A DNA stretch of 52,777 nt from Vitreoscilla sp. (GTDB lineage: Bacteria > Pseudomonadota > Gammaproteobacteria > Burkholderiales > Burkholderiaceae_C): positions 1 to 52,777 of the forward strand of contig JADMKA010000057.1 of NCBI GenBank assembly GCA_018780145.1. The letters run 5' to 3'. The notes under the pieces are model-generated. The model saw only the letters and a program-made list of their open reading frames with translations. It ran no database searches and was not told the DNA's origin. Each line of letters begins with the position of its first letter. The stretch's first letter is position 1. This document shows, piece by piece, positions 1-52,777 of the stretch. The translations under genes were made by a program, and so were the position numbers.

Positions 1-547
1 AGGCCTGCTGGCCTTGCAGCGGCACCACGCCGAACTTGTCGTTCAGGCGGATCTCCGCGATGCGGTGGATCTGGCGCAGGCACTCGGCACGCTCGAAGGC
101 CGGCGAGCCGTGCAGGCGGCGGGCGAAGGTGTCGATGATCTCGCGGCGCGACAAGCCCGTGCCGCGCGGCCCGCGCACCGCCAGGATGAAGGGGAAGCCG
201 AAGCGCGCGTTGTAGTCGGCGTTCAGCTGCTGAAGCTGCGCAAACTCCGCGGGTGTGCAGTCGGTGAGGCCGGCGCGGCTCTGCTCGCCGGTGGACTCGG
301 CCGTCAAGGCCTTGCTGACCATGGCTTTCCCGGCCAGCTCGGGGTGGGCGCGGATCAGGGCCAGCTGCGCGTCGCCGGGCGCCTCGCGCACCACCCGCGC
401 CAGGGCGTGCTTGAGGGCGGCCAGGCTGGCGAAGGGGCGCGCGGCCCAGGCGGCCTGGGCGATCCAGGGCGAGTGCTCGTAGATGCCCTCCAGCAGGGCG
501 ACGAACGCGTCGCGACGGGCGGCGTTGAGGGTGTCCAGGGTCAGCAC
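1..547 (-). CDS. uraD: OHCU decarboxylase UraD (3' end cut by window edge)
   Basis: Decarboxylates 2-oxo-4-hydroxy-4-carboxy-5-ureidoimidazoline to S-allantoin, the last of the three steps from urate. About 182 residues are visible, close to the usual full length, so only the extreme C-terminus is missing. Family marks seen: HPELAGKA, whose His (residue 68) matches the catalytic histidine, FGFPFILAVRG near residue 125, and a C-terminal stretch ending EIRLNDKFG. The start is a GTG at 547, chosen because GGGAG lies seven bases upstream; the GTG a few codons further upstream runs into a stop. It begins 4 bp after the puuE stop, so the two are probably cotranscribed. Confidence 0.93.
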   Translation of the reverse strand, partial: MLTLDTLNAARRDAFVALLEGIYEHSPWIAQAAWAARPFASLAALKHALARVVREAPGDAQLALIRAHPELAGKAMVSKALTAESTGEQSRAGLTDCTPAEFAQLQQLNADYNARFGFPFILAVRGPRGTGLSRREIIDTFARRLHGSPAFERAECLRQIHRIAEIRLNDKFGVVPLQGQQA

Positions 548-551
548 GGTG

Positions 552-1490
552 TCACTCCCAGACGAAAGCGGTGGCGGCGTCGAACGGGTGGGTGGCCTTC
601 CAGTGGCGGGCGATGTCGACGCGCCGGGCGACCCACACCTTGTCGTGCTGCTCGACATGGTCGAGGAAGCGCTGCAGCGCGCGCAGGCGGCCGGGCCGCC
701 CCAGCAAGCGGCAGTGCATGCCCACGCTCATCATCGACGGGCGCTCGGCGCCCTCGGCGTAGAGCACGTCGAAGCTGTCGCACAGGTACTGGAAGAACTC
801 GTCGCCGTGGCTGAAACCCTGAGGCAGCGAGAAGCGCATGTCGTTGGTGTCCAGCGTGTAGGGCAACACCAGATGCGGGGCCAGCGTGCCGTCGCCACGG
901 CGCACCTGCAGCCAGAAGGGCAGGTCGTCGCCGTAGTAGTCGCTGTCGTACTCGAAGCCGCCGTGCTCGGCCACCAGGCGGCGGGTGTTGGGGCTGTCCC
1001 GGCCGGTGTACCAGCCGAGGGGCCGCTGGCCGGTCAGGCGCTCGATGATCTCCATGCCACGCTGCAGGTGCTGCCGCTCGATGCTCTCCTCGAGGTTCTG
1101 GTAGTGGATCCAGCGCCAGCCGTGGCAGGCGATCTCGTGGCCCGCTTCGACGAAGGCGGCGGTGACTTCGGGGCAGCGCTCCAGCGCCATCGCGACGCCA
1201 AACACGGTGAGCGGCAGGCCGCGCCGCTCGAACTCGCGCAGCAAGCGCCACACGCCCACGCGAGCGCCGTATTCGTAGATGCCCTCCATGCTCAGGTGCC
1301 GGGCCGGGTAGCTGGCCGGGTTGAACATCTCGGAGAGGAACTGCTCGCTGCCCGCATCCCCATGCAGCACCGAGTTCTCGCCGCCTTCTTCGTAGTTCAG
1401 CACGAACTGCAGGGCGATGCGGGCCTGGCCCGGCCATTGCGCGTGGGGCGGGTGGCGGCCGTGGCCTCTCAAGTCCCTGGGGTAGTTCAT
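552..1490 (-). CDS. puuE: Allantoinase PuuE (polysaccharide-deacetylase fold)
   Basis: A 312-residue protein of the cofactor-independent allantoinase type, which hydrolyses allantoin to allantoate in the cytoplasm and is unrelated to classical AllB amidohydrolases. Recognisable blocks are MNYPRDLRGHG at the N-terminus, FVLNYEEGGENSVLHGD, GHEIACHGWRWIHYQ (the NodB-like deacetylase core) and WYTGRDSPNTRRL. The ATG overlaps the stop of the upstream GntR gene as ATGA, so translation is probably coupled to the regulator. It directly precedes uraD, giving consecutive pathway steps. Length is normal and no lesion is seen. Confidence 0.94.
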   Translation of the reverse strand: MNYPRDLRGHGRHPPHAQWPGQARIALQFVLNYEEGGENSVLHGDAGSEQFLSEMFNPASYPARHLSMEGIYEYGARVGVWRLLREFERRGLPLTVFGVAMALERCPEVTAAFVEAGHEIACHGWRWIHYQNLEESIERQHLQRGMEIIERLTGQRPLGWYTGRDSPNTRRLVAEHGGFEYDSDYYGDDLPFWLQVRRGDGTLAPHLVLPYTLDTNDMRFSLPQGFSHGDEFFQYLCDSFDVLYAEGAERPSMMSVGMHCRLLGRPGRLRALQRFLDHVEQHDKVWVARRVDIARHWKATHPFDAATAFVWE

Positions 1491-2254
1491 GCGCGCTTCT
1501 TCTTCGGGGCGGGGGGTGGCTGCAGCACCTCGGCCAGGTCGCCGGTGCGCGGGTGCAGCCGCAGGTTGCGTTCGACATTGCCCAGGTGGCCGCTCATCAG
1601 CCGGGCCGCGGCGCGGCTGTCGCGCCGGGCCAGCGCGTCGACGATGGCCACGTGCTCGGCGTGCGAGGCCTCCGCTGAGTGGGCGGACTGCATCATCAGC
1701 GAGACCAGCGACGAACGCGAAAGCAGGTCGCCCAGCAGCTCGGCCAGAACCTCGTTGCCCAGCAGCCGGGCCAGCAGCACGTGGAAGTCGGCCAGCAGGC
1801 GGGTGCGGCCGGGCACGTCGGTGCGGGCGATGGCGGTGGCTTCGTCGGCCAGGTGGGCGCGCAGGCGGGCGAGCTGGACGTCGGTGAGGCCCTCGCACAA
1901 GCGCTTGACCAGGCCGGCCTCGATCATCGCCCGGGCCTCGAAGACCTGGCGCGCCTCCTCGGCGCTGGGCTGGCGCACGAAGGCGCCGCGGCCCGGCTCC
2001 AGCGCGACCAGGCGGTCCCGCGAGAGCTGGTTCAGCGCCTGGCGCACGATGGTGCGCGAGACCTTGAAGATGTCCGCGATGCGTTGCTCGGCCAGCTTGG
2101 TGCCGGGCATCAGGCGCCGCTCGACGATGGCCGCGCTGACCGCGTCGACGATGCGGCGCGTGGTGGTGAGGGCGTCGTCGCCACCACCGGCCGGCGGGCG
2201 AGGGCCGGCCGGCGCGGGGCGGATCACCTTCAGGCTGGGGCTGCTGCGCGGCAT
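1487..2254 (-). CDS. GntR-family (FCD type) transcriptional regulator of purine catabolism
   Basis: A 255-residue regulator with an N-terminal winged helix (about residues 25-90; IVERRLMPGTKLAEQRIADI followed by FKVSRTIVRQALNQL) and an all-helical FCD ligand-binding domain (about 95-235) containing FEARAMIEAGLV and the metal/ligand histidines typical of the fold (DFHVLLARLLGN, HAEHVAIVDAL, MSGHLGNVERNL). It ends in a basic KKKRA tail. It is the first gene of the leftward regulator-puuE-uraD unit and lies divergent to uraH-puuD. The perfect palindrome in the shared promoter region is its most likely operator. The effector is unknown; a purine breakdown intermediate such as urate or allantoin is a reasonable inference. 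Start chosen at the ATG giving MPRSSPSLK. Confidence 0.9.
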   Translation of the reverse strand: MPRSSPSLKVIRPAPAGPRPPAGGGDDALTTTRRIVDAVSAAIVERRLMPGTKLAEQRIADIFKVSRTIVRQALNQLSRDRLVALEPGRGAFVRQPSAEEARQVFEARAMIEAGLVKRLCEGLTDVQLARLRAHLADEATAIARTDVPGRTRLLADFHVLLARLLGNEVLAELLGDLLSRSSLVSLMMQSAHSAEASHAEHVAIVDALARRDSRAAARLMSGHLGNVERNLRLHPRTGDLAEVLQPPPAPKKKRA

Positions 2255-2276
2255 CGTGGTGGCTTGCGGTGTATGC

Positions 2277-2294
2277 CAAAGTGTATACACTTTG
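2277..2294. promoter_or_regulatory. Perfect 18-bp palindrome, candidate GntR operator
   Basis: CAAAGTGTATACACTTTG is fully self-complementary and AT-rich against the surrounding GC-rich DNA. It sits 23 bp upstream of the GntR start and 42 bp upstream of the uraH start, in the only intergenic space between the two divergent units. A central TGTATACA core is typical of FCD-type GntR operators. One bound dimer here could control both directions. No confident -35/-10 pair could be assigned. Confidence 0.7.
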
Positions 2295-2335
2295 ACGCCA
2301 TTGACAACCACCGCCGGCGCCCCAGCCGAACGCCC

Positions 2336-2683
2336 ATGGGCCAGCTCACCACCCACGTGCTCGACACCATGAACGGTTGCCCGGCTGCCGGCATGGCCGT
2401 CACCCTCTGGCGCGTCGGCGAGGCCTCGGCGCTGCGCAGCCTGGTGCTCAACCACGATGGCCGCGCCGACGGCCCGCTGCTGCAGGGCGAGGCGTTCACA
2501 CCGGGCCGCTACCGGTTGGTCTTCGGCGTGGCAGCCTACTTCCGCGCCCGTGGCGTGGTGCTGCCCGAGCCGCCTTTCCTGGACGAGGTGCCGCTGGATT
2601 TCGGCATCGCCGACACGGCCGCCCACTACCACGTGCCCTTGCTCGCCAGCCCCTGGGCCTACTCCACCTACCGGGGCAGTTGA
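2336..2683 (+). CDS. uraH: 5-Hydroxyisourate hydrolase (transthyretin-like)
   Basis: A 115-residue transthyretin-related protein that hydrolyses 5-hydroxyisourate to OHCU, the product of urate oxidation by the next gene. The N-terminal GQLTTHVLDT block carries the catalytic His; the middle has GRYRLVFGVAAYF; the C-terminus ends with the family tetrapeptide YRGS after HYHVPLLASPWAYST. There is no signal peptide in the chosen form, which starts at the ATG giving MGQLTTHV, so a cytoplasmic location is inferred. Its stop overlaps the puuD start (TGATG), so the two are translationally coupled. Confidence 0.95.
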   Translation: MGQLTTHVLDTMNGCPAAGMAVTLWRVGEASALRSLVLNHDGRADGPLLQGEAFTPGRYRLVFGVAAYFRARGVVLPEPPFLDEVPLDFGIADTAAHYHVPLLASPWAYSTYRGS

Positions 2684-3876
2684 TGGAGGCCTACCTGCTG
2701 GACTGGGCCAACCTGCTGCTGCGCTGGGCCCATGTGGTCACCGCCATCGCCTGGGTGGGCTCGTCGTTCTATTTCGTCTTCCTCGACTCCAGCCTGACGA
2801 AGCCCACCGATCCCGCGCTGAAGGCCCAGGGTGTCGATGGCGAGCTGTGGGCCGTGCATGGTGGCGGCTTCTACAACCCGCAGAAGTACCTCGTCGCGCC
2901 CCGCACGCTGCCGGATCACCTGCACTGGTTCTACTGGGAGAGCTACAGCACCTGGCTGACCGGCTTCGGCCTGTTCACGGTGCTGTACCTGTTCAATGCC
3001 GGCAGCTTCCTGATCGACAAGACGGTGTTCGACTGGTCCGCGCCGTCCGCCGTGGCGGTGGCGCTGGGCTTCCTGGCGGTGTTCTGGGCGGTCTACGACG
3101 GCCTGTGCCGTGTCTTCGGCCAGCGGCCGGGCGGTGACCGCATCGTCGCGGCCGGTGTGCTGGTGCTGGTGGCCGCCACCGCGTGGCTGGCCTGCCACTG
3201 GTTTGCCGGCCGCGCGGCGTTCCTGCTCACCGGTGCGGCGATCGCCACCGCGATGAGCGCCAACGTCTTCTTCTGGATCATCCCGGGACAGCGAACGGTC
3301 GTGGCGCAGATGAAGGCCGGCCAGCCGGTCGATCCGGTGCATGGCCAGCGCGCCAAGCAGCGCAGCGTCCACAACACCTACTTCACCTTGCCGGTGCTGG
3401 TGGCCATGTTGTCCAACCACTACGGCTGGCTGGTGCAGGGGCGCTTCAACTGGGTCGTTCTGCTGCTGTTGATGACCGCCGGTGCGCTGATCCGGCACGC
3501 CTTCGTCGCGCGGCATGCGTCGCTTCGGGATGGCCGGCCGGTGTCCTGGGCGGGCGCTGTCGTCGGCGTGCTGCTGCTGCTCGGTGTGGCCGTGGCGCTG
3601 GCGCCGCCGCCCTCGTCTCGCGCTGGTGCATCGGCAGAGCCGGTGCGCTTCAACCAGGTGCAGGCGGTGATCCAGCAACGCTGCGTGCTGTGCCACAACG
3701 CCGAGGTGCAGAACAAGAACGTGGCCCTGCACACCGAGGCGCTGATCCGCGGCCAGGCCCAGGCGATCCACCAGCAGGCGGTGCTCCTGAAGCTGATGCC
3801 GATGAACAACGCCACCCAGATCACCGACGACGAACGCCAGCTGCTGCGCCGCTGGTACGAGAGCGGCATGCCCTGA
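2683..3876 (+). CDS. puuD: Membrane urate hydroxylase PuuD with C-terminal cytochrome c domain
   Basis: A 397-residue membrane protein that oxidises urate to 5-hydroxyisourate and passes electrons to a cytochrome, replacing soluble urate oxidase. The first ~310 residues hold about eight hydrophobic segments with conserved blocks WAHVVTAIAWVGSSFYF, HWFYWESYSTW and HNTYFTLPVLVAMLSNHYGW. A linker follows, then a class I cytochrome c domain with haem motif CVLCH (C334, C337, H338) and a Met-rich candidate axial-ligand segment (LKLMPMNN). The fused cytochrome implies that oxidation feeds the respiratory chain and that the haem domain faces the periplasm. Start overlaps the uraH stop. A 101-bp gap with no obvious terminator separates it from the next gene. 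Confidence 0.94.
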   Translation: MEAYLLDWANLLLRWAHVVTAIAWVGSSFYFVFLDSSLTKPTDPALKAQGVDGELWAVHGGGFYNPQKYLVAPRTLPDHLHWFYWESYSTWLTGFGLFTVLYLFNAGSFLIDKTVFDWSAPSAVAVALGFLAVFWAVYDGLCRVFGQRPGGDRIVAAGVLVLVAATAWLACHWFAGRAAFLLTGAAIATAMSANVFFWIIPGQRTVVAQMKAGQPVDPVHGQRAKQRSVHNTYFTLPVLVAMLSNHYGWLVQGRFNWVVLLLLMTAGALIRHAFVARHASLRDGRPVSWAGAVVGVLLLLGVAVALAPPPSSRAGASAEPVRFNQVQAVIQQRCVLCHNAEVQNKNVALHTEALIRGQAQAIHQQAVLLKLMPMNNATQITDDERQLLRRWYESGMP

Positions 3877-3977
3877 GTGGCCTGGCGCCGGTCATCACTC
3901 ATCCTGGGGATGTCGGCGGGGTAACAAAAGGTACACGATCCTTCCTTCAGGCCCGCAAGAGGCCAAGGAGGGGTCCC

Positions 3978-6900
3978 ATGCGAGCCCGTGCGGAAACCGC
4001 ACCCGCGAAGCACCGCAGCCATCCTGGCGCGGCGTGGGCGTTGCTGTGCCTGCTGGCATCCTGCGGCGGCGGAGGCGACAGCGCCGAACCCCGTCCCAGC
4101 GCCGGAGCAGCCGGGCGCGCCCGGGTGATGGAGGCAACGCCAGCCACCGGCGAGGCGGCCACCCAGGGGGTCTTCTCGCCGCTCTACGACTGGCCGCTGA
4201 TCGCCATCCATGCGGTGCTGCTGCCCGACGGCAGGGTGCTGAGCTACGGCACCGATTCGGTCGGTACCCAGACCGGTTACTTCAGCTACGACGTCTGGGA
4301 CAGCAGCCAGGCGCCCGATGCCGGCCACCAGACCCTGCCCAACGGCAGCGGCACCGACCTGTTCTGCAGCTCCCAGCTGCTGCTGCCTGGCCCGACCGGC
4401 CCGCGCGTGATGATCGCCGGTGGCGACAACTGGACCGGCACCGCCACCGCCAACACCGGCAACACCAACGGCAACCTGTTCGATCCGGCGGACAACTCGC
4501 TGACGCGCAATGGCGACATGATCCTGCCGCGCTGGTACGCCAGCGCCACCATGCTGGTCAACGGCGAGGTGCTGGTGCAGGGCGGCTCCGGCGGCGAGGC
4601 GCACCCGGAAATCCGTGGCGTCGATGGCCGCTTCCGGCTGCTGTCGACCAACACCCAGGGGCTGGACCCCTACTACCCGCGCAACATCGTGGCGCCGGAC
4701 GGCCGGGTGTTCGGCGTGGACAGTGGCGGCAGGATGTACTACCTCGATCCGGCCACCGAGGCCTTGCAGCCCGCTGGCCAGTTCGACCTGTCCTACGGGG
4801 GGCCCGACAGCAGCGCGGTGCTGTTCCGGCCTGGCCGCCTGCTGCAGTACGGCGGCAACTCCACCGGCGCGCTGGTGATCGACATCACCGGCGGCTCGCC
4901 GGTGGTCACGCCCACGCAGTCGCTGTCGTCCCAGCGCCGCTACACCACCGGGACCGTGCTGCCCGACGGCCAGGTGCTGGCGATCGGCGGCAGCCCGGAG
5001 TGGAACGGTCTGGGCGGTGCGGCGCTCAACGCCGAGATCTGGAGCCCGCAGACAGGGCAATGGTCGATCGGCGCCAGCGGCGCGGTGGCACGCCTGTACC
5101 ACGCCACCGCCCTGCTGCTGCCGGATGCCACCGTGCTGGTCGCCGGCGGCGGCGCACCGGGCCCGCTGACCAACCTGAACGCCGAGATCTACCACCCGCC
5201 CTACCTGTTCACGCCCGAAGGCGAATGGGCCCAGCGGCCGGCCATCACGGCGGTGCCGGACGCCCTGCAGATCGGCAAGACCCTGGCCATCGACGTGCTG
5301 ACGGACTCCGCGATCTCGCGCGTCACGCTGGTCAAGACCGGCTCGGTGACCCACGGCTGGAACATGGACCAGCGTTTCATCGAGCTGCCGTTTCGCGCGG
5401 AGGACCACCGCCTCTACGTGCAGGCACCCACCCGCGCCGCCGACGCGCCGCCCGGCTACTACCAGCTCTTCGTGTTCGACGCGGCAGGCGTTCCGTCGGT
5501 GGCCCGGATCCTGGCCCAAGGCGTCGCGGCGGATCCCCAGCCCGCGGTGGTGCCCAGCCTGGCCTCGCCAGGCAGCCAGTCGTCCACGCTCGGCGACCCA
5601 GTGGAGCTGACCCTGGTGGCGCAGGACCCGAACGGCGACGTGCTGCACTTCAGCGCCGCAGGCCTGCCGCCCGGGCTGGCCGTCGATGCGGACAGCGGGG
5701 TCGTCAGCGGGGTGCCGGACACCCCCGGCCAGTACGACGTGGTGCTGGCCGTCAGCGACGGCTACAACGCCGCCTCCGTCAGCCTGGTGTGGAGCGTCAG
5801 CGGCAGCCTTCCGCTGGTGATCGATCCCTGGGCGCCGATCGCACCGGTCCAGGCGCAGGTGGCCGTCGACCTGAGCGCCAGCGCCCAGGGCGAGCAGTTG
5901 CAGTACCGCTGGAATTTCGGCGACGGCAGCCCGATGACCGACTGGTCGCCCGATCCCCATGTGTCGCACACCTTCAGCTCGGCGGGCGGTTTCCGCGTCA
6001 CCGTCACGGTGCGTGATGCCCATGGCCTGGAGCTCAGCCAGAGCTTCCTGCAGACGGTCTACCTGCCCCCGGCCGAGGGCCGGGCAGGTGCCTCCTCGCC
6101 CTTGCTGGCCGAAGCGGGCCGGCTGTGGGTGGCCAACCCCGACAACGACAGCGTCAGCGTCTTCGACACGGCGAGCCTGGCCCTTCTCGCCGAGATCCCC
6201 GTGGGCAACGCGCCGCGCACGCTGGCCCGTGCGGTCGATGGCCGGGTGTGGGTCACCAACCTGCGCGGCGACAGCCTCAGCGTGATCGATCCGTCCGCCC
6301 TGGCCGTGCTGGCCACGGTGGTCATGCCGCGCGCCAGCCAGCCGTCGGGCATCGTGATGTCGGCGAACGGTTCGACGGCGTACGTGAGCCTGGAGGCGAG
6401 CGGCGTGGTGGTGAAGCTGGACACGGCGAGCTACGCGCAGACGGGCAGCGTGGGCGTGGGCGCGAACCCGCGGCACCTGGCACTGAGCGGGGACGGGGCG
6501 ACGCTGTACGTGTCGCGCTTCATCACCCCGCCGCTGCCGGGTGAAGGCACGGTCAGCGTGGTGCCCACGCCGGCCACCGGGGGCGAGCTGGTGCTGGTGG
6601 ACACCGCCAGCTTCAGCCTGGCCAGGACCATCGTGCTGCGCCACTCCGAGCTGCCCGACTTCGAGACCCAGGGCCGGGGCATTCCCAACTACCTGGGTGC
6701 GGTGGCACTGTCGCCGGACGGCAGCCAGGCCTACGTGCCCGCCAAGCAGGACAACATCCTGCGCGGCGCCCTGCGGGATGGGCAGGCGCTGACCTTCCAG
6801 AACACCGTGCGCGCCATCAGCGCGCGCATCGAGCTGGCCAGCGGGCAGGAGGACCTGGCGGGGCGGATCGACCACGACAACGCCAGCGTGGCCAGCGCGG

Positions 6901-8828
6901 CGCTGTTCGACCCACGCGGCGTGTATTTGTTCGTGGCCCTGGAGACCAGCCGCGAAGTGGCCCTGCTGGACGCGCACTCGCGGGCGCAACTGCTGCGGGT
7001 GGACGTCGGGCGGGCCCCGCAAGGCCTGGCGCTGTCGCCCGACGGCCTGAGCCTGTATGTCAGCAACTTCATGGATCGCACGGTCAGCGTGATCGACCTG
7101 AAACCGCTGCTCGAGCGGGGCGAGCTCAACCTGCCGGTGTTCGCCACGCTGAACGCGGTGGGCACCGACAAGCTCGGCGTGCAGGTGCTGCAGGGCAAGC
7201 AGCTGTTCTACGACGCGCGCGACCCGCGGCTGGCACGCGACCGCTACCTGAGCTGCGCCAGTTGCCACCACGACGGCGCGGCCGACGGCCGGGTGTGGGA
7301 TCTTGGCGATGCCGGGGAAGGCCTGCGCAACACCGTCAACCTGCGCGGGCGCGCGGCCATGGGCCAGGGCCCGTTGCACTGGAGTGCCAACTTCGACGAA
7401 CTGCAGGACTTCGAAGGCCAGATCCGGCGCCTGGCCGGTGGCAGCGGGCTGATGAGCGACGCGGCCTATTTCGCCGGCACGCGCAGCCAGCCGCTGGGCG
7501 ATGCCAAGGCCGGGCAGAGCGCAGAGCTCGACGCGCTGGCGGCTTACGTGGCCTCGCTGAACGCCTTCGAGCCCAGCGTGAACCGGCAGCCCGACGGCGG
7601 CCTCACCGCGGCGGCCACGGCGGGCAAGGCGGTGTTCCTGGCGCACAACTGTGCGGCCTGCCACGGCGGCACGGCCTTCACCCACTCGGCCACGCTGGGG
7701 CCGGTGGACATCGGCACGCTCAAGGCCAGCAGCGGGCAGCGGCTGGGGGCGGCGCTCACCGGGCTGGACGTGCCCACGCTGAGGGACGTGGCGCGCACGG
7801 CGCCGTACCTGCACGACGGCTCGGCGGCGACGCTGGAGGCGGCGGTGGGTGCGCACCGCGGGGTCACGATGCCGGCCGCCGACCTGGGCAACCTCGTGGC
7901 CTACCTGAAGGAGATCGGCCATGAGGAGGTCTCGGCACCCGACGGCGGCGCCGCAGGCCCGGGCAGCGGGCTCACCGGGCAGTACTTCGCCAATGCGGAT
8001 CTGGCCGGCAGCCCCATCCTGCAGCGCAACGAGGCGGTGAACGTCGATTGGGGAACCGGCTCGCCCGGTGGCCTGGTGCCGGCCGACGACTTCTCGGTGC
8101 GCTGGACCGGCCAGCTGCTGCCCACCACCAGCGGGTTGCACCAGTTGCGCACGTTGTCCGACGAAGGCGTGCGGGTTCGCGTCAACGGGAGCCTGGTGAT
8201 CGACCACTGGGCCGACCACGCTCTGGCCGCCGACACTTCGGAGCCGGTGCCGTTGACGGCCGGCGTGCCGGTGGACATCGTCGTGGAGTACCGCGAGCGC
8301 CTTGGCACTGCCCAGATGCGCCTGCTGTGGTTGCCGCCGGGCATGGTGTCCCATGCCGCGGTGCCCGCGAGCCAGCTGATGCCCGCTGCGCCCGCCACCG
8401 GCACCGGCCTGGTCGGCAGCTACTTCAACAACGCCAAGCTGCAAGGCCTGCCGGTCTGGCAGCGCATGGATGTGGTTGATTTCGACTGGGGCACCGGATC
8501 GCCGGGCGCCGGCCTGAACGCCGACAAGTTTTCGGTGCGCTGGTCCGGCACGCTGGAGGCCCCGTCGACAGGCAAGTACGTGTTCCAGACCCTGTCCGAC
8601 GAGGGCGTGCGGGTCTGGGTCAACGGCAAGCGGGTGATCGACCACTGGACGGCCCATGTCTCGGCGGTCGATACCTCCAAGGCCATCGCGCTGACGGCAG
8701 GGCAGCGCTACGCTGTCCGGGTCGAGTTCTTCGACGTCAGCGGCGCGGGCCTCGTCCAGCTGCGCTGGGCCACGCCCGGCACCAGCACGCAGGTGGTGAT
8801 CCCGATCGAGCGGCTCTATCCGTTCTGA
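3978..8828 (+). CDS. Giant lipoprotein: copper-radical (galactose-oxidase-type) oxidase fused to Ig/PKD, YVTN propeller, c-type cytochrome and two PA14 domains
   Basis: A 1616-residue predicted outer-surface lipoprotein (signal segment with lipobox LASC near residue 33, RBS AAGGAGGGG). Modules in order: Kelch-like propeller and DUF1929-type C-domain of galactose/glyoxal oxidases (about 50-525), He_PIG/cadherin-like domain (526-610), PKD domain (616-688), YVTN-type propeller (708-1045), cytochrome c peroxidase/MauG-like module with two haem motifs CASCH (1093-1097) and CAACH (1225-1229) plus TAPYLHDGS, then two PA14 domains (about 1330-1473 and 1476-1616) that resemble each other. The copper-radical residues appear conserved: Cys130 (FCSS), Tyr187 (RWYAS), Tyr374-His375 (RLYHAT), His459 (VTHGWNMDQR), matching Cys228, Tyr272, Tyr495, His496 and His581 of galactose oxidase. 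Substrate unknown; PA14 suggests binding to glycans. Electron transfer from the oxidase to the cytochrome is inference. Confidence 0.88.
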   Translation: MRARAETAPAKHRSHPGAAWALLCLLASCGGGGDSAEPRPSAGAAGRARVMEATPATGEAATQGVFSPLYDWPLIAIHAVLLPDGRVLSYGTDSVGTQTGYFSYDVWDSSQAPDAGHQTLPNGSGTDLFCSSQLLLPGPTGPRVMIAGGDNWTGTATANTGNTNGNLFDPADNSLTRNGDMILPRWYASATMLVNGEVLVQGGSGGEAHPEIRGVDGRFRLLSTNTQGLDPYYPRNIVAPDGRVFGVDSGGRMYYLDPATEALQPAGQFDLSYGGPDSSAVLFRPGRLLQYGGNSTGALVIDITGGSPVVTPTQSLSSQRRYTTGTVLPDGQVLAIGGSPEWNGLGGAALNAEIWSPQTGQWSIGASGAVARLYHATALLLPDATVLVAGGGAPGPLTNLNAEIYHPPYLFTPEGEWAQRPAITAVPDALQIGKTLAIDVLTDSAISRVTLVKTGSVTHGWNMDQRFIELPFRAEDHRLYVQAPTRAADAPPGYYQLFVFDAAGVPSVARILAQGVAADPQPAVVPSLASPGSQSSTLGDPVELTLVAQDPNGDVLHFSAAGLPPGLAVDADSGVVSGVPDTPGQYDVVLAVSDGYNAASVSLVWSVSGSLPLVIDPWAPIAPVQAQVAVDLSASAQGEQLQYRWNFGDGSPMTDWSPDPHVSHTFSSAGGFRVTVTVRDAHGLELSQSFLQTVYLPPAEGRAGASSPLLAEAGRLWVANPDNDSVSVFDTASLALLAEIPVGNAPRTLARAVDGRVWVTNLRGDSLSVIDPSALAVLATVVMPRASQPSGIVMSANGSTAYVSLEASGVVVKLDTASYAQTGSVGVGANPRHLALSGDGATLYVSRFITPPLPGEGTVSVVPTPATGGELVLVDTASFSLARTIVLRHSELPDFETQGRGIPNYLGAVALSPDGSQAYVPAKQDNILRGALRDGQALTFQNTVRAISARIELASGQEDLAGRIDHDNASVASAALFDPRGVYLFVALETSREVALLDAHSRAQLLRVDVGRAPQGLALSPDGLSLYVSNFMDRTVSVIDLKPLLERGELNLPVFATLNAVGTDKLGVQVLQGKQLFYDARDPRLARDRYLSCASCHHDGAADGRVWDLGDAGEGLRNTVNLRGRAAMGQGPLHWSANFDELQDFEGQIRRLAGGSGLMSDAAYFAGTRSQPLGDAKAGQSAELDALAAYVASLNAFEPSVNRQPDGGLTAAATAGKAVFLAHNCAACHGGTAFTHSATLGPVDIGTLKASSGQRLGAALTGLDVPTLRDVARTAPYLHDGSAATLEAAVGAHRGVTMPAADLGNLVAYLKEIGHEEVSAPDGGAAGPGSGLTGQYFANADLAGSPILQRNEAVNVDWGTGSPGGLVPADDFSVRWTGQLLPTTSGLHQLRTLSDEGVRVRVNGSLVIDHWADHALAADTSEPVPLTAGVPVDIVVEYRERLGTAQMRLLWLPPGMVSHAAVPASQLMPAAPATGTGLVGSYFNNAKLQGLPVWQRMDVVDFDWGTGSPGAGLNADKFSVRWSGTLEAPSTGKYVFQTLSDEGVRVWVNGKRVIDHWTAHVSAVDTSKAIALTAGQRYAVRVEFFDVSGAGLVQLRWATPGTSTQVVIPIERLYPF

Positions 8829-9003
8829 TTTCGGCCAGCGCCAGCGCGGCGACCAGCCCGCCGTGGAAAGACCAAATGGCCGCCATCACCCCTCGAACCG
8901 TGATCTCGCCGGTGGTTCGGCTGACGAAGGGCGTGGTGCCGACGGGCGGCGCTTGATCTGGCGCAACACCGTTTCCGCTGGCCTGAGGAACATTGCCAGC
9001 ACG

Positions 9004-9822
9004 ATGGAACACCGCCGCGTCAGCACCGCCGCCACGTTGCCCCCGCCCCCTGAACGGGCACCCCTGACTCGCCTTCGCGCTTCGGCCCGGCCGGCACCGC
9101 CGCCGCCGCCGATCGAGGGCCCGGCGGGCGCGCGTGCCTTGCTGCCCGATGCCCGATCCTGGGCCGAGCTGTTCGCTGCCGGCCCGGTGCCGCTTGCCGA
9201 GGCCCAGGCCTTGAACGATGCCGGGCAGGTTCGGCGGGTCGCCGCGGGGATGATGGTCTTCCAGCAAGGCGAGCCGGCCCGCACGCTGGTGATGGTGCAG
9301 GACGGCGATGTCGCGCTCGGCATGCGCGGCGAGGAGGGCAGCTTCCGCACCGAACGCCACGTGCATGGCCCGTCCTGGCTGGATCTGAGCGCCGGCTGGC
9401 TGGGCGAAACGCACGCGCTGGATGCCCGGGCCCTGACGCTGGTCACCGTGGTCGAGTGGTCGCGCGAAGCGCTGTGGTCCGTGGCGGAGCGCCACCCGGC
9501 GCTGGCCCGCCGCTTGATCCTGGCGCTGGCCCGCGAGGCCCGTTCGCTGGCCGCGAACACGCACGAGTTGATACACAAGGACGCCCCGGGCCGGTTGGCG
9601 GCCTGGCTGAACAGCCACTGCCACGCGCTGGCCGACGCACCCGGCCGGGGTGTGGTTCAGCTGCCGATGCGCAAGCGCGACATCGCGTCGCAGCTGGCCA
9701 TCACCCCGGAAACGCTGTCACGCCTGATGCGCAGCTTCACCGGGCAGGGGATCATCCAGGTGGCGGGCTACACGGTCCATGTGCTGGACCGCAGCGCCCT
9801 GGAGAAACTGGCTGGTTCTTGA
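9004..9822 (+). CDS. Crp/Fnr-family transcriptional regulator
   Basis: About 272 residues: a proline-rich, low-complexity N-terminus, a cyclic-nucleotide-binding-like beta-roll (MMVFQQGEPARTLVMVQDGDVALGM is its core), a dimerisation helix, and a C-terminal HTH (KRDIASQLAITPETLSRLM) of Fnr type. The N-terminal cysteines that hold the Fe-S cluster of true FNR are absent, so oxygen sensing by a cluster is unlikely; redox, NO or another signal is possible. The start is uncertain: an in-frame GTG at 8863 would add 47 residues, and neither start has a good RBS. An imperfect Fnr-like half-site, TTGATctggcGCAA, lies at about 8953-8966. It follows the oxidase fusion by 175 bp on the same strand. Confidence 0.85.
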   Translation: MEHRRVSTAATLPPPPERAPLTRLRASARPAPPPPPIEGPAGARALLPDARSWAELFAAGPVPLAEAQALNDAGQVRRVAAGMMVFQQGEPARTLVMVQDGDVALGMRGEEGSFRTERHVHGPSWLDLSAGWLGETHALDARALTLVTVVEWSREALWSVAERHPALARRLILALAREARSLAANTHELIHKDAPGRLAAWLNSHCHALADAPGRGVVQLPMRKRDIASQLAITPETLSRLMRSFTGQGIIQVAGYTVHVLDRSALEKLAGS

Positions 9823-9843
9823 GAGCCTGGGACAACCCGTCGA

Positions 9844-9926
9844 CTCAGCCGAGCGCCGGGCCGCTCCCAAGCCGGCTGAGCACCCGCTCGGCGGGTGGGG
9901 CCGGTACCCCGGCACCGGGTGCCCCA
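9844..9926 (-). repeat. Intergenic dispersed repeat, copy A (inverted relative to copy B at 26285)
   Basis: Read on the minus strand this 83-bp stretch matches 26285-26366 with about two substitutions in the first 60 bases and one indel and one substitution after that. It lies between convergent genes and contains short GC-rich self-complementary parts, such as GGCACCGGGTGCC on the plus strand. It encodes nothing visible. It may work as a bidirectional terminator or be a small dispersed repeat. Confidence 0.85.
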
Positions 9927-9928
9927 TG

Positions 9929-10717
9929 TCAGACGGTGAACATTTTGATCGCCACGGCGCCCAGCACGATGGCGATCGCATAGCGGATGAAGGTCAGCGG
10001 CGCCCGGGTGCTGATCACCGAGCCGATCAACACGCCCGGGATCGAACCCAGCAGCAGGTTCAGCAGCAGCGAATAGTTGACGTTGCCCAGTGACAGGTGG
10101 CCCAGGCCGGCGATCAGCGCCAGGGGAATGGCGTGCGCCAGGTCGGTGCCGACCAGCTTGCTGGCGTTCAGGCGCATGGGGTACAGGTAGACCAGCATCA
10201 CCGTGCCGAGAGCGCCAGCGCCGATCGAGGTGAGCGTGACCAGCACGCCCAGCAGCACACCGGCGAGCACCGTGGCCACCGGCTGCACGTGCTTGAAGTA
10301 GCTCGCGTCGGTGACCCGAAGGCTGCGGCCGACACGGTGCAGCCAGTCTTTCAGCAGCATGCCGGCGGCGGTGATCAGCAGGGCCACCGCGACGGCGCTG
10401 ATGATGAAACCGCTCTTGACCTGGTGGGCCTCGCTGTAGTGCATCCAGACCAGCGTGGCGGCGGCGGCTGGCAGGCTGCCATAGGCCAGGCGGCGGACAA
10501 CGCCCCAATCCACCGTGCCGTGGTTGTGGTGCACGGCCACGCCGAACATCTTGGTGATCGAGGCGTAAAGCAGGTCGGTGCCGACTGCAGTTTGCGGCGC
10601 GATGCCGAACACCAGCACCAGGATAGGCGTCATCAGCGCGCCACCACCGACCCCGGTGATCCCGACGATGGTGCCTACGATCAGGCCGGCGAGGGCAGTC
10701 AAACCGTCAATATTCAC
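9929..10717 (-). CDS. TauE/SafE (TSUP) family membrane transporter
   Basis: About 262 residues and mostly hydrophobic, with the two family repeats visible: GITGVGGGALMTPIL near the N-terminus and LTSIGAGALGTVML near the middle, each ahead of several membrane helices. The family exports or imports small sulfur-containing or organic anions across the inner membrane; the substrate cannot be read from sequence. The GTG at 10717 was chosen because GGAG lies just upstream and the protein then begins directly with the hydrophobic repeat; a longer form from 10804 lacks an RBS. It follows xdhC by 83 bp on the same strand, so it may be the last gene of the xdhABC unit. A role in moving a purine-derived anion is conceivable but unproven. 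Confidence 0.88.
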   Translation of the reverse strand: MNIDGLTALAGLIVGTIVGITGVGGGALMTPILVLVFGIAPQTAVGTDLLYASITKMFGVAVHHNHGTVDWGVVRRLAYGSLPAAAATLVWMHYSEAHQVKSGFIISAVAVALLITAAGMLLKDWLHRVGRSLRVTDASYFKHVQPVATVLAGVLLGVLVTLTSIGAGALGTVMLVYLYPMRLNASKLVGTDLAHAIPLALIAGLGHLSLGNVNYSLLLNLLLGSIPGVLIGSVISTRAPLTFIRYAIAIVLGAVAIKMFTV

Positions 10718-10800
10718 AAAAGCTCCAGAAGCGACCTTGCTTATGACCACATTGTCGCTGCCGGCCCTGGCGCCGCCCCCGTCAAACGCGGGATGGACGG

Positions 10801-11625
10801 TCAAGGATTCTCAGAAACTGCCAACAGTTGCGCAGCGACGGCGACAGCGATCACCCCAGGCTGCTTGCCCGAGAGGCCGGGCAACCCGATCGGGCAGGTC
10901 ATTCGCAAGAGCTGTGCCTCGCCAATGCCCCGGTCGCGAAGCCGATGCTCGAACTTCGCCCGCTTGCTGGCCGAGCCGATGAGGCCGAACCAGCCGAAGT
11001 CGCCCCGTCTCAGGATCGCTTCAGCCAGGGCGAGATCCAGCGCATGGCTGTGGGTCAGCACCAGGTAGAAATCTCCTGGCCGGCCCGCAGCCACCTCCGC
11101 CTCCACCGGCTCGGCGCACACCTGGCGAACATGGGGGGCGGCGGGCCCGTCCGGAAACTCCGCCTCGCGCTCGTCGACCCACGTGATCTCGCAGGGCACG
11201 CCGGCCAGCACGTTCACCAGCGCCCGCCCCACGTGCCCGGCACCGAACAGATGCAAGCTGAACAAGGGACGCGTGGCCGGCCAGGCCTGCACCAGCGCCG
11301 GGGTCAGGGCCTGCACGCGCAGGCTCAAGGCCCCGCCGCAGCACTGGCCCAGCGACGGGCCCAGCGCCACCGCCCAAACCAGCGGCTCGGGGTTCCAGGC
11401 AGCGAGGCGCTCGCGGGCCATCGCGATGGCCTGCAACTCCAGGTGGCCGCCGCCGATGGTGCCGGCGACACCGTGGGCGTTGACCAGCATGCGCGTGCCG
11501 GCGCCGCGCGGCACCGAACCCCGCGCCTCGACCACCTCGACCAGCATCGTCGGTGTCCCCGAGGCGAGCCACCGTGCGGCGGTATCGGGATCGGGATCCA
11601 ACGAGCCGGGGTTGTCGGGGCTCAC
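10801..11625 (-). CDS. xdhC: Xanthine dehydrogenase accessory protein XdhC
   Basis: A 274-residue maturation factor that inserts the sulfurated molybdenum cofactor into XdhB. The N-terminal XdhC/CoxI domain has the block GSVPRGAGTRMLV and GTIGGGHLELQA, and the C-terminal Rossmann-like part has HLFGAGHVGRALVNVL, LTHSHALDLALAEAIL and WFGLIGSASKRAKFEHRL. CCGG (as GQCCGGAL) carries cysteines used by the family. The start is a GTG at 11625 overlapping the xdhB stop (GTGA); earlier candidate starts lie inside xdhB. Order xdhA-xdhB-xdhC is classical. Confidence 0.94.
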   Translation of the reverse strand: MSPDNPGSLDPDPDTAARWLASGTPTMLVEVVEARGSVPRGAGTRMLVNAHGVAGTIGGGHLELQAIAMARERLAAWNPEPLVWAVALGPSLGQCCGGALSLRVQALTPALVQAWPATRPLFSLHLFGAGHVGRALVNVLAGVPCEITWVDEREAEFPDGPAAPHVRQVCAEPVEAEVAAGRPGDFYLVLTHSHALDLALAEAILRRGDFGWFGLIGSASKRAKFEHRLRDRGIGEAQLLRMTCPIGLPGLSGKQPGVIAVAVAAQLLAVSENP

Positions 11626-13958
11626 GACGACCGCACCGCGGTGACCGCACGCAGCAGCGCCTCCGGCGTGGCCGGTGCCTGCAGCGGCGGCCGGCAACCC
11701 GCGGGGCCACAAGCGGCGACCGCGTCGCGCAGTGCCAGGAACACCGAGAACGCCAGCAACAGCGGCGGTTCGCCGACCGCCTTGCTGCGGTGGATGCTGT
11801 CCTCGACGTTGTGGTTGGCGAACAGGCGGGTCGTCAACGCGTCGGGCACGTCGTTGGCGGTGGGGATCTTGTAGGTCGACGGGGCGTGGGTCAGCAGCTT
11901 GCCGGTCTGCGGATGCCAGACCAGTTCCTCACTGGTCAGCCAGCCCATCCCTTGCACGAAACCGCCCTCGATCTGGCCGATGTCGATGGCCGGGTTCAGC
12001 GAGGCCCCCACGTCGTGGAGCAGATCGGCGCGCAGCAGCTTCCACTCTCCGGTGAGGGTGTCCAGCAGCACCTCGCTGACCGCCGCGCCATAGGCAAAGT
12101 AGTAGAACGGCCGGCCCGTCAGCGTCGCGCGGTCCCAGTGCAGGCCCGGTGTGGCGTAGAAGCCTTCGGACCAGAGCTGCACGCGCGCCTGGTAGGCCTG
12201 CTGGACGAGGGTGTCGAAGGCGATGGCCGCGCCACCACCGGCCACGCGGACCTGGCCGCCCTCGAACAGGAGCGTGTCCGGCGTGGCGCCCAGCGCCGTT
12301 GAGGCCAGTTCGGCCAGCCGCGCCCGGATGCGCCGCGCTGCATCTTGCGCGGCCTTGCCGTTCAGGTCCGACCCGGTGGAGGCGGCTGTTGCCGAGGTGT
12401 TGGCGATCTTGCTGGTGTCGGTGGCGGTGCAGCGCACGCGCGCGAGTGGCAGCCCCAGCTCGTGCGCCACCACCTGGGCCACCTTGGTGTTCAGGCCCTG
12501 GCCCATCTCGGTGCCGCCGTGGTTCACAAGCACCGAGCCGTCGGTGTAGACATGCACCAGCGCACCGGCCTGGTTGAAGTGGTTGACGTTGAACGAGATG
12601 CCGAACTTCACGGGGGTCAGCGCCAGCCCCTTCTTCAACACCGGGCTGGCGGCGTTGAAGGCCGCCACGGCCGCGCGGCGTTCGGCATGGCACGCGCTGG
12701 TGTCGAGCTCGTCGACCAGCGGGGCGATGATGTTGTCGGCCACCGTCTGCAGGTAGGGCGTGACGTTGCGCTCGTGGGTGCCGTACCAGTTGGCGCGGCG
12801 CACGGCGAGCGGATCCAGGCCCCGCTGGCGGGCGATGTCGTCGAGGATCAGCTCGATGATCAGCGCCCCCTGCGGCCCGCCGAAGCCGCGGAAGGCGGTG
12901 TTGCTCTGGGTGTGGGTGCGCGGCAGGTAGCCGTGAATGGCCACCTCGGGCAGCCAGTAGGCGTTGTCCACATGGCAGATCGCCCGCGTCATCACCGGGG
13001 GCGACAGATCGGCCGAATGGCCGGCGTGGCCCAGCATGGTGAGCTCCAGGCCCAGTACCCGGCCGGCGTCGTCGAAGCCGGCCTGCCAGTCGAACTCGAA
13101 GCCATGGCGCCGGCCGGTGATCAGGAAGTCGTCGTCGCGGTCCGGGCGCAGTTTCACCGGCCGGTTCAGCGCGCGTGCCGCCAGCGCCGCCACGCAGGCG
13201 AACAGCGCGGACTGTGACTCCTTGCCGCCGAAGCCGCCGCCCATGCGCCGGCACTCGACACGCACCTCGTGCGCCGCCAGCCCCAGCGCATGCGCCACCA
13301 TCAGCTGCATCTCGCTGGGGTGCTGCGTGGAGCAGTGCACGACCAGGCCGCCGTCGTCCTGCGGCAGCGCGTACGAAATCTGCCCCTCCAGGTAGAACTG
13401 TTCCTGCCCGCCGAGCGAGAACTGGCCGCCGAGCTGGTGCGGTGCTTCGGCGATGGCGGCCGGCACGCCGCCGGGCCGCTGGCTGCGAACGAGGTGCATG
13501 GGCGGCACCACATACTCGCCGGCCGCATGCGCCTCGCGGACCGAGAGCAGGGCCGGCAGCGGTTCGAACTGCACGACCTCGCGCGCCCGGGCCGCGGCAC
13601 GGCGTGCGGCGTCGCGCGTCTCGGCCACCACCGCGAAGACCGGCTGGCCCAGGTAGCGCAGCGTGCCCTCGGCGAGGATCGGGTCGTCGTGGACGATGGG
13701 GCCGCAGTCGTTGCGGCCAGGGATGTCGCGTGCGGTGTAGACCGCCACCACGCCGGGCAGCGACTTCAGCCGCTCGATGTCGATGCCCAGCAGCCGGCCA
13801 TGCGCCACCGGCGACAGGCCGAGTGCGGCATGCAGGGTGCCGGCCAGCTCGGGCAGGTCGTCCACATACGCGGCGCGGCCGCTCACGTGCAGCTCGGCGG
13901 ATTCGTGGGGCAACGCGGCGCCCACGGTGGGGGTGGCCAGGGGAGGGGTCATGTCCAT
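11622..13958 (-). CDS. xdhB: Xanthine dehydrogenase molybdopterin-binding subunit XdhB
   Basis: A 778-residue large subunit that carries the Moco and oxidises hypoxanthine to xanthine and xanthine to urate. It starts MDMTPP and has the a/b hammerhead domain near 20-130. Cofactor and active-site motifs are intact: GGGFGGKES, FRGFGGPQG (substrate-orienting Arg), GGTEMGQGLNTKV and, near the C-terminus, KAVGEPPLLLA with the catalytic glutamate. Length agrees with bacterial XdhB. It lies 11 bp after xdhA and overlaps xdhC. A second ATG two codons in could also serve as start. Confidence 0.96.
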   Translation of the reverse strand: MDMTPPLATPTVGAALPHESAELHVSGRAAYVDDLPELAGTLHAALGLSPVAHGRLLGIDIERLKSLPGVVAVYTARDIPGRNDCGPIVHDDPILAEGTLRYLGQPVFAVVAETRDAARRAAARAREVVQFEPLPALLSVREAHAAGEYVVPPMHLVRSQRPGGVPAAIAEAPHQLGGQFSLGGQEQFYLEGQISYALPQDDGGLVVHCSTQHPSEMQLMVAHALGLAAHEVRVECRRMGGGFGGKESQSALFACVAALAARALNRPVKLRPDRDDDFLITGRRHGFEFDWQAGFDDAGRVLGLELTMLGHAGHSADLSPPVMTRAICHVDNAYWLPEVAIHGYLPRTHTQSNTAFRGFGGPQGALIIELILDDIARQRGLDPLAVRRANWYGTHERNVTPYLQTVADNIIAPLVDELDTSACHAERRAAVAAFNAASPVLKKGLALTPVKFGISFNVNHFNQAGALVHVYTDGSVLVNHGGTEMGQGLNTKVAQVVAHELGLPLARVRCTATDTSKIANTSATAASTGSDLNGKAAQDAARRIRARLAELASTALGATPDTLLFEGGQVRVAGGGAAIAFDTLVQQAYQARVQLWSEGFYATPGLHWDRATLTGRPFYYFAYGAAVSEVLLDTLTGEWKLLRADLLHDVGASLNPAIDIGQIEGGFVQGMGWLTSEELVWHPQTGKLLTHAPSTYKIPTANDVPDALTTRLFANHNVEDSIHRSKAVGEPPLLLAFSVFLALRDAVAACGPAGCRPPLQAPATPEALLRAVTAVRSS

Positions 13959-13969
13959 TGGCGGCCGCC

Positions 13970-15457
13970 TCAGGAAAAGACGCGGATCGCCGCCATCGGC
14001 AGCGGATTCGTCGGGCGGGTGGTGAGCCACAGGCGCTCCAGCAACGATGCGGCCGCCTGGCGCCGGTAGCCCGCGCTGGCGCGCAGGTCGCTGAGCGGTT
14101 GGAAGTCGGCCGACAAGGCTTGCTGGGCGGCGCGCAGCGTGGCCTCGGTCCAGGGTTGGCCGACCATGGCCGCCTCGGCGCTGGCTGCCCGCTTGACGAT
14201 GCCGGCCAGGCCGCCGAAGGCCAGCCGGGCCTCGGCCACCCGGTCGCCGTGCAGCCGCAGCGCCAAGCCGGCGCTGACCGAGGAGATGTCGCAGTCGAAG
14301 CGCTTGGAAAGCTTGTGGGCCTGCACCGCCCAGCCTGGGTCGGGCAGCGGAACGGACACGGCTTCGATGAACTCGCCGCGGGCCAGCTGGTTCTTCATGT
14401 AGTCGAGGTAGAAATCCTGCAGCGGCAACTCGCGCGTCGCGTCGCCACGCCGCAAGCTGAGCGTCGCGCCCAGCGCGATCAGCACCGGCGCGGTGTCGCC
14501 GATGGGCGAGCCGTTGGCCAGGTTGCCCACCAGGGTGCCGGCATGCCGCACCGGCGGCCCGGCGAAGCGCCGGCCCATCTCGGCCAACGAAGGCCACAGC
14601 TGCGCCAGTTCGGCCCAGCCATCCTCCAAGGTGACGGCAGCGCCGATGCGCAGCCGGCCATCGGCTTGGGTGATGCGCCGGAGCTCGGCCACGTCCCCCA
14701 GGTAGATCAGTTCACCCAGCTCACGCAGTTGCTTGGTGACCCACAGGCCGATGTCGGTGGCGCCAGCGAGCAGGCGTGCGTCGGGCTTCGCCTCGCAAAG
14801 GCCCGCCAGCGCGGCCAGGCTGTGCGGCGCATGAAAGCGGCCCGGTTCACTGATCGGGGCATCGGACTGCAGGGCCTGGAGGCGATCCGCCAGGCCATCC
14901 AGCGGCAAGCGCGGGCCCGGCGTGTCCAGCATGCGCTCGCCCGCATCGAGGATGGGCCGGTAGCCGGTGCAGCGGCAGAGGTTGCCGCTCAAGGTGTCGG
15001 CGAGTTCGGCGCGGGTCGGGCGGGTCCCGGCCTGCGCATGTCGCTCGTGGCAGGCCGCCAACGAGACGGCAAAGCCCGGCGTGCAGAAGCCGCACTGCGA
15101 GCCGTGCGTGTCCACCAGGGCACGCTGAGCCGGATGCAGGCCGCCGGCTGCCGAGAGATCCTCCACCGTCAGCAGCGCCTTGCCGTCCAGCGTGGGCAGG
15201 AAGCGGATGCAGGCATTGACCGGGCGCAGCGCCAGGCCGGCACTGCGAACGGCCTGGCTCGGCTCGGGCACATCGCGGTCCAGCTCGGCGACCAGCACGG
15301 TGCAGGCGCCGCAATCGCCTTCGGCGCAGCCCTCCTTGCTGCCGCAGGCGCGGGCATCCTCGCGCAGCCACTGCAGCACGCTGCGGGTGGGCTGGTCATT
15401 GGCCAACTCGACGGTATGGCCACGAAAGACGAAACGGATCGGGCGGCTGGCGCTCAT
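13970..15457 (-). CDS. xdhA: Xanthine dehydrogenase Fe-S/FAD subunit XdhA
   Basis: A 495-residue small subunit with a plant-type [2Fe-2S] domain (cysteines in CGSKEGCAEGDCGACTV, C44, C49 and C52, plus NACIRF), an alpha-helical second [2Fe-2S] domain (QCGFCTPGF and CRCTGYRP), and from about residue 190 a CO-dehydrogenase-type FAD-binding domain (LLAGATDIGLWV, TLVGNLANGSPIGD) with its C-terminal flavoprotein part. It passes electrons from Moco to FAD and NAD. First gene of the leftward xdhABC unit, divergent from the LysR gene across a 70-bp gap. Confidence 0.96.
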   Translation of the reverse strand: MSASRPIRFVFRGHTVELANDQPTRSVLQWLREDARACGSKEGCAEGDCGACTVLVAELDRDVPEPSQAVRSAGLALRPVNACIRFLPTLDGKALLTVEDLSAAGGLHPAQRALVDTHGSQCGFCTPGFAVSLAACHERHAQAGTRPTRAELADTLSGNLCRCTGYRPILDAGERMLDTPGPRLPLDGLADRLQALQSDAPISEPGRFHAPHSLAALAGLCEAKPDARLLAGATDIGLWVTKQLRELGELIYLGDVAELRRITQADGRLRIGAAVTLEDGWAELAQLWPSLAEMGRRFAGPPVRHAGTLVGNLANGSPIGDTAPVLIALGATLSLRRGDATRELPLQDFYLDYMKNQLARGEFIEAVSVPLPDPGWAVQAHKLSKRFDCDISSVSAGLALRLHGDRVAEARLAFGGLAGIVKRAASAEAAMVGQPWTEATLRAAQQALSADFQPLSDLRASAGYRRQAAASLLERLWLTTRPTNPLPMAAIRVFS

Positions 15458-15527
15458 GACGCGACGGTACTCCGGCAGGCGGCTCGTTGATTGCCGATGA
15501 AAGTATGCATATCATGTGCCAATACGT
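15458..15527. promoter_or_regulatory. Divergent xdhA / LysR promoter region
   Basis: This 70-bp gap turns AT-rich near the LysR start and holds two short palindromes, TATGCATA at 15504-15511 and ATACGTAT at 15522-15529. It is the natural place for the LysR protein to bind and control both xdhABC and its own gene. No certain -35/-10 pair could be chosen. Confidence 0.45.
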
Positions 15528-16499
15528 ATGGCACAACCCCCGGATTTCGCGAACATAGACCTTCATCTCGTGAAGGTCCTGCACACCGTGGTGTCCGAGC
15601 AAAGCGTGTCGCGTGCCGCCCTGCGGCTGGGCAGTGGCCAGCCCCTGGTCAGTGCGCAGCTGCGCCGCCTGCGTGCGCTCACCGGCGACCCGCTGCTGGT
15701 GCGCGCCGGCACCGGGCTGGCGCCCACCGACACCGCACTGGCCCTGCTCGGCCCCGCTGAGCGGCTGCTGAACGAGGCCGACGCGCTGTTCGGCCCGGGC
15801 CGTCCGGGCCGCGGCTTCGAACCCGCCCAGGCCACGCAGACATTGCGGGTGGCCGCCAGCGACTACCTCGACCCTCTGTTCCTGCCCGGCATCGTCGAGC
15901 GTCTGCAGCGCGAGGCGCCGCTGCTGAAGCTGGAGCTGCACCCGTTGTCGGCCGAGTTCGACTACCCGCGCAAGCTGGCCAGCGGCGAGGTCGACCTGGT
16001 GGTCGGCAACTGGCTGCAGCCGCCGGGCGAGCTGCACCTGGGCCGGCTCTCGTCCGACGAGGTCGTCTGCCTGGTGGCCGAGGACCACCCGGCCGTACGC
16101 AGCCCGCGCGGCTGGACCGCCGCGCGCTACCTCGACAGCGACCACATCGCGCCGACGCCGCTGCACCCCGGCGCACGCGGCGTGATCGACGAGCACCTGG
16201 CCCTGCAGGGCCTGGAGCGCCGGATCACCGTGCGCTGTGCCCACTTCAGCCTGGCGCCGGCGATGGTGGCCCGCAGCCGCCTGGTGCTGACCACCGGCCG
16301 GCAGTTCTGCCAGCGCCACCTGGGCGCCGCGCCGGTTCGCATCGTCAAGTGCCCGGTGCTCTTCCCCCCGATGGCTTACTACCAGCTCTGGCACGAGCGC
16401 ACGCACTTGTCTGGCGCGCAGCGCTGGTTGCGCGAGATGGTGCGCGACGTGGCGCGCGAGCTCGCCGCGCCGCCGGCCCGCGCACGGGGCGAGCGATGA
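15528..16499 (+). CDS. LysR-family transcriptional regulator (probable xdh/gua regulator)
   Basis: A 323-residue regulator with an N-terminal winged HTH (about 8-65: NIDLHLVKVLHTVVSEQSVS, then ALRLGSGQPLVSAQLRRLR and GDPLLVRAGTGLAPT) of the NodD/PbuR-like subgroup, and a periplasmic-binding-like effector domain from about residue 95 (TLRVAASDYLDPLFLPGIV). It is divergent from xdhA and overlaps the guaD start (GCGATGAC), so it probably heads the guaD-transporter operon. The ATG at 15528 is chosen; a GTG at 15516 would add four residues. Effector unknown, likely a purine. Confidence 0.92.
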   Translation: MAQPPDFANIDLHLVKVLHTVVSEQSVSRAALRLGSGQPLVSAQLRRLRALTGDPLLVRAGTGLAPTDTALALLGPAERLLNEADALFGPGRPGRGFEPAQATQTLRVAASDYLDPLFLPGIVERLQREAPLLKLELHPLSAEFDYPRKLASGEVDLVVGNWLQPPGELHLGRLSSDEVVCLVAEDHPAVRSPRGWTAARYLDSDHIAPTPLHPGARGVIDEHLALQGLERRITVRCAHFSLAPAMVARSRLVLTTGRQFCQRHLGAAPVRIVKCPVLFPPMAYYQLWHERTHLSGAQRWLREMVRDVARELAAPPARARGER

Positions 16500-17839
16500 C
16501 CGTTCGCCGCGCGCTGCAGGGCGACCTGCTCGATTTCGTCGGCGAGCCGGCGCTGGGCGACCCCGCCAGCCCGGCGGTGCGCTACCGCGCGGGCCATTGG
16601 CTGCTGATCGACGAGGCCGGCCGCATCGCCGGCGTGCAGGCCGAACCGCCCGGGCCAGGCTGGGTGCAGGAGCGGCACCCGGGCCGCCTGATCCTCCCGG
16701 GCTTCATCGACACCCACGTGCACAGCGCCCAGATCGACGTGCTGGGCGCCTACGGCACCGCGCTGCTCGATTGGCTGAACGACCACACCTTCCCGGCCGA
16801 ACAGCGCATGGCCGACCCGGTGCATGCGGCAGCCACCTCGGCGTTGTTCCTCGATGCGCTGCTGTCGCACGGCACGACGGCGGCGATGGTCTTCCCCACG
16901 GTGCACAAGGCTTCGGTCGATGCGCTCTTCGGCGCCGCGCAGGACCGCGGCATGCGCCTGCTCACCGGCAAGGTGCTGATGGACCGCCATGCACCGGATC
17001 TTCTCCGCGACGATGTCGCCCAGGCCGAACGCGACTGCATCGACCTGATCTCGCGCTGGCACGGCCAGGGCCGGCTCGCCTACGCGGTCACGCCGCGCTT
17101 TGCCCCGACCTCCAGCGACGCGCAGCTCGCGATGGCTGGTGCCCTGCTTGCCTCCACGCCCGGCGCCTACATGCAGACCCATGTGGCCGAAAACCCCGAC
17201 GAGGTGCGATGGGTGCAGGCGCTGTTCCCCAGCGCCCGCAGCTACCTCGACGTCTACCACCGCTTCGGTCTGCTGGGCCCCACCGCCATGCTGGCCCACG
17301 GCATCTGGCTCGACAACGACGACCGCGCGCTGCTGCACGACAGCGGCTCGGCGATCGCCTTCTGCCCGTCGTCCAACCTGTTTCTCGGCAGCGGCCTGTT
17401 CGACTGGGCCGCGGCGCGTGCGTCAGGTGTCGGCGTCACGCTCGCCAGCGACGTGGGCGGTGGCACCAGCCTGTCGATGCCGCGCACCCTGGCCGACGGC
17501 TACAAGGTTCAGGCCCTGGCGGGCCGGCGCGTCACGGCCTGGGCGCTGCTGCACGGCGCCACCCTCGGGGCGGCCTGTGCGCTGGGCCTGGAGGCCGAGA
17601 TCGGCAGCCTGGAGCCAGGCCGCCTCGCCGACCTGGTGGTCTGGGATCGCGCCCAGGGGCCCGTGGAAGCACGGAGACAATCCGTGGCCCGGGACTTGCA
17701 TGATGCGGTCTTCGCCTGGATGACGATGGCCGACGATCGCCACGTGGTCAGCACCCGCGTCGCCGGCGTCGAACGCTATCGCCGTGCCGGCGAACCGGCC
17801 GAGCCCACCGACACCACCGACACCTTCACCACGCCCTGA
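16496..17839 (+). CDS. guaD: Guanine deaminase
   Basis: A 447-residue amidohydrolase that deaminates guanine to xanthine. Metal and substrate motifs are intact: PGFIDTHVHSAQ (H-x-H), the guanine-binding LLDWLNDHTFPAEQR, TRFAPTSS-like segment VTPRFAPTSSDAQL, QTHVAENPDEV, AHGIWL, FCPSSNLFLGSGLF and LASDVGGGTSLSM with the catalytic Asp. The ATG overlaps the LysR stop and its own stop overlaps the ABC ATPase start (TGATG). The short C-terminal tail rich in Thr and Asp (TDTTDTFTTP) is probably unstructured. Confidence 0.96.
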   Translation: MTVRRALQGDLLDFVGEPALGDPASPAVRYRAGHWLLIDEAGRIAGVQAEPPGPGWVQERHPGRLILPGFIDTHVHSAQIDVLGAYGTALLDWLNDHTFPAEQRMADPVHAAATSALFLDALLSHGTTAAMVFPTVHKASVDALFGAAQDRGMRLLTGKVLMDRHAPDLLRDDVAQAERDCIDLISRWHGQGRLAYAVTPRFAPTSSDAQLAMAGALLASTPGAYMQTHVAENPDEVRWVQALFPSARSYLDVYHRFGLLGPTAMLAHGIWLDNDDRALLHDSGSAIAFCPSSNLFLGSGLFDWAAARASGVGVTLASDVGGGTSLSMPRTLADGYKVQALAGRRVTAWALLHGATLGAACALGLEAEIGSLEPGRLADLVVWDRAQGPVEARRQSVARDLHDAVFAWMTMADDRHVVSTRVAGVERYRRAGEPAEPTDTTDTFTTP

Positions 17840-19362
17840 TGCCCACCGCTCCGCGCCTCGAACTCCGAGGGATCACCAAGCAGTACCCGGCGGTGCGAGC
17901 CAACGACAAGGTGTCGCTGCGCGTCGAGCCCGGCCAGATCCACGCCGTGCTGGGCGAGAACGGCGCCGGCAAGTCCACGCTGATGAAGATCATCTACGGC
18001 GCCACAGCGCCGGACGCGGGCGAGGTGCTGTGGAACGGCCAGCCGGTCAAGGTGGCCAGCCCGGCCGAGGCGCGTGCGCTGGGCATCAGCATGGTCTACC
18101 AGCACTTCTCGCTGTTCGACACGCTGACCGCGGCCGAGAACGTCTGGCTGGGCCTGGACAAGGCGAACACGCTGGCCGAGGTCACCGAGCGCATCCGCCA
18201 GGTTGCGGCTGGCTACGGGCTCGAGGTGGATCCGCTGCGCCCCGTGCACACCCTCAGCGTCGGCGAGCGCCAGCGGGTCGAGATCGTGCGCGCGCTGCTC
18301 ACGAAACCGCAGCTGTTGATCCTCGATGAACCCACCTCGGTGCTGACGCCGCAGGCGGTGCAGACGCTGTTCGTCACGCTGCGACAACTCAGCAGCGAGG
18401 GCTGCAGCATCCTCTACATCAGCCACAAGCTGGACGAGATCCGCGCGCTGTGCCACCACTGCACGGTGTTGCGCGGCGGCCAGGTGACCGGCGAGGTGGA
18501 TCCCACGCAGGAGACCAACGCCAGCCTGTCGCGCCTGATGATCGGTGCCGAGCCACCGGCACTGGCCCACCAGGCTTCGCACACCGGGGCGGTGGCGCTG
18601 CAAGTGCGCGGCCTCACGCTGGCGCAGCAGGATCCCTTCGGCGTCAGCCTGGCGTCGGTGGGGCTGGAGGTGCGTGCCGGCGAGATCGTCGGTGTGGCCG
18701 GCGTCTCGGGCAACGGCCAGAAGGAGTTGATGGCCGCGCTGTCGGGCGAGGACCGGCGCGCGCCGGCCGGCTCCATCAGCCTGTTCGGGAACGACATTGC
18801 CCATGCATCGCCGCGCCGGCGGCGCGACCTGGGCCTGAACTTCGTGCCCGAGGAGCGCCTGGGCCGCGGCGCCGTGCCCACCTTGTCGTTGGCGCAGAAC
18901 ACGCTGCTGACACGCACCCACCTGGTGGGCCCCGGTGGCTGGCTCAAGCTCTCGGCTGCCCGCGCCCTGGCGGCCGACCTGATCGCGCGCTTCAAGGTCA
19001 AGGCCGGCGGGCCGGATGCCGTAGCGCGGTCGCTGTCCGGCGGCAACCTGCAGAAGTTCATCGTCGGCCGCGAGATCGACGCCAAGCCGAAGCTGCTGAT
19101 CGTCTGCCAGCCGACCTGGGGCGTGGATGTCGGCGCCGCAGCGCAGATCCGCGGCGAGCTGCTGCGCCTGCGCGACGAGGGCTGCGCGCTGCTGGTGGTC
19201 AGCGAGGAGTTGGACGAGTTGTTCGAGATCAGCGACCGCCTGGTGGTCATCGCCGGGGGCCGGGTGTCGCCGTCGATTCCCACCGCCGAAGCCACGGTGG
19301 AGCGCATCGGCCAGTGGATGTCCGGCTTGTGGGACGAGGGGGTGGCGCATGCTCCGGCTTGA
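17839..19362 (+). CDS. BMP-type purine/nucleoside ABC transporter, duplicated ATP-binding protein
   Basis: A 507-residue protein with two ABC cassettes. The N-terminal one has Walker A GENGAGKST, Q-loop VYQHFSLFDTLT, signature LSVGERQRVEI and Walker B LLILDEPTSVL. The C-terminal one has a degenerate Walker A (GVSGNGQKEL) and signature SGGNLQKFIVGREI, the usual asymmetry of sugar/nucleoside-type duplicated ATPases such as YufO/NupA. It energises uptake by the two permeases that follow, overlapping the first by 14 bp. With guaD upstream and xdh nearby, purine bases or nucleosides are the likely cargo. Confidence 0.93.
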   Translation: MPTAPRLELRGITKQYPAVRANDKVSLRVEPGQIHAVLGENGAGKSTLMKIIYGATAPDAGEVLWNGQPVKVASPAEARALGISMVYQHFSLFDTLTAAENVWLGLDKANTLAEVTERIRQVAAGYGLEVDPLRPVHTLSVGERQRVEIVRALLTKPQLLILDEPTSVLTPQAVQTLFVTLRQLSSEGCSILYISHKLDEIRALCHHCTVLRGGQVTGEVDPTQETNASLSRLMIGAEPPALAHQASHTGAVALQVRGLTLAQQDPFGVSLASVGLEVRAGEIVGVAGVSGNGQKELMAALSGEDRRAPAGSISLFGNDIAHASPRRRRDLGLNFVPEERLGRGAVPTLSLAQNTLLTRTHLVGPGGWLKLSAARALAADLIARFKVKAGGPDAVARSLSGGNLQKFIVGREIDAKPKLLIVCQPTWGVDVGAAAQIRGELLRLRDEGCALLVVSEELDELFEISDRLVVIAGGRVSPSIPTAEATVERIGQWMSGLWDEGVAHAPA

Positions 19363-20428
19363 GGCCCGGCCGCAACCGTCGAAGGCGCTGTCGATCGCCT
19401 CGCCGCTGATCGCGCTGGCGATCACCGTGGTGGTCGGCGTGCTGCTGTTCGCCCTGCTGGGCAAGGATCCGGTCAAGGGGCTGCAGGCCTTCTTCGTCGA
19501 GCCGGTCAAGAGCGGCTACGCGCTGTCCGAGCTGAGCGTGAAGGCGGTGCCGCTGGTGCTGATCGCGCTGGGTCTGGCGGTGTGCTTCCGCTCCAACGTG
19601 TGGAACATCGGCGCCGAGGGCCAGTTCGTCGTCGGGGCGCTGGCGGCCGGCTGGGTGGCGATGCAGGCCGGCCCAGGCACCGCCTGGCTGGGGCGCGGCA
19701 TCATGCCGCTGATTCTGCTGGCCGGGGTGGCGGGCGGCATGGCCTGGGCGGCGGTGGTGGCGCTGCTGCGCGACCGCTTCAACGCCAGCGAGATCCTGGT
19801 CAGCCTGATGCTGGTCTACGTCGCCGACATGTTGCTGGCCTACCTCGTCTACGGCCCCTGGAAGGACCCGCAGGGCTACAACTTCCCGCAGACCATCACC
19901 TTCGATGCCGTCACCAAGATCCCGCGCCTGGTCACCGGGCTGCGCATGAACATCGGGGTGTTGATCGCGCTGCTGGCGGTGGCCGGGCTGTGGGCCTTCC
20001 TGTTCCGCAGCTACCGCGGCTTCGCGCTGCAGGTGGGCGGCCTCGCGCCGGCGGCGGCACGCTATGCGGGCTTCTCTTCCCGCCGCGCGCTGTGGACGGC
20101 GTTGCTGATCTCGGGCGGCCTGGCCGGGTTGGCGGGCGGGCTGGAAGCCGCCGGGCCGCTGGGCCAGCTCACACCTTACGTGCCGGCCGGCTACGGCTTC
20201 GCGGCCATCATCGTGGCCTTCGTCGGCCGCCTGCACCCGGTGGGCATCGTGTTCTCGGCGGTGCTGATGAGCATGTTTTACATCGGCGGTGAGCTGGCGC
20301 AGTCGCGCCTGGGGCTTCCCAAGGCGCTGACCGGTGTGTTCCAGGGCCTGCTGCTGTTCGCGCTGCTGGCTTGCGACACGCTGATCCACTACAGGATCCG
20401 CGTCAGCACGAAGGGGGCTGCCCGATGA
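19349..20428 (+). CDS. BMP-type ABC transporter permease 1 (YufP/NupB-like)
   Basis: A 359-residue inner-membrane protein of the branched-chain-amino-acid/ribose permease superfamily. It has about nine to ten hydrophobic segments and typical blocks FRSNVWNIGAEGQFVVGALAA-like (residues about 77-97), RFNASEILVSLMLVYVA and GLAGLAGGLEAAGPLGQL. It starts inside the ATPase gene and overlaps the next permease by ATGA. It forms the membrane channel with permease 2. Confidence 0.92.
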   Translation: MLRLEARPQPSKALSIASPLIALAITVVVGVLLFALLGKDPVKGLQAFFVEPVKSGYALSELSVKAVPLVLIALGLAVCFRSNVWNIGAEGQFVVGALAAGWVAMQAGPGTAWLGRGIMPLILLAGVAGGMAWAAVVALLRDRFNASEILVSLMLVYVADMLLAYLVYGPWKDPQGYNFPQTITFDAVTKIPRLVTGLRMNIGVLIALLAVAGLWAFLFRSYRGFALQVGGLAPAAARYAGFSSRRALWTALLISGGLAGLAGGLEAAGPLGQLTPYVPAGYGFAAIIVAFVGRLHPVGIVFSAVLMSMFYIGGELAQSRLGLPKALTGVFQGLLLFALLACDTLIHYRIRVSTKGAAR

Positions 20429-21345
20429 ACGAGATGGCGCTGCTGCTGGCGGCCACGCTGAATGCCGGCACCGTGCTGGCCATCGCCGGCCTGGGGCTGC
20501 TGATCAACGAGCGCGCCGGCATCGTCAACCTGGGTGCCGAGGGCATGATGCTGGTGGCGGCCATCGCCGGCTTCGCCACCGCAGTGCACACCGGCAGCGA
20601 TGTGCTGGCCTTCGCCGCCGGCATGGGCGCCGGCATGGTGATGGCGCTGGCCTTCGGCCTGCTGGTGATCTGGCTCAACACCAACCAGTACGCCACCGGC
20701 CTGGCGCTGAGCCTGTTTGGCGCCGGTTTCTCGGCCTTCGTCGGCATCAGCTACACCCAGCAGCGCATCGGCGACCGCATGCAGTTCGCCGTGCCGTACC
20801 TGGCCGACCTGCCTGTCGTCGGGCCGGCGCTGTTCCGCCACCACCCGCTGGTTTACCTGACCGTGCTGGGCGCGCTGGGGCTGGCCTGGTTCCTCTACCG
20901 TTCGCGCGCCGGGCTGGTGCTGCGGGCGGTGGGCGAGAGCCCCGAATCGGCCCACGCGCTGGGCTACCCGGTGCGGCGCATCCGGCTGCTGGCGGTGCTG
21001 GCCGGCGGGGCCTTGTGCGGCCTGGCCGGTGCCTACCTGTCGGTGATCTACACGCCGTTGTGGGTCGAGGGCATGGTGGCCGGCAAGGGCTGGATCGCGC
21101 TGGCGCTGACCACCTTCGCCACCTGGCGCCCGGCCCGCGTGCTGCTGGGCGCCTACCTGTTCGGCGGTGTCACGATGCTGCAGTTCCATCTGCAGGGCGA
21201 GGGCGTGCAGATCCCCAGCCAGTGGCTGAGCATGCTGCCCTACCTGTCCACCATCGTGGTGCTGGTGTTGATCTCGCGCAACCCGAATTTCATCCGCGTG
21301 AACATGCCGGCCTCGCTCGGCAAGCCATTCTTTCCGGGCGCCTGA
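20425..21345 (+). CDS. BMP-type ABC transporter permease 2 (YufQ/NupC-like)
   Basis: A 306-residue hydrophobic protein, paralogous to the preceding permease. It starts MNEMALLLAATLNAGTVL and has NERAGIVNLGAEGMMLV, TNQYATGLALSLFGAG, VGESPESAHALGYPV and GKGWIALALTTFATWRP. The overlap with permease 1 and the 31-bp distance to the binding-protein gene show one transcription unit. Normal length for the family. Confidence 0.93.
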   Translation: MNEMALLLAATLNAGTVLAIAGLGLLINERAGIVNLGAEGMMLVAAIAGFATAVHTGSDVLAFAAGMGAGMVMALAFGLLVIWLNTNQYATGLALSLFGAGFSAFVGISYTQQRIGDRMQFAVPYLADLPVVGPALFRHHPLVYLTVLGALGLAWFLYRSRAGLVLRAVGESPESAHALGYPVRRIRLLAVLAGGALCGLAGAYLSVIYTPLWVEGMVAGKGWIALALTTFATWRPARVLLGAYLFGGVTMLQFHLQGEGVQIPSQWLSMLPYLSTIVVLVLISRNPNFIRVNMPASLGKPFFPGA

Positions 21346-21376
21346 CATCGCGCCCATCTACCCCACGGAGTCGACC

Positions 21377-22522
21377 ATGACCGTTTCGAAGAGAACCCTG
21401 CTGAAGACCGCTGGCCTGGCCGCGGCGGTGGCCCTGGTGGGCTGCGGCAAGAAGGAGGAGGCTGCGGCGCCGGCGGCGGCCGGCGCGCCGGCCTCGGCCG
21501 TGGCGGCCAAGCCCGAGCCGCTGAAGATCGCCTTCGCTTATGTCGGCCCGGTGGGCGATGGCGGCTGGACCTTCGCCCACGACAACGGCCGCAAGGCGGT
21601 CGAGAAGGAGTTTGGCGACAAGGTGGTCACCAGTTTCGTCGAGAAGGTGCCCGAGGCGGCGGATGCCGAGCGGGTCTTCCGCGACATGGTCGGGCAAGGC
21701 AACACACTGGTCTTCGGCACCACCTTCGGCTACATGGAGCCGATGCTCAAGGTGGCTGCCGACACGCCGGCGGTCAAGTTCGAGCATGCCACCGGCTACA
21801 AGACGGCCGAGAACATGCGCACCTACGACAGCCGCACCTACGAGGGCGCCTACATGGCCGGCGTGATCGCCGGCGGCATGACCAAGACGAACGTGCTGGG
21901 CGTGGTCGGCTCCATCCCCATCCCCGAGGTGATCCGCAACATCAACTCGTTCACGCTGGGCGCGCAGAGCGTGAACCCGAAGGTCAAGACCAAGGTGGTC
22001 TGGGTCAACGAGTGGTTCAACCCGCCCAAGGAGACCGAGGCCGCCACCTCGCTGATCAACGGCGGCGCCGACGTGCTGATGCAGAACACCGATTCGGCCG
22101 CCGTGCTGAAGACCGCGCAGGACAAGGGCAAGCGCGCCTTTGGCTGGGATTCGGACATGAGCGCCTACGGCCCCAAGGCCCACCTGGCGTCGGCAGTGAT
22201 CAACTGGGGCCCGTACTACGTGAAGGCCACGCGTGATGCGCTCGAAGGCAAGTGGGCCACGGGCAAGTCCTGGTGGGGCGTGAAGGAAGGGGCGATCGAC
22301 ATCGTCTCGATCGCCGACGACGTGCCGGCCGAGATCAAGGCCAAGGTCGGCACCGTCAAGGCCGGCCTGGCCGATGGCAGCTTTGCCATCTGGAAGGGCC
22401 CGATCGTCGACAACACCGGCAAGGAGCAGCTCGCCAAGGACGCCGTCGCCGACGACGCCTTCCTGGGCGGCGTCAAGTTCTACGTCAAGGGTGTCGAGGG
22501 CAAGGTGCCTGGGGACAAGTAA
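21377..22522 (+). CDS. BMP-family (Med/PnrA-like) purine/nucleoside-binding lipoprotein
   Basis: A 381-residue substrate-binding protein of the BMP family. An N-terminal signal with lipobox LVGC (cysteine near residue 24) follows a basic SKRTLLK start, so lipid anchoring is predicted; an Ala-rich linker then leads to the bilobal domain (KIAFAYVGPVGDGGWTFAHD, FGTTFGYMEPML, EHATGYKTAENM, NTDSAAVLKTAQ, FGWDSDMSAYGPKAHL). The family binds nucleosides or purine bases. It is the last gene of the guaD-ABC unit. A second, distant paralogue lies at 38314. Confidence 0.94.
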   Translation: MTVSKRTLLKTAGLAAAVALVGCGKKEEAAAPAAAGAPASAVAAKPEPLKIAFAYVGPVGDGGWTFAHDNGRKAVEKEFGDKVVTSFVEKVPEAADAERVFRDMVGQGNTLVFGTTFGYMEPMLKVAADTPAVKFEHATGYKTAENMRTYDSRTYEGAYMAGVIAGGMTKTNVLGVVGSIPIPEVIRNINSFTLGAQSVNPKVKTKVVWVNEWFNPPKETEAATSLINGGADVLMQNTDSAAVLKTAQDKGKRAFGWDSDMSAYGPKAHLASAVINWGPYYVKATRDALEGKWATGKSWWGVKEGAIDIVSIADDVPAEIKAKVGTVKAGLADGSFAIWKGPIVDNTGKEQLAKDAVADDAFLGGVKFYVKGVEGKVPGDK

Positions 22523-22839
22523 CCGGCTTGGATGCCCCCCCGGGTTCGGCACCGGATTTTCGGCGGCCGACCCCCATCGCGCGGGTGGAAAACAGAAGAA
22601 AAAACGGGCTGCTTGGGCATCCAATGACGACCAGTCACCGGGCCACCCCCCCGGTGCGCCCACCGAGCTTGGCGGCGCCCGACCCGGGCGCGATCCTTGC
22701 GTTGCGGACCTAGGGCCAACCCCGATCCGTCAGAGCCTCCAGCCCTGCGGCGCACGCAGGGCCCGGTAGTAGGATGCGCTGCACCAACTTTCGTCCCGTG
22801 CCCCTTCAGAGGGCCGTTCCATTTCGAGGAGCATTGACC
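22523..22839. other. 317-bp intergenic region with one strong hairpin
   Basis: No supported gene. It holds a perfect hairpin at 22742-22762 (stem GCCCTGCG / CGCAGGGC, loop GCGCA) without a following T-run, about 80 bp ahead of the next start, and a short A-rich patch near 22590-22605. The promoter of the downstream amino-acid-type transporter is probably here; the hairpin may be a leader structure or a weak terminator. No known riboswitch was recognised. Confidence 0.5.
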
Positions 22840-23616
22840 ATGTCGCGTATTTCGTCCTGGGTTGCCGGCGCCGCTGCCGCTGTGATGGTGTTCGGCTCGG
22901 CCGCCGTGTCGGCCCGCAACGTCGACGCCATCAAGAAAGCCGGCACGATCATCGTCGCCACCGAAGGCCAGTACGCCCCCTTCAACTTCTTCGAGGGCTC
23001 CAAGCTGAGCGGCTTCGAGGTCGAGCTGATGGAGGGCGTGGCCAAGAAGATGGGCCTGAAGATCGAGTGGAAGACGCTGGGCTTCGATGCGCTGCTGACT
23101 GGCCTGGGCCAGGACCGCTGGGATCTGGTGATCGCCTCGCACGGCATCACCGAAGAACGCGCCAAGGCCGTGACCTTCACCGCGCCGCACTACTGCTCGG
23201 GTGGTGCGATCGTCACCAAGAATCCCGCCCTGCGCACCGCCAAGGACTTGGCGGGCAAGGTGCTGGCGGTGCAGACCGGCAGCTCCTACCTCGAGGCCGC
23301 CCAGAAGATCCAGGGCGTGAAGGAGGTGAAGAACTTCCCGAAGGACCCGGATGCGCAGGCCGCCGTGATGGCTGACCGCGCCGACGCGTGGATCACCGAC
23401 AAGTTCGTCGTGCTGGACGTGCTGAAGACCCAGAAGAACACCGGCCTGCGTGCCACCGGCATGCTGTTCGTCGAGAAGATCGCCGCTGCCGTCGGCAAGG
23501 GCAACGACGGCCTGGCCGGCGCCTACAACAAGGCCCTGGGTGAGTTCATGGCCAAGGGCGGTGGCTACGAGGCGCTGTCGGCCAAGTACTTCAACGAAGA
23601 CGTGCGCTGCAAGTAA
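22840..23616 (+). CDS. Amino-acid-type (PAAT family) ABC transporter substrate-binding protein
   Basis: A 258-residue periplasmic binding protein with a cleavable signal peptide (cleavage likely after VSA, near residue 23) and a bacterial extracellular solute-binding family 3 domain: GTIIVATEGQYAPFNFFEG, LSGFEVELMEGVAKKMGL, WDLVIASHGITEERAK, LAVQTGSSYLEAAQK and ADAWITDKFVVLDVL. RBS GAGGAG lies just upstream of the ATG. It heads a binding protein-permease-ATPase-deaminase unit. The usual Arg-containing block that grips the amino-acid carboxylate (T-x-x-R) reads as SHGITEERAKAV, so an amino-acid-like ligand is plausible, but the setting suggests a purine-related compound. Confidence 0.92.
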   Translation: MSRISSWVAGAAAAVMVFGSAAVSARNVDAIKKAGTIIVATEGQYAPFNFFEGSKLSGFEVELMEGVAKKMGLKIEWKTLGFDALLTGLGQDRWDLVIASHGITEERAKAVTFTAPHYCSGGAIVTKNPALRTAKDLAGKVLAVQTGSSYLEAAQKIQGVKEVKNFPKDPDAQAAVMADRADAWITDKFVVLDVLKTQKNTGLRATGMLFVEKIAAAVGKGNDGLAGAYNKALGEFMAKGGGYEALSAKYFNEDVRCK

Positions 23617-23672
23617 GCCGGCGCAACGACGCAGGGCACGGCCCCCGATCAACTGGCAAACACGCGAACAAC

Positions 23673-24475
23673 ATGACTACTTTGCGGATCGGGTGGCCCC
23701 AGCGCTGGACGCGCAAGCAGCGCAGCCAGGCCTCCATCGTGATGGACTCGCTGATACTGGTCGCGGCGCTCTGGGTCGCGGCCAGGGTGATTGCGTTCGC
23801 GCCCGAGCCCATCGGGTCGAACGCCCAGTTCTTTGCCGATGGCACCTTGATGACGGTCCAGCTGACCGTCGTCTCCGGTGTGCTCGGCCTGGTCCTGGGC
23901 CTGTTGGCGGCGTTGGGCAAGATCTCGCGCATCCTGCCGCTGCGTTGGCTGTGCAGCTTCTACATCTGGATCATTCGCGGCACGCCGCTGCTGGTTCAGA
24001 TCTTCTTCGTCTACTTCGCACTGCCGGTCATCGCCAAAGGGACCTGGCTCGAAGAAACGATGCGGGTGACCGAGTTCAGCGCCGCGGTGATTGCACTGTC
24101 GCTGAACGTTGGCGCCTACAACGCCGAGTCGTTCCGGGCCGGCCTGCTGGCGGTGCCCAAGGGGCAGTTCGAAGCGGCGCGTTCACTGGGCCTGGGCCGG
24201 TGGCACACGCTGGTCGACATCACCTTCCCGCAGGCCTTCAAGGTGGCGCTGCCGCCACTGGTGAGCAACGTCGTGGCCTTGCTGAAGGACACCTCGCTGG
24301 CCTACAACATCAGCGTGCTGGAGCTGGTCAACGTGGGCCAGCGCGTGCAGTCCAGGACCTTCGACCCCGTGCCGATCCTGATCACCACCGCGTTGCTCTA
24401 CCTGATCATGACCACGTTGCTGACGCAGATCACCAACGGCATCGAGCGCTACTACGACATCGAGGGGCGCATCCC

Positions 24476-24479
<4 letters not shown>
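23673..24479 (+). CDS. Amino-acid-type ABC transporter permease
   Basis: A 268-residue inner-membrane permease of the HisMQ/GlnP type with about five helices. The EAA motif is EAARSLGLGRWHTLVDITFP, and other blocks are DGTLMTVQLTVVSGVLGLVLG, WIIRGTPLLVQIFFVYFALP, and PPLVSNVVALLKDTSLAYNIS. Only one permease gene is present, so a homodimer is inferred. It overlaps the ATPase gene by ATGA. Confidence 0.93.
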
Positions 24480-26280
<1,801 letters not shown>

Positions 26281-26284
26281 GGGG

Positions 26285-26366
26285 TGGGGCACCCGGTGCC
26301 GGGGTACCGGCCCCACCCGCCAAGCGGGTACTCAGCCGGCTTGGGGCGGCCCTGCGCTCGGCTGAG
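26285..26366 (+). repeat. Intergenic dispersed repeat, copy B
   Basis: An 82-bp stretch nearly identical to the reverse complement of 9844-9926. It begins five bases after the deaminase stop. Its first 25 bases contain GGCACCCGGTGCC-type self-complementary sequence that could form a hairpin and end transcription. No coding potential. Confidence 0.85.
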
Positions 26367-26419
26367 GTGGCCTTGCGCGAAATTGCGCCGTGGCGCACGA
26401 TGACCCCAGGAGGCCCACC

Positions 26420-26902
26420 ATGAAAATACTGCTGCCCATCGACGGTTCCGAGGTCTCGCTCGAGGCCGTCCGCCATGCCATCGCCCTGCGGCGAGAAGGC
26501 CTTCGCGCCGAGTTCGTGCTGGCCAACGTGCAGGAGCCGGCCACGCTGTACGAGATGGTGCGCGCCCCTGACCCGCACGTGCTGGACGAGATCCGCGTCG
26601 CGGCAGGCAGCCATGTGCTGCTGGCGGCCGAGGCGCTGCTGCGCGACGCCGGCATGGAGGCCACCGAGGTGCTGGTCAGCGGCGACCCGGCCCACGCGCT
26701 GGTGGAGATCATCGAGCGCGAGGGCTGCGACGCGGTGATCATGGGCTCGCACGGCAGCGGGGCCTTGCGCAGCGCCTTCGCCGGCTCGGTCTCGCACGAC
26801 CTGATCCATGGGTCACCGGTGCCGGTGACCCTGGTCAAGCTGCGCGAGGCGGCCGAAGTTCCCGCCGAGGAAGACCTGGGCTCGCAGGCCGTGGCCTCCT
26901 AG
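26420..26902 (+). CDS. Universal stress protein (UspA family)
   Basis: A 160-residue single-domain Usp protein starting MKILLPIDGSEVSLEAVRHA with a good RBS (CCAGGAGG). The ATP-binding motif G-2x-G-9x-G-S is intact (MGSHGSGALRSAFAGSVS), followed by the family segment SPVPVTLVK, so nucleotide binding is likely. The acidic tail after residue 145 is extra. It stands alone between the purine region and the peptidase genes; Usp proteins respond to growth arrest and stress. Confidence 0.93.
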   Translation: MKILLPIDGSEVSLEAVRHAIALRREGLRAEFVLANVQEPATLYEMVRAPDPHVLDEIRVAAGSHVLLAAEALLRDAGMEATEVLVSGDPAHALVEIIEREGCDAVIMGSHGSGALRSAFAGSVSHDLIHGSPVPVTLVKLREAAEVPAEEDLGSQAVAS

Positions 26903-26905
26903 GCA

Positions 26906-27049
26906 CTACCACGCGCCCGAACGGCTGCCGGAACGCAGCCGAGAACGGCTGCGCGAGCGCGCCAGCGCGAGCAACTCCGCCAGACCGGCGAGCAGGGTGC
27001 CGGCGAAGGCGAGGCCCGGGTGGGTGATCCAGCGGCGGACGATGTTCAT
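26906..27049 (-). CDS. Possible 47-residue small membrane protein
   Basis: A short frame reading MNIVRRWITHPGLAFAGTLL followed by a second hydrophobic part and a basic, Arg/Ser-rich end terminating in SGAW. One membrane helix (residues about 10-30) with basic flanks resembles small hypothetical proteins seen next to housekeeping genes in Burkholderiales (memory, unchecked). It fills most of an otherwise empty 213-bp gap, opposite to both neighbours. There is no clear RBS, so the call is weak. Confidence 0.35.
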   Translation of the reverse strand: MNIVRRWITHPGLAFAGTLLAGLAELLALARSRSRSRLRSGSRSGAW

Positions 27050-27115
27050 CGGTGTTCGGCACGGCGCCGGGGTGTGCAGGCAGACCGAACACTAGCGCCA
27101 GGATGTGACACACGG

Positions 27116-28195
27116 ATGGCACATGCACCCGGTATGCTGCCCCACCGACCCGACCGCCCACGACGCTTGGCCCCGCCTGAACTTCCCGAACTGCTGGAAC
27201 TGCAAACGCTGGCGCAACTGGGCGGGCCGATGCTGCGCCAGCGCCTGCTGTGCGAGATCGACGTCGACGGAGCCCGCCTGCCCGTCCATGCCTACCAGCT
27301 CGGAAGCGCGGACCCGCAGGCGCCGGCGGTGGCCTACGTGGGCGGCGTGCACGGCCTGGAGCGCATCGGCGCCGAGGTGGTGATCGCCTACCTGCGCAGC
27401 CTGGTGATGCGCCTGCGTTGGGACGAAACGCTGCACCGTCAGCTCGAAGCGATGTGCCTGGTGTTCGTGCCCTTGCTGAACCCTGGCGGGCTGTGGCGGG
27501 GCACGCGGGCCAACCCGAACGGTGTCGACCTCATGCGCAATGCACCGCAGGATGCCGAGGAGCCGGTGCCCTGGCTGGTCGGGGGCCAGCGCCTGAGTGC
27601 CGCGCTGCCCTGGTACCGCGGGGCGCGTGGTGCGGCGATGGAGAGCGAGAGCAGCGCGCTGTGCGAACTGATCCGGACCGAGCTCCTGGGCCGGCCGTTC
27701 AGCCTCGCGCTCGACTGCCATTCGGGCTTCGGCATGAACGACCGCCTGTGGTTTCCCTGCGCCTGCAGCGCGCAGCCGATCGAGCACCTGGCCGAGCTGC
27801 AGTCGCTGAGCGAGATGCTGGACCAGGCGCTGCTGCACCACCGCTACATCATGGAGCCGCAGAGCCGCCAGTACCTGGCCCACGGGGACCTCTGGGATCA
27901 CCTCTACCTGGGTGCGCGCAGCGCGTCGCCGTCGCAGGTGTTCCTGCCGCTGACGCTCGAGATGGGCTCCTGGTTGTGGATCAAGAAGAACCCGCGCCAG
28001 ATGTTCTCGCGCCACGGCATCTTCAACCCGCTGATCCAGCACCGGCAGCAACGGGTGTTGCGCCGGCACCTGAGCCTGCTGGACTTTGTCGGCCGGGCCG
28101 CGGGCAGCCACGCGCGCTGGCTGCCGCAGGGCGACGAGCGCGAGCAGCACCGGCACCGGGCGCTGGCACGCTGGTACCGCGGGCGCCGCGCATGA
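27116..28195 (+). CDS. M14-family zinc carboxypeptidase/deacylase-like protein
   Basis: About 359 residues. The M14 zinc site is visible as GGVHGLERIG (H-x-x-E), with RANPNGVDLMRNAP as the substrate-binding Asn-Arg block and the third ligand in LALDCHSGFGMN. No signal peptide is obvious, so it is probably cytoplasmic. Family members remove C-terminal residues or acyl groups from peptides and amino acids; the exact substrate is not readable. Its stop overlaps the start of the hydrolase gene. Two starts are possible (27116 or 27134); neither has a strong RBS. It may process peptides imported by the neighbouring dipeptide transporter. Confidence 0.8.
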   Translation: MAHAPGMLPHRPDRPRRLAPPELPELLELQTLAQLGGPMLRQRLLCEIDVDGARLPVHAYQLGSADPQAPAVAYVGGVHGLERIGAEVVIAYLRSLVMRLRWDETLHRQLEAMCLVFVPLLNPGGLWRGTRANPNGVDLMRNAPQDAEEPVPWLVGGQRLSAALPWYRGARGAAMESESSALCELIRTELLGRPFSLALDCHSGFGMNDRLWFPCACSAQPIEHLAELQSLSEMLDQALLHHRYIMEPQSRQYLAHGDLWDHLYLGARSASPSQVFLPLTLEMGSWLWIKKNPRQMFSRHGIFNPLIQHRQQRVLRRHLSLLDFVGRAAGSHARWLPQGDEREQHRHRALARWYRGRRA

Positions 28196-28971
28196 GGGCG
28201 GGCCACGCTGCCGGTACCTGGGTGCTGCTGCGTGGCCTCACGCGCGAGCGCCGGCACTGGGGGCCGGTGCCCGACATGCTGCGCGCGGCCTGGCCCGGGG
28301 TGCGCGTGCTGACGCCGGACCTGCCGGGCAACGGCAGCCTGCACACCGAGCGCAGCCCGGCGCGTGTGGCGGCGATGGTCGACGCGATCCGCAGGCAACT
28401 CCGCGAGCAGGGCGTGGCGCCGCCGGTGCACCTGCTCGCGCTGTCGCTGGGCGGCATGGTGGCGGTGGAGTGGGCGGCGCGCTGGCCGGCTGAGGTGGCG
28501 GGGGCGGTGCTGGTGAACACCAGCCTGCGGCCGTTCAGCGCCTTCCACCAGCGTCTGCGGCCAGCCAACTATCCGGCGCTGGCCCGCCTGGCGTGGGGCG
28601 GCGGGGCCGGGCCACGGGCGCGCGAGCAGGCCATCCTGCAGCTCACCAGTGCGCGGCCGGCCGACCACGAGGCGCTGCTCGACGAGTGGGCGGCCTGGCG
28701 CGTCGAACAGCCGGTGTCGCCGTCCAATGCGGTGCGACAGTTGCTCGCCGCCGCGCGCTACCGCGCGCCCGCGCAGCCACCTGCCGTGCCGATGCTGGTG
28801 CTGGCCAGTGCCGGTGACCGCCTGGTCGACCCGGCCTGCTCGCGGCGCCTGGCCGCCGCCTGGGGCCTGCCGCTGGACGAGCACCCGCATGCCGGACACG
28901 ATCTGCCGCTCGACGATCCCCGGTGGGTGGTCGAGCAGGTCACCCGCTGGCTCGCGCCGGGCGGCGGCTGA
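28192..28971 (+). CDS. Alpha/beta-fold hydrolase
   Basis: A 259-residue hydrolase with the oxyanion block LLRGLTRERRHWG, strand 4 VLTPDLPGNG, nucleophile elbow ALSLGGMVAVEWA (Ser), the acid in SAGDRLVDP and the catalytic His in HAGHDLPLDDP, so the triad is complete. Overlaps the M14-like gene by ATGA and is surely cotranscribed. It may be an esterase, thioesterase or amidase; nothing fixes the substrate. It converges on dppF with a 27-bp gap. Confidence 0.88.
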   Translation: MRAGHAAGTWVLLRGLTRERRHWGPVPDMLRAAWPGVRVLTPDLPGNGSLHTERSPARVAAMVDAIRRQLREQGVAPPVHLLALSLGGMVAVEWAARWPAEVAGAVLVNTSLRPFSAFHQRLRPANYPALARLAWGGGAGPRAREQAILQLTSARPADHEALLDEWAAWRVEQPVSPSNAVRQLLAAARYRAPAQPPAVPMLVLASAGDRLVDPACSRRLAAAWGLPLDEHPHAGHDLPLDDPRWVVEQVTRWLAPGGG

Positions 28972-28998
28972 ACGCCCACCCGATGAACCCGAGCCTGG

Positions 28999-29964
28999 TC
29001 AGCCGGGCACGGCCCAACAGGCCACCTGCTGGCCGCCTCGCGGCTCGAGCGCCGGTTCGTCCCGGCCGCAGCGCTCGAACGCCAGCGGGCAGCGGGTGCG
29101 GAACGCACAGCCGCTGGGCCGGTCGATCGGCGAAGGCAGTTCACCCTTCAGGAGGATGCGCTCGCGGCGCGCCGCCGGATCCACCGTGGGCGTGGCCGAG
29201 AGCAGGGCACGGGTGTAGGGGTGGCGCGGTGCGCCGAAGATGGCGTCGCGCGGCCCCTGCTCGACGCAGCGGCCCAGGTACATCACCATCACCTCGTCGG
29301 CCACGTGGCGCACCACGCCCAGGTCGTGCGAGATGAACACATAGGCCACGTTGAAACGCTGCTGAAGGTCGTCCAGCAGGTTCAGCACCTGGGCGCGGAT
29401 GGAGACATCCAGCGCCGACACCGGCTCGTCGAGCACCAGCACCCGCGGCCGCAGCATCAGCGCGCGGGCGATGGCGATGCGCTGCCGCTGACCGCCGGAG
29501 AACATGTGCGGGTAGCGCTCGAAATGCTCGTCGCGCAGGCCCACCTGGCGCAGCATGTCGCGCGCCTGCGCCTCGCGTTCGGTGCCGGTGCCCAGGCCAT
29601 TGACGAGCAGCGGCTCCATCAAGGCGTTGCCCACCGTCTGGCGTGGGTTCAGCGAACCGAAGGGGTTCTGGAAGACGATCTGGATCTGGCGGCGCAGTTG
29701 CCGGCGCAGGGCTGCGTCGGCCAAGGCCACGTCGTGGCCGTCGATCAGCAACTCGCCGGCGGTGGGCGTCTCGATCATCGTCAGCAGGCGCGCCAGGGTC
29801 GACTTGCCGCAGCCCGATTCGCCCACCACGGCCAGCGTGCGGCCGGCCTGCACATGGAAGCTCACGCCAGCCAGGGCCTGCACCGTGGCCTGGCCCTTCA
29901 GCCAGCCGCGCGAGACCGCGTAGTCGCGCCGCAGGTCGCGCGCTTCGAGCACGTCGGCCATCAT
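28999..29964 (-). CDS. dppF: Dipeptide ABC transporter ATP-binding protein DppF
   Basis: A 321-residue ATPase with Walker A GESGCGKST, Q-loop FQNPFGSLNPRQTVG, signature FSGGQRQRIAIARALM, Walker B VLVLDEPVSALDVS, H-loop FISHDLGVVRHVADEV and the C-terminal oligopeptide-transporter extension with four cysteines (GCAFRTRCPLAFERC, QQVACW) that may bind an Fe-S cluster. It overlaps dppD by ATGA. Last gene of the leftward dppABCDF unit. Confidence 0.95.
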   Translation of the reverse strand: MMADVLEARDLRRDYAVSRGWLKGQATVQALAGVSFHVQAGRTLAVVGESGCGKSTLARLLTMIETPTAGELLIDGHDVALADAALRRQLRRQIQIVFQNPFGSLNPRQTVGNALMEPLLVNGLGTGTEREAQARDMLRQVGLRDEHFERYPHMFSGGQRQRIAIARALMLRPRVLVLDEPVSALDVSIRAQVLNLLDDLQQRFNVAYVFISHDLGVVRHVADEVMVMYLGRCVEQGPRDAIFGAPRHPYTRALLSATPTVDPAARRERILLKGELPSPIDRPSGCAFRTRCPLAFERCGRDEPALEPRGGQQVACWAVPG

Positions 29965-30962
29965 GCGGCTTCTCCGATGGTCAACTGGACGGGTTGGCCC
30001 GCCACCAGCGGCGTGTGGCACAGCGCGCGGCCCAGCTCGATGCCAGCCGCCAGCGGCGCCTTCGCGTGGCACAGCGCCTGCGCATGCGCGCAGCGCGGTG
30101 CGAACAGGCAGCCGGCAGGCCGGTCGAACTGGCCGGGCACCAGGCCGTCGATGGCGAGCAGGCGCTCGCCGTGGCGCACCCGCTCGGGCAGCGCGGCCAG
30201 CAGCGCGGCGGTGTAGGGGTGGTGCGGGTCGCGGAACAGATCCGCGGCGGCCTGGGTCTCTGCCGGCCGGCCGGCATACTGCACCAGCACCCGATCAGCG
30301 CACTCGGCCACCACGCCCAGGTCGTGGGTGATCAGCACCAGGGCCATGCCGGTGTCGCGGCGCAGGGCCTGCAACAGATCCAGGATCTGCGCCTGGATGG
30401 TCACGTCCAGCGCGGTGGTGGGCTCGTCGGCGATCAGCAAGCGCGGCTTGCAGGCCAGGGCCATGGCGATCATGACGCGCTGGCACATGCCGCCAGAAAG
30501 CTGGTGCGGAAACGCCCGCGCGCGCCGCACCGGATCGGGGATGCCCACCTGCTCCAGCAACTCGACCACCCGGGCCTTGCGCGCTGTGCGGTCGAGCGAG
30601 GTGTGCACCGCCAGCGCCTCGCCGATCTGGTAGCCCACGGTGAAGCAGGGGTTCAGCGAACTCATCGGTTCCTGGAACACCATCGCCACGTCGCGGCCGA
30701 CCAGCGCCCGGCGCTGGGCCGGCGTCATGGCCAGCAGATCCTGCCCGTCGAAGCGCATGCGTTCTGCGGTGACGGTGGCTGTCCACGGCAGCAGCCCCAT
30801 GATGGCCAGCATCGCCACCGATTTGCCCGAGCCGGACTCGCCGACGATGGCCAGCACCTCGTTGGCGTCCACATGCAGGCTCACGCCGTCGACTGCCTTG
30901 AAGCCGCCGCCGCGGGTGGCGAAGCTGACCGACAGGCCCTCGATGTCCAGCAGCTTGTTCAT
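29961..30962 (-). CDS. dppD: Dipeptide ABC transporter ATP-binding protein DppD
   Basis: A 333-residue ATPase closely resembling E. coli DppD (compared from memory): Walker [30 protein letters not shown], signature [19 protein letters not shown], Walker [31 protein letters not shown]. The C-terminal Cys-rich oligopeptide motif is present ([15 protein letters not shown]). Start ATG overlaps the dppC stop. Confidence 0.95.
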
Positions 30963-31858
30963 GTCTTTCGCATCTTCGGGTCCAGCGCGTCGCGCAGGCC
31001 GTCGCCGGCCAGGTTGATCGACACCACGGTGACCAGGATCGCCAGGCCGGGCAAGGTGACCAGCCAGGGGTTGGAGCGGATGAACTCGCGGGCGTCGGCC
31101 AGCATCGTGCCCCACTCGGCGGTGGGCGGCTGTGCGCCCAGGCCCAGGAAGCCGAGCGCGGCGGCTTCGAGGATGGCGTCCGACACCCCAAGTGCGGCCT
31201 GCACGATCAGCGGCGCCAGGCAATTGGGCAGCACGGTCACGAACATCAGCCGCCAGGGCCCGACACCGGCCACGCGGGCGGCGGTGACGTAGTCCTTGCT
31301 CAGCTCGGCCAGGGCCGAGGCGCGCAGCAAGCGCACATAGCGTGGCAGGTAGACGATGGTGACGGCGACGATGGTGTTGGTGAGGCTGGGTCCCAGAACC
31401 GCCACCACCAGGATCGCCAGCACCAGGCTGGGCACCGCCATGATCAGGTCCATCACCCGGGTGATGGCCACGTCGACTGCATTGCCCAGCGATGCACAGG
31501 CCAGGCCCAGCAGCACGCCGATGACGAAGGACACGCCCATCACCGAGCCGCCGATGAACAGCGAGATGCGTGCGCCGTGGATCAGGCGCGACAGCATGTC
31601 GCGGCCCAGGCTGTCCGTACCAAGCAGGAAGCGCGACGAACCGCCCTCGGCCCAGGCGGGCGGCGCCCGCACTGCGTCGCGGAACTGCTCGGTGGGCGAG
31701 TAGGGCGCCACCACGTCGGCAAAGATCGCCAGCAGCACGATCACCACCACCACCACCAGCCCGGCGACCGCGCCGCGGTTCTCGCTGAAGGCGGACCAGA
31801 AGGCCCGCAGGGGTGATGGGGGCGCGGCTGGCGGCGCGGCAGTTGAGAGCGCGGTCAT
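30959..31858 (-). CDS. dppC: Dipeptide ABC transporter permease DppC
   Basis: A 299-residue permease resembling E. coli DppC: N-terminal cytoplasmic segment, first helix GAVAGLVVVVVIVLLAIFA, then YSPTEQFRDAVRAPPAWAEG, LLGTDSLGRDMLSRLIHGAR, EAA loop DYVTAARVAGVGPWRLMFV, and the C-terminal [15 protein letters not shown]. Overlaps dppD by ATGA, but is separated from dppB upstream by 560 bp, unlike the tight packing elsewhere in this unit. Confidence 0.95.
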   Translation of the reverse strand: MTALSTAAPPAAPPSPLRAFWSAFSENRGAVAGLVVVVVIVLLAIFADVVAPYSPTEQFRDAVRAPPAWAEGGSSRFLLGTDSLGRDMLSRLIHGARISLFIGGSVMGVSFVIGVLLGLACASLGNAVDVAITRVMDLIMAVPSLVLAILVVAVLGPSLTNTIVAVTIVYLPRYVRLLRASALAELSKDYVTAARVAGVGPWRLMFVTVLPNCLAPLIVQAALGVSDAILEAAALGFLGLGAQPPTAEWGTMLADAREFIRSNPWLVTLPGLAILVTVVSINLAGDGLRDALDPKMRKT

Positions 31859-31929
31859 GTCAGGTGCCTCGGAAGTTGACTTGCAAGCACCGTGGAATCT
31901 GAGAGGTCTTGGGTGCCCAATTCCGGCCC

Positions 31930-32364
31930 TGAGCGGCCATTCGAAGTCTGTCGTCGCATGCACCGGTTGGCGCGGCAAAGGGGAGTACGGGCAGGCCGCG
32001 GCGCTTCGGTTCCGCGGTCGGCGCTGCGCGCCGACTTCCCTGCGTTGCTCGGTCTCGTGGCCCGTCGCTCAACTCCCTCCGTTCGCTGCGCTCACTGCAC
32101 TCGGACAGTCGCGACGAGTCAGTTCTGGAGGCGCGCTGCGCGCGCGGCCACAAGCCCTGCGCTACTCGGCGCTGCACAGGCGCGCCGCGTCCTGCCCGCA
32201 CTCCCCTTTGCAAACCCGGGGTTGCCCCACCATCGGCACACAACCGCTGGTGGAACTCGCGGCAGGGGGTACCCGGCAGGGGCGATCTGTGCGCGGAACC
32301 GTGAGCCCCTGCCGGGTGCCCCCTGCCGCGACGCCCCGAACCTCGGCTCACGAACGGCCGCTCA
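31930..32364. repeat. Inverted-repeat-rich block splitting the dpp operon (MITE-like or dispersed repeat)
   Basis: It lies in the 560-bp gap between dppC and dppB. Outer short inverted ends: TGAGCGGCCATTCG at 31930-31943 against TGAGCGGCCGTTCG read backwards at 32351-32364 (13 of 14). Inner arms: 31975-32004 and 32182-32211, 28 of 30 bases complementary. A separate 26-bp hairpin sits at 32258-32330. Frames through it give Arg/Ser-rich translations of the kind often wrongly annotated from intergenic repeats in Betaproteobacteria (memory). No transposase is seen. Confidence 0.7.
32258..32330. repeat. 26-bp-stem inverted repeat (loop 21 nt)
   Basis: Arms 32258-32283 and 32305-32330 are complementary at 25 of 26 positions; the odd pair (T32270 with G32318) would be a G-U wobble in plus-strand RNA. 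Each arm holds two related GGCAGGGG units. No T-run follows, so it is not a standard terminator. It may stall or protect the dpp transcript. Confidence 0.8.
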
Positions 32365-32418
32365 GTGCCGATCGCAGACAGTCGCGGTTCTACCGATGCG
32401 AGCGGCCCCGCCGTCACG

Positions 32419-33429
32419 TCAGCCATGGCGGATGCGCGGGTTGATCAAGCCGTAGGTCAGATCGACCACCAGGTTGACGCCGATGACGACGGAGGACACC
32501 AGCATCACGCCGCCCTGCAGCGCCGGGTAGTCGCGCCGGCCGATCGATTCGATCAGCCACTTGCCCACACCGGGCCAGGAGAAGATGGTTTCGGTCAGCA
32601 CCGCGCCGGCCATCAGTGCGCCGACCTGCAGGCCGATCACCGTGACCACCGGGATCAGTGCATTGCGCAGCGCATGCAGGCCCACCACCCGCCAGGCCGG
32701 CAGGCCCTTGGCGCGGGCGGTGCGCACGTAGTCCTCGCCCAGCACCTCGAGCATCGCCGAGCGCGTCATGCGGGCGATCACCGCCAGCGGCACCGTGCCC
32801 AGCACGATGCCGGGCAGCACCAGGTGGTGCAGGGCATCCAGCACCGCACCCTCCTGGCCGGAGAGCCAGGCGTCGATGACCATGAAACCGGTCACCGGCT
32901 CGAAGTAGTACTTGATCAGGTCGATGCGGCCGGAGACGGGGGTCAGTCCCCAGCGCTCACCGACGAACATGATCAGCAGCAGGCCCCACCAGAAGATCGG
33001 CATCGAGTAGCCGGTGACCGACAGGCCCATCAGCGTCTGGTCATAGAGGCTGCCGCGCCGGGCCGCCGCGATGGTGCCGGCCGGCAGGCCGATCAGCGCG
33101 GCGAACAGCATCGCGAACAGGCTCAGCTCCAGCGTGGCCGGGAACAGCGCGGCGAACTCGGTCAGCACCTTCTGGTTGGTGGCCAGCGAGGTGCCGAAGT
33201 CGCCCTGCAGCAACTGCCCCATGTAGTCAATGAACTGCTTCCACACCGGCTGGTCCAGGCCCAGCTCGTGGCGGAACTGGGCCAGCCGCTCGGGGCTGAT
33301 GCCACGCTCGCCGACGCGCACCTCCACCGGGTCACCCGGCACCAGCCGGATGGCCACGAAGGTGACGAACATCAGCGCGATGAACGTCGGGATCGTGAGC
33401 GCCAGCCGGCGCCACAGGAACTTCAGCAT
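32419..33429 (-). CDS. dppB: Dipeptide ABC transporter permease DppB
   Basis: A 336-residue permease very like E. coli DppB: VAIRLVPGDPVEVRVGERG, ISPERLAQFRHELGLDQPVW, ALTGYSMPIFWWG-like LSVTGYSMPIFWWGLLLIM, EAA loop DYVRTARAKGLPAWRVVGLH, and the C-terminal YGLINPRIRHG. It begins 16 bp after dppA. It carries about six membrane helices and normal length. Confidence 0.96.
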   Translation of the reverse strand: MLKFLWRRLALTIPTFIALMFVTFVAIRLVPGDPVEVRVGERGISPERLAQFRHELGLDQPVWKQFIDYMGQLLQGDFGTSLATNQKVLTEFAALFPATLELSLFAMLFAALIGLPAGTIAAARRGSLYDQTLMGLSVTGYSMPIFWWGLLLIMFVGERWGLTPVSGRIDLIKYYFEPVTGFMVIDAWLSGQEGAVLDALHHLVLPGIVLGTVPLAVIARMTRSAMLEVLGEDYVRTARAKGLPAWRVVGLHALRNALIPVVTVIGLQVGALMAGAVLTETIFSWPGVGKWLIESIGRRDYPALQGGVMLVSSVVIGVNLVVDLTYGLINPRIRHG

Positions 33430-33445
33430 CGGCGAGCGCCGGGCC

Positions 33446-35050
33446 TCACTTCAGCTCGACGCCATTGAACTGGTGCGATCCGAAGGGGCTCTGCTTGTAG
33501 CCGCTGACCTCCTTGCGCATCGCCTCGTAGACCACCGAGTGGGCGATCTTGAAGTCCGGTGCCTCCTCGTGCTCGAGGGCCTGCATCTCCTCGTAGAGCT
33601 TGGTGCGTGCCTTCTGGTCGGTCAGGCTGCGGGCTTGTTCGAGCCGGTCGTCGAAGGGCTTGAAGCACCACTTGGCGAGGTTCTGGCCACCCGGGCGCGC
33701 GGCGTCGCAGCCGTGCAGGAAGAAGAAGTTGTCGGGGTCGCCGTTGTCGCCCGTCCAGCCCAGCATGCCGGTCATGTGCTCGCCCTGCTGCATGCGCTTG
33801 CGGTACTCGCCCCACTCGTAGGTGACCAGCTTGGCGTTGACCCCGATCTTGGCCAGATCGGCCTGCATCATCTCGGCGATGCGCTTGGCGTTCGGGTTGT
33901 ACGGGCGCTGCACCGGCATGTACCAGAGGTCGATCTCCAGCGGCGCCTTCACGCCGGCCTTTTCCAGCAGGGCCTTGGCCTTGGCGGTGTCGAAGGGGTA
34001 GTCCTTGACCTTGTCGTTGTAGCCCCACATGGTGGGCGGCACCAGGTTCTTGGCCGGCTGGCCGGCGCCAAGGTACACGTCGCGCAGGATGGCGGCCTTG
34101 TCGATCGCCATCGAGAAGGCCTGGCGGACCTCCTTCTTGTCGAACGGCGGCTTCTGGGTGTTGAAGGCCCAGTAGGCGATGTTCAGCCCCGGTTGGTTGA
34201 TGACCTTCAGGCTGGCGTCCTTCTGCATCTCGGGCAGGTCGGCCGGGCGCGGGGCGATCACGAAGTGGCACTCGCCGGCCTTGAGCTTGGAGTAGCGCGC
34301 CGTCGGGTCCGGTGTGATCGCGTAGACCAGGTCGTCGACCAGGGCCTTCTCGCCCCAGTAGGCCTTGTGGGCCTTGTAGCGGATCACCGCGTCCTTCTGG
34401 TAGGTGACGAAGCTGAACGGTCCGGTGCCCACGGGCACCTGGTCGAACTGCTCCTTCTTGTTGGCTTTCAGCAGGAACTCGGCGTACTCGGCCGAGTGGA
34501 TGCTGGCGAAATCCATCGCCAGGTTGGCCAGCATCGTGACGTTGGCCTTCTTCAGGGTCAGGCGCACGGTGAGCGGATCCACCTTCTCGACCGAGACCAG
34601 ATCGTCCTTCAGGCCCATGTCGGCGAAGTAGTCGTACTTGCCGCCGGACACCTTGGCGTAGGGGTGGTCGGCCTTGGCCTGGCGTTCGAAGGAGAACACC
34701 ACGTCGTCGGCGTTGAAGTCGCGCGTCGGCGTGAAGCCACCCACGCCCGAGTGGAACTTCACGCCCTTGCGCAGCTTGAAGGTCAGCACCTTGCCGTCGG
34801 GCGACACCGTCCAGCTCTCCGCCAGGCCCGGCTCGACCTGGGTGCTGCCGCGGGTGAACTGGGTCAGCTTGTCATAGACCGGGCGGGCGGCGTCGAAGCT
34901 GGTGCCGGTGGTGTTGAGGGCCGGCGTGAAGTTCTCGGGCGAGCCCTCCGAGCAGTAGACGAAGGTCTTGGCCTGCACGGTGCCGGCCAGCAGGGCCACC
35001 GCGGCGATGGCGAGTGTGTGCTTCGAGGGGGTGCGAAGGAATCGGTTCAT
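33446..35050 (-). CDS. dppA: Dipeptide-binding periplasmic protein DppA
   Basis: A 534-residue solute-binding family 5 protein with a signal peptide cleaved after VQA (about residue 27), then KTFVYCSEGSPENFTPAL, GTSFDAARPVYDKLTQF, FTPTRDFNADDVVFSFERQ, and TGDNGDPDNFFFLHGCDAARPGGQNL. The opening matches E. coli DppA closely. It captures dipeptides in the periplasm for DppBCDF; some homologues also bind haem or delta-aminolevulinate. An 145-bp gap with an inverted repeat separates it from the LuxR gene upstream. Confidence 0.96.
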   Translation of the reverse strand: MNRFLRTPSKHTLAIAAVALLAGTVQAKTFVYCSEGSPENFTPALNTTGTSFDAARPVYDKLTQFTRGSTQVEPGLAESWTVSPDGKVLTFKLRKGVKFHSGVGGFTPTRDFNADDVVFSFERQAKADHPYAKVSGGKYDYFADMGLKDDLVSVEKVDPLTVRLTLKKANVTMLANLAMDFASIHSAEYAEFLLKANKKEQFDQVPVGTGPFSFVTYQKDAVIRYKAHKAYWGEKALVDDLVYAITPDPTARYSKLKAGECHFVIAPRPADLPEMQKDASLKVINQPGLNIAYWAFNTQKPPFDKKEVRQAFSMAIDKAAILRDVYLGAGQPAKNLVPPTMWGYNDKVKDYPFDTAKAKALLEKAGVKAPLEIDLWYMPVQRPYNPNAKRIAEMMQADLAKIGVNAKLVTYEWGEYRKRMQQGEHMTGMLGWTGDNGDPDNFFFLHGCDAARPGGQNLAKWCFKPFDDRLEQARSLTDQKARTKLYEEMQALEHEEAPDFKIAHSVVYEAMRKEVSGYKQSPFGSHQFNGVELK

Positions 35051-35173
35051 GCGTGTCTCCAGGCAGCTCGTGGCGCGAGGGGGTGGCGGAAGGGTCAAGG
35101 TGCGGCATCCTACGACCGAACGGCACGCCATCCGCATGCCCGGGCTTGGGGGTTTCCTGTAAGCCCGGCACGA

Positions 35174-35189
35174 ACTTGTCTCGACAAGT
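35174..35189. promoter_or_regulatory. 16-bp inverted repeat upstream of dppA
   Basis: ACTTGTCTCGACAAGT (7-bp arms, 2-bp centre) lies just past the LuxR gene stop and about 124 bp ahead of the dppA start. The symmetric form fits an operator for a dimeric LuxR-type regulator such as the adjacent gene product. With so short a loop and no T-run it is unlikely to be a terminator. Confidence 0.5.
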
Positions 35190-35195
35190 CACATT

Positions 35196-36164
35196 TCAGC
35201 GGCTCGGTGCCCCGCCGCCTTGCAGCATTCCGCCCAGGGCGGCCTTGTTCGAGACACCCAGCTTCAGGTAGCAGTCGCGCAGATAGCCGCGCACGGTGGC
35301 CGGCGAGAGGCCGAGCTGGCGGGCGATTTCCTTGTAGGAGTCGCCTGCGGCATAGGCGCGGGCGATCCCTTCCTCGCGCGGCGTCAGGCCGTGCCCGATG
35401 CGCGGGCGCACGCTGAGGTGGCCACCACTCAGCGGCACCGCGCTGGGCTCCAGCCGGACCTCGATGCGCCGGCCGGCCCAGTTGCCTTGGCGGGCCATCA
35501 GCAGCGGCCGCAGCGGATCCGGCAGCAGGCCGCCGGGCCAGCCCGGGAACTCGCGGACCAGGGCCTGGCAGAAGTCGGGTGAAGCCTGCGTCAGGAAACC
35601 CGCCTCGTCCACCTGGGCCACGTGCTCCGCCGCCGCGTGGATCTGGCGCCGGAAGGCGGTGCGCCAATGTGTCTGCTCGGCCAGCATCAGATGGGGCACC
35701 AGCACCTCCACCAGGGCACGCTCGGCCTCGGTGAAGGCTGGCGAGGCGTTGCCGCGGAACAGCGACAGGAAGGTGCTGAGGCCGGTGCTGTCGTCGGGCA
35801 GGCCGGTGGACAAGGCGCAGGCCAGGCCATAGCGCTCGTCGAAGGCGTCTTCTGCGTCGTCGACTGGCGATCCGCCGTCGGCCAGCACGGTGACGCCGGG
35901 CTGCTCGGCCACGCGGCGGGCCAGGGCATCCACGTCGGCGATGCCCCACCAGTCGTTGACGAACTCCGGCGGCAGGCGATGCAGGTAGCCCTGCACGACA
36001 CCGGGTTGGCCAGCCTGCAGGTTGCCGGTGCCCCACCAGGCCGAATCGAACGCGACCGCCTGCTCCAGCAGCGCCAGGGCCTCGCCGTGGAAGCCGCCGG
36101 CCGGCGCGTCGGCCGCCAGGCGGTGCCAGGCCAGCAGCAGGGCGGAGAAACGATCGAGTTGCAT
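35196..36164 (-). CDS. LuxR-family transcriptional regulator
   Basis: A 322-residue protein with a long N-terminal sensory region of unclear fold (opening LDRFSALLLAWHRLAADAPA and FDSAWWGTGN) and a C-terminal LuxR HTH at about 258-315 (GLTPREEGIARAYAAGDSYKEIARQLGLS and ATVRGYLRDCYLKLGVSNKAAL, given as two blocks of the same domain). No receiver or autoinducer-binding motif is obvious. It is upstream of dppA on the same strand and divergent from the amidohydrolase gene, so it may control either. The ATG at 36164 fits the usual start of such proteins; a longer frame from 36251 would add 29 residues. Confidence 0.85.
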   Translation of the reverse strand: MQLDRFSALLLAWHRLAADAPAGGFHGEALALLEQAVAFDSAWWGTGNLQAGQPGVVQGYLHRLPPEFVNDWWGIADVDALARRVAEQPGVTVLADGGSPVDDAEDAFDERYGLACALSTGLPDDSTGLSTFLSLFRGNASPAFTEAERALVEVLVPHLMLAEQTHWRTAFRRQIHAAAEHVAQVDEAGFLTQASPDFCQALVREFPGWPGGLLPDPLRPLLMARQGNWAGRRIEVRLEPSAVPLSGGHLSVRPRIGHGLTPREEGIARAYAAGDSYKEIARQLGLSPATVRGYLRDCYLKLGVSNKAALGGMLQGGGAPSR

Positions 36165-36289
36165 GGGGAGGGTGGTGGGCCGGAGCGAGGGTTCGCGGCC
36201 CTGCATCTGCGGGGTACGCGCGGCACGGGCGGCCTGCGAGAGTGGCTCCATTGTAGGAAGGCCCCGAGGGGCCGAAGGAGACCAATCCC

Positions 36290-38224
36290 GTGCATCTCGA
36301 ACGAATCAGACCTCAAGCGCGCCGCTCGCCCCGCACCGCCTGGATCGCCGCCGCCGCCGTGGTGGCCGGCCTGGCCGGCTGCCTGGACTGGGACCTGAAC
36401 CGCCCCGAGCCGGCCACGCTGGTGCTGCGCGGCGGCAACGTCCGCACCATGGACGCGAAGGGCACGCTGGCCACCGCCGTGGCCCTGCGCGGCCAGCGCA
36501 TCGTCGCGGTGGGCACCGACGCGCAGATCGCCGAGTACATCGCCACCGGCACCGAGGTCATCGAGCTGGGCGGCCGCACCGTGCTGCCCGGCTTCATCGA
36601 CAGCCACATCCACCCGGCGATGGGTGCCGAGCGCCTGGCGCAGGGCAGCGTCGAGGGCGTGTCGCTGAGCGTCGACGAGATCGTCGGCTATGCGCTGTCG
36701 GATTGCCTGCCCTACGAGCCGCAGCCGGTGCCTGAGGGCAAGTGGATCCAGATCGCCAACGTCAACCCGACCAGCTTCGTCGCCACGGCGGCCGACCTGG
36801 ACCGCATCAGCGCCACCCGGCCGGTGGTCCTGCACGGCATCGACGGCCACACGGCCTGGGTGAACACGGTGGCGCTCGGTCTGGCCGGCATCACGGCCGC
36901 CACGCCCGACCCGGTGGGCGGGCAGATCGAGCGCGACGCCCACGGCCAGCCCACCGGCTTCCTGAAGGATGCGGCGCAGGGCCTGGTGACCGCGTTGATC
37001 CCGCCCTTGGGCCTGGACGAGCGGGTGGCGCTGACGGCGCAGGCGCTGGACCTGATGCGCTCCAAGGGCATCACCTCGGCACAGGACGCCTGGGCCAGCG
37101 ACAGCGCGCTGGAGGTCTACGAGGCCATGGCCGACGCCGGCACGCTGAACCTGCGGGTGCGCGCGTCGCTGATGTCGGACATTGTCGACAGCGAGGGCGA
37201 GTACCAGCGCCTGCTGGGCCTGCGCGCGAAGTACGAGAAGCACCCACTGATCCGCGCCGATTCGGTCAAGCTGTTCTCCGACGGCGTGATCGAGTACCCG
37301 ACGCAGACTGCGGCGATGATCAAGCCCTACCTGGATCTCGATGGCCAGCCCACCGGCAACGTCGGTGGCCGCTATTTCGAGCAGGCCACGCTGAACACCT
37401 ATGTGTCGCGGCTGGACAAGGAGGGTTTCTCGGTCCACGTGCACTCGATCGGCGACTACACCACCCGCGCGGTGCTGGACGCCTTCGCAGTGGCCCGCCA
37501 GGCCAATGGCGTGACCGACAACCGGCACCAGATCTCGCACCTGCAGATCGTCGACCCGGCGGATTTCCCGCGCTTCGCGCAGCTGGGCGTCTACGCCAAC
37601 CTGCAGATGTTCTGGGCCCAGCCGGACGAGTACTCGATCGACGCTGTCGAGCCCTTCATCCTGCCCGAAACGCACCGCACCATGTACGCGGCCGGCAGCC
37701 TGAAGGCGGCCGGCGCCACCCTGGTGGGCGGCAGCGACTGGCCAGTGGACGCGGCGCCGGGCGACCCGATGCCCAACACGCCGATGGCGGCCACGCAGAT
37801 CGCCGCCACCCGGAAGGGCCCGTATGCGGATTCGCCGTACTTCGGCCAGACCCTGCACGCCGAGGAGGTGGTGCCGGTGGCCGACATGCTGGCCGCCTAC
37901 ACGATCAACGCCGCCCGCGCCCTGCGCATGGACGACCGCGTCGGCAGCATCGAGGTCGGCAAGTTGGCCGACCTGGTGGTCCTGGACCAGGATCCGCTGG
38001 GTGTGGACGCTGGCCAGATCATGCAGATCGCCGTCACCCACACCGTCTTCGCCGGTGCGGTGGTCTACGACGCCGCGTCCGCCGAAGCCCGCAACGGCCT
38101 CGCCGCCCGCAGCCGCCGCAGTGCCCAGGTGCTGCAGGCGATCAGCCGCAAACCGCTGACCCAGCGTATCGTGCGCAGCCATGCCACCCATGAGCAGCGG
38201 CACGAGGCTGCCGAGCGCCGATGA
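36290..38224 (+). CDS. Amidohydrolase-3 (YtcJ-like) lipoprotein
   Basis: A 644-residue metal-dependent hydrolase with a signal segment and lipobox LAGC (cysteine near residue 31), so it should be anchored outside the inner membrane, which is uncommon for this family. Motifs: LRGGNVRTMDAKG, LPGFIDSHIHPAMG (H-x-H), LHGIDGHTAWVNT, GFSVHVHSIGDYTTRAVLD, ISHLQIVDPADFPRF, GGSDWPVDAAPGDPM (metal Asp) and the closing strand GKLADLVVLDQDPL. Start GTG at 36290 follows RBS GAAGGAG and a small GGCCCC/GGGGCC hairpin at 36260-36273. Likely cleaves an amide, formamide or cyclic amide; substrate unknown. Confidence 0.88.
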   Translation: MHLERIRPQARRSPRTAWIAAAAVVAGLAGCLDWDLNRPEPATLVLRGGNVRTMDAKGTLATAVALRGQRIVAVGTDAQIAEYIATGTEVIELGGRTVLPGFIDSHIHPAMGAERLAQGSVEGVSLSVDEIVGYALSDCLPYEPQPVPEGKWIQIANVNPTSFVATAADLDRISATRPVVLHGIDGHTAWVNTVALGLAGITAATPDPVGGQIERDAHGQPTGFLKDAAQGLVTALIPPLGLDERVALTAQALDLMRSKGITSAQDAWASDSALEVYEAMADAGTLNLRVRASLMSDIVDSEGEYQRLLGLRAKYEKHPLIRADSVKLFSDGVIEYPTQTAAMIKPYLDLDGQPTGNVGGRYFEQATLNTYVSRLDKEGFSVHVHSIGDYTTRAVLDAFAVARQANGVTDNRHQISHLQIVDPADFPRFAQLGVYANLQMFWAQPDEYSIDAVEPFILPETHRTMYAAGSLKAAGATLVGGSDWPVDAAPGDPMPNTPMAATQIAATRKGPYADSPYFGQTLHAEEVVPVADMLAAYTINAARALRMDDRVGSIEVGKLADLVVLDQDPLGVDAGQIMQIAVTHTVFAGAVVYDAASAEARNGLAARSRRSAQVLQAISRKPLTQRIVRSHATHEQRHEAAERR

Positions 38225-38251
38225 AACTGCTCTGAGATAATCCACCCATCG

Positions 38252-38287
38252 AACCGCTCGCGTGCCCCCGCGAGCGGTTTGTCTTTT
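38252..38287 (+). terminator. Rho-independent terminator after the amidohydrolase
   Basis: Perfect 11-bp stem AACCGCTCGCG / CGCGAGCGGTT with a TGCCCC loop, followed by TGTCTTTT. It separates the amidohydrolase from the next gene and is the clearest intrinsic terminator in the window. Confidence 0.92.
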
Positions 38288-38313
38288 CAACCGGGGCCAT
38301 GTCGAGGACAACC

Positions 38314-39414
38314 ATGCTCAAAAACCTCTGGCGCGCGCTCGCCTGTTCGGCCGCCGCGCTCACGAGCCTTTTCACTCCCGTGCTTCACGCCGCCACGCCG
38401 CTGGCACCGCCGGTGAAGGTGGCTTTCGTCTACGTCAGCCCGGTCGGCCAGGCCGGCTGGACCTACCAGCACGACCAGGGTCGCCTGGCCATGGAGGCCG
38501 AGATGGGGCCGCTGGTCAAGACCACCGTGGTCGAGGCCGTGGCCGAAGGCGCCGATTCAGAGCGCGTGATGCGTGATCTGGCGGCCCAGGGCAACCAGCT
38601 CATCTTCGCCACCAGCTTCGGCTACCTGGAGCCGGCGCTGCGCGTGGCGGCTGAGTTCCCTGGCGCCAAGTTCGAGCATGCCGGCGGCTACAAGACGGCC
38701 GCCAACCTGAACACCTACAACGCTCGCTACTACGAGGCGCGCTACCTGGCCGGCATGATCGCGGGCCACGCCAGCCAGAGCGGCGTTGCCGGCTACGTGG
38801 CCGGCTTCCCGGTGCCCGAGGTGGTGCAGGGCATCAACGCCTTCACGCTGGGCATGCGCTCGGTGAACCCGAAGGCCGAGGTCAAGGTGATCTGGCTGAA
38901 CGCCTGGTTCGACCCGGCGCGCGAGCGCGACGCCGCGCTGACGCTGGTCGGCCAAGGTGCCGACGTGCTGACCAACCACTCCGGCTCGTCGGCCGTGCCG
39001 CAGGTGGCCGAGGAGAAGGGCGTCAAGCTGCTCGCCTACCAGAGCGACATGAGCAAGTTCGCGCCGACCGCGCAGCTGGCCGCCGTCACCCACCACTGGG
39101 GTCCGTATTACTTGCATGCCGTGCGGACCTTGCTGGCCGGCACCTGGAAGCCGCAGCCGGTGTGGGGCGGCATGAAGGACGGCCTGGTGCGCCTGTCCGC
39201 CCTCAGCCCCGCCTTGCCCAAGGCCGCGCGCGATGCCGTGCAGGCGCGCGAGAAGGCCTTGGTGTCCGGCCGCTTCGAGCCCTTTGCCGGCATCCTGGTC
39301 GACAACGCCGGCCAGGTGCGGCAGGGCAAGGGCGCCACGATGAGCGACGCCCAGATCGCCCAGATGGACTGGTTCGTCCAGGGCGTTGTGGGCAGCGTGC
39401 CCAAGGGCCGCTGA
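38314..39414 (+). CDS. Orphan BMP-family substrate-binding protein
   Basis: A 366-residue periplasmic protein with a signal peptide (cleavage likely after LHA, near residue 28) and the BMP fold: VKVAFVYVSPVGQAGWTYQH, FATSFGYLEPALRVA, EHAGGYKTAANLNTY, NHSGSSAVPQVAEEKGVKLL, YQSDMSKFAPTAQLA. It parallels the BMP lipoprotein at 21377 block for block but lacks the lipobox and has no permease or ATPase nearby. RBS-like GAGGA supports the ATG at 38314; an ATG at 38299 is in frame. It may feed the purine ABC importer, act as a sensor, or serve another transporter. Confidence 0.9.
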   Translation: MLKNLWRALACSAAALTSLFTPVLHAATPLAPPVKVAFVYVSPVGQAGWTYQHDQGRLAMEAEMGPLVKTTVVEAVAEGADSERVMRDLAAQGNQLIFATSFGYLEPALRVAAEFPGAKFEHAGGYKTAANLNTYNARYYEARYLAGMIAGHASQSGVAGYVAGFPVPEVVQGINAFTLGMRSVNPKAEVKVIWLNAWFDPARERDAALTLVGQGADVLTNHSGSSAVPQVAEEKGVKLLAYQSDMSKFAPTAQLAAVTHHWGPYYLHAVRTLLAGTWKPQPVWGGMKDGLVRLSALSPALPKAARDAVQAREKALVSGRFEPFAGILVDNAGQVRQGKGATMSDAQIAQMDWFVQGVVGSVPKGR

Positions 39415-39425
39415 CGGGCCGCTGA

Positions 39426-42167
39426 TCAGTGCGTGCGTTGGCTGCGCAGTGAGGTGGCGAGGGCCTGCTCGAAGGGGCGGATCACCCATCCGTTGCCGGG
39501 CAACTTGCCGAGCTCGGCAATGGCCTCGCGCAGCATGGCCTGGCCTTCGGTGGTTCGCCCGGCGAGCACCAGCGCGCGCCCGCGTTCGCCGGCCAGCTTG
39601 GCGGCCCAGCCGGGCGCTGGTGAGGCCTGCTCCAGCGCCTTCGCGTCCAGCCCCTGAAGCAAGGCCAGCGCACGGGCCGGCTCCCCGAGGCTGGTGAGTG
39701 CCTGCGCGCGATGAAAGTCGATGGATTGCACGGTGGGGGCCGTGGCGCCACCGAACTTGCCCACAAACCAGGGCCGGCCGGTCTCCAGTTGCTTCAGGGC
39801 ATCGCCGGGCTGGCCGGCGTACAGCCGGGCCATGGCCAGATTCAGGCCGATCATGCGCGTGGCCTGGTGGTCCGGCCCCACGGACTGGCGCAGCGATTCG
39901 TAGGCCAGCGAGGTCTGCACCTCGGCCTCTGCCAGCCGCTCCGTGGTGGTGTAAAGGTTGGCCAACTCGCTGCGCGCGACGGCCGCCACGTAGTCGTTCG
40001 GGCCCAGCGTCTGGATCAGCAGGTCGCGCGCGGCGATCAACATGGCCTCGGCCTCGTCGTTTTCTCCCAGGGCCACTTGCACGCGGGCCATCTGGATACG
40101 CGCTCGGGCCAGGCTGATTTCGCCGGTTTCGGCCGCGGTGTACGGCGGGTTCAGCACCTCGTTCAGCAGCTTGCGAGCTGGCTCGTAGCGGCCCAGGCGG
40201 AAGAGGTTGTCGGCCACTTCGCGCCGCAAGCTGCCGCGCAGCGCCAGATCGCCGGCGTGGAGCCTGTCTGCCAGCGCGAGCGCCCGTTCGCCGTGCGGCA
40301 CGGCTGCCTCGGCCTGTTGGGTCATCGACAGCAGCGCGAAGCGGGCGCGCTCGGACAGGTAGGCGACCTGACTGGTGCCCTGCAAGTGCTCGGGCCCGGC
40401 ATCCGCCTCGGCCCGCGCGAGCAGGGCTCGCGCATCATCGAAGCGCGAGCGGATCACCAGCACCCGCGCCAGCCCGAACCGGATGCCCAGCAAACGCTCG
40501 TCATTCGCCGGCCACAGGCCTTCTCCGAGTGCCTCGGCCCGCCGCCACTGTGTCTCGGAGGCCTCCAGGGCCGACATGTTCTGGAGGATCTGGGCCAGCT
40601 CCACCCGCACCGAGGCCTCGGTCTCGGGCTGGCCGACGAAGCGCTTCTCGGCCTTGTCGGCGGCACGTTGCACGACCTCGGGCATCGGCACCGGCCGCGT
40701 GCTGCCGGCGCGCGTGATGTCGGCGGACTTCAGCACGTCTTGGGTGAGAAAGGTGTTGATGGCCTGGGCCCGCGCCGTCTGCTGCTCGGCCACGGCGAGC
40801 GCCTGGCGGGCGCGGCTGTACATCCAGGTGCTCACCCCGAGGCCCAGCACCAGGGTGGCCGTCGCGGCCAGCATCCAGGGCCGGCGGGTGCGGCTGCGTT
40901 CCAGCATGCGGGTCGCTTCGGCTGCCTGCTGTGCCCGAGCTTGGGCCTTCTCGCGCTCCTGCAGCCGGGCGTCGAGGTGGCTCAGGCGGTCCACCCAGTC
41001 GGCGACGCTGGCCAGGCGGTCAGCCGGGTTGCCTTGCGTCGCCGCGGCGATGTCCTCGCGCAGCAAGGGGTGCTCGATCTGGGTTTCCCAACCTGGGGCC
41101 ATCGGCCGGCGAAAGTCGCCCGCCAGGCATTGGAACAGCATCAGGCCCAGCGCGTAGAGATCGCTCTGTACCGTGGGTGCGCCACCGGCCAGCACCTCGG
41201 GGGCCAGGTAGAACAAGGTGGCGCTGCCGGAATCGGTGGCCACCTGTTCACTGACTGTCAGGCCCAGCTGGGTGACACCCAGCCGACGCAGGCCATCGAG
41301 ATCCAGCAGGCGGCCGCTGCCGAAATCGATGAGCCGAGTCTGCCAGCCGCCGCCGGGTGCGGCGCTCACCAGCACGTTGGACGGCTTCAGATCCTTGTGC
41401 AGGATACCCACCGAATGGGCGGCCGCCACCGCCCGCGCGATGCCGGCCAGCAGAGCCACCCGCTCGCGACAGCCCAGGCTGGCCAGGCGATCGTCTTCGG
41501 CGGCCCAGCGCGCCAGGTCCGTGCCGCCGTACTCGCACTCCAGCCAGTACGGTGAGTCGGCAAACTGGGCATCGACGATGCGGGCGATGTCGTCGCGTTC
41601 ACCCAGATTGGCCCGCAGCACCCGCTGCAGCGTGAACTCGCGCTTCATCGCCGACAGCCGCTCGCCGCCGGCGCAGAACTTGAACACCCGCGTGTCCCGG
41701 GTGCGCGGCTGCCGGGCCAGCCAGACCTCGCTGTCCGGGTGGCGGCTGAGCTCGGCCTCCAGCACGTAGGTGTCGCGGCCCGGCACGGTCATGCCCGCAG
41801 CCAGCGCCAGGCCGGTGTCGGGCACGTTGGACAACACGGTTCGCTCGACATGGGCGTCCAGCCGGTAGCCGACGCCGGGCACGGTGCGTACGGCCGGGCC
41901 CGCTTCAGGCCCCAGCGCCCTGCGCAACTTGGACACCGCATTCGCCAAGACGTTGTCCGAGATGGCGCCTTCGTCGCGGCCCCAGAGCTGCTCCAGCAAC
42001 TCCTCCTTGGTGACCACCTGGCCCGGCTGGCGGAGCAACTCGGCCAGCACCTCCAGCGGCCGGCGTTCCAGGGCCACGGCATTCCCGTCCAGCTTCAAGC
42101 TCTCGTCGGCTTGCGAGTACTCGGCCGGGCCGAACCGGTAGCGGTACAGCGTGTTGGGCGCCCCCAT
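39426..42167 (-). CDS. Winged-helix / Ser-Thr protein kinase / TPR fusion regulator
   Basis: About 913 residues. N-terminal OmpR/CadC-type winged helix (about 5-105: ALERRPLEVLAELLRQPGQV, DNVLANAVSKLRRALG, VRTVPGVGYRL). Protein kinase domain (about 125-380): HKDLKPSNVL with catalytic Asp259, IDFGSG with Asp281 and LAPEVLAGG; the glycine-rich loop is poor, but RVFKF gives the ATP-binding Lys and the catalytic residues are kept. One membrane helix near 430-450 (WMLAATATLVLGLGVSTWMY), then TPR-like helical repeats (about 500-890) outside the membrane. DNA-binding and kinase parts are thus cytoplasmic and the TPR part probably periplasmic. Divergent from a small secreted protein. Start uncertain (ATG 42221 or a GTG near 42188 also possible). 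Confidence 0.88.
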   Translation of the reverse strand: MGAPNTLYRYRFGPAEYSQADESLKLDGNAVALERRPLEVLAELLRQPGQVVTKEELLEQLWGRDEGAISDNVLANAVSKLRRALGPEAGPAVRTVPGVGYRLDAHVERTVLSNVPDTGLALAAGMTVPGRDTYVLEAELSRHPDSEVWLARQPRTRDTRVFKFCAGGERLSAMKREFTLQRVLRANLGERDDIARIVDAQFADSPYWLECEYGGTDLARWAAEDDRLASLGCRERVALLAGIARAVAAAHSVGILHKDLKPSNVLVSAAPGGGWQTRLIDFGSGRLLDLDGLRRLGVTQLGLTVSEQVATDSGSATLFYLAPEVLAGGAPTVQSDLYALGLMLFQCLAGDFRRPMAPGWETQIEHPLLREDIAAATQGNPADRLASVADWVDRLSHLDARLQEREKAQARAQQAAEATRMLERSRTRRPWMLAATATLVLGLGVSTWMYSRARQALAVAEQQTARAQAINTFLTQDVLKSADITRAGSTRPVPMPEVVQRAADKAEKRFVGQPETEASVRVELAQILQNMSALEASETQWRRAEALGEGLWPANDERLLGIRFGLARVLVIRSRFDDARALLARAEADAGPEHLQGTSQVAYLSERARFALLSMTQQAEAAVPHGERALALADRLHAGDLALRGSLRREVADNLFRLGRYEPARKLLNEVLNPPYTAAETGEISLARARIQMARVQVALGENDEAEAMLIAARDLLIQTLGPNDYVAAVARSELANLYTTTERLAEAEVQTSLAYESLRQSVGPDHQATRMIGLNLAMARLYAGQPGDALKQLETGRPWFVGKFGGATAPTVQSIDFHRAQALTSLGEPARALALLQGLDAKALEQASPAPGWAAKLAGERGRALVLAGRTTEGQAMLREAIAELGKLPGNGWVIRPFEQALATSLRSQRTH

Positions 42168-42269
42168 GCGCTCTTCTGGCACCTTCACCCCCTGAAATGC
42201 GTGCTTCGTGTTTTGCGTCATGTTAGCGAACGCGGGTTCCGAATCGATGACGGGCCCCACGCCAGGGCG

Positions 42270-42288
42270 CGTGAGGGATCCGTGAGGG
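42270..42288. promoter_or_regulatory. Tandem CGTGAGGG direct repeats, 11-bp spacing
   Basis: CGTGAGGG-ATC-CGTGAGGG in the divergent gap between the winged-helix kinase gene and the secreted-protein gene. Direct repeats one helical turn apart are how OmpR/PhoB-type winged helices bind, so this is the likely site of the adjacent regulator. Confidence 0.6.
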
Positions 42289-42381
42289 CCGGGCACGTTT
42301 CGTGATTTGCACCGGAGCGTGGCCGTGCGCACCATGGCGTCGGCCCTCGGGCCCCACCATCACTCAAGGAGTATCAGCACC

Positions 42382-43032
42382 ATGACCAAGACCCTGTTCG
42401 CCGCCGCAGCGCTGGCCACCATCCTGTCCCCTCTGGCCGCACAGGCACAAAGCGCCGAGGTGTTCATCGAGAAGTCCAAGATCGTCGGCGGCGGCGCGGT
42501 GATCCACCTGTATGGCCTGCCGACCAAAGACTCCCTGGGCAAGGCGCGCTACTACGATGCCACCGTGACCTTCACCGCCGATCCCGTCACTGGCAAGCTG
42601 TCCAAGACTGCGGACGTGGTTGCGGTTGGTGCGGCCAAGGTCAAGACCGCCGAGTTCGTACCAGGTGTCTACACCTTCGGGACTTCCACCACCTGCAACC
42701 TGGTGCCATCGGCATTCCAGGGGCGGACCCAGTTCGACCTGCACTGCGGTGATACGGGGACCAACACCTTCACGGCCACCTGGTTCACCGGCCTCATCGC
42801 GGGCCATCCGTACGAAACGGAGTTGACCACCGCCAGCCTGGACACCATTCCCGGCAACAACGAGTACGCCTGGGGCCGGGTCGGTTACGACGGCAACGCG
42901 ACCTGGCTGAACAACTGCTTCAACGACCCCGAACTGTTCTCGGCGCGCCAGGTGGGCGACATCCTGACGCTGGTCAACTACGGCAACAACACGTCGGCCG
43001 ACTGCCAGGCCAGCCTGACCCGCGTGCCCTGA
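42382..43032 (+). CDS. Secreted protein of unknown function with four cysteines
   Basis: A 216-residue protein with a clear signal peptide (MTKTLFAAAALATILSPLAA, cleavage after AQA near residue 22) and RBS AAGGAG. The mature part is Thr/Asn-rich and beta-looking, with four cysteines (TTCNLV, LHCGD, NNCFND, ADCQAS) that could form two disulfides. No family was recognised. Divergent from the winged-helix/kinase/TPR regulator across 214 bp containing the 11-bp-spaced repeats, so regulation by that protein is likely. Possibly a periplasmic or secreted ligand of the TPR domain; this is speculation. Confidence 0.8.
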   Translation: MTKTLFAAAALATILSPLAAQAQSAEVFIEKSKIVGGGAVIHLYGLPTKDSLGKARYYDATVTFTADPVTGKLSKTADVVAVGAAKVKTAEFVPGVYTFGTSTTCNLVPSAFQGRTQFDLHCGDTGTNTFTATWFTGLIAGHPYETELTTASLDTIPGNNEYAWGRVGYDGNATWLNNCFNDPELFSARQVGDILTLVNYGNNTSADCQASLTRVP

Positions 43033-43051
43033 GCCGGGCAATGCCGCGGCA

Positions 43052-43639
43052 CTACCAGTCCGCCGGTTCGGCGAAGCCGGGGTTGGTCAGGGCGGTCAAC
43101 ACGTGGTCGCGCCAGGCGCCGTCGATGAACAGGTAGTCGCGGGCCAGGCCCTCCACCCGGAAACCCAGGCGCCGCAGCACGGCGGCGCTGCGCTGGTTCT
43201 CCGGCCGGTAGGCGGCCTGGAGGCGGTGCAGGTTCACGCGCGGCGAGAACATCTCCTCGATGCTGGCGGCCAGGGCCTCGTGCATCAGGCCCTGGCCCTG
43301 TGCGTGCTGGTCGAGCGCATAGCCGAGCAGCGCGTTGTGGAAGGCGCCGCGCGCCACCTGGCTGAAGTGGACCGAGCCGATCACGTGGCCCGGTCGATCG
43401 ATCGGCGAGAGCCAGTAGCGGAAGGCCGACCCTTCGGAGAAGGCCTTCAGGCCCAGGCGGATGCGCTCGGCCTGGGCGGCGGCGGTGTAGAAGGACTCCG
43501 GGGTCGGCGGATCCCAAGGCGCAAAGTGGTCTCGGTTGCGGGCCTGGAAATCCGCCACCGCATCGGCCAGCGCCTCGCTGCCGGCCTGCAGCAGCAGGCG
43601 CCCGGTGATGATCTCGCGGTGAGCGGGCGTCAGGTCCAT
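43052..43639 (-). CDS. GNAT-family N-acetyltransferase (RimJ-like)
   Basis: A 195-residue GCN5-related acetyltransferase: TGRLLLQAG opening, FRYWLSPIDRPGHVIGSVHFSQV-type strands (about 73-95), acetyl-CoA loop HAQGQGLMHEAL and the C-terminal RPENQRSAAVLRRLGF with LARDYLFIDGAWRDHVL. This pattern fits ribosomal-protein or N-terminal alanine acetyltransferases. It follows the AsnC gene by 13 bp on the same strand. Confidence 0.9.
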   Translation of the reverse strand: MDLTPAHREIITGRLLLQAGSEALADAVADFQARNRDHFAPWDPPTPESFYTAAAQAERIRLGLKAFSEGSAFRYWLSPIDRPGHVIGSVHFSQVARGAFHNALLGYALDQHAQGQGLMHEALAASIEEMFSPRVNLHRLQAAYRPENQRSAAVLRRLGFRVEGLARDYLFIDGAWRDHVLTALTNPGFAEPADW

Positions 43640-43652
43640 GGTTCCGAGGGCG

Positions 43653-44189
43653 TCAGGCGGGGGGCCGCAGATGACCCAGCGGCAGCGCAGCGCTGGCCTT
43701 CACTTCGCCCAGAGAGAAGCTGGTGTGCAGGTCCTTCACGTTGGGCAGCTTGAACAAGGTGTCCATGGTCCATCGGGAGTATGCGTCCAGATCGGTCACC
43801 AGCACCTGCAACTCGAAGGTGCCGGCCCCGCTGATGTAGTGGCAGGCGATCACCTCGGGCAGGCCGCGGATCGCGTCCTCCAGCGTGCGGGTGGCTTCGG
43901 CGTTGTCGCGGTCGGTGTCCACCCGCACGAAGGCCAGCACGCCCAGCCCGATCTTGCGGCGGTCGATCTCGGCGCGGTAGCCGGTGATCACGCCCAGGGT
44001 CTCCAGCCGGCGCACGCGACGCCAGGTGGGTGCGGCGGACAGGCCGATGGCCGCCGCCAGGTCGGCGTTGGACTGCCGCGCGTCGCGCTGCAGGGCCTCC
44101 AGGATGGCGACGTCGAAACGGTCCAGCGTGGTGCCGGCGGGCAGGGTGTCGGGGCTACTGGTTATCCCGGATCTTGCGGGCTTCGGCAA
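43653..44189 (-). CDS. Lrp/AsnC-family transcriptional regulator
   Basis: A 178-residue regulator with an N-terminal HTH (about 22-72: LDRFDVAILEALQRDARQSN, DLAAAIGLSAAPTWRRVRRL) and a C-terminal RAM ligand/oligomerisation domain (VLAFVRVDTD, VIACHYISGAGTFELQVLV). The only in-frame start upstream of the HTH is TTG at 44189; a stop lies six codons further up, so the TTG is preferred. Divergent from the indolepyruvate oxidoreductase gene with a 17-bp palindrome between them; regulation of that gene in response to an amino acid or keto acid is likely. Confidence 0.9.
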   Translation of the reverse strand: MPKPARSGITSSPDTLPAGTTLDRFDVAILEALQRDARQSNADLAAAIGLSAAPTWRRVRRLETLGVITGYRAEIDRRKIGLGVLAFVRVDTDRDNAEATRTLEDAIRGLPEVIACHYISGAGTFELQVLVTDLDAYSRWTMDTLFKLPNVKDLHTSFSLGEVKASAALPLGHLRPPA

Positions 44190-44214
44190 GGTGGATTCTC
44201 GATGTCAAAAGTTG

Positions 44215-44231
44215 GAGCAAGATTCTTGCTC
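44215..44231. promoter_or_regulatory. 17-bp palindrome, candidate Lrp/AsnC site
   Basis: GAGCAAG-ATT-CTTGCTC has perfect 7-bp arms around an ATT centre. It lies 26 bp upstream of the AsnC start and about 155 bp upstream of the oxidoreductase start. Length, symmetry and AT centre fit Lrp-type sites. Confidence 0.65.
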
Positions 44232-44385
44232 AGGGTGGCTCGACAAGGCAATCGAAAGAAAGCACCTGTCGCACGCTTGCTTCTACACTCGGCGCACACT
44301 TTCAACCCGCGCACGCCCCACGGCCACAAGCCGGCACGGCGCTTGCGCCCGGCCCCTCGCCGCCGCCCTCAGGAGCACGCCCGCC

Positions 44386-47300
44386 ATGAACGCCCCGCTG
44401 CCCGAATCGATCCGCAAAGCGCTGGAATCGGTCACGCTCGACGACAAGTACGCGCTGCCGACCGGCCGCGCCTTCATGAGCGGCGTGCAGGCGCTGGTCC
44501 GCCTGCCGATGCTGCAACGCACCCGGGACGCGATGGCCGGCCTGAACACCGCGGGGTTCATCAGCGGCTACCGCGGCTCGCCGCTGGGTGGCTACGACCA
44601 GGCCCTGTGGGCCGCCAAGAAGCACCTGGCCGCGCAGCATGTGGTGTTCCAGCCTGGCGTCAACGAGGAGTTGGGCGCCACGGCCGTCTGGGGCACGCAG
44701 CAGCTGGACCTGTTCAAGGAGAAGGCCAAGTACGACGGCGTGTTCGGCATCTGGTACGGCAAGGGCCCGGGGGTGGACCGCTCGATCGACGTCTTCAAGC
44801 ACGCCAACATGGCCGGCACGTCGAAGCACGGTGGCGTGATCGCCATCGCCGCCGACGACCACGTGGCCAAGAGCTCGACCGCACCGCACCAGAGCGACCA
44901 CGTGTTCAAGGCCTGCGGCTTCCCGACCTTTTTCCCGAGCAACGTGCAGGACATCCTCGACATGGGCCTGCACGCCTTCGCGATGAGCCGCTTCTCCGGC
45001 CTGTGGAGCGGCATGAAGACGATCCAGGAGGTCGTCGAATCGGCCTCGAGCGTGAACGTCGACCCCGACCGCGTGAACATCATCATGCCGGAGGACTTCC
45101 AGATGCCGCCGGGCGGCCTGCACATCCGCTGGCCCGATCCGCCGCTGGAGCAGGAAGCGCGGATGATGGATTACAAGTGGTACGCCGCGCTGGCCTATGT
45201 GCGGGCCAACAAGCTCAACTACAACGTCATCGCCACCGCGCAGGACCGCTTCGGCATCATCGCCAGCGGCAAGGCCTTCAACGACACCCGCCAGGCGCTG
45301 GCTGATCTGGGCCTGGACGACGCTACCTGCCGCGCGCTGGGCATCCGCCTGCACAAGGTCAACGTGGTCTGGCCGCTGGAGGCCACCATCACCCGCGACT
45401 TCGCCGCCGGCCTGCAGGAAATCCTGGTGGTCGAGGAGAAGCGCCAGGTCATCGAGTACCAGCTGAAGGAAGAGCTCTACAACTGGCGCTCCGACGTGCG
45501 CCCCAACGTGCTGGGCAAGTTCGACGAGCCCGAGGGCGACGCCACCGGCGGCGAGTGGAGCCGCGCCAACCCCAGCGACAACTGGCTGCTGCGCGCCAAG
45601 GCCGACCTGACGCCGGCCATCATCGCCAAGGCCATTGCCGGCCGGCTGAAGAAGCTGGGTGTGCCGGCCGACATCGCCGCCCGCATGGACGAGCGCATCG
45701 CCGTCATCACCGCCAAGGAGCGCTCCCTCGCCGCGCTGGAAGTCAAGACCGGCGACCGAACGCCCTGGTTCTGCTCGGGCTGCCCGCACAACACCAGCAC
45801 CCGCGTGCCCGAGGGCTCGCGCGCGGTGGCCGGCATCGGCTGCCACTACATGGTCAGCTGGATGCCGGGCCGCCACACCGACACCTTCACCCAGATGGGC
45901 GGCGAGGGCGTGCCCTGGGTCGGCCAGGCGCCCTTCACCAACGAGCAGCACATCTTCTCGAACTTGGGCGATGGCACCTACTTCCACAGCGGCATCCTGG
46001 CGATCCGCCAGTCGATCGCCGCGGGTGTGAACATCACCTACAAGATCCTCTACAACGACGCCGTGGCCATGACCGGTGGCCAGCGCGTGGGCGAGCGGCC
46101 CGAGGGGCACTCGGTGATCCAGATCATGAACAGCGTGGTCAGCGAAGGCGTGGCCAAGCTGGTGATCGTCACCGACGAGCCCGGCAAGTACAGCGGCGTG
46201 GCGCTGGCCCCCGGCGTCACCGTGCACCACCGCGACGAGCTGGACCGCATCCAGCGCGAGTTCCGCGAGCTGAAGGGCACCACCGCGATCATCTACGACC
46301 AGACCTGCGCCACCGAGAAGCGCCGCCGCCGCAAGCGCGGCACGATGGCCGATGTCGAGAAGCGCGTCGTCATCAACGAGCTGGTCTGCGAAGGCTGCGG
46401 CGATTGCTCGGTGCAGAGCAACTGCGTCTCGGTCGAGCCGCTGGAGACCGAGTTCGGGCGCAAGCGCCAGATCAACCAGAACTCCTGCAACAAGGACTAC
46501 TCCTGCGTGAAGGGCTTCTGCCCGAGCTTCGTCACCGTCGAGGGCGGCGCGCTGAAGAAGCCCAAGAAGGGCAGCGGCCCGAGCCTGGGCCAATTGCCGG
46601 CCATCCCCGAGCCCAGCTTGCCGGTCTGCGACGCGGCCTGGGGCATCGTGGTGGCGGGTGTCGGCGGCACCGGCGTCATCACCATCGGCCAGCTGCTGGG
46701 CATGGCCGCGCACATCGAGGGCAAGGGCATCGTCACGCAGGACGCAGCCGGCCTGGCGCAGAAGGGTGGCGCCACCTGGAGCCATGTGCAAATCGCCATG
46801 AACGCCGAGGCGATCCACACCACCAAGGTGGACACCGCGAAGGCCGATCTGATCATCGGCTGCGACGCCATCGTCGCCGCCGCCAAGACGACGCTGAGCG
46901 CCATGCACCCCGAGCGCACGTTCGTGGCGCTGAACAACCACCACACGCCGACGGCCAGTTTCGTCACCGACACCGAGTGGGTCTTCCCTGCCGGCCAGTG
47001 CGAAGAGGCCATCGCCGCCGCGGTGGGCCGCGAGCACTTCGCCAGTTTCGACGCCGAGGAAGCCGCCACGCAACTGCTGGGCGACTCGATCTACACCAAC
47101 CCGCTGATGCTGGGCTTCGCCTGGCAGAAGGGCCGGATCCCGCTGGGCCTGGCCTCGCTGATGCGCGCCATGGAACTGAACGGCGTGCAGATCGACAACA
47201 ACAAGGCGGCCTTCGAATGGGGCCGCCGCTGCGCCCACGATCTGGCCGCGGTGAAGGCGCTGTTCAAGGCCGCCGCGGTGATCCAGTTCGTCAAGCGTCC

Positions 47301-47949
47301 CTCGCTGGACGAGACCATCAACAAGCGCGTCGAGTTCCTCACCGCCTACCAGGATGCGGCCTACGCTGCCGACTACCAGGCCTTCGTCGAGAAGGTGCGC
47401 GCCGCCGAAGCCAGGCTGGGCAGTGCCACCCGCCTCAGCGAAGCCGTGGCCCGCTACCTGTTCAAGCTGATGGCCTACAAGGACGAGTACGAGGTCGCGC
47501 GCCTGCACACCGACGCCAGCTTCCTGGCCAAGCTGAACGCCCAGTTCGAGGGCGACTTCAAACTGGTGCACCACCTGGCGCCGCCGCTGTTCGCCAAGAG
47601 GAACGACCAGGGCGAACTGGTGAAGAAGCCGTTCGGCCCGTGGATGCGCACGGCCTTCGGCCTGCTGGCAAAAATGAAGGGCCTGCGCGGCACGGCCTTC
47701 GATGCCTTCGGCTACACCGAGGAGCGCCGCACCGAGCGCGCGCTGATCGCCGAGTACCGTGCGGCGGTCGACGAACTGCTGGCCGGCCTGTCGAACGACA
47801 AGCTGGCGCTGGCGGTGCAGATCGCCAAGCTGCCCGAGGACATCCGCGGCTACGGCCACGTGAAGGCCCGCCACCTGGCGGCCGTGCGCGGCCAGTGGGC
47901 CGAGTTGATGGCCCGCTGGCGTGCGCCTGAGCAGGCCAAAGCGGCCTGA
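44386..47949 (+). CDS. Indolepyruvate (2-oxoacid) ferredoxin oxidoreductase, fused single chain
   Basis: A 1187-residue enzyme that oxidatively decarboxylates aryl pyruvates such as indolepyruvate to acyl-CoA with ferredoxin as acceptor. Parts in order: pyrimidine-binding domain (about 20-330; GFISGYRGSPLGGYDQAL), thiamine-diphosphate part (about 450-680; CSGCPHNTSTR, GGEGVPWVGQA, GDGTYFHSG, LYNDAVAMTGGQ), a ferredoxin-like cysteine cluster (ELVCEGCGDCSVQSNCVSV, then CNKDYSCVKGFCP), gamma domain (about 745-930; GVGGTGVITIGQLL, QDAAGLAQKGGATWSHV), and a C-terminal domain to the end. RBS AGGAG and the Lrp-type regulator next door fit amino-acid (Trp/Phe/Tyr) breakdown. Confidence 0.94.
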   Translation: MNAPLPESIRKALESVTLDDKYALPTGRAFMSGVQALVRLPMLQRTRDAMAGLNTAGFISGYRGSPLGGYDQALWAAKKHLAAQHVVFQPGVNEELGATAVWGTQQLDLFKEKAKYDGVFGIWYGKGPGVDRSIDVFKHANMAGTSKHGGVIAIAADDHVAKSSTAPHQSDHVFKACGFPTFFPSNVQDILDMGLHAFAMSRFSGLWSGMKTIQEVVESASSVNVDPDRVNIIMPEDFQMPPGGLHIRWPDPPLEQEARMMDYKWYAALAYVRANKLNYNVIATAQDRFGIIASGKAFNDTRQALADLGLDDATCRALGIRLHKVNVVWPLEATITRDFAAGLQEILVVEEKRQVIEYQLKEELYNWRSDVRPNVLGKFDEPEGDATGGEWSRANPSDNWLLRAKADLTPAIIAKAIAGRLKKLGVPADIAARMDERIAVITAKERSLAALEVKTGDRTPWFCSGCPHNTSTRVPEGSRAVAGIGCHYMVSWMPGRHTDTFTQMGGEGVPWVGQAPFTNEQHIFSNLGDGTYFHSGILAIRQSIAAGVNITYKILYNDAVAMTGGQRVGERPEGHSVIQIMNSVVSEGVAKLVIVTDEPGKYSGVALAPGVTVHHRDELDRIQREFRELKGTTAIIYDQTCATEKRRRRKRGTMADVEKRVVINELVCEGCGDCSVQSNCVSVEPLETEFGRKRQINQNSCNKDYSCVKGFCPSFVTVEGGALKKPKKGSGPSLGQLPAIPEPSLPVCDAAWGIVVAGVGGTGVITIGQLLGMAAHIEGKGIVTQDAAGLAQKGGATWSHVQIAMNAEAIHTTKVDTAKADLIIGCDAIVAAAKTTLSAMHPERTFVALNNHHTPTASFVTDTEWVFPAGQCEEAIAAAVGREHFASFDAEEAATQLLGDSIYTNPLMLGFAWQKGRIPLGLASLMRAMELNGVQIDNNKAAFEWGRRCAHDLAAVKALFKAAAVIQFVKRPSLDETINKRVEFLTAYQDAAYAADYQAFVEKVRAAEARLGSATRLSEAVARYLFKLMAYKDEYEVARLHTDASFLAKLNAQFEGDFKLVHHLAPPLFAKRNDQGELVKKPFGPWMRTAFGLLAKMKGLRGTAFDAFGYTEERRTERALIAEYRAAVDELLAGLSNDKLALAVQIAKLPEDIRGYGHVKARHLAAVRGQWAELMARWRAPEQAKAA

Positions 47950-47950
47950 T

Positions 47951-47974
47951 CTATTTTCTATTCATTTGCTATTC
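47951..47974. promoter_or_regulatory. Triple CTATT repeats upstream of the HipA-like gene
   Basis: CTATTT, CTATTC and CTATTC start at 47951, 47958 and 47969; the last two are 11 bp apart. A further CTATTCG at 48038-48044 faces CGAATA at 47985-47990. This AT-rich patch begins two bases after the oxidoreductase stop and may be the operator/promoter of the HipA-like gene. Confidence 0.4.
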
Positions 47975-48046
47975 AGCTGACGCTCGAATACGATCGAAAC
48001 CTCGCCTGGCAACACTGCGGCCAGGGAGCGTCTTGATCTATTCGAT

Positions 48047-49330
48047 ATGCCGCCTGACCATTCGCCAGACGCCGCGCTGTTGCTGGATGCCCTGCGCCGC
48101 GACGGCCCGCTGACTGCGGCCGAGTTGGCGCGCCGGTTTGGCATGAGCCAACCTACGTTGTGGCGCCGCCTGAACGCGCTGCTGCCCGAGATCACGGTGC
48201 TCGGCCAGGGCCGGGCCACGCGCTATGGCGTGCCGCAGCCTATTCTGGGCTGGCCGGCGCGCCAGCCGATGACCTGGGTCCATGCCGATGGCCGCGCCGA
48301 GACCTGGGGCGAACTGCAAGCGCTTGCCAGCGGCCGCCTCCACGTCGCCGGCCCCGGCATTGATCTGGTGGCAGACGGTTTACCCTGGTTCCTGTCGCCG
48401 CTGAGGCCGCAGGGCTTCCTTGGCCGGCTGCTGGCCCAACGGCTGGCAGCGCACGGCCTGGGCACGCATCCGGAGGGCTGGACGACGCTCCAGGTGCTGT
48501 TCGCGGCCCTTCAACTGCCCGATCCACCGGGCGCGTTGCGGCTGGGGATGGCCGACAGCGGACACATCTTGCCGTTGGACGATGCCCGGGCTTTCGACAA
48601 CGCCGCTGCTGACGTGGCGGCGGCGTTGCCCGCAGGCTCGTCAGCCGGAGGCGAGCAACCCAAGTTCCTGGGCCGCTTGCCGGGCGGCGAGGATGTGCTC
48701 GTGAAGTTCTCGCCACCGCGCGGAACCCCGTTCGGCGAACGTTGGGGTGACCTGCTGCGTGCCGAGCACCTGGCGCTGGGGGTGTTGGCCGAGCATGGGG
48801 TCGATGTCGCCGGCAGCCAATGGATGCAGACACCGCAACGCAGCTACCTGGTTTCGCACCGCTTCGATCGCCATGGTCCGCGAGGACGGCGGCATGTGGT
48901 GGCGCTGGATGCCTTTCATCAAGCTTTTGTCGGCGGGCCCCGCCAGAATTGGGCTGCGAGTTGTACCGCCCTGGCGAGGCAGCGGCGCGTGCCACCCGAA
49001 GCCCCCTCGCAGGCCCAGGCCCTGCTGCAGTTCGGCCGGCTGATCGGCAACACCGACATGCATTTTGGGAACCTGTCCCTGTGGGTGGAGCCTCACGATG
49101 TGGCCCCTGGCCGCGGCCGGCTGGCACCGGTGTACGACATGCTGCCCATGCGATGGCGGCCGGATGCAACCACTGGCGCACTTGATCTGGCGCCCTTCGA
49201 GCCGCGCGAAGAAGACCTGCACAGTGCCGCCCGCCCGCTGGCACACATGTTCTGGGCGCGCCTGGCGGGCGACCCGCTGACCGGCCGGGCGTTTCGCAAC
49301 CTGGCCGAGCAGATGGCGCAGCGGGTTTGA
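48047..49330 (+). CDS. yjjJ: HipA-family kinase-like toxin with N-terminal HTH (YjjJ-like)
   Basis: A 427-residue protein that starts with a DNA-binding HTH (LTAAELARRFGMSQPTLWRR, residues about 20-40) fused to a HipA-like kinase fold. Kinase marks: GGEQPKFLGRL (loop), VKFSPP (Lys), RAEHLAL, GNTDMHFGNLSL (catalytic Asp and Asn) and PVYDMLPMRW (metal Asp). HipA proteins phosphorylate targets such as glutamyl-tRNA synthetase and cause growth arrest; YjjJ-type members carry their own HTH and need no separate HipB. No HipB-like gene is adjacent, which supports this. Active-site residues look intact. Confidence 0.85.
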   Translation: MPPDHSPDAALLLDALRRDGPLTAAELARRFGMSQPTLWRRLNALLPEITVLGQGRATRYGVPQPILGWPARQPMTWVHADGRAETWGELQALASGRLHVAGPGIDLVADGLPWFLSPLRPQGFLGRLLAQRLAAHGLGTHPEGWTTLQVLFAALQLPDPPGALRLGMADSGHILPLDDARAFDNAAADVAAALPAGSSAGGEQPKFLGRLPGGEDVLVKFSPPRGTPFGERWGDLLRAEHLALGVLAEHGVDVAGSQWMQTPQRSYLVSHRFDRHGPRGRRHVVALDAFHQAFVGGPRQNWAASCTALARQRRVPPEAPSQAQALLQFGRLIGNTDMHFGNLSLWVEPHDVAPGRGRLAPVYDMLPMRWRPDATTGALDLAPFEPREEDLHSAARPLAHMFWARLAGDPLTGRAFRNLAEQMAQRV

Positions 49331-49347
49331 TTGCTACAGTCCCCTTC

Positions 49348-50118
49348 ATGGCCACCCGCATTCCCGACCTCGCCGGTGCCACGATGTCGGAACACGACGG
49401 CGTGCGCTACCTGCACCTCGACTCGCCCTGGGTGCAGGGCGCCATGCGCCTGGCCAGGCCGCAGTCTCTGGAGCTGGAGTACATCCAGCGCATGATGGCC
49501 TGGATGCTCTGGCGGCCGGTTGACCAGGTCGCCGAAGGGCATGCGGTGCAGCTGGGGTTGGGCGCCGGCGCGATCACCCGCTTCTGCCACAAGGTGCTGC
49601 GCATGCGGACCACCGCGGTAGAGATCAACCCGACGGTGATCACCGCCAACCGGCTGTGGTTTCGGTTGCCGGCCGACGATGGCCGGCTGGCGGTGGTGGA
49701 GGGCGATGCCGCCCGCTGGGTGGCCGACCCGGCCCACCTGGCCAGCGTGCAGGTGCTGAACGTCGATCTCTACGACCATGAAGCCGCGGCGCCGGTGCTG
49801 GACGATGCCGACTTCTACGCCGCCTGCCGCGGCGTACTGGACGACGGCGGCGTGATGACCGTGAACCTGTTCGGCCGCGATGCCAGCTTCAACCGCAGCG
49901 CCGGTCGCATTGCCGCCGCGTTCGGCCGGAGCCAGGTCTGGAGCCTGCGGCCCACGCGCGAAGGCAACACGGTGATCGTCGCCACCCGCAACGTCCAGGT
50001 GCCGGACCGCGCCGGTCTCAGCGCCCGCGCGGCACACATCGAGGAACGCTACGCCCTGCAGGCCAGCAAGTGGCTGCGCATGGTGCGCCCGCTGCCACCG
50101 GATTTGCCCACGGAGTGA
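49348..50118 (+). CDS. Spermidine-synthase-like SAM-fold protein
   Basis: A 256-residue Rossmann protein with nucleotide-binding motif I QLGLGAGAITRFCHK, acidic strand end TTAVEINPTVI, GDAARWVADP and the active-site-like LNVDLYDHEAAAPVLDD. It resembles polyamine aminopropyltransferases, but short family members of this kind often lack proof of that activity and may act as methyltransferases. ATG at 49348 chosen (a TTG at 49327 overlapping the previous stop is possible). Eight bases separate it from the GspE-like gene; cotranscription is likely. Confidence 0.82.
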   Translation: MATRIPDLAGATMSEHDGVRYLHLDSPWVQGAMRLARPQSLELEYIQRMMAWMLWRPVDQVAEGHAVQLGLGAGAITRFCHKVLRMRTTAVEINPTVITANRLWFRLPADDGRLAVVEGDAARWVADPAHLASVQVLNVDLYDHEAAAPVLDDADFYAACRGVLDDGGVMTVNLFGRDASFNRSAGRIAAAFGRSQVWSLRPTREGNTVIVATRNVQVPDRAGLSARAAHIEERYALQASKWLRMVRPLPPDLPTE

Positions 50119-50125
50119 CCCCCCC

Positions 50126-51952
50126 ATGAGCGCGTCGTCAGACTCACCCGCCGGTCAGGCCTTGCGCCACGCCACACCCCAGGGCCGGCTGGACATGCGC
50201 CAGCTGCTGAAGTGGATGCGCGACGATGGCCTCCTGCCCCCCGCCGAGGCCGACATGCTGGCCAAGCGCTTCGGCCAGGCCGGCTCCAGCCTGCACCCGC
50301 TGGTGCGGCTGGGCGGGGCCGGCCTGAAGGACACGCGCGACGGCACCAGCCTGGACGCCGAGTCACTGACCCGCTGGCTGGCCCGGCGCTTCGGCCTGCC
50401 CTTCCAGCGCATCGACCCACTGCGGGTGGATGCCAGCCGGGTCACCGAGGTGATGTCGCTGGCCTATGCCGAGAGCCGCCGCGCGTTGCCGCTGAACGTC
50501 GGGCCCACCGAGGTCACGGTGGCCACCTGCGAGCCCTTCGACATCGGCTGGCTGCCCGAGATCGAGGCCCATGCCCGGCGCAGCCTGAAACTGGTGCTGG
50601 TCACGCCCGACGACCTGGCCCGCTTCACCGCCGAGTTCTACGCGCTGGCCCAGAACGTGCGCGTGGCGCGCAAGACCGGCGAGGGCAACAGCGCGCTGTC
50701 CAACTTCGAGCAGCTGGTCGACCTGGGCAAGACCAAGGACAGCCTGGACGCCAACGACCAGGGCGTGGTGCAGATCGTCGACTGGCTCTGGCAGTACGCC
50801 TTCGAGCAGCGCGCCAGCGACATCCACCTCGAGCCCCGGCGCGACACCGGCGTGATCCGTTTCCGCATCGACGGCGTGCTGCACCTGGTGCACCAGGTGC
50901 CGCAGGCGGTGATGGCGGCGATGACCGCGCGCATCAAGCTGCTCGGCCGGATGGACGTGATCGAGCGTCGCCGCCCGCAGGACGGCCGCATCAAGACGCG
51001 CCGGCCCGAGAGCGCCCCCGGTGGCGGTGGCGAGGTCGAGATGCGCCTGTCCAGCCTGCCCACCGCCTTCGGCGAGAAGGTGGTGATGCGCATCTTCGAC
51101 CCCGGCACGGCCGACAAGCCCTTCGATGCGCTGGGCTTCTCGGCGGACGAGGCGCGGCGCTGGAAGGAGCTGATCGAGCACCCGCACGGCATCATCCTGG
51201 TCACCGGCCCCACCGGCTCGGGCAAGACCACCACGCTGTACTCCACCCTGAAGAAGCTGGCCACCGAGGAGGTCAACGTCTGCACGGTGGAAGACCCGAT
51301 CGAAATGATCGAGCCGGCGTTCAACCAGACCCAGGTGCAGGCCTCGATCGACCTGGGCTTTGCCGAAGGCCTGCGCGCGCTGATGCGGCAGGATCCGGAC
51401 ATCATCATGGTCGGCGAGATTCGCGACCTGGAGACCGCCGAGATGGCCATCCAGGCCTCGCTGACCGGCCACCTGGTGTTCTCCACCGTGCACACCAACG
51501 ACGCGCCGGCGTCGATCACGCGGTTGATCGACCTGGGCGTGCCGGCGTACCTGATCACCGCCACCGTGATCGGCGTGCTGGCGCAGCGCCTCACCCGCAC
51601 GCTGTGCCCGAGCTGCAAGCAGCCGGATCCGTCGGTCACCGAGGAGATGCTGCAGTCCCTGGCGGCCCCGTGGGGCCTGGGCGGAGCGATCCGGCCGCAC
51701 AAGGCGGTGGGCTGCCCGGCGTGCCGTGGCACCGGTTACCGGGGCCGGGCGGCGCTCTACGAGCTCATGATGGTGAACGAGCCGGCGCGCCTGGCCATCC
51801 ACCCCCACCTGGACCCTGCCCGCCTGCGCCGCGAGGCGGTGGCCGAGGGCATGCAGCCGCTGCGCGTGGCCGGCCTGGCCAAGGTGGCGCAGGGTGTCAC
51901 GTCGCTGGAAGAGGTGTTGCGTTGCACCCCGCGCTGGGAGAGCGCCGGTTGA
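50126..51952 (+). CDS. GspE/PilB-family secretion or pilus ATPase
   Basis: A 608-residue ATPase. An N-terminal GspE-N (MshEN) domain (about 15-150) precedes the ATPase core: RASDIHLEPRRDTGVIRFRI-type N2 domain (about 228-320), Walker A GPTGSGKTTT, Asp box TVEDPIEMIEPAFNQTQV, Walker B RQDPDIIMVGEIRDLETAE, His box LTGHLVFSTVHTNDA, and the zinc knuckle CPSCK ... CPACRG near 495-535. It powers type II secretion or type IV pilus assembly. No other gsp or pil gene is adjacent, so it is either a solitary ATPase or works with a distant system. GGAG lies just upstream of the ATG. Confidence 0.93.
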   Translation: MSASSDSPAGQALRHATPQGRLDMRQLLKWMRDDGLLPPAEADMLAKRFGQAGSSLHPLVRLGGAGLKDTRDGTSLDAESLTRWLARRFGLPFQRIDPLRVDASRVTEVMSLAYAESRRALPLNVGPTEVTVATCEPFDIGWLPEIEAHARRSLKLVLVTPDDLARFTAEFYALAQNVRVARKTGEGNSALSNFEQLVDLGKTKDSLDANDQGVVQIVDWLWQYAFEQRASDIHLEPRRDTGVIRFRIDGVLHLVHQVPQAVMAAMTARIKLLGRMDVIERRRPQDGRIKTRRPESAPGGGGEVEMRLSSLPTAFGEKVVMRIFDPGTADKPFDALGFSADEARRWKELIEHPHGIILVTGPTGSGKTTTLYSTLKKLATEEVNVCTVEDPIEMIEPAFNQTQVQASIDLGFAEGLRALMRQDPDIIMVGEIRDLETAEMAIQASLTGHLVFSTVHTNDAPASITRLIDLGVPAYLITATVIGVLAQRLTRTLCPSCKQPDPSVTEEMLQSLAAPWGLGGAIRPHKAVGCPACRGTGYRGRAALYELMMVNEPARLAIHPHLDPARLRREAVAEGMQPLRVAGLAKVAQGVTSLEEVLRCTPRWESAG

Positions 51953-52061
51953 ATCCGCCTCCCCGGCGCCCTTGGCCTTACGTGTAATCCACAGCCTGCC
52001 CGGGCGGCGTCCTCCCTAGAATCCAGCGCAGTTCCGCTGCTTTCTTCCGAGGAGACACCCC

Positions 52062-52523
52062 ATGAGAATCAAGAGCCAGAGGGATTTCTGGTCCGGGCTG
52101 ATGTTCATCAGCGTCGGCGTCGCGTTCGCCGGTGGTGCGATGTTCTACAGCTTCGGCTCCTCGGCACGCCCCGGCCCGGGCTACTTCCCGTTCGGCCTCG
52201 GTGCGCTGCTGGCCCTGCTGGGAAGTTTCGTGCTGTTCGAGTCGCTGACCATCGAAACCGACGACGGCGAACCGGTAGGCGCCTTCGCGTGGAAGCCGCT
52301 GCTGATCATCCTGGCCGGCGTGGCGCTGTTCGGCGTCCTGCTGCCGCGGCTGGGCATGGTCATCACGCTGCCGCTGCTGGTCCTGATCAGCAGCTACGCC
52401 AGCGAGGAACACACCTGGAAGGGCACCATCCTGAACGCCATCGTGCTGACGCTCATGTCGTGGGGCATCTTCGTGCTGGGCCTGAAGTTGACGATTCCGC
52501 TCTGGCCCGCTTTCGCCGCCTGA
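52062..52523 (+). CDS. Tripartite tricarboxylate transporter small permease TctB
   Basis: A 153-residue small membrane subunit with four hydrophobic segments, the conserved RPGPGYFPFGLGALLALLG block near residue 38 and the closing hydrophobic hairpin. With TctA it forms the membrane part of a solute-binding-protein-dependent secondary importer. GAGGAG upstream of the ATG. The binding protein TctC is not upstream; it may lie past TctA or elsewhere. TAGAAT at 52017-52022 could be a -10 element. Confidence 0.92.
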   Translation: MRIKSQRDFWSGLMFISVGVAFAGGAMFYSFGSSARPGPGYFPFGLGALLALLGSFVLFESLTIETDDGEPVGAFAWKPLLIILAGVALFGVLLPRLGMVITLPLLVLISSYASEEHTWKGTILNAIVLTLMSWGIFVLGLKLTIPLWPAFAA

Positions 52524-52539
52524 GCACGAGGACACCACC

Positions 52540-52777
52540 ATGGATCTGCTTTCGAACCTCGCACTTGGTTTCCAAGTCGCCTTCACCGGCGTCAACCTGC
52601 TGTACGCCTTCGGTGGCGCGCTGCTGGGCACGCTGATCGGCGTGCTGCCGGGCCTCGGCCCGGTGGCCACCATCGCGATGCTGCTGCCGTCGATCTACTC
52701 GCTCGACGCGACGCCGGCACTCATCATGCTGGCCGGCATCTACTACGGCGCCCAGTACGGTGGCTCGACCACCGCCA
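52540..52777 (+). CDS. Tripartite tricarboxylate transporter large permease TctA (5' part)
   Basis: Only the first 79 residues are inside the window. They start MDLLSNLALGFQVAFTG and contain the TctA signature GTLIGVLPGLGPVATIAMLLP and AGIYYGAQYGGSTTA (given as short blocks of the same N-terminal region). RBS GAGGAC precedes the ATG, 16 bp after tctB. The gene continues past the right edge. Confidence 0.93.
   Translation, partial: MDLLSNLALGFQVAFTGVNLLYAFGGALLGTLIGVLPGLGPVATIAMLLPSIYSLDATPALIMLAGIYYGAQYGGSTTA

Follow-up and report, generated by a model that had tools for sequence, protein, structure and literature searches.

A single gene in the analysed DNA (a 52,777-nucleotide stretch of a Vitreoscilla sp. 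contig, hereafter the window) joins a copper-radical oxidase (CRO, AA5) to a YVTN beta-propeller and a two-haem module in one predicted lipoprotein of 1616 aa, P0001. The fusion is a real, recurring design: at 46 of the 72 loci examined, CRO, YVTN and two-haem parts share one frame and stand in this order. These 46 loci stem from 37 genomes or records (a Rubrivivax MAG may coincide with another of these), and dozens of genomes in the family to which the window belongs carry the fusion. Every module is known, but we found no description of the combination, and no report of a CRO-haem fusion, in the open-access literature searched, which agrees with an earlier sequence-only reading of this DNA that had proposed an undescribed machine. 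AA5 fusions as such are already known, since an AA5 enzyme of Burkholderia pseudomallei is reportedly fused to an inactive CE3 domain. By analogy, P0001 may best be read as a one-chain version of two-protein pairs (fungal Perox-AlcOx; Streptomyces GlxA-Sco-DtpA), in which the haems would serve the copper site. To our knowledge, natural CRO activation or peroxide removal has been seen in few cases and with separate partner proteins. With a CRO and a two-haem partner in one chain, activation and the fate of the peroxide could both be tested on a single purified protein, and the design may show how CROs get switched on or rid of peroxide. The fusion also ties a hydrazine-synthase-like propeller/haem unit, otherwise associated with anammox, to a definite oxidase.

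Domain layout and conserved residues

The gene occupies 3978–8828 of the forward strand without interruption. Its open frame spans 3138 to 8828, the start is the ATG at 3978 with AAGGAGG just 5' of it, and 45 further loci have the same part order. All features below lie on the forward strand, with domain borders taken partly from Pfam and phmmer and partly set by hand. A signal peptide with the lipobox LLAS-Cys29 (LLASC; 3978–4064) is followed by the CRO domain (aa 58–515; 4149–5522), a putative Ig domain, He_PIG (aa 524–608; 5547–5801; Pfam match 526–607, E 3.5e-13), and a PKD domain (aa 619–700; 5832–6077; Pfam match 623–691, E 1.8e-16). The hydrazine synthase beta-like YVTN propeller (aa 705–1050; 6090–7127) scored 88.7 with TIGR02276 over four stretches (cut-off 27.85). 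Next come the two-haem module (aa 1060–1322; 7155–7943), supported by Pfam, alignments and motif counts, and two PA14 domains at aa 1329–1468 (7962–8381) and aa 1473–1616 (8394–8825). Pfam matches above cut-offs were GO-like_E_set, He_PIG, PKD, CCP_MauG, Cytochrom_C and PA14. Pfam, TIGR02276 and the motif count thus confirm what the sequence-only reading had listed for this lipoprotein (CRO, YVTN propeller, two CxxCH haem motifs and two PA14 domains), to which He_PIG and PKD are additions. P0001 is lipid-anchored according to its predicted lipoprotein signal, the surface position in the sequence-only reading being a putative one, and a lipobox pattern N-terminal of the CRO was found in 41 of 45 fused ORFs (CRO score > 300).

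The PA14 pair matched Pfam PA14 at 202 bits against a cut-off of 24 (two stretches, E 5e-60). By phmmer, aa 1329–1613 matched the PA14 pair of RsgI3 (6qe7; E 1.3e-48), and the second domain matched 6qdi (E 8.8e-51). The PA14 domains had been counted as part of the machine; two are indeed present in the window, but they are optional elsewhere, with none at 25, one at 10 and two at 11 of the 46 fused loci. Because of this, the core architecture is CRO, PKD, YVTN and two haems. Carbohydrate-binding-type modules differ among the relatives (PA14, Malectin, Ricin-type, LamG). The lipid anchor, the PA14 pair and the varied lectin-like domains of the relatives point to a polymer as the predicted target of P0001.

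The CRO domain shows the expected kelch-type propeller with a galactose-oxidase early set: phmmer aligned aa 58–511 to the bacterial galactose oxidase 9g8h (E 4e-41), and GO-like_E_set matched aa 420–511 (E 4.4e-22). Glyoxal_oxid_N fell just below its cut-off (37.3 vs 37.5), the Kelch models also stayed below theirs, and the GlxA model NF052501 reached 143.9 bits against a cut-off of 800. Cys130, Tyr187, Tyr374, His375 and His459 align to the Cys, Tyr, Tyr, His and His of 9g8h that we take to be its copper/radical ligands. These five were identical in all 49 CRO domains of at least ~400 aa from the surveyed loci (45 fused and 4 unfused, the window's included), which argues that the oxidase has been kept functional wherever it is fused. 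The five residues named in the sequence-only reading are therefore all in place, and its proviso that the N-terminal propeller might lack a copper site is answered by the presence of all copper ligands. Residue 186, the neighbour of the crosslink Tyr, is more variable in the same domains (Trp 26, Gly 16, Ala 6, Tyr 1), and Gly205 of P0001 presumably stands where fungal galactose oxidase has its stacking Trp. The Tyr-Cys crosslink, bound copper and oxidase activity of P0001 are predicted from these residues. Domain models built from two-row alignments (window and the Rubrivivax locus L013) were poor (mean pLDDT 55.5 and 49.9); the top 27 Foldseek hits of the low-confidence CRO-domain model were copper-radical oxidases, which adds little weight beyond sequence.

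In the two-haem module, Pfam placed CCP_MauG at 1073–1142 and Cytochrom_C at 1214–1275, both above cut-offs. P0001 has exactly two CxxCH motifs, CASCH 1093–1097 and CAACH 1225–1229. Their residues were kept in 73 or 74 of 74 haem-module rows, which count the window twice (one row is gapped at Cys1096–His1097), and His1134, Trp1135 and His1279 were kept in all 74. The nearest solved structure in profile searches was the gamma subunit of hydrazine synthase (5c2v_C; E 2.1e-23), which scored better than a cytochrome c peroxidase (E 7.7e-21). In di-haem peroxidases and MauG, the conserved Trp is followed by Gln at +10, Pro at +14 and Glu at +20. None of these was found at the corresponding ungapped positions counted from Trp1135 in 72 of 72 modules, which instead hold Phe (72/72), Ile, Met or Leu (67, 4 and 1) and Gly (72/72). 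Glu, Asp and Glu are invariant at +6, +9 and +11, and an acid shifted in this way could stand in for the peroxidase residues. A separate MauG-like two-haem protein of the same genome (L157; G000:C233:43687-44208) has the usual Gln, Pro and Glu and a Tyr at the ligand position. By its residues, the haem module of P0001 is a member of the di-haem (MauG/CCP) superfamily but no standard peroxidase, because it lacks the Gln, Pro and Glu that the genome's MauG-like protein has.

MauG and the di-haem peroxidases place a Met or Tyr ligand 14 residues past the His of a YxHDG motif. His1293 takes this place in the window; among 71 scored modules the residue is His in 49, Gly in 13, Ala in 6, Gln in 2 and Thr in 1. 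The His1293 column held His in 31 of 31 rows of alignment A2, a hand-chosen part of the survey set, in some rows via an insertion. We read the C-terminal haem as probably bis-His on the strength of these residues. The corresponding His of hydrazine synthase, which we take to be its ligand His332, sits at the same place. The order of YVTN propeller and two haems is likewise that of hydrazine synthase beta-gamma, and the second-haem His is aligned, with ligation a sequence-based prediction. Hydrazine synthase beta and beta-gamma models matched the propeller region of P0001 below cut-offs (94.6 bits vs 1250 for the beta-gamma model NF052342). The earlier label "CCP/MauG-like" thus stands for the superfamily and needs correcting in detail: the nearest relative is hydrazine synthase gamma, and the module follows a propeller, has a probable bis-His haem and is without the canonical peroxidase residues. 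A rubber-oxygenase (RoxA) reading was also considered and set aside in favour of a shared di-haem motif. The RoxA-like Pfam model (cut-off 26.7) scored 15.5 on P0001, 26.2 on its paralogue P0002 and 25.1 on L152, and exceeded the cut-off in 6 of 20 CRO-less relatives (L122, L124, L139, L140, L141 and L145).

Recurrence and history of the fusion

Whole-protein searches covered overlapping samples of 16 genomes from the genus, 399 from the family, 300 from the order, 369 from the class and 398 from the phylum. In all but the genus sample the best two candidates per genome were scored, so that the counts are lower bounds. The 72 loci comprise the 69 haem-module matches listed, the window, P0002 and L013 (a contig of a Rubrivivax sp. 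MAG). The fusion was present in 4 of 16 genomes of the genus sample (G000, G010, G011, G015). With the genomes of the wider samples sorted by the search in which they came up, it was present in at least 31 of 399 of the family, at least 1 of 300 further ones of the order, at least 2 of 369 of the class and at least 1 of 398 of the phylum. More than one fusion was carried by 9 of the 37 genomes or records. The window's genome is among them, as P0002 (1300 aa, 52% identical, without PA14) is also fused and lies on another contig. The proposed search for other proteins with this domain architecture hence revealed a recurrent CRO-haem fusion.

The 45 other fused loci and the paralogue on a different contig exclude both a chance arrangement and an assembly error. 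We found nothing in the window itself in favour of an assembly error or an accidental joining of two genes, the outcome against which the sequence-only reading had cautioned; among the relatives, L106, L116, L121 and L137 look frame-broken. The same architecture in 37 genomes or records and in the paralogue refutes this explanation, which is almost certainly wrong. Two of the 46 fusions have one part incomplete in frame and the remainder in an overlapping frame (L116, with 83 aa of the CRO; L121, with 78 aa of the haem module).

The remaining 26 loci lie outside the fused set. Both halves are present in overlapping frames at L106 and L137, a contig end truncates L123, and the haem half stands by itself at three loci (L142–L144). 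Twenty have another N-terminal part; all 20 of these carry a Big_5 Ig domain, and 12 have LVIVD propeller repeats above cut-off. This CRO-less YVTN-two-haem set consists of L122, L124–L135, L139–L141, L145 and L149–L151; Ricin-type lectin domains occur in 9 and LamG in 10 of its 20 members. The haem unit is therefore not dedicated to CROs. Equally, CROs need no fused haem unit as such, since CRO-only genes exist, three of them in the window's genome (G000:C199, C123, C33), where five CRO genes were found altogether.

These unfused forms bear on the possibility that P0001 holds two independent enzymes, a CRO that oxidises a polymer and a haem module that reacts separately on the same target or with general peroxide, with no inter-domain electron transfer. 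The occurrence of the haem unit with other N-terminal parts (20/72) or alone (3/72), the CRO-only genes and the varying binding-type modules (PA14, Malectin, Ricin-type, LamG) would all fit such an arrangement. It is set against the CRO-YVTN-haem order, which is constant in 46 of 46 fused loci, and against the trees described below, which fit a long partnership without proving it. We consider two independent enzymes rather unlikely.

Three relatives depart from the simple layout. L091:7379-15082 is a 2568-aa frame in which an Ig-PKD-YVTN-two-haem-PA14 block occurs twice, with near-equal scores, after a single CRO; the doubling is either a genuine duplication or an assembly artefact. At L089:3179-13042 there are three consecutive CRO genes (CRO alone, CRO with two PA14, and a fusion without PA14). 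L152:1245-10802 encodes 3186 aa with five Malectin stretches, PA14, CRO, an extra kelch propeller, YVTN and two haems, and has no lipobox pattern N-terminal of the CRO.

In the CRO tree, the CRO domains of the fusions fell into three groups. The galactose-oxidase-like group A has a main part of 22 rows (100/100), to which four long sequences of other orders within the class are weakly joined. Group B (100/100) has 9 rows, with P0002 and one CRO-only protein. Group C (15 rows, 100/100) includes the window, and 12 CRO-only proteins are adjacent to it. The haem modules of the fusions share one branch (99/98) with L116 and three haem-only proteins. In the haem-module tree, too, C forms a single clade (100/98). 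A first haem-module tree had grouped an A-type with a B-type protein and suggested domain swapping, i.e., exchange of CROs between haem modules. The idea was dropped, as AU tests, for which the set was reduced to 49 rows, left a single clade unrejected for type A (21 rows, p 0.627; the four rows from other orders of the class left out) and likewise for type B with its 8 rows (p 0.632). An ancient fusion, followed by joint divergence and some later splits, is a possible history of these sequences, and repeated joining of CRO and haem unit is a possible alternative. Three genomes (G417, G547, G699) encode the haem module and the CRO as separate genes at separate loci, each with a lipobox, and the separate CRO is sister to clade C.

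Gene neighbourhood and candidate functions

An SCO1/SenC-like copper-chaperone gene accompanies 23 of 35 loci of clades A (16/27) and B (7/8), the eighth clade-B locus being cut by a contig end. In these counts, made with clade lists set in this analysis, A takes in L116 and L137, and B takes in L106. No such neighbour was found at the 13 loci of clade C, the window's clade (9 with full flanks), and one was found at 1 of 24 CRO-less loci (L123, itself truncated). All 24 SCO1/SenC-like neighbours have CxxxC, and all four that were scanned with Pfam scored above the SCO1-SenC cut-off. Chance adjacency of the SCO gene to P0002 is very unlikely because the window's genome has just three SCO1/SenC-like genes, one of which adjoins P0002. 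A small gene with a single CxNCH (16/16; monohaem cytochrome c) was found at 16 of 27 clade-A loci, at a distance of up to ~1.5 kb, but at no locus of clade B (0/8) or clade C (0/13) and at none of the loci without a CRO. Of two such genes scanned, that of L109 scored above the Pfam Cytochrom_C cut-off and that of L117 had no match. A search of the window's genome, run without a positive control, detected no homologue of the clade-A cytochrome c.

The P0001 gene begins 101 bp after a gene whose membrane-protein product ends in a cytochrome c part, had no NCBIfam hit and in our judgement resembles urate hydroxylase PuuD. The surrounding genes (window 552–3876 and 10801–15457) belong to purine catabolism (PuuE, an allantoinase; hydroxyisourate hydrolase; XdhA/B/C). 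We treated an operon with purine catabolism as incidental, the shared neighbours listed for clade-C relatives being other genes. Some of these relatives (L084, L085) have another shared neighbour, uvrA-like by eye.

Our first choice, which we hold tentatively, is a glycan-binding, lipid-anchored CRO with its own redox partner that would consume its peroxide and keep its radical poised. The PA14 pair would tether the protein to a polysaccharide, an alcohol or aldehyde group of which the AA5 domain would oxidise at the Cys130–Tyr187/Cu site, in all likelihood with O2 reduced to H2O2. The oxidase part would first be loaded with copper, for the supply of which the sister lineages have an SCO gene. 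The PKD-YVTN-two-haem unit would dock on the AA5 domain, and the two would exchange oxidising equivalents; H2O2 would be taken up by the open N-terminal haem, and the probable bis-His C-terminal haem would trade electrons with a periplasmic cytochrome c. The net effect would be a Tyr-Cys radical held active and peroxide removed. For P0001 itself we infer copper and haem loading, haem ligation, glycan binding and the substrate, as well as the flow of electrons or peroxide between its domains and the direction of that flow.

The first choice is supported by the one-frame, fixed-order fusion at 46 of 72 loci, by the copper/radical residues (49/49) and by the retention of both CxxCH motifs and Trp1135. 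The SCO neighbours in clades A and B, the cytochrome c neighbours in clade A, the split halves with lipoboxes in three genomes, and the precedents of the fungal peroxidase-CRO pair, GlxA-Sco-DtpA and hydrazine synthase also argue for it. It is weakened by the CRO-less relatives of the haem unit (20/72), by the CRO-only genes, by clade C, which has neither SCO nor cytochrome c neighbours (0/13), and by the clade-A cytochrome c not being found in the window's genome. Peroxide chemistry at the open haem is in turn weakened because the canonical peroxidase residues are replaced in 72 of 72 modules. The sequence-only reading had offered electron export or local peroxide removal; these are not the sole options, and radical activation is the one with the best experimental precedent.

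Electron export would make the haems a drain through which the reduced copper site loses its electrons to cytochrome c; P0001 would then be a respiration-wired dehydrogenase that makes little or no H2O2. A probable bis-His haem like that of hydrazine synthase gamma, the cytochrome c gene that neighbours 16 of 27 clade-A loci and the missing canonical peroxidase residues are consistent with this. We know of no copper-radical oxidase with a natural acceptor other than O2, and this counts against a drain, as does the absence of the cytochrome c neighbour from clades B (0/8) and C (0/13); on balance we regard it as unlikely. Its fuller form is doubtful and a shade less probable: a copper-radical enzyme wired to its own haems, and in a sister lineage also to a cytochrome c dedicated to it, would send electrons from an extracellular polysaccharide into the respiratory chain and not to O2. 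If true, such wiring would make P0001-type enzymes the first copper-radical dehydrogenases.

The SCO neighbours, which indicate maturation, and the place of the haem module in the MauG superfamily could also be taken to mean that the module acts in the manner of MauG, making or repairing the Tyr-Cys crosslink or radical during biogenesis and not during turnover. The GlxA study describes a requirement for DtpA in GlxA maturation at scarce copper; it also describes purified apo-GlxA that forms its crosslink with copper alone, and Streptomyces mutants that are rescued by copper (PMC4736821). A free-standing helper would moreover suffice for maturation, with no need of a fusion. Such a role for the haem module is improbable.

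Comparison with known systems

The best matches to the CRO domain, by sequence and Foldseek, are the bacterial galactose oxidases 9g8h and 9g43 (9g43 from Pseudoarthrobacter siccitolerans), which have the same five residues but no match to the haem module of P0001. For the PA14 domains the tandem pair of RsgI3 of Clostridium thermocellum (6qe7) is among the closest solved likenesses. RsgI3 is a sensor and no enzyme, and the pectin binding reported for its pair is its own, the ligand of the P0001 pair being predicted (PMC4711584).

MauG and the bacterial di-haem cytochrome c peroxidases share with P0001 two c-type haems, a conserved Trp and a YxHDG-type motif. They differ in the open-haem Gln, Pro and Glu, which are missing at the ungapped positions in all 72 modules, and in the Met or Tyr ligand, which is His in P0001. 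The role of the conserved Trp in di-haem enzymes is described in PMC12758564. Hydrazine synthase beta-gamma and its fused homologues have, like P0001, a seven-bladed propeller with a two-haem module (PMC12758564, PMC12607021). Where hydrazine synthase has gamma-His144, P0001 has Trp1135, a position that we derived from the text of PMC12758564; according to the same paper, the wider homologues of clades I–III also have Trp there. The bis-His gamma-II haem has been proposed to pass electrons from cytochrome c to the open haem (PMC12607021). The word "galactose" occurs 0 times in PMC12758564.

Streptomyces GlxA resembles P0001 in being a membrane-attached CRO. According to PMC4736821, GlxA maturation at scarce copper needs Sco and the haem peroxidase DtpA, which was proposed to remove the H2O2 of GlxA; this dependence on a Sco chaperone and a haem peroxidase is a property of GlxA. 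GlxA, Sco and DtpA are all separate proteins, the peroxidase is of the DyP type, and P0001 scored far below the GlxA model cut-off.

The tandem Perox-AlcOx of Colletotrichum and Magnaporthe likewise pairs a CRO with a haem protein. As reported in PMC9770985, CROs may rest in an inactive Cu(II) state that horseradish peroxidase activates in vitro; in the fungal pair the CRO is activated by its haem peroxidase, which also lowers the Cu(II) EPR signal of the CRO. The fungal system consists of two separate secreted proteins acting on long-chain and aromatic alcohols, and has a class II haem peroxidase in place of a two-haem c-type cytochrome. Activation by one-electron oxidation belongs to that fungal pair, and the same paper indicates that a dedicated CRO-activating partner need not be an efficient peroxidase (PMC9770985).
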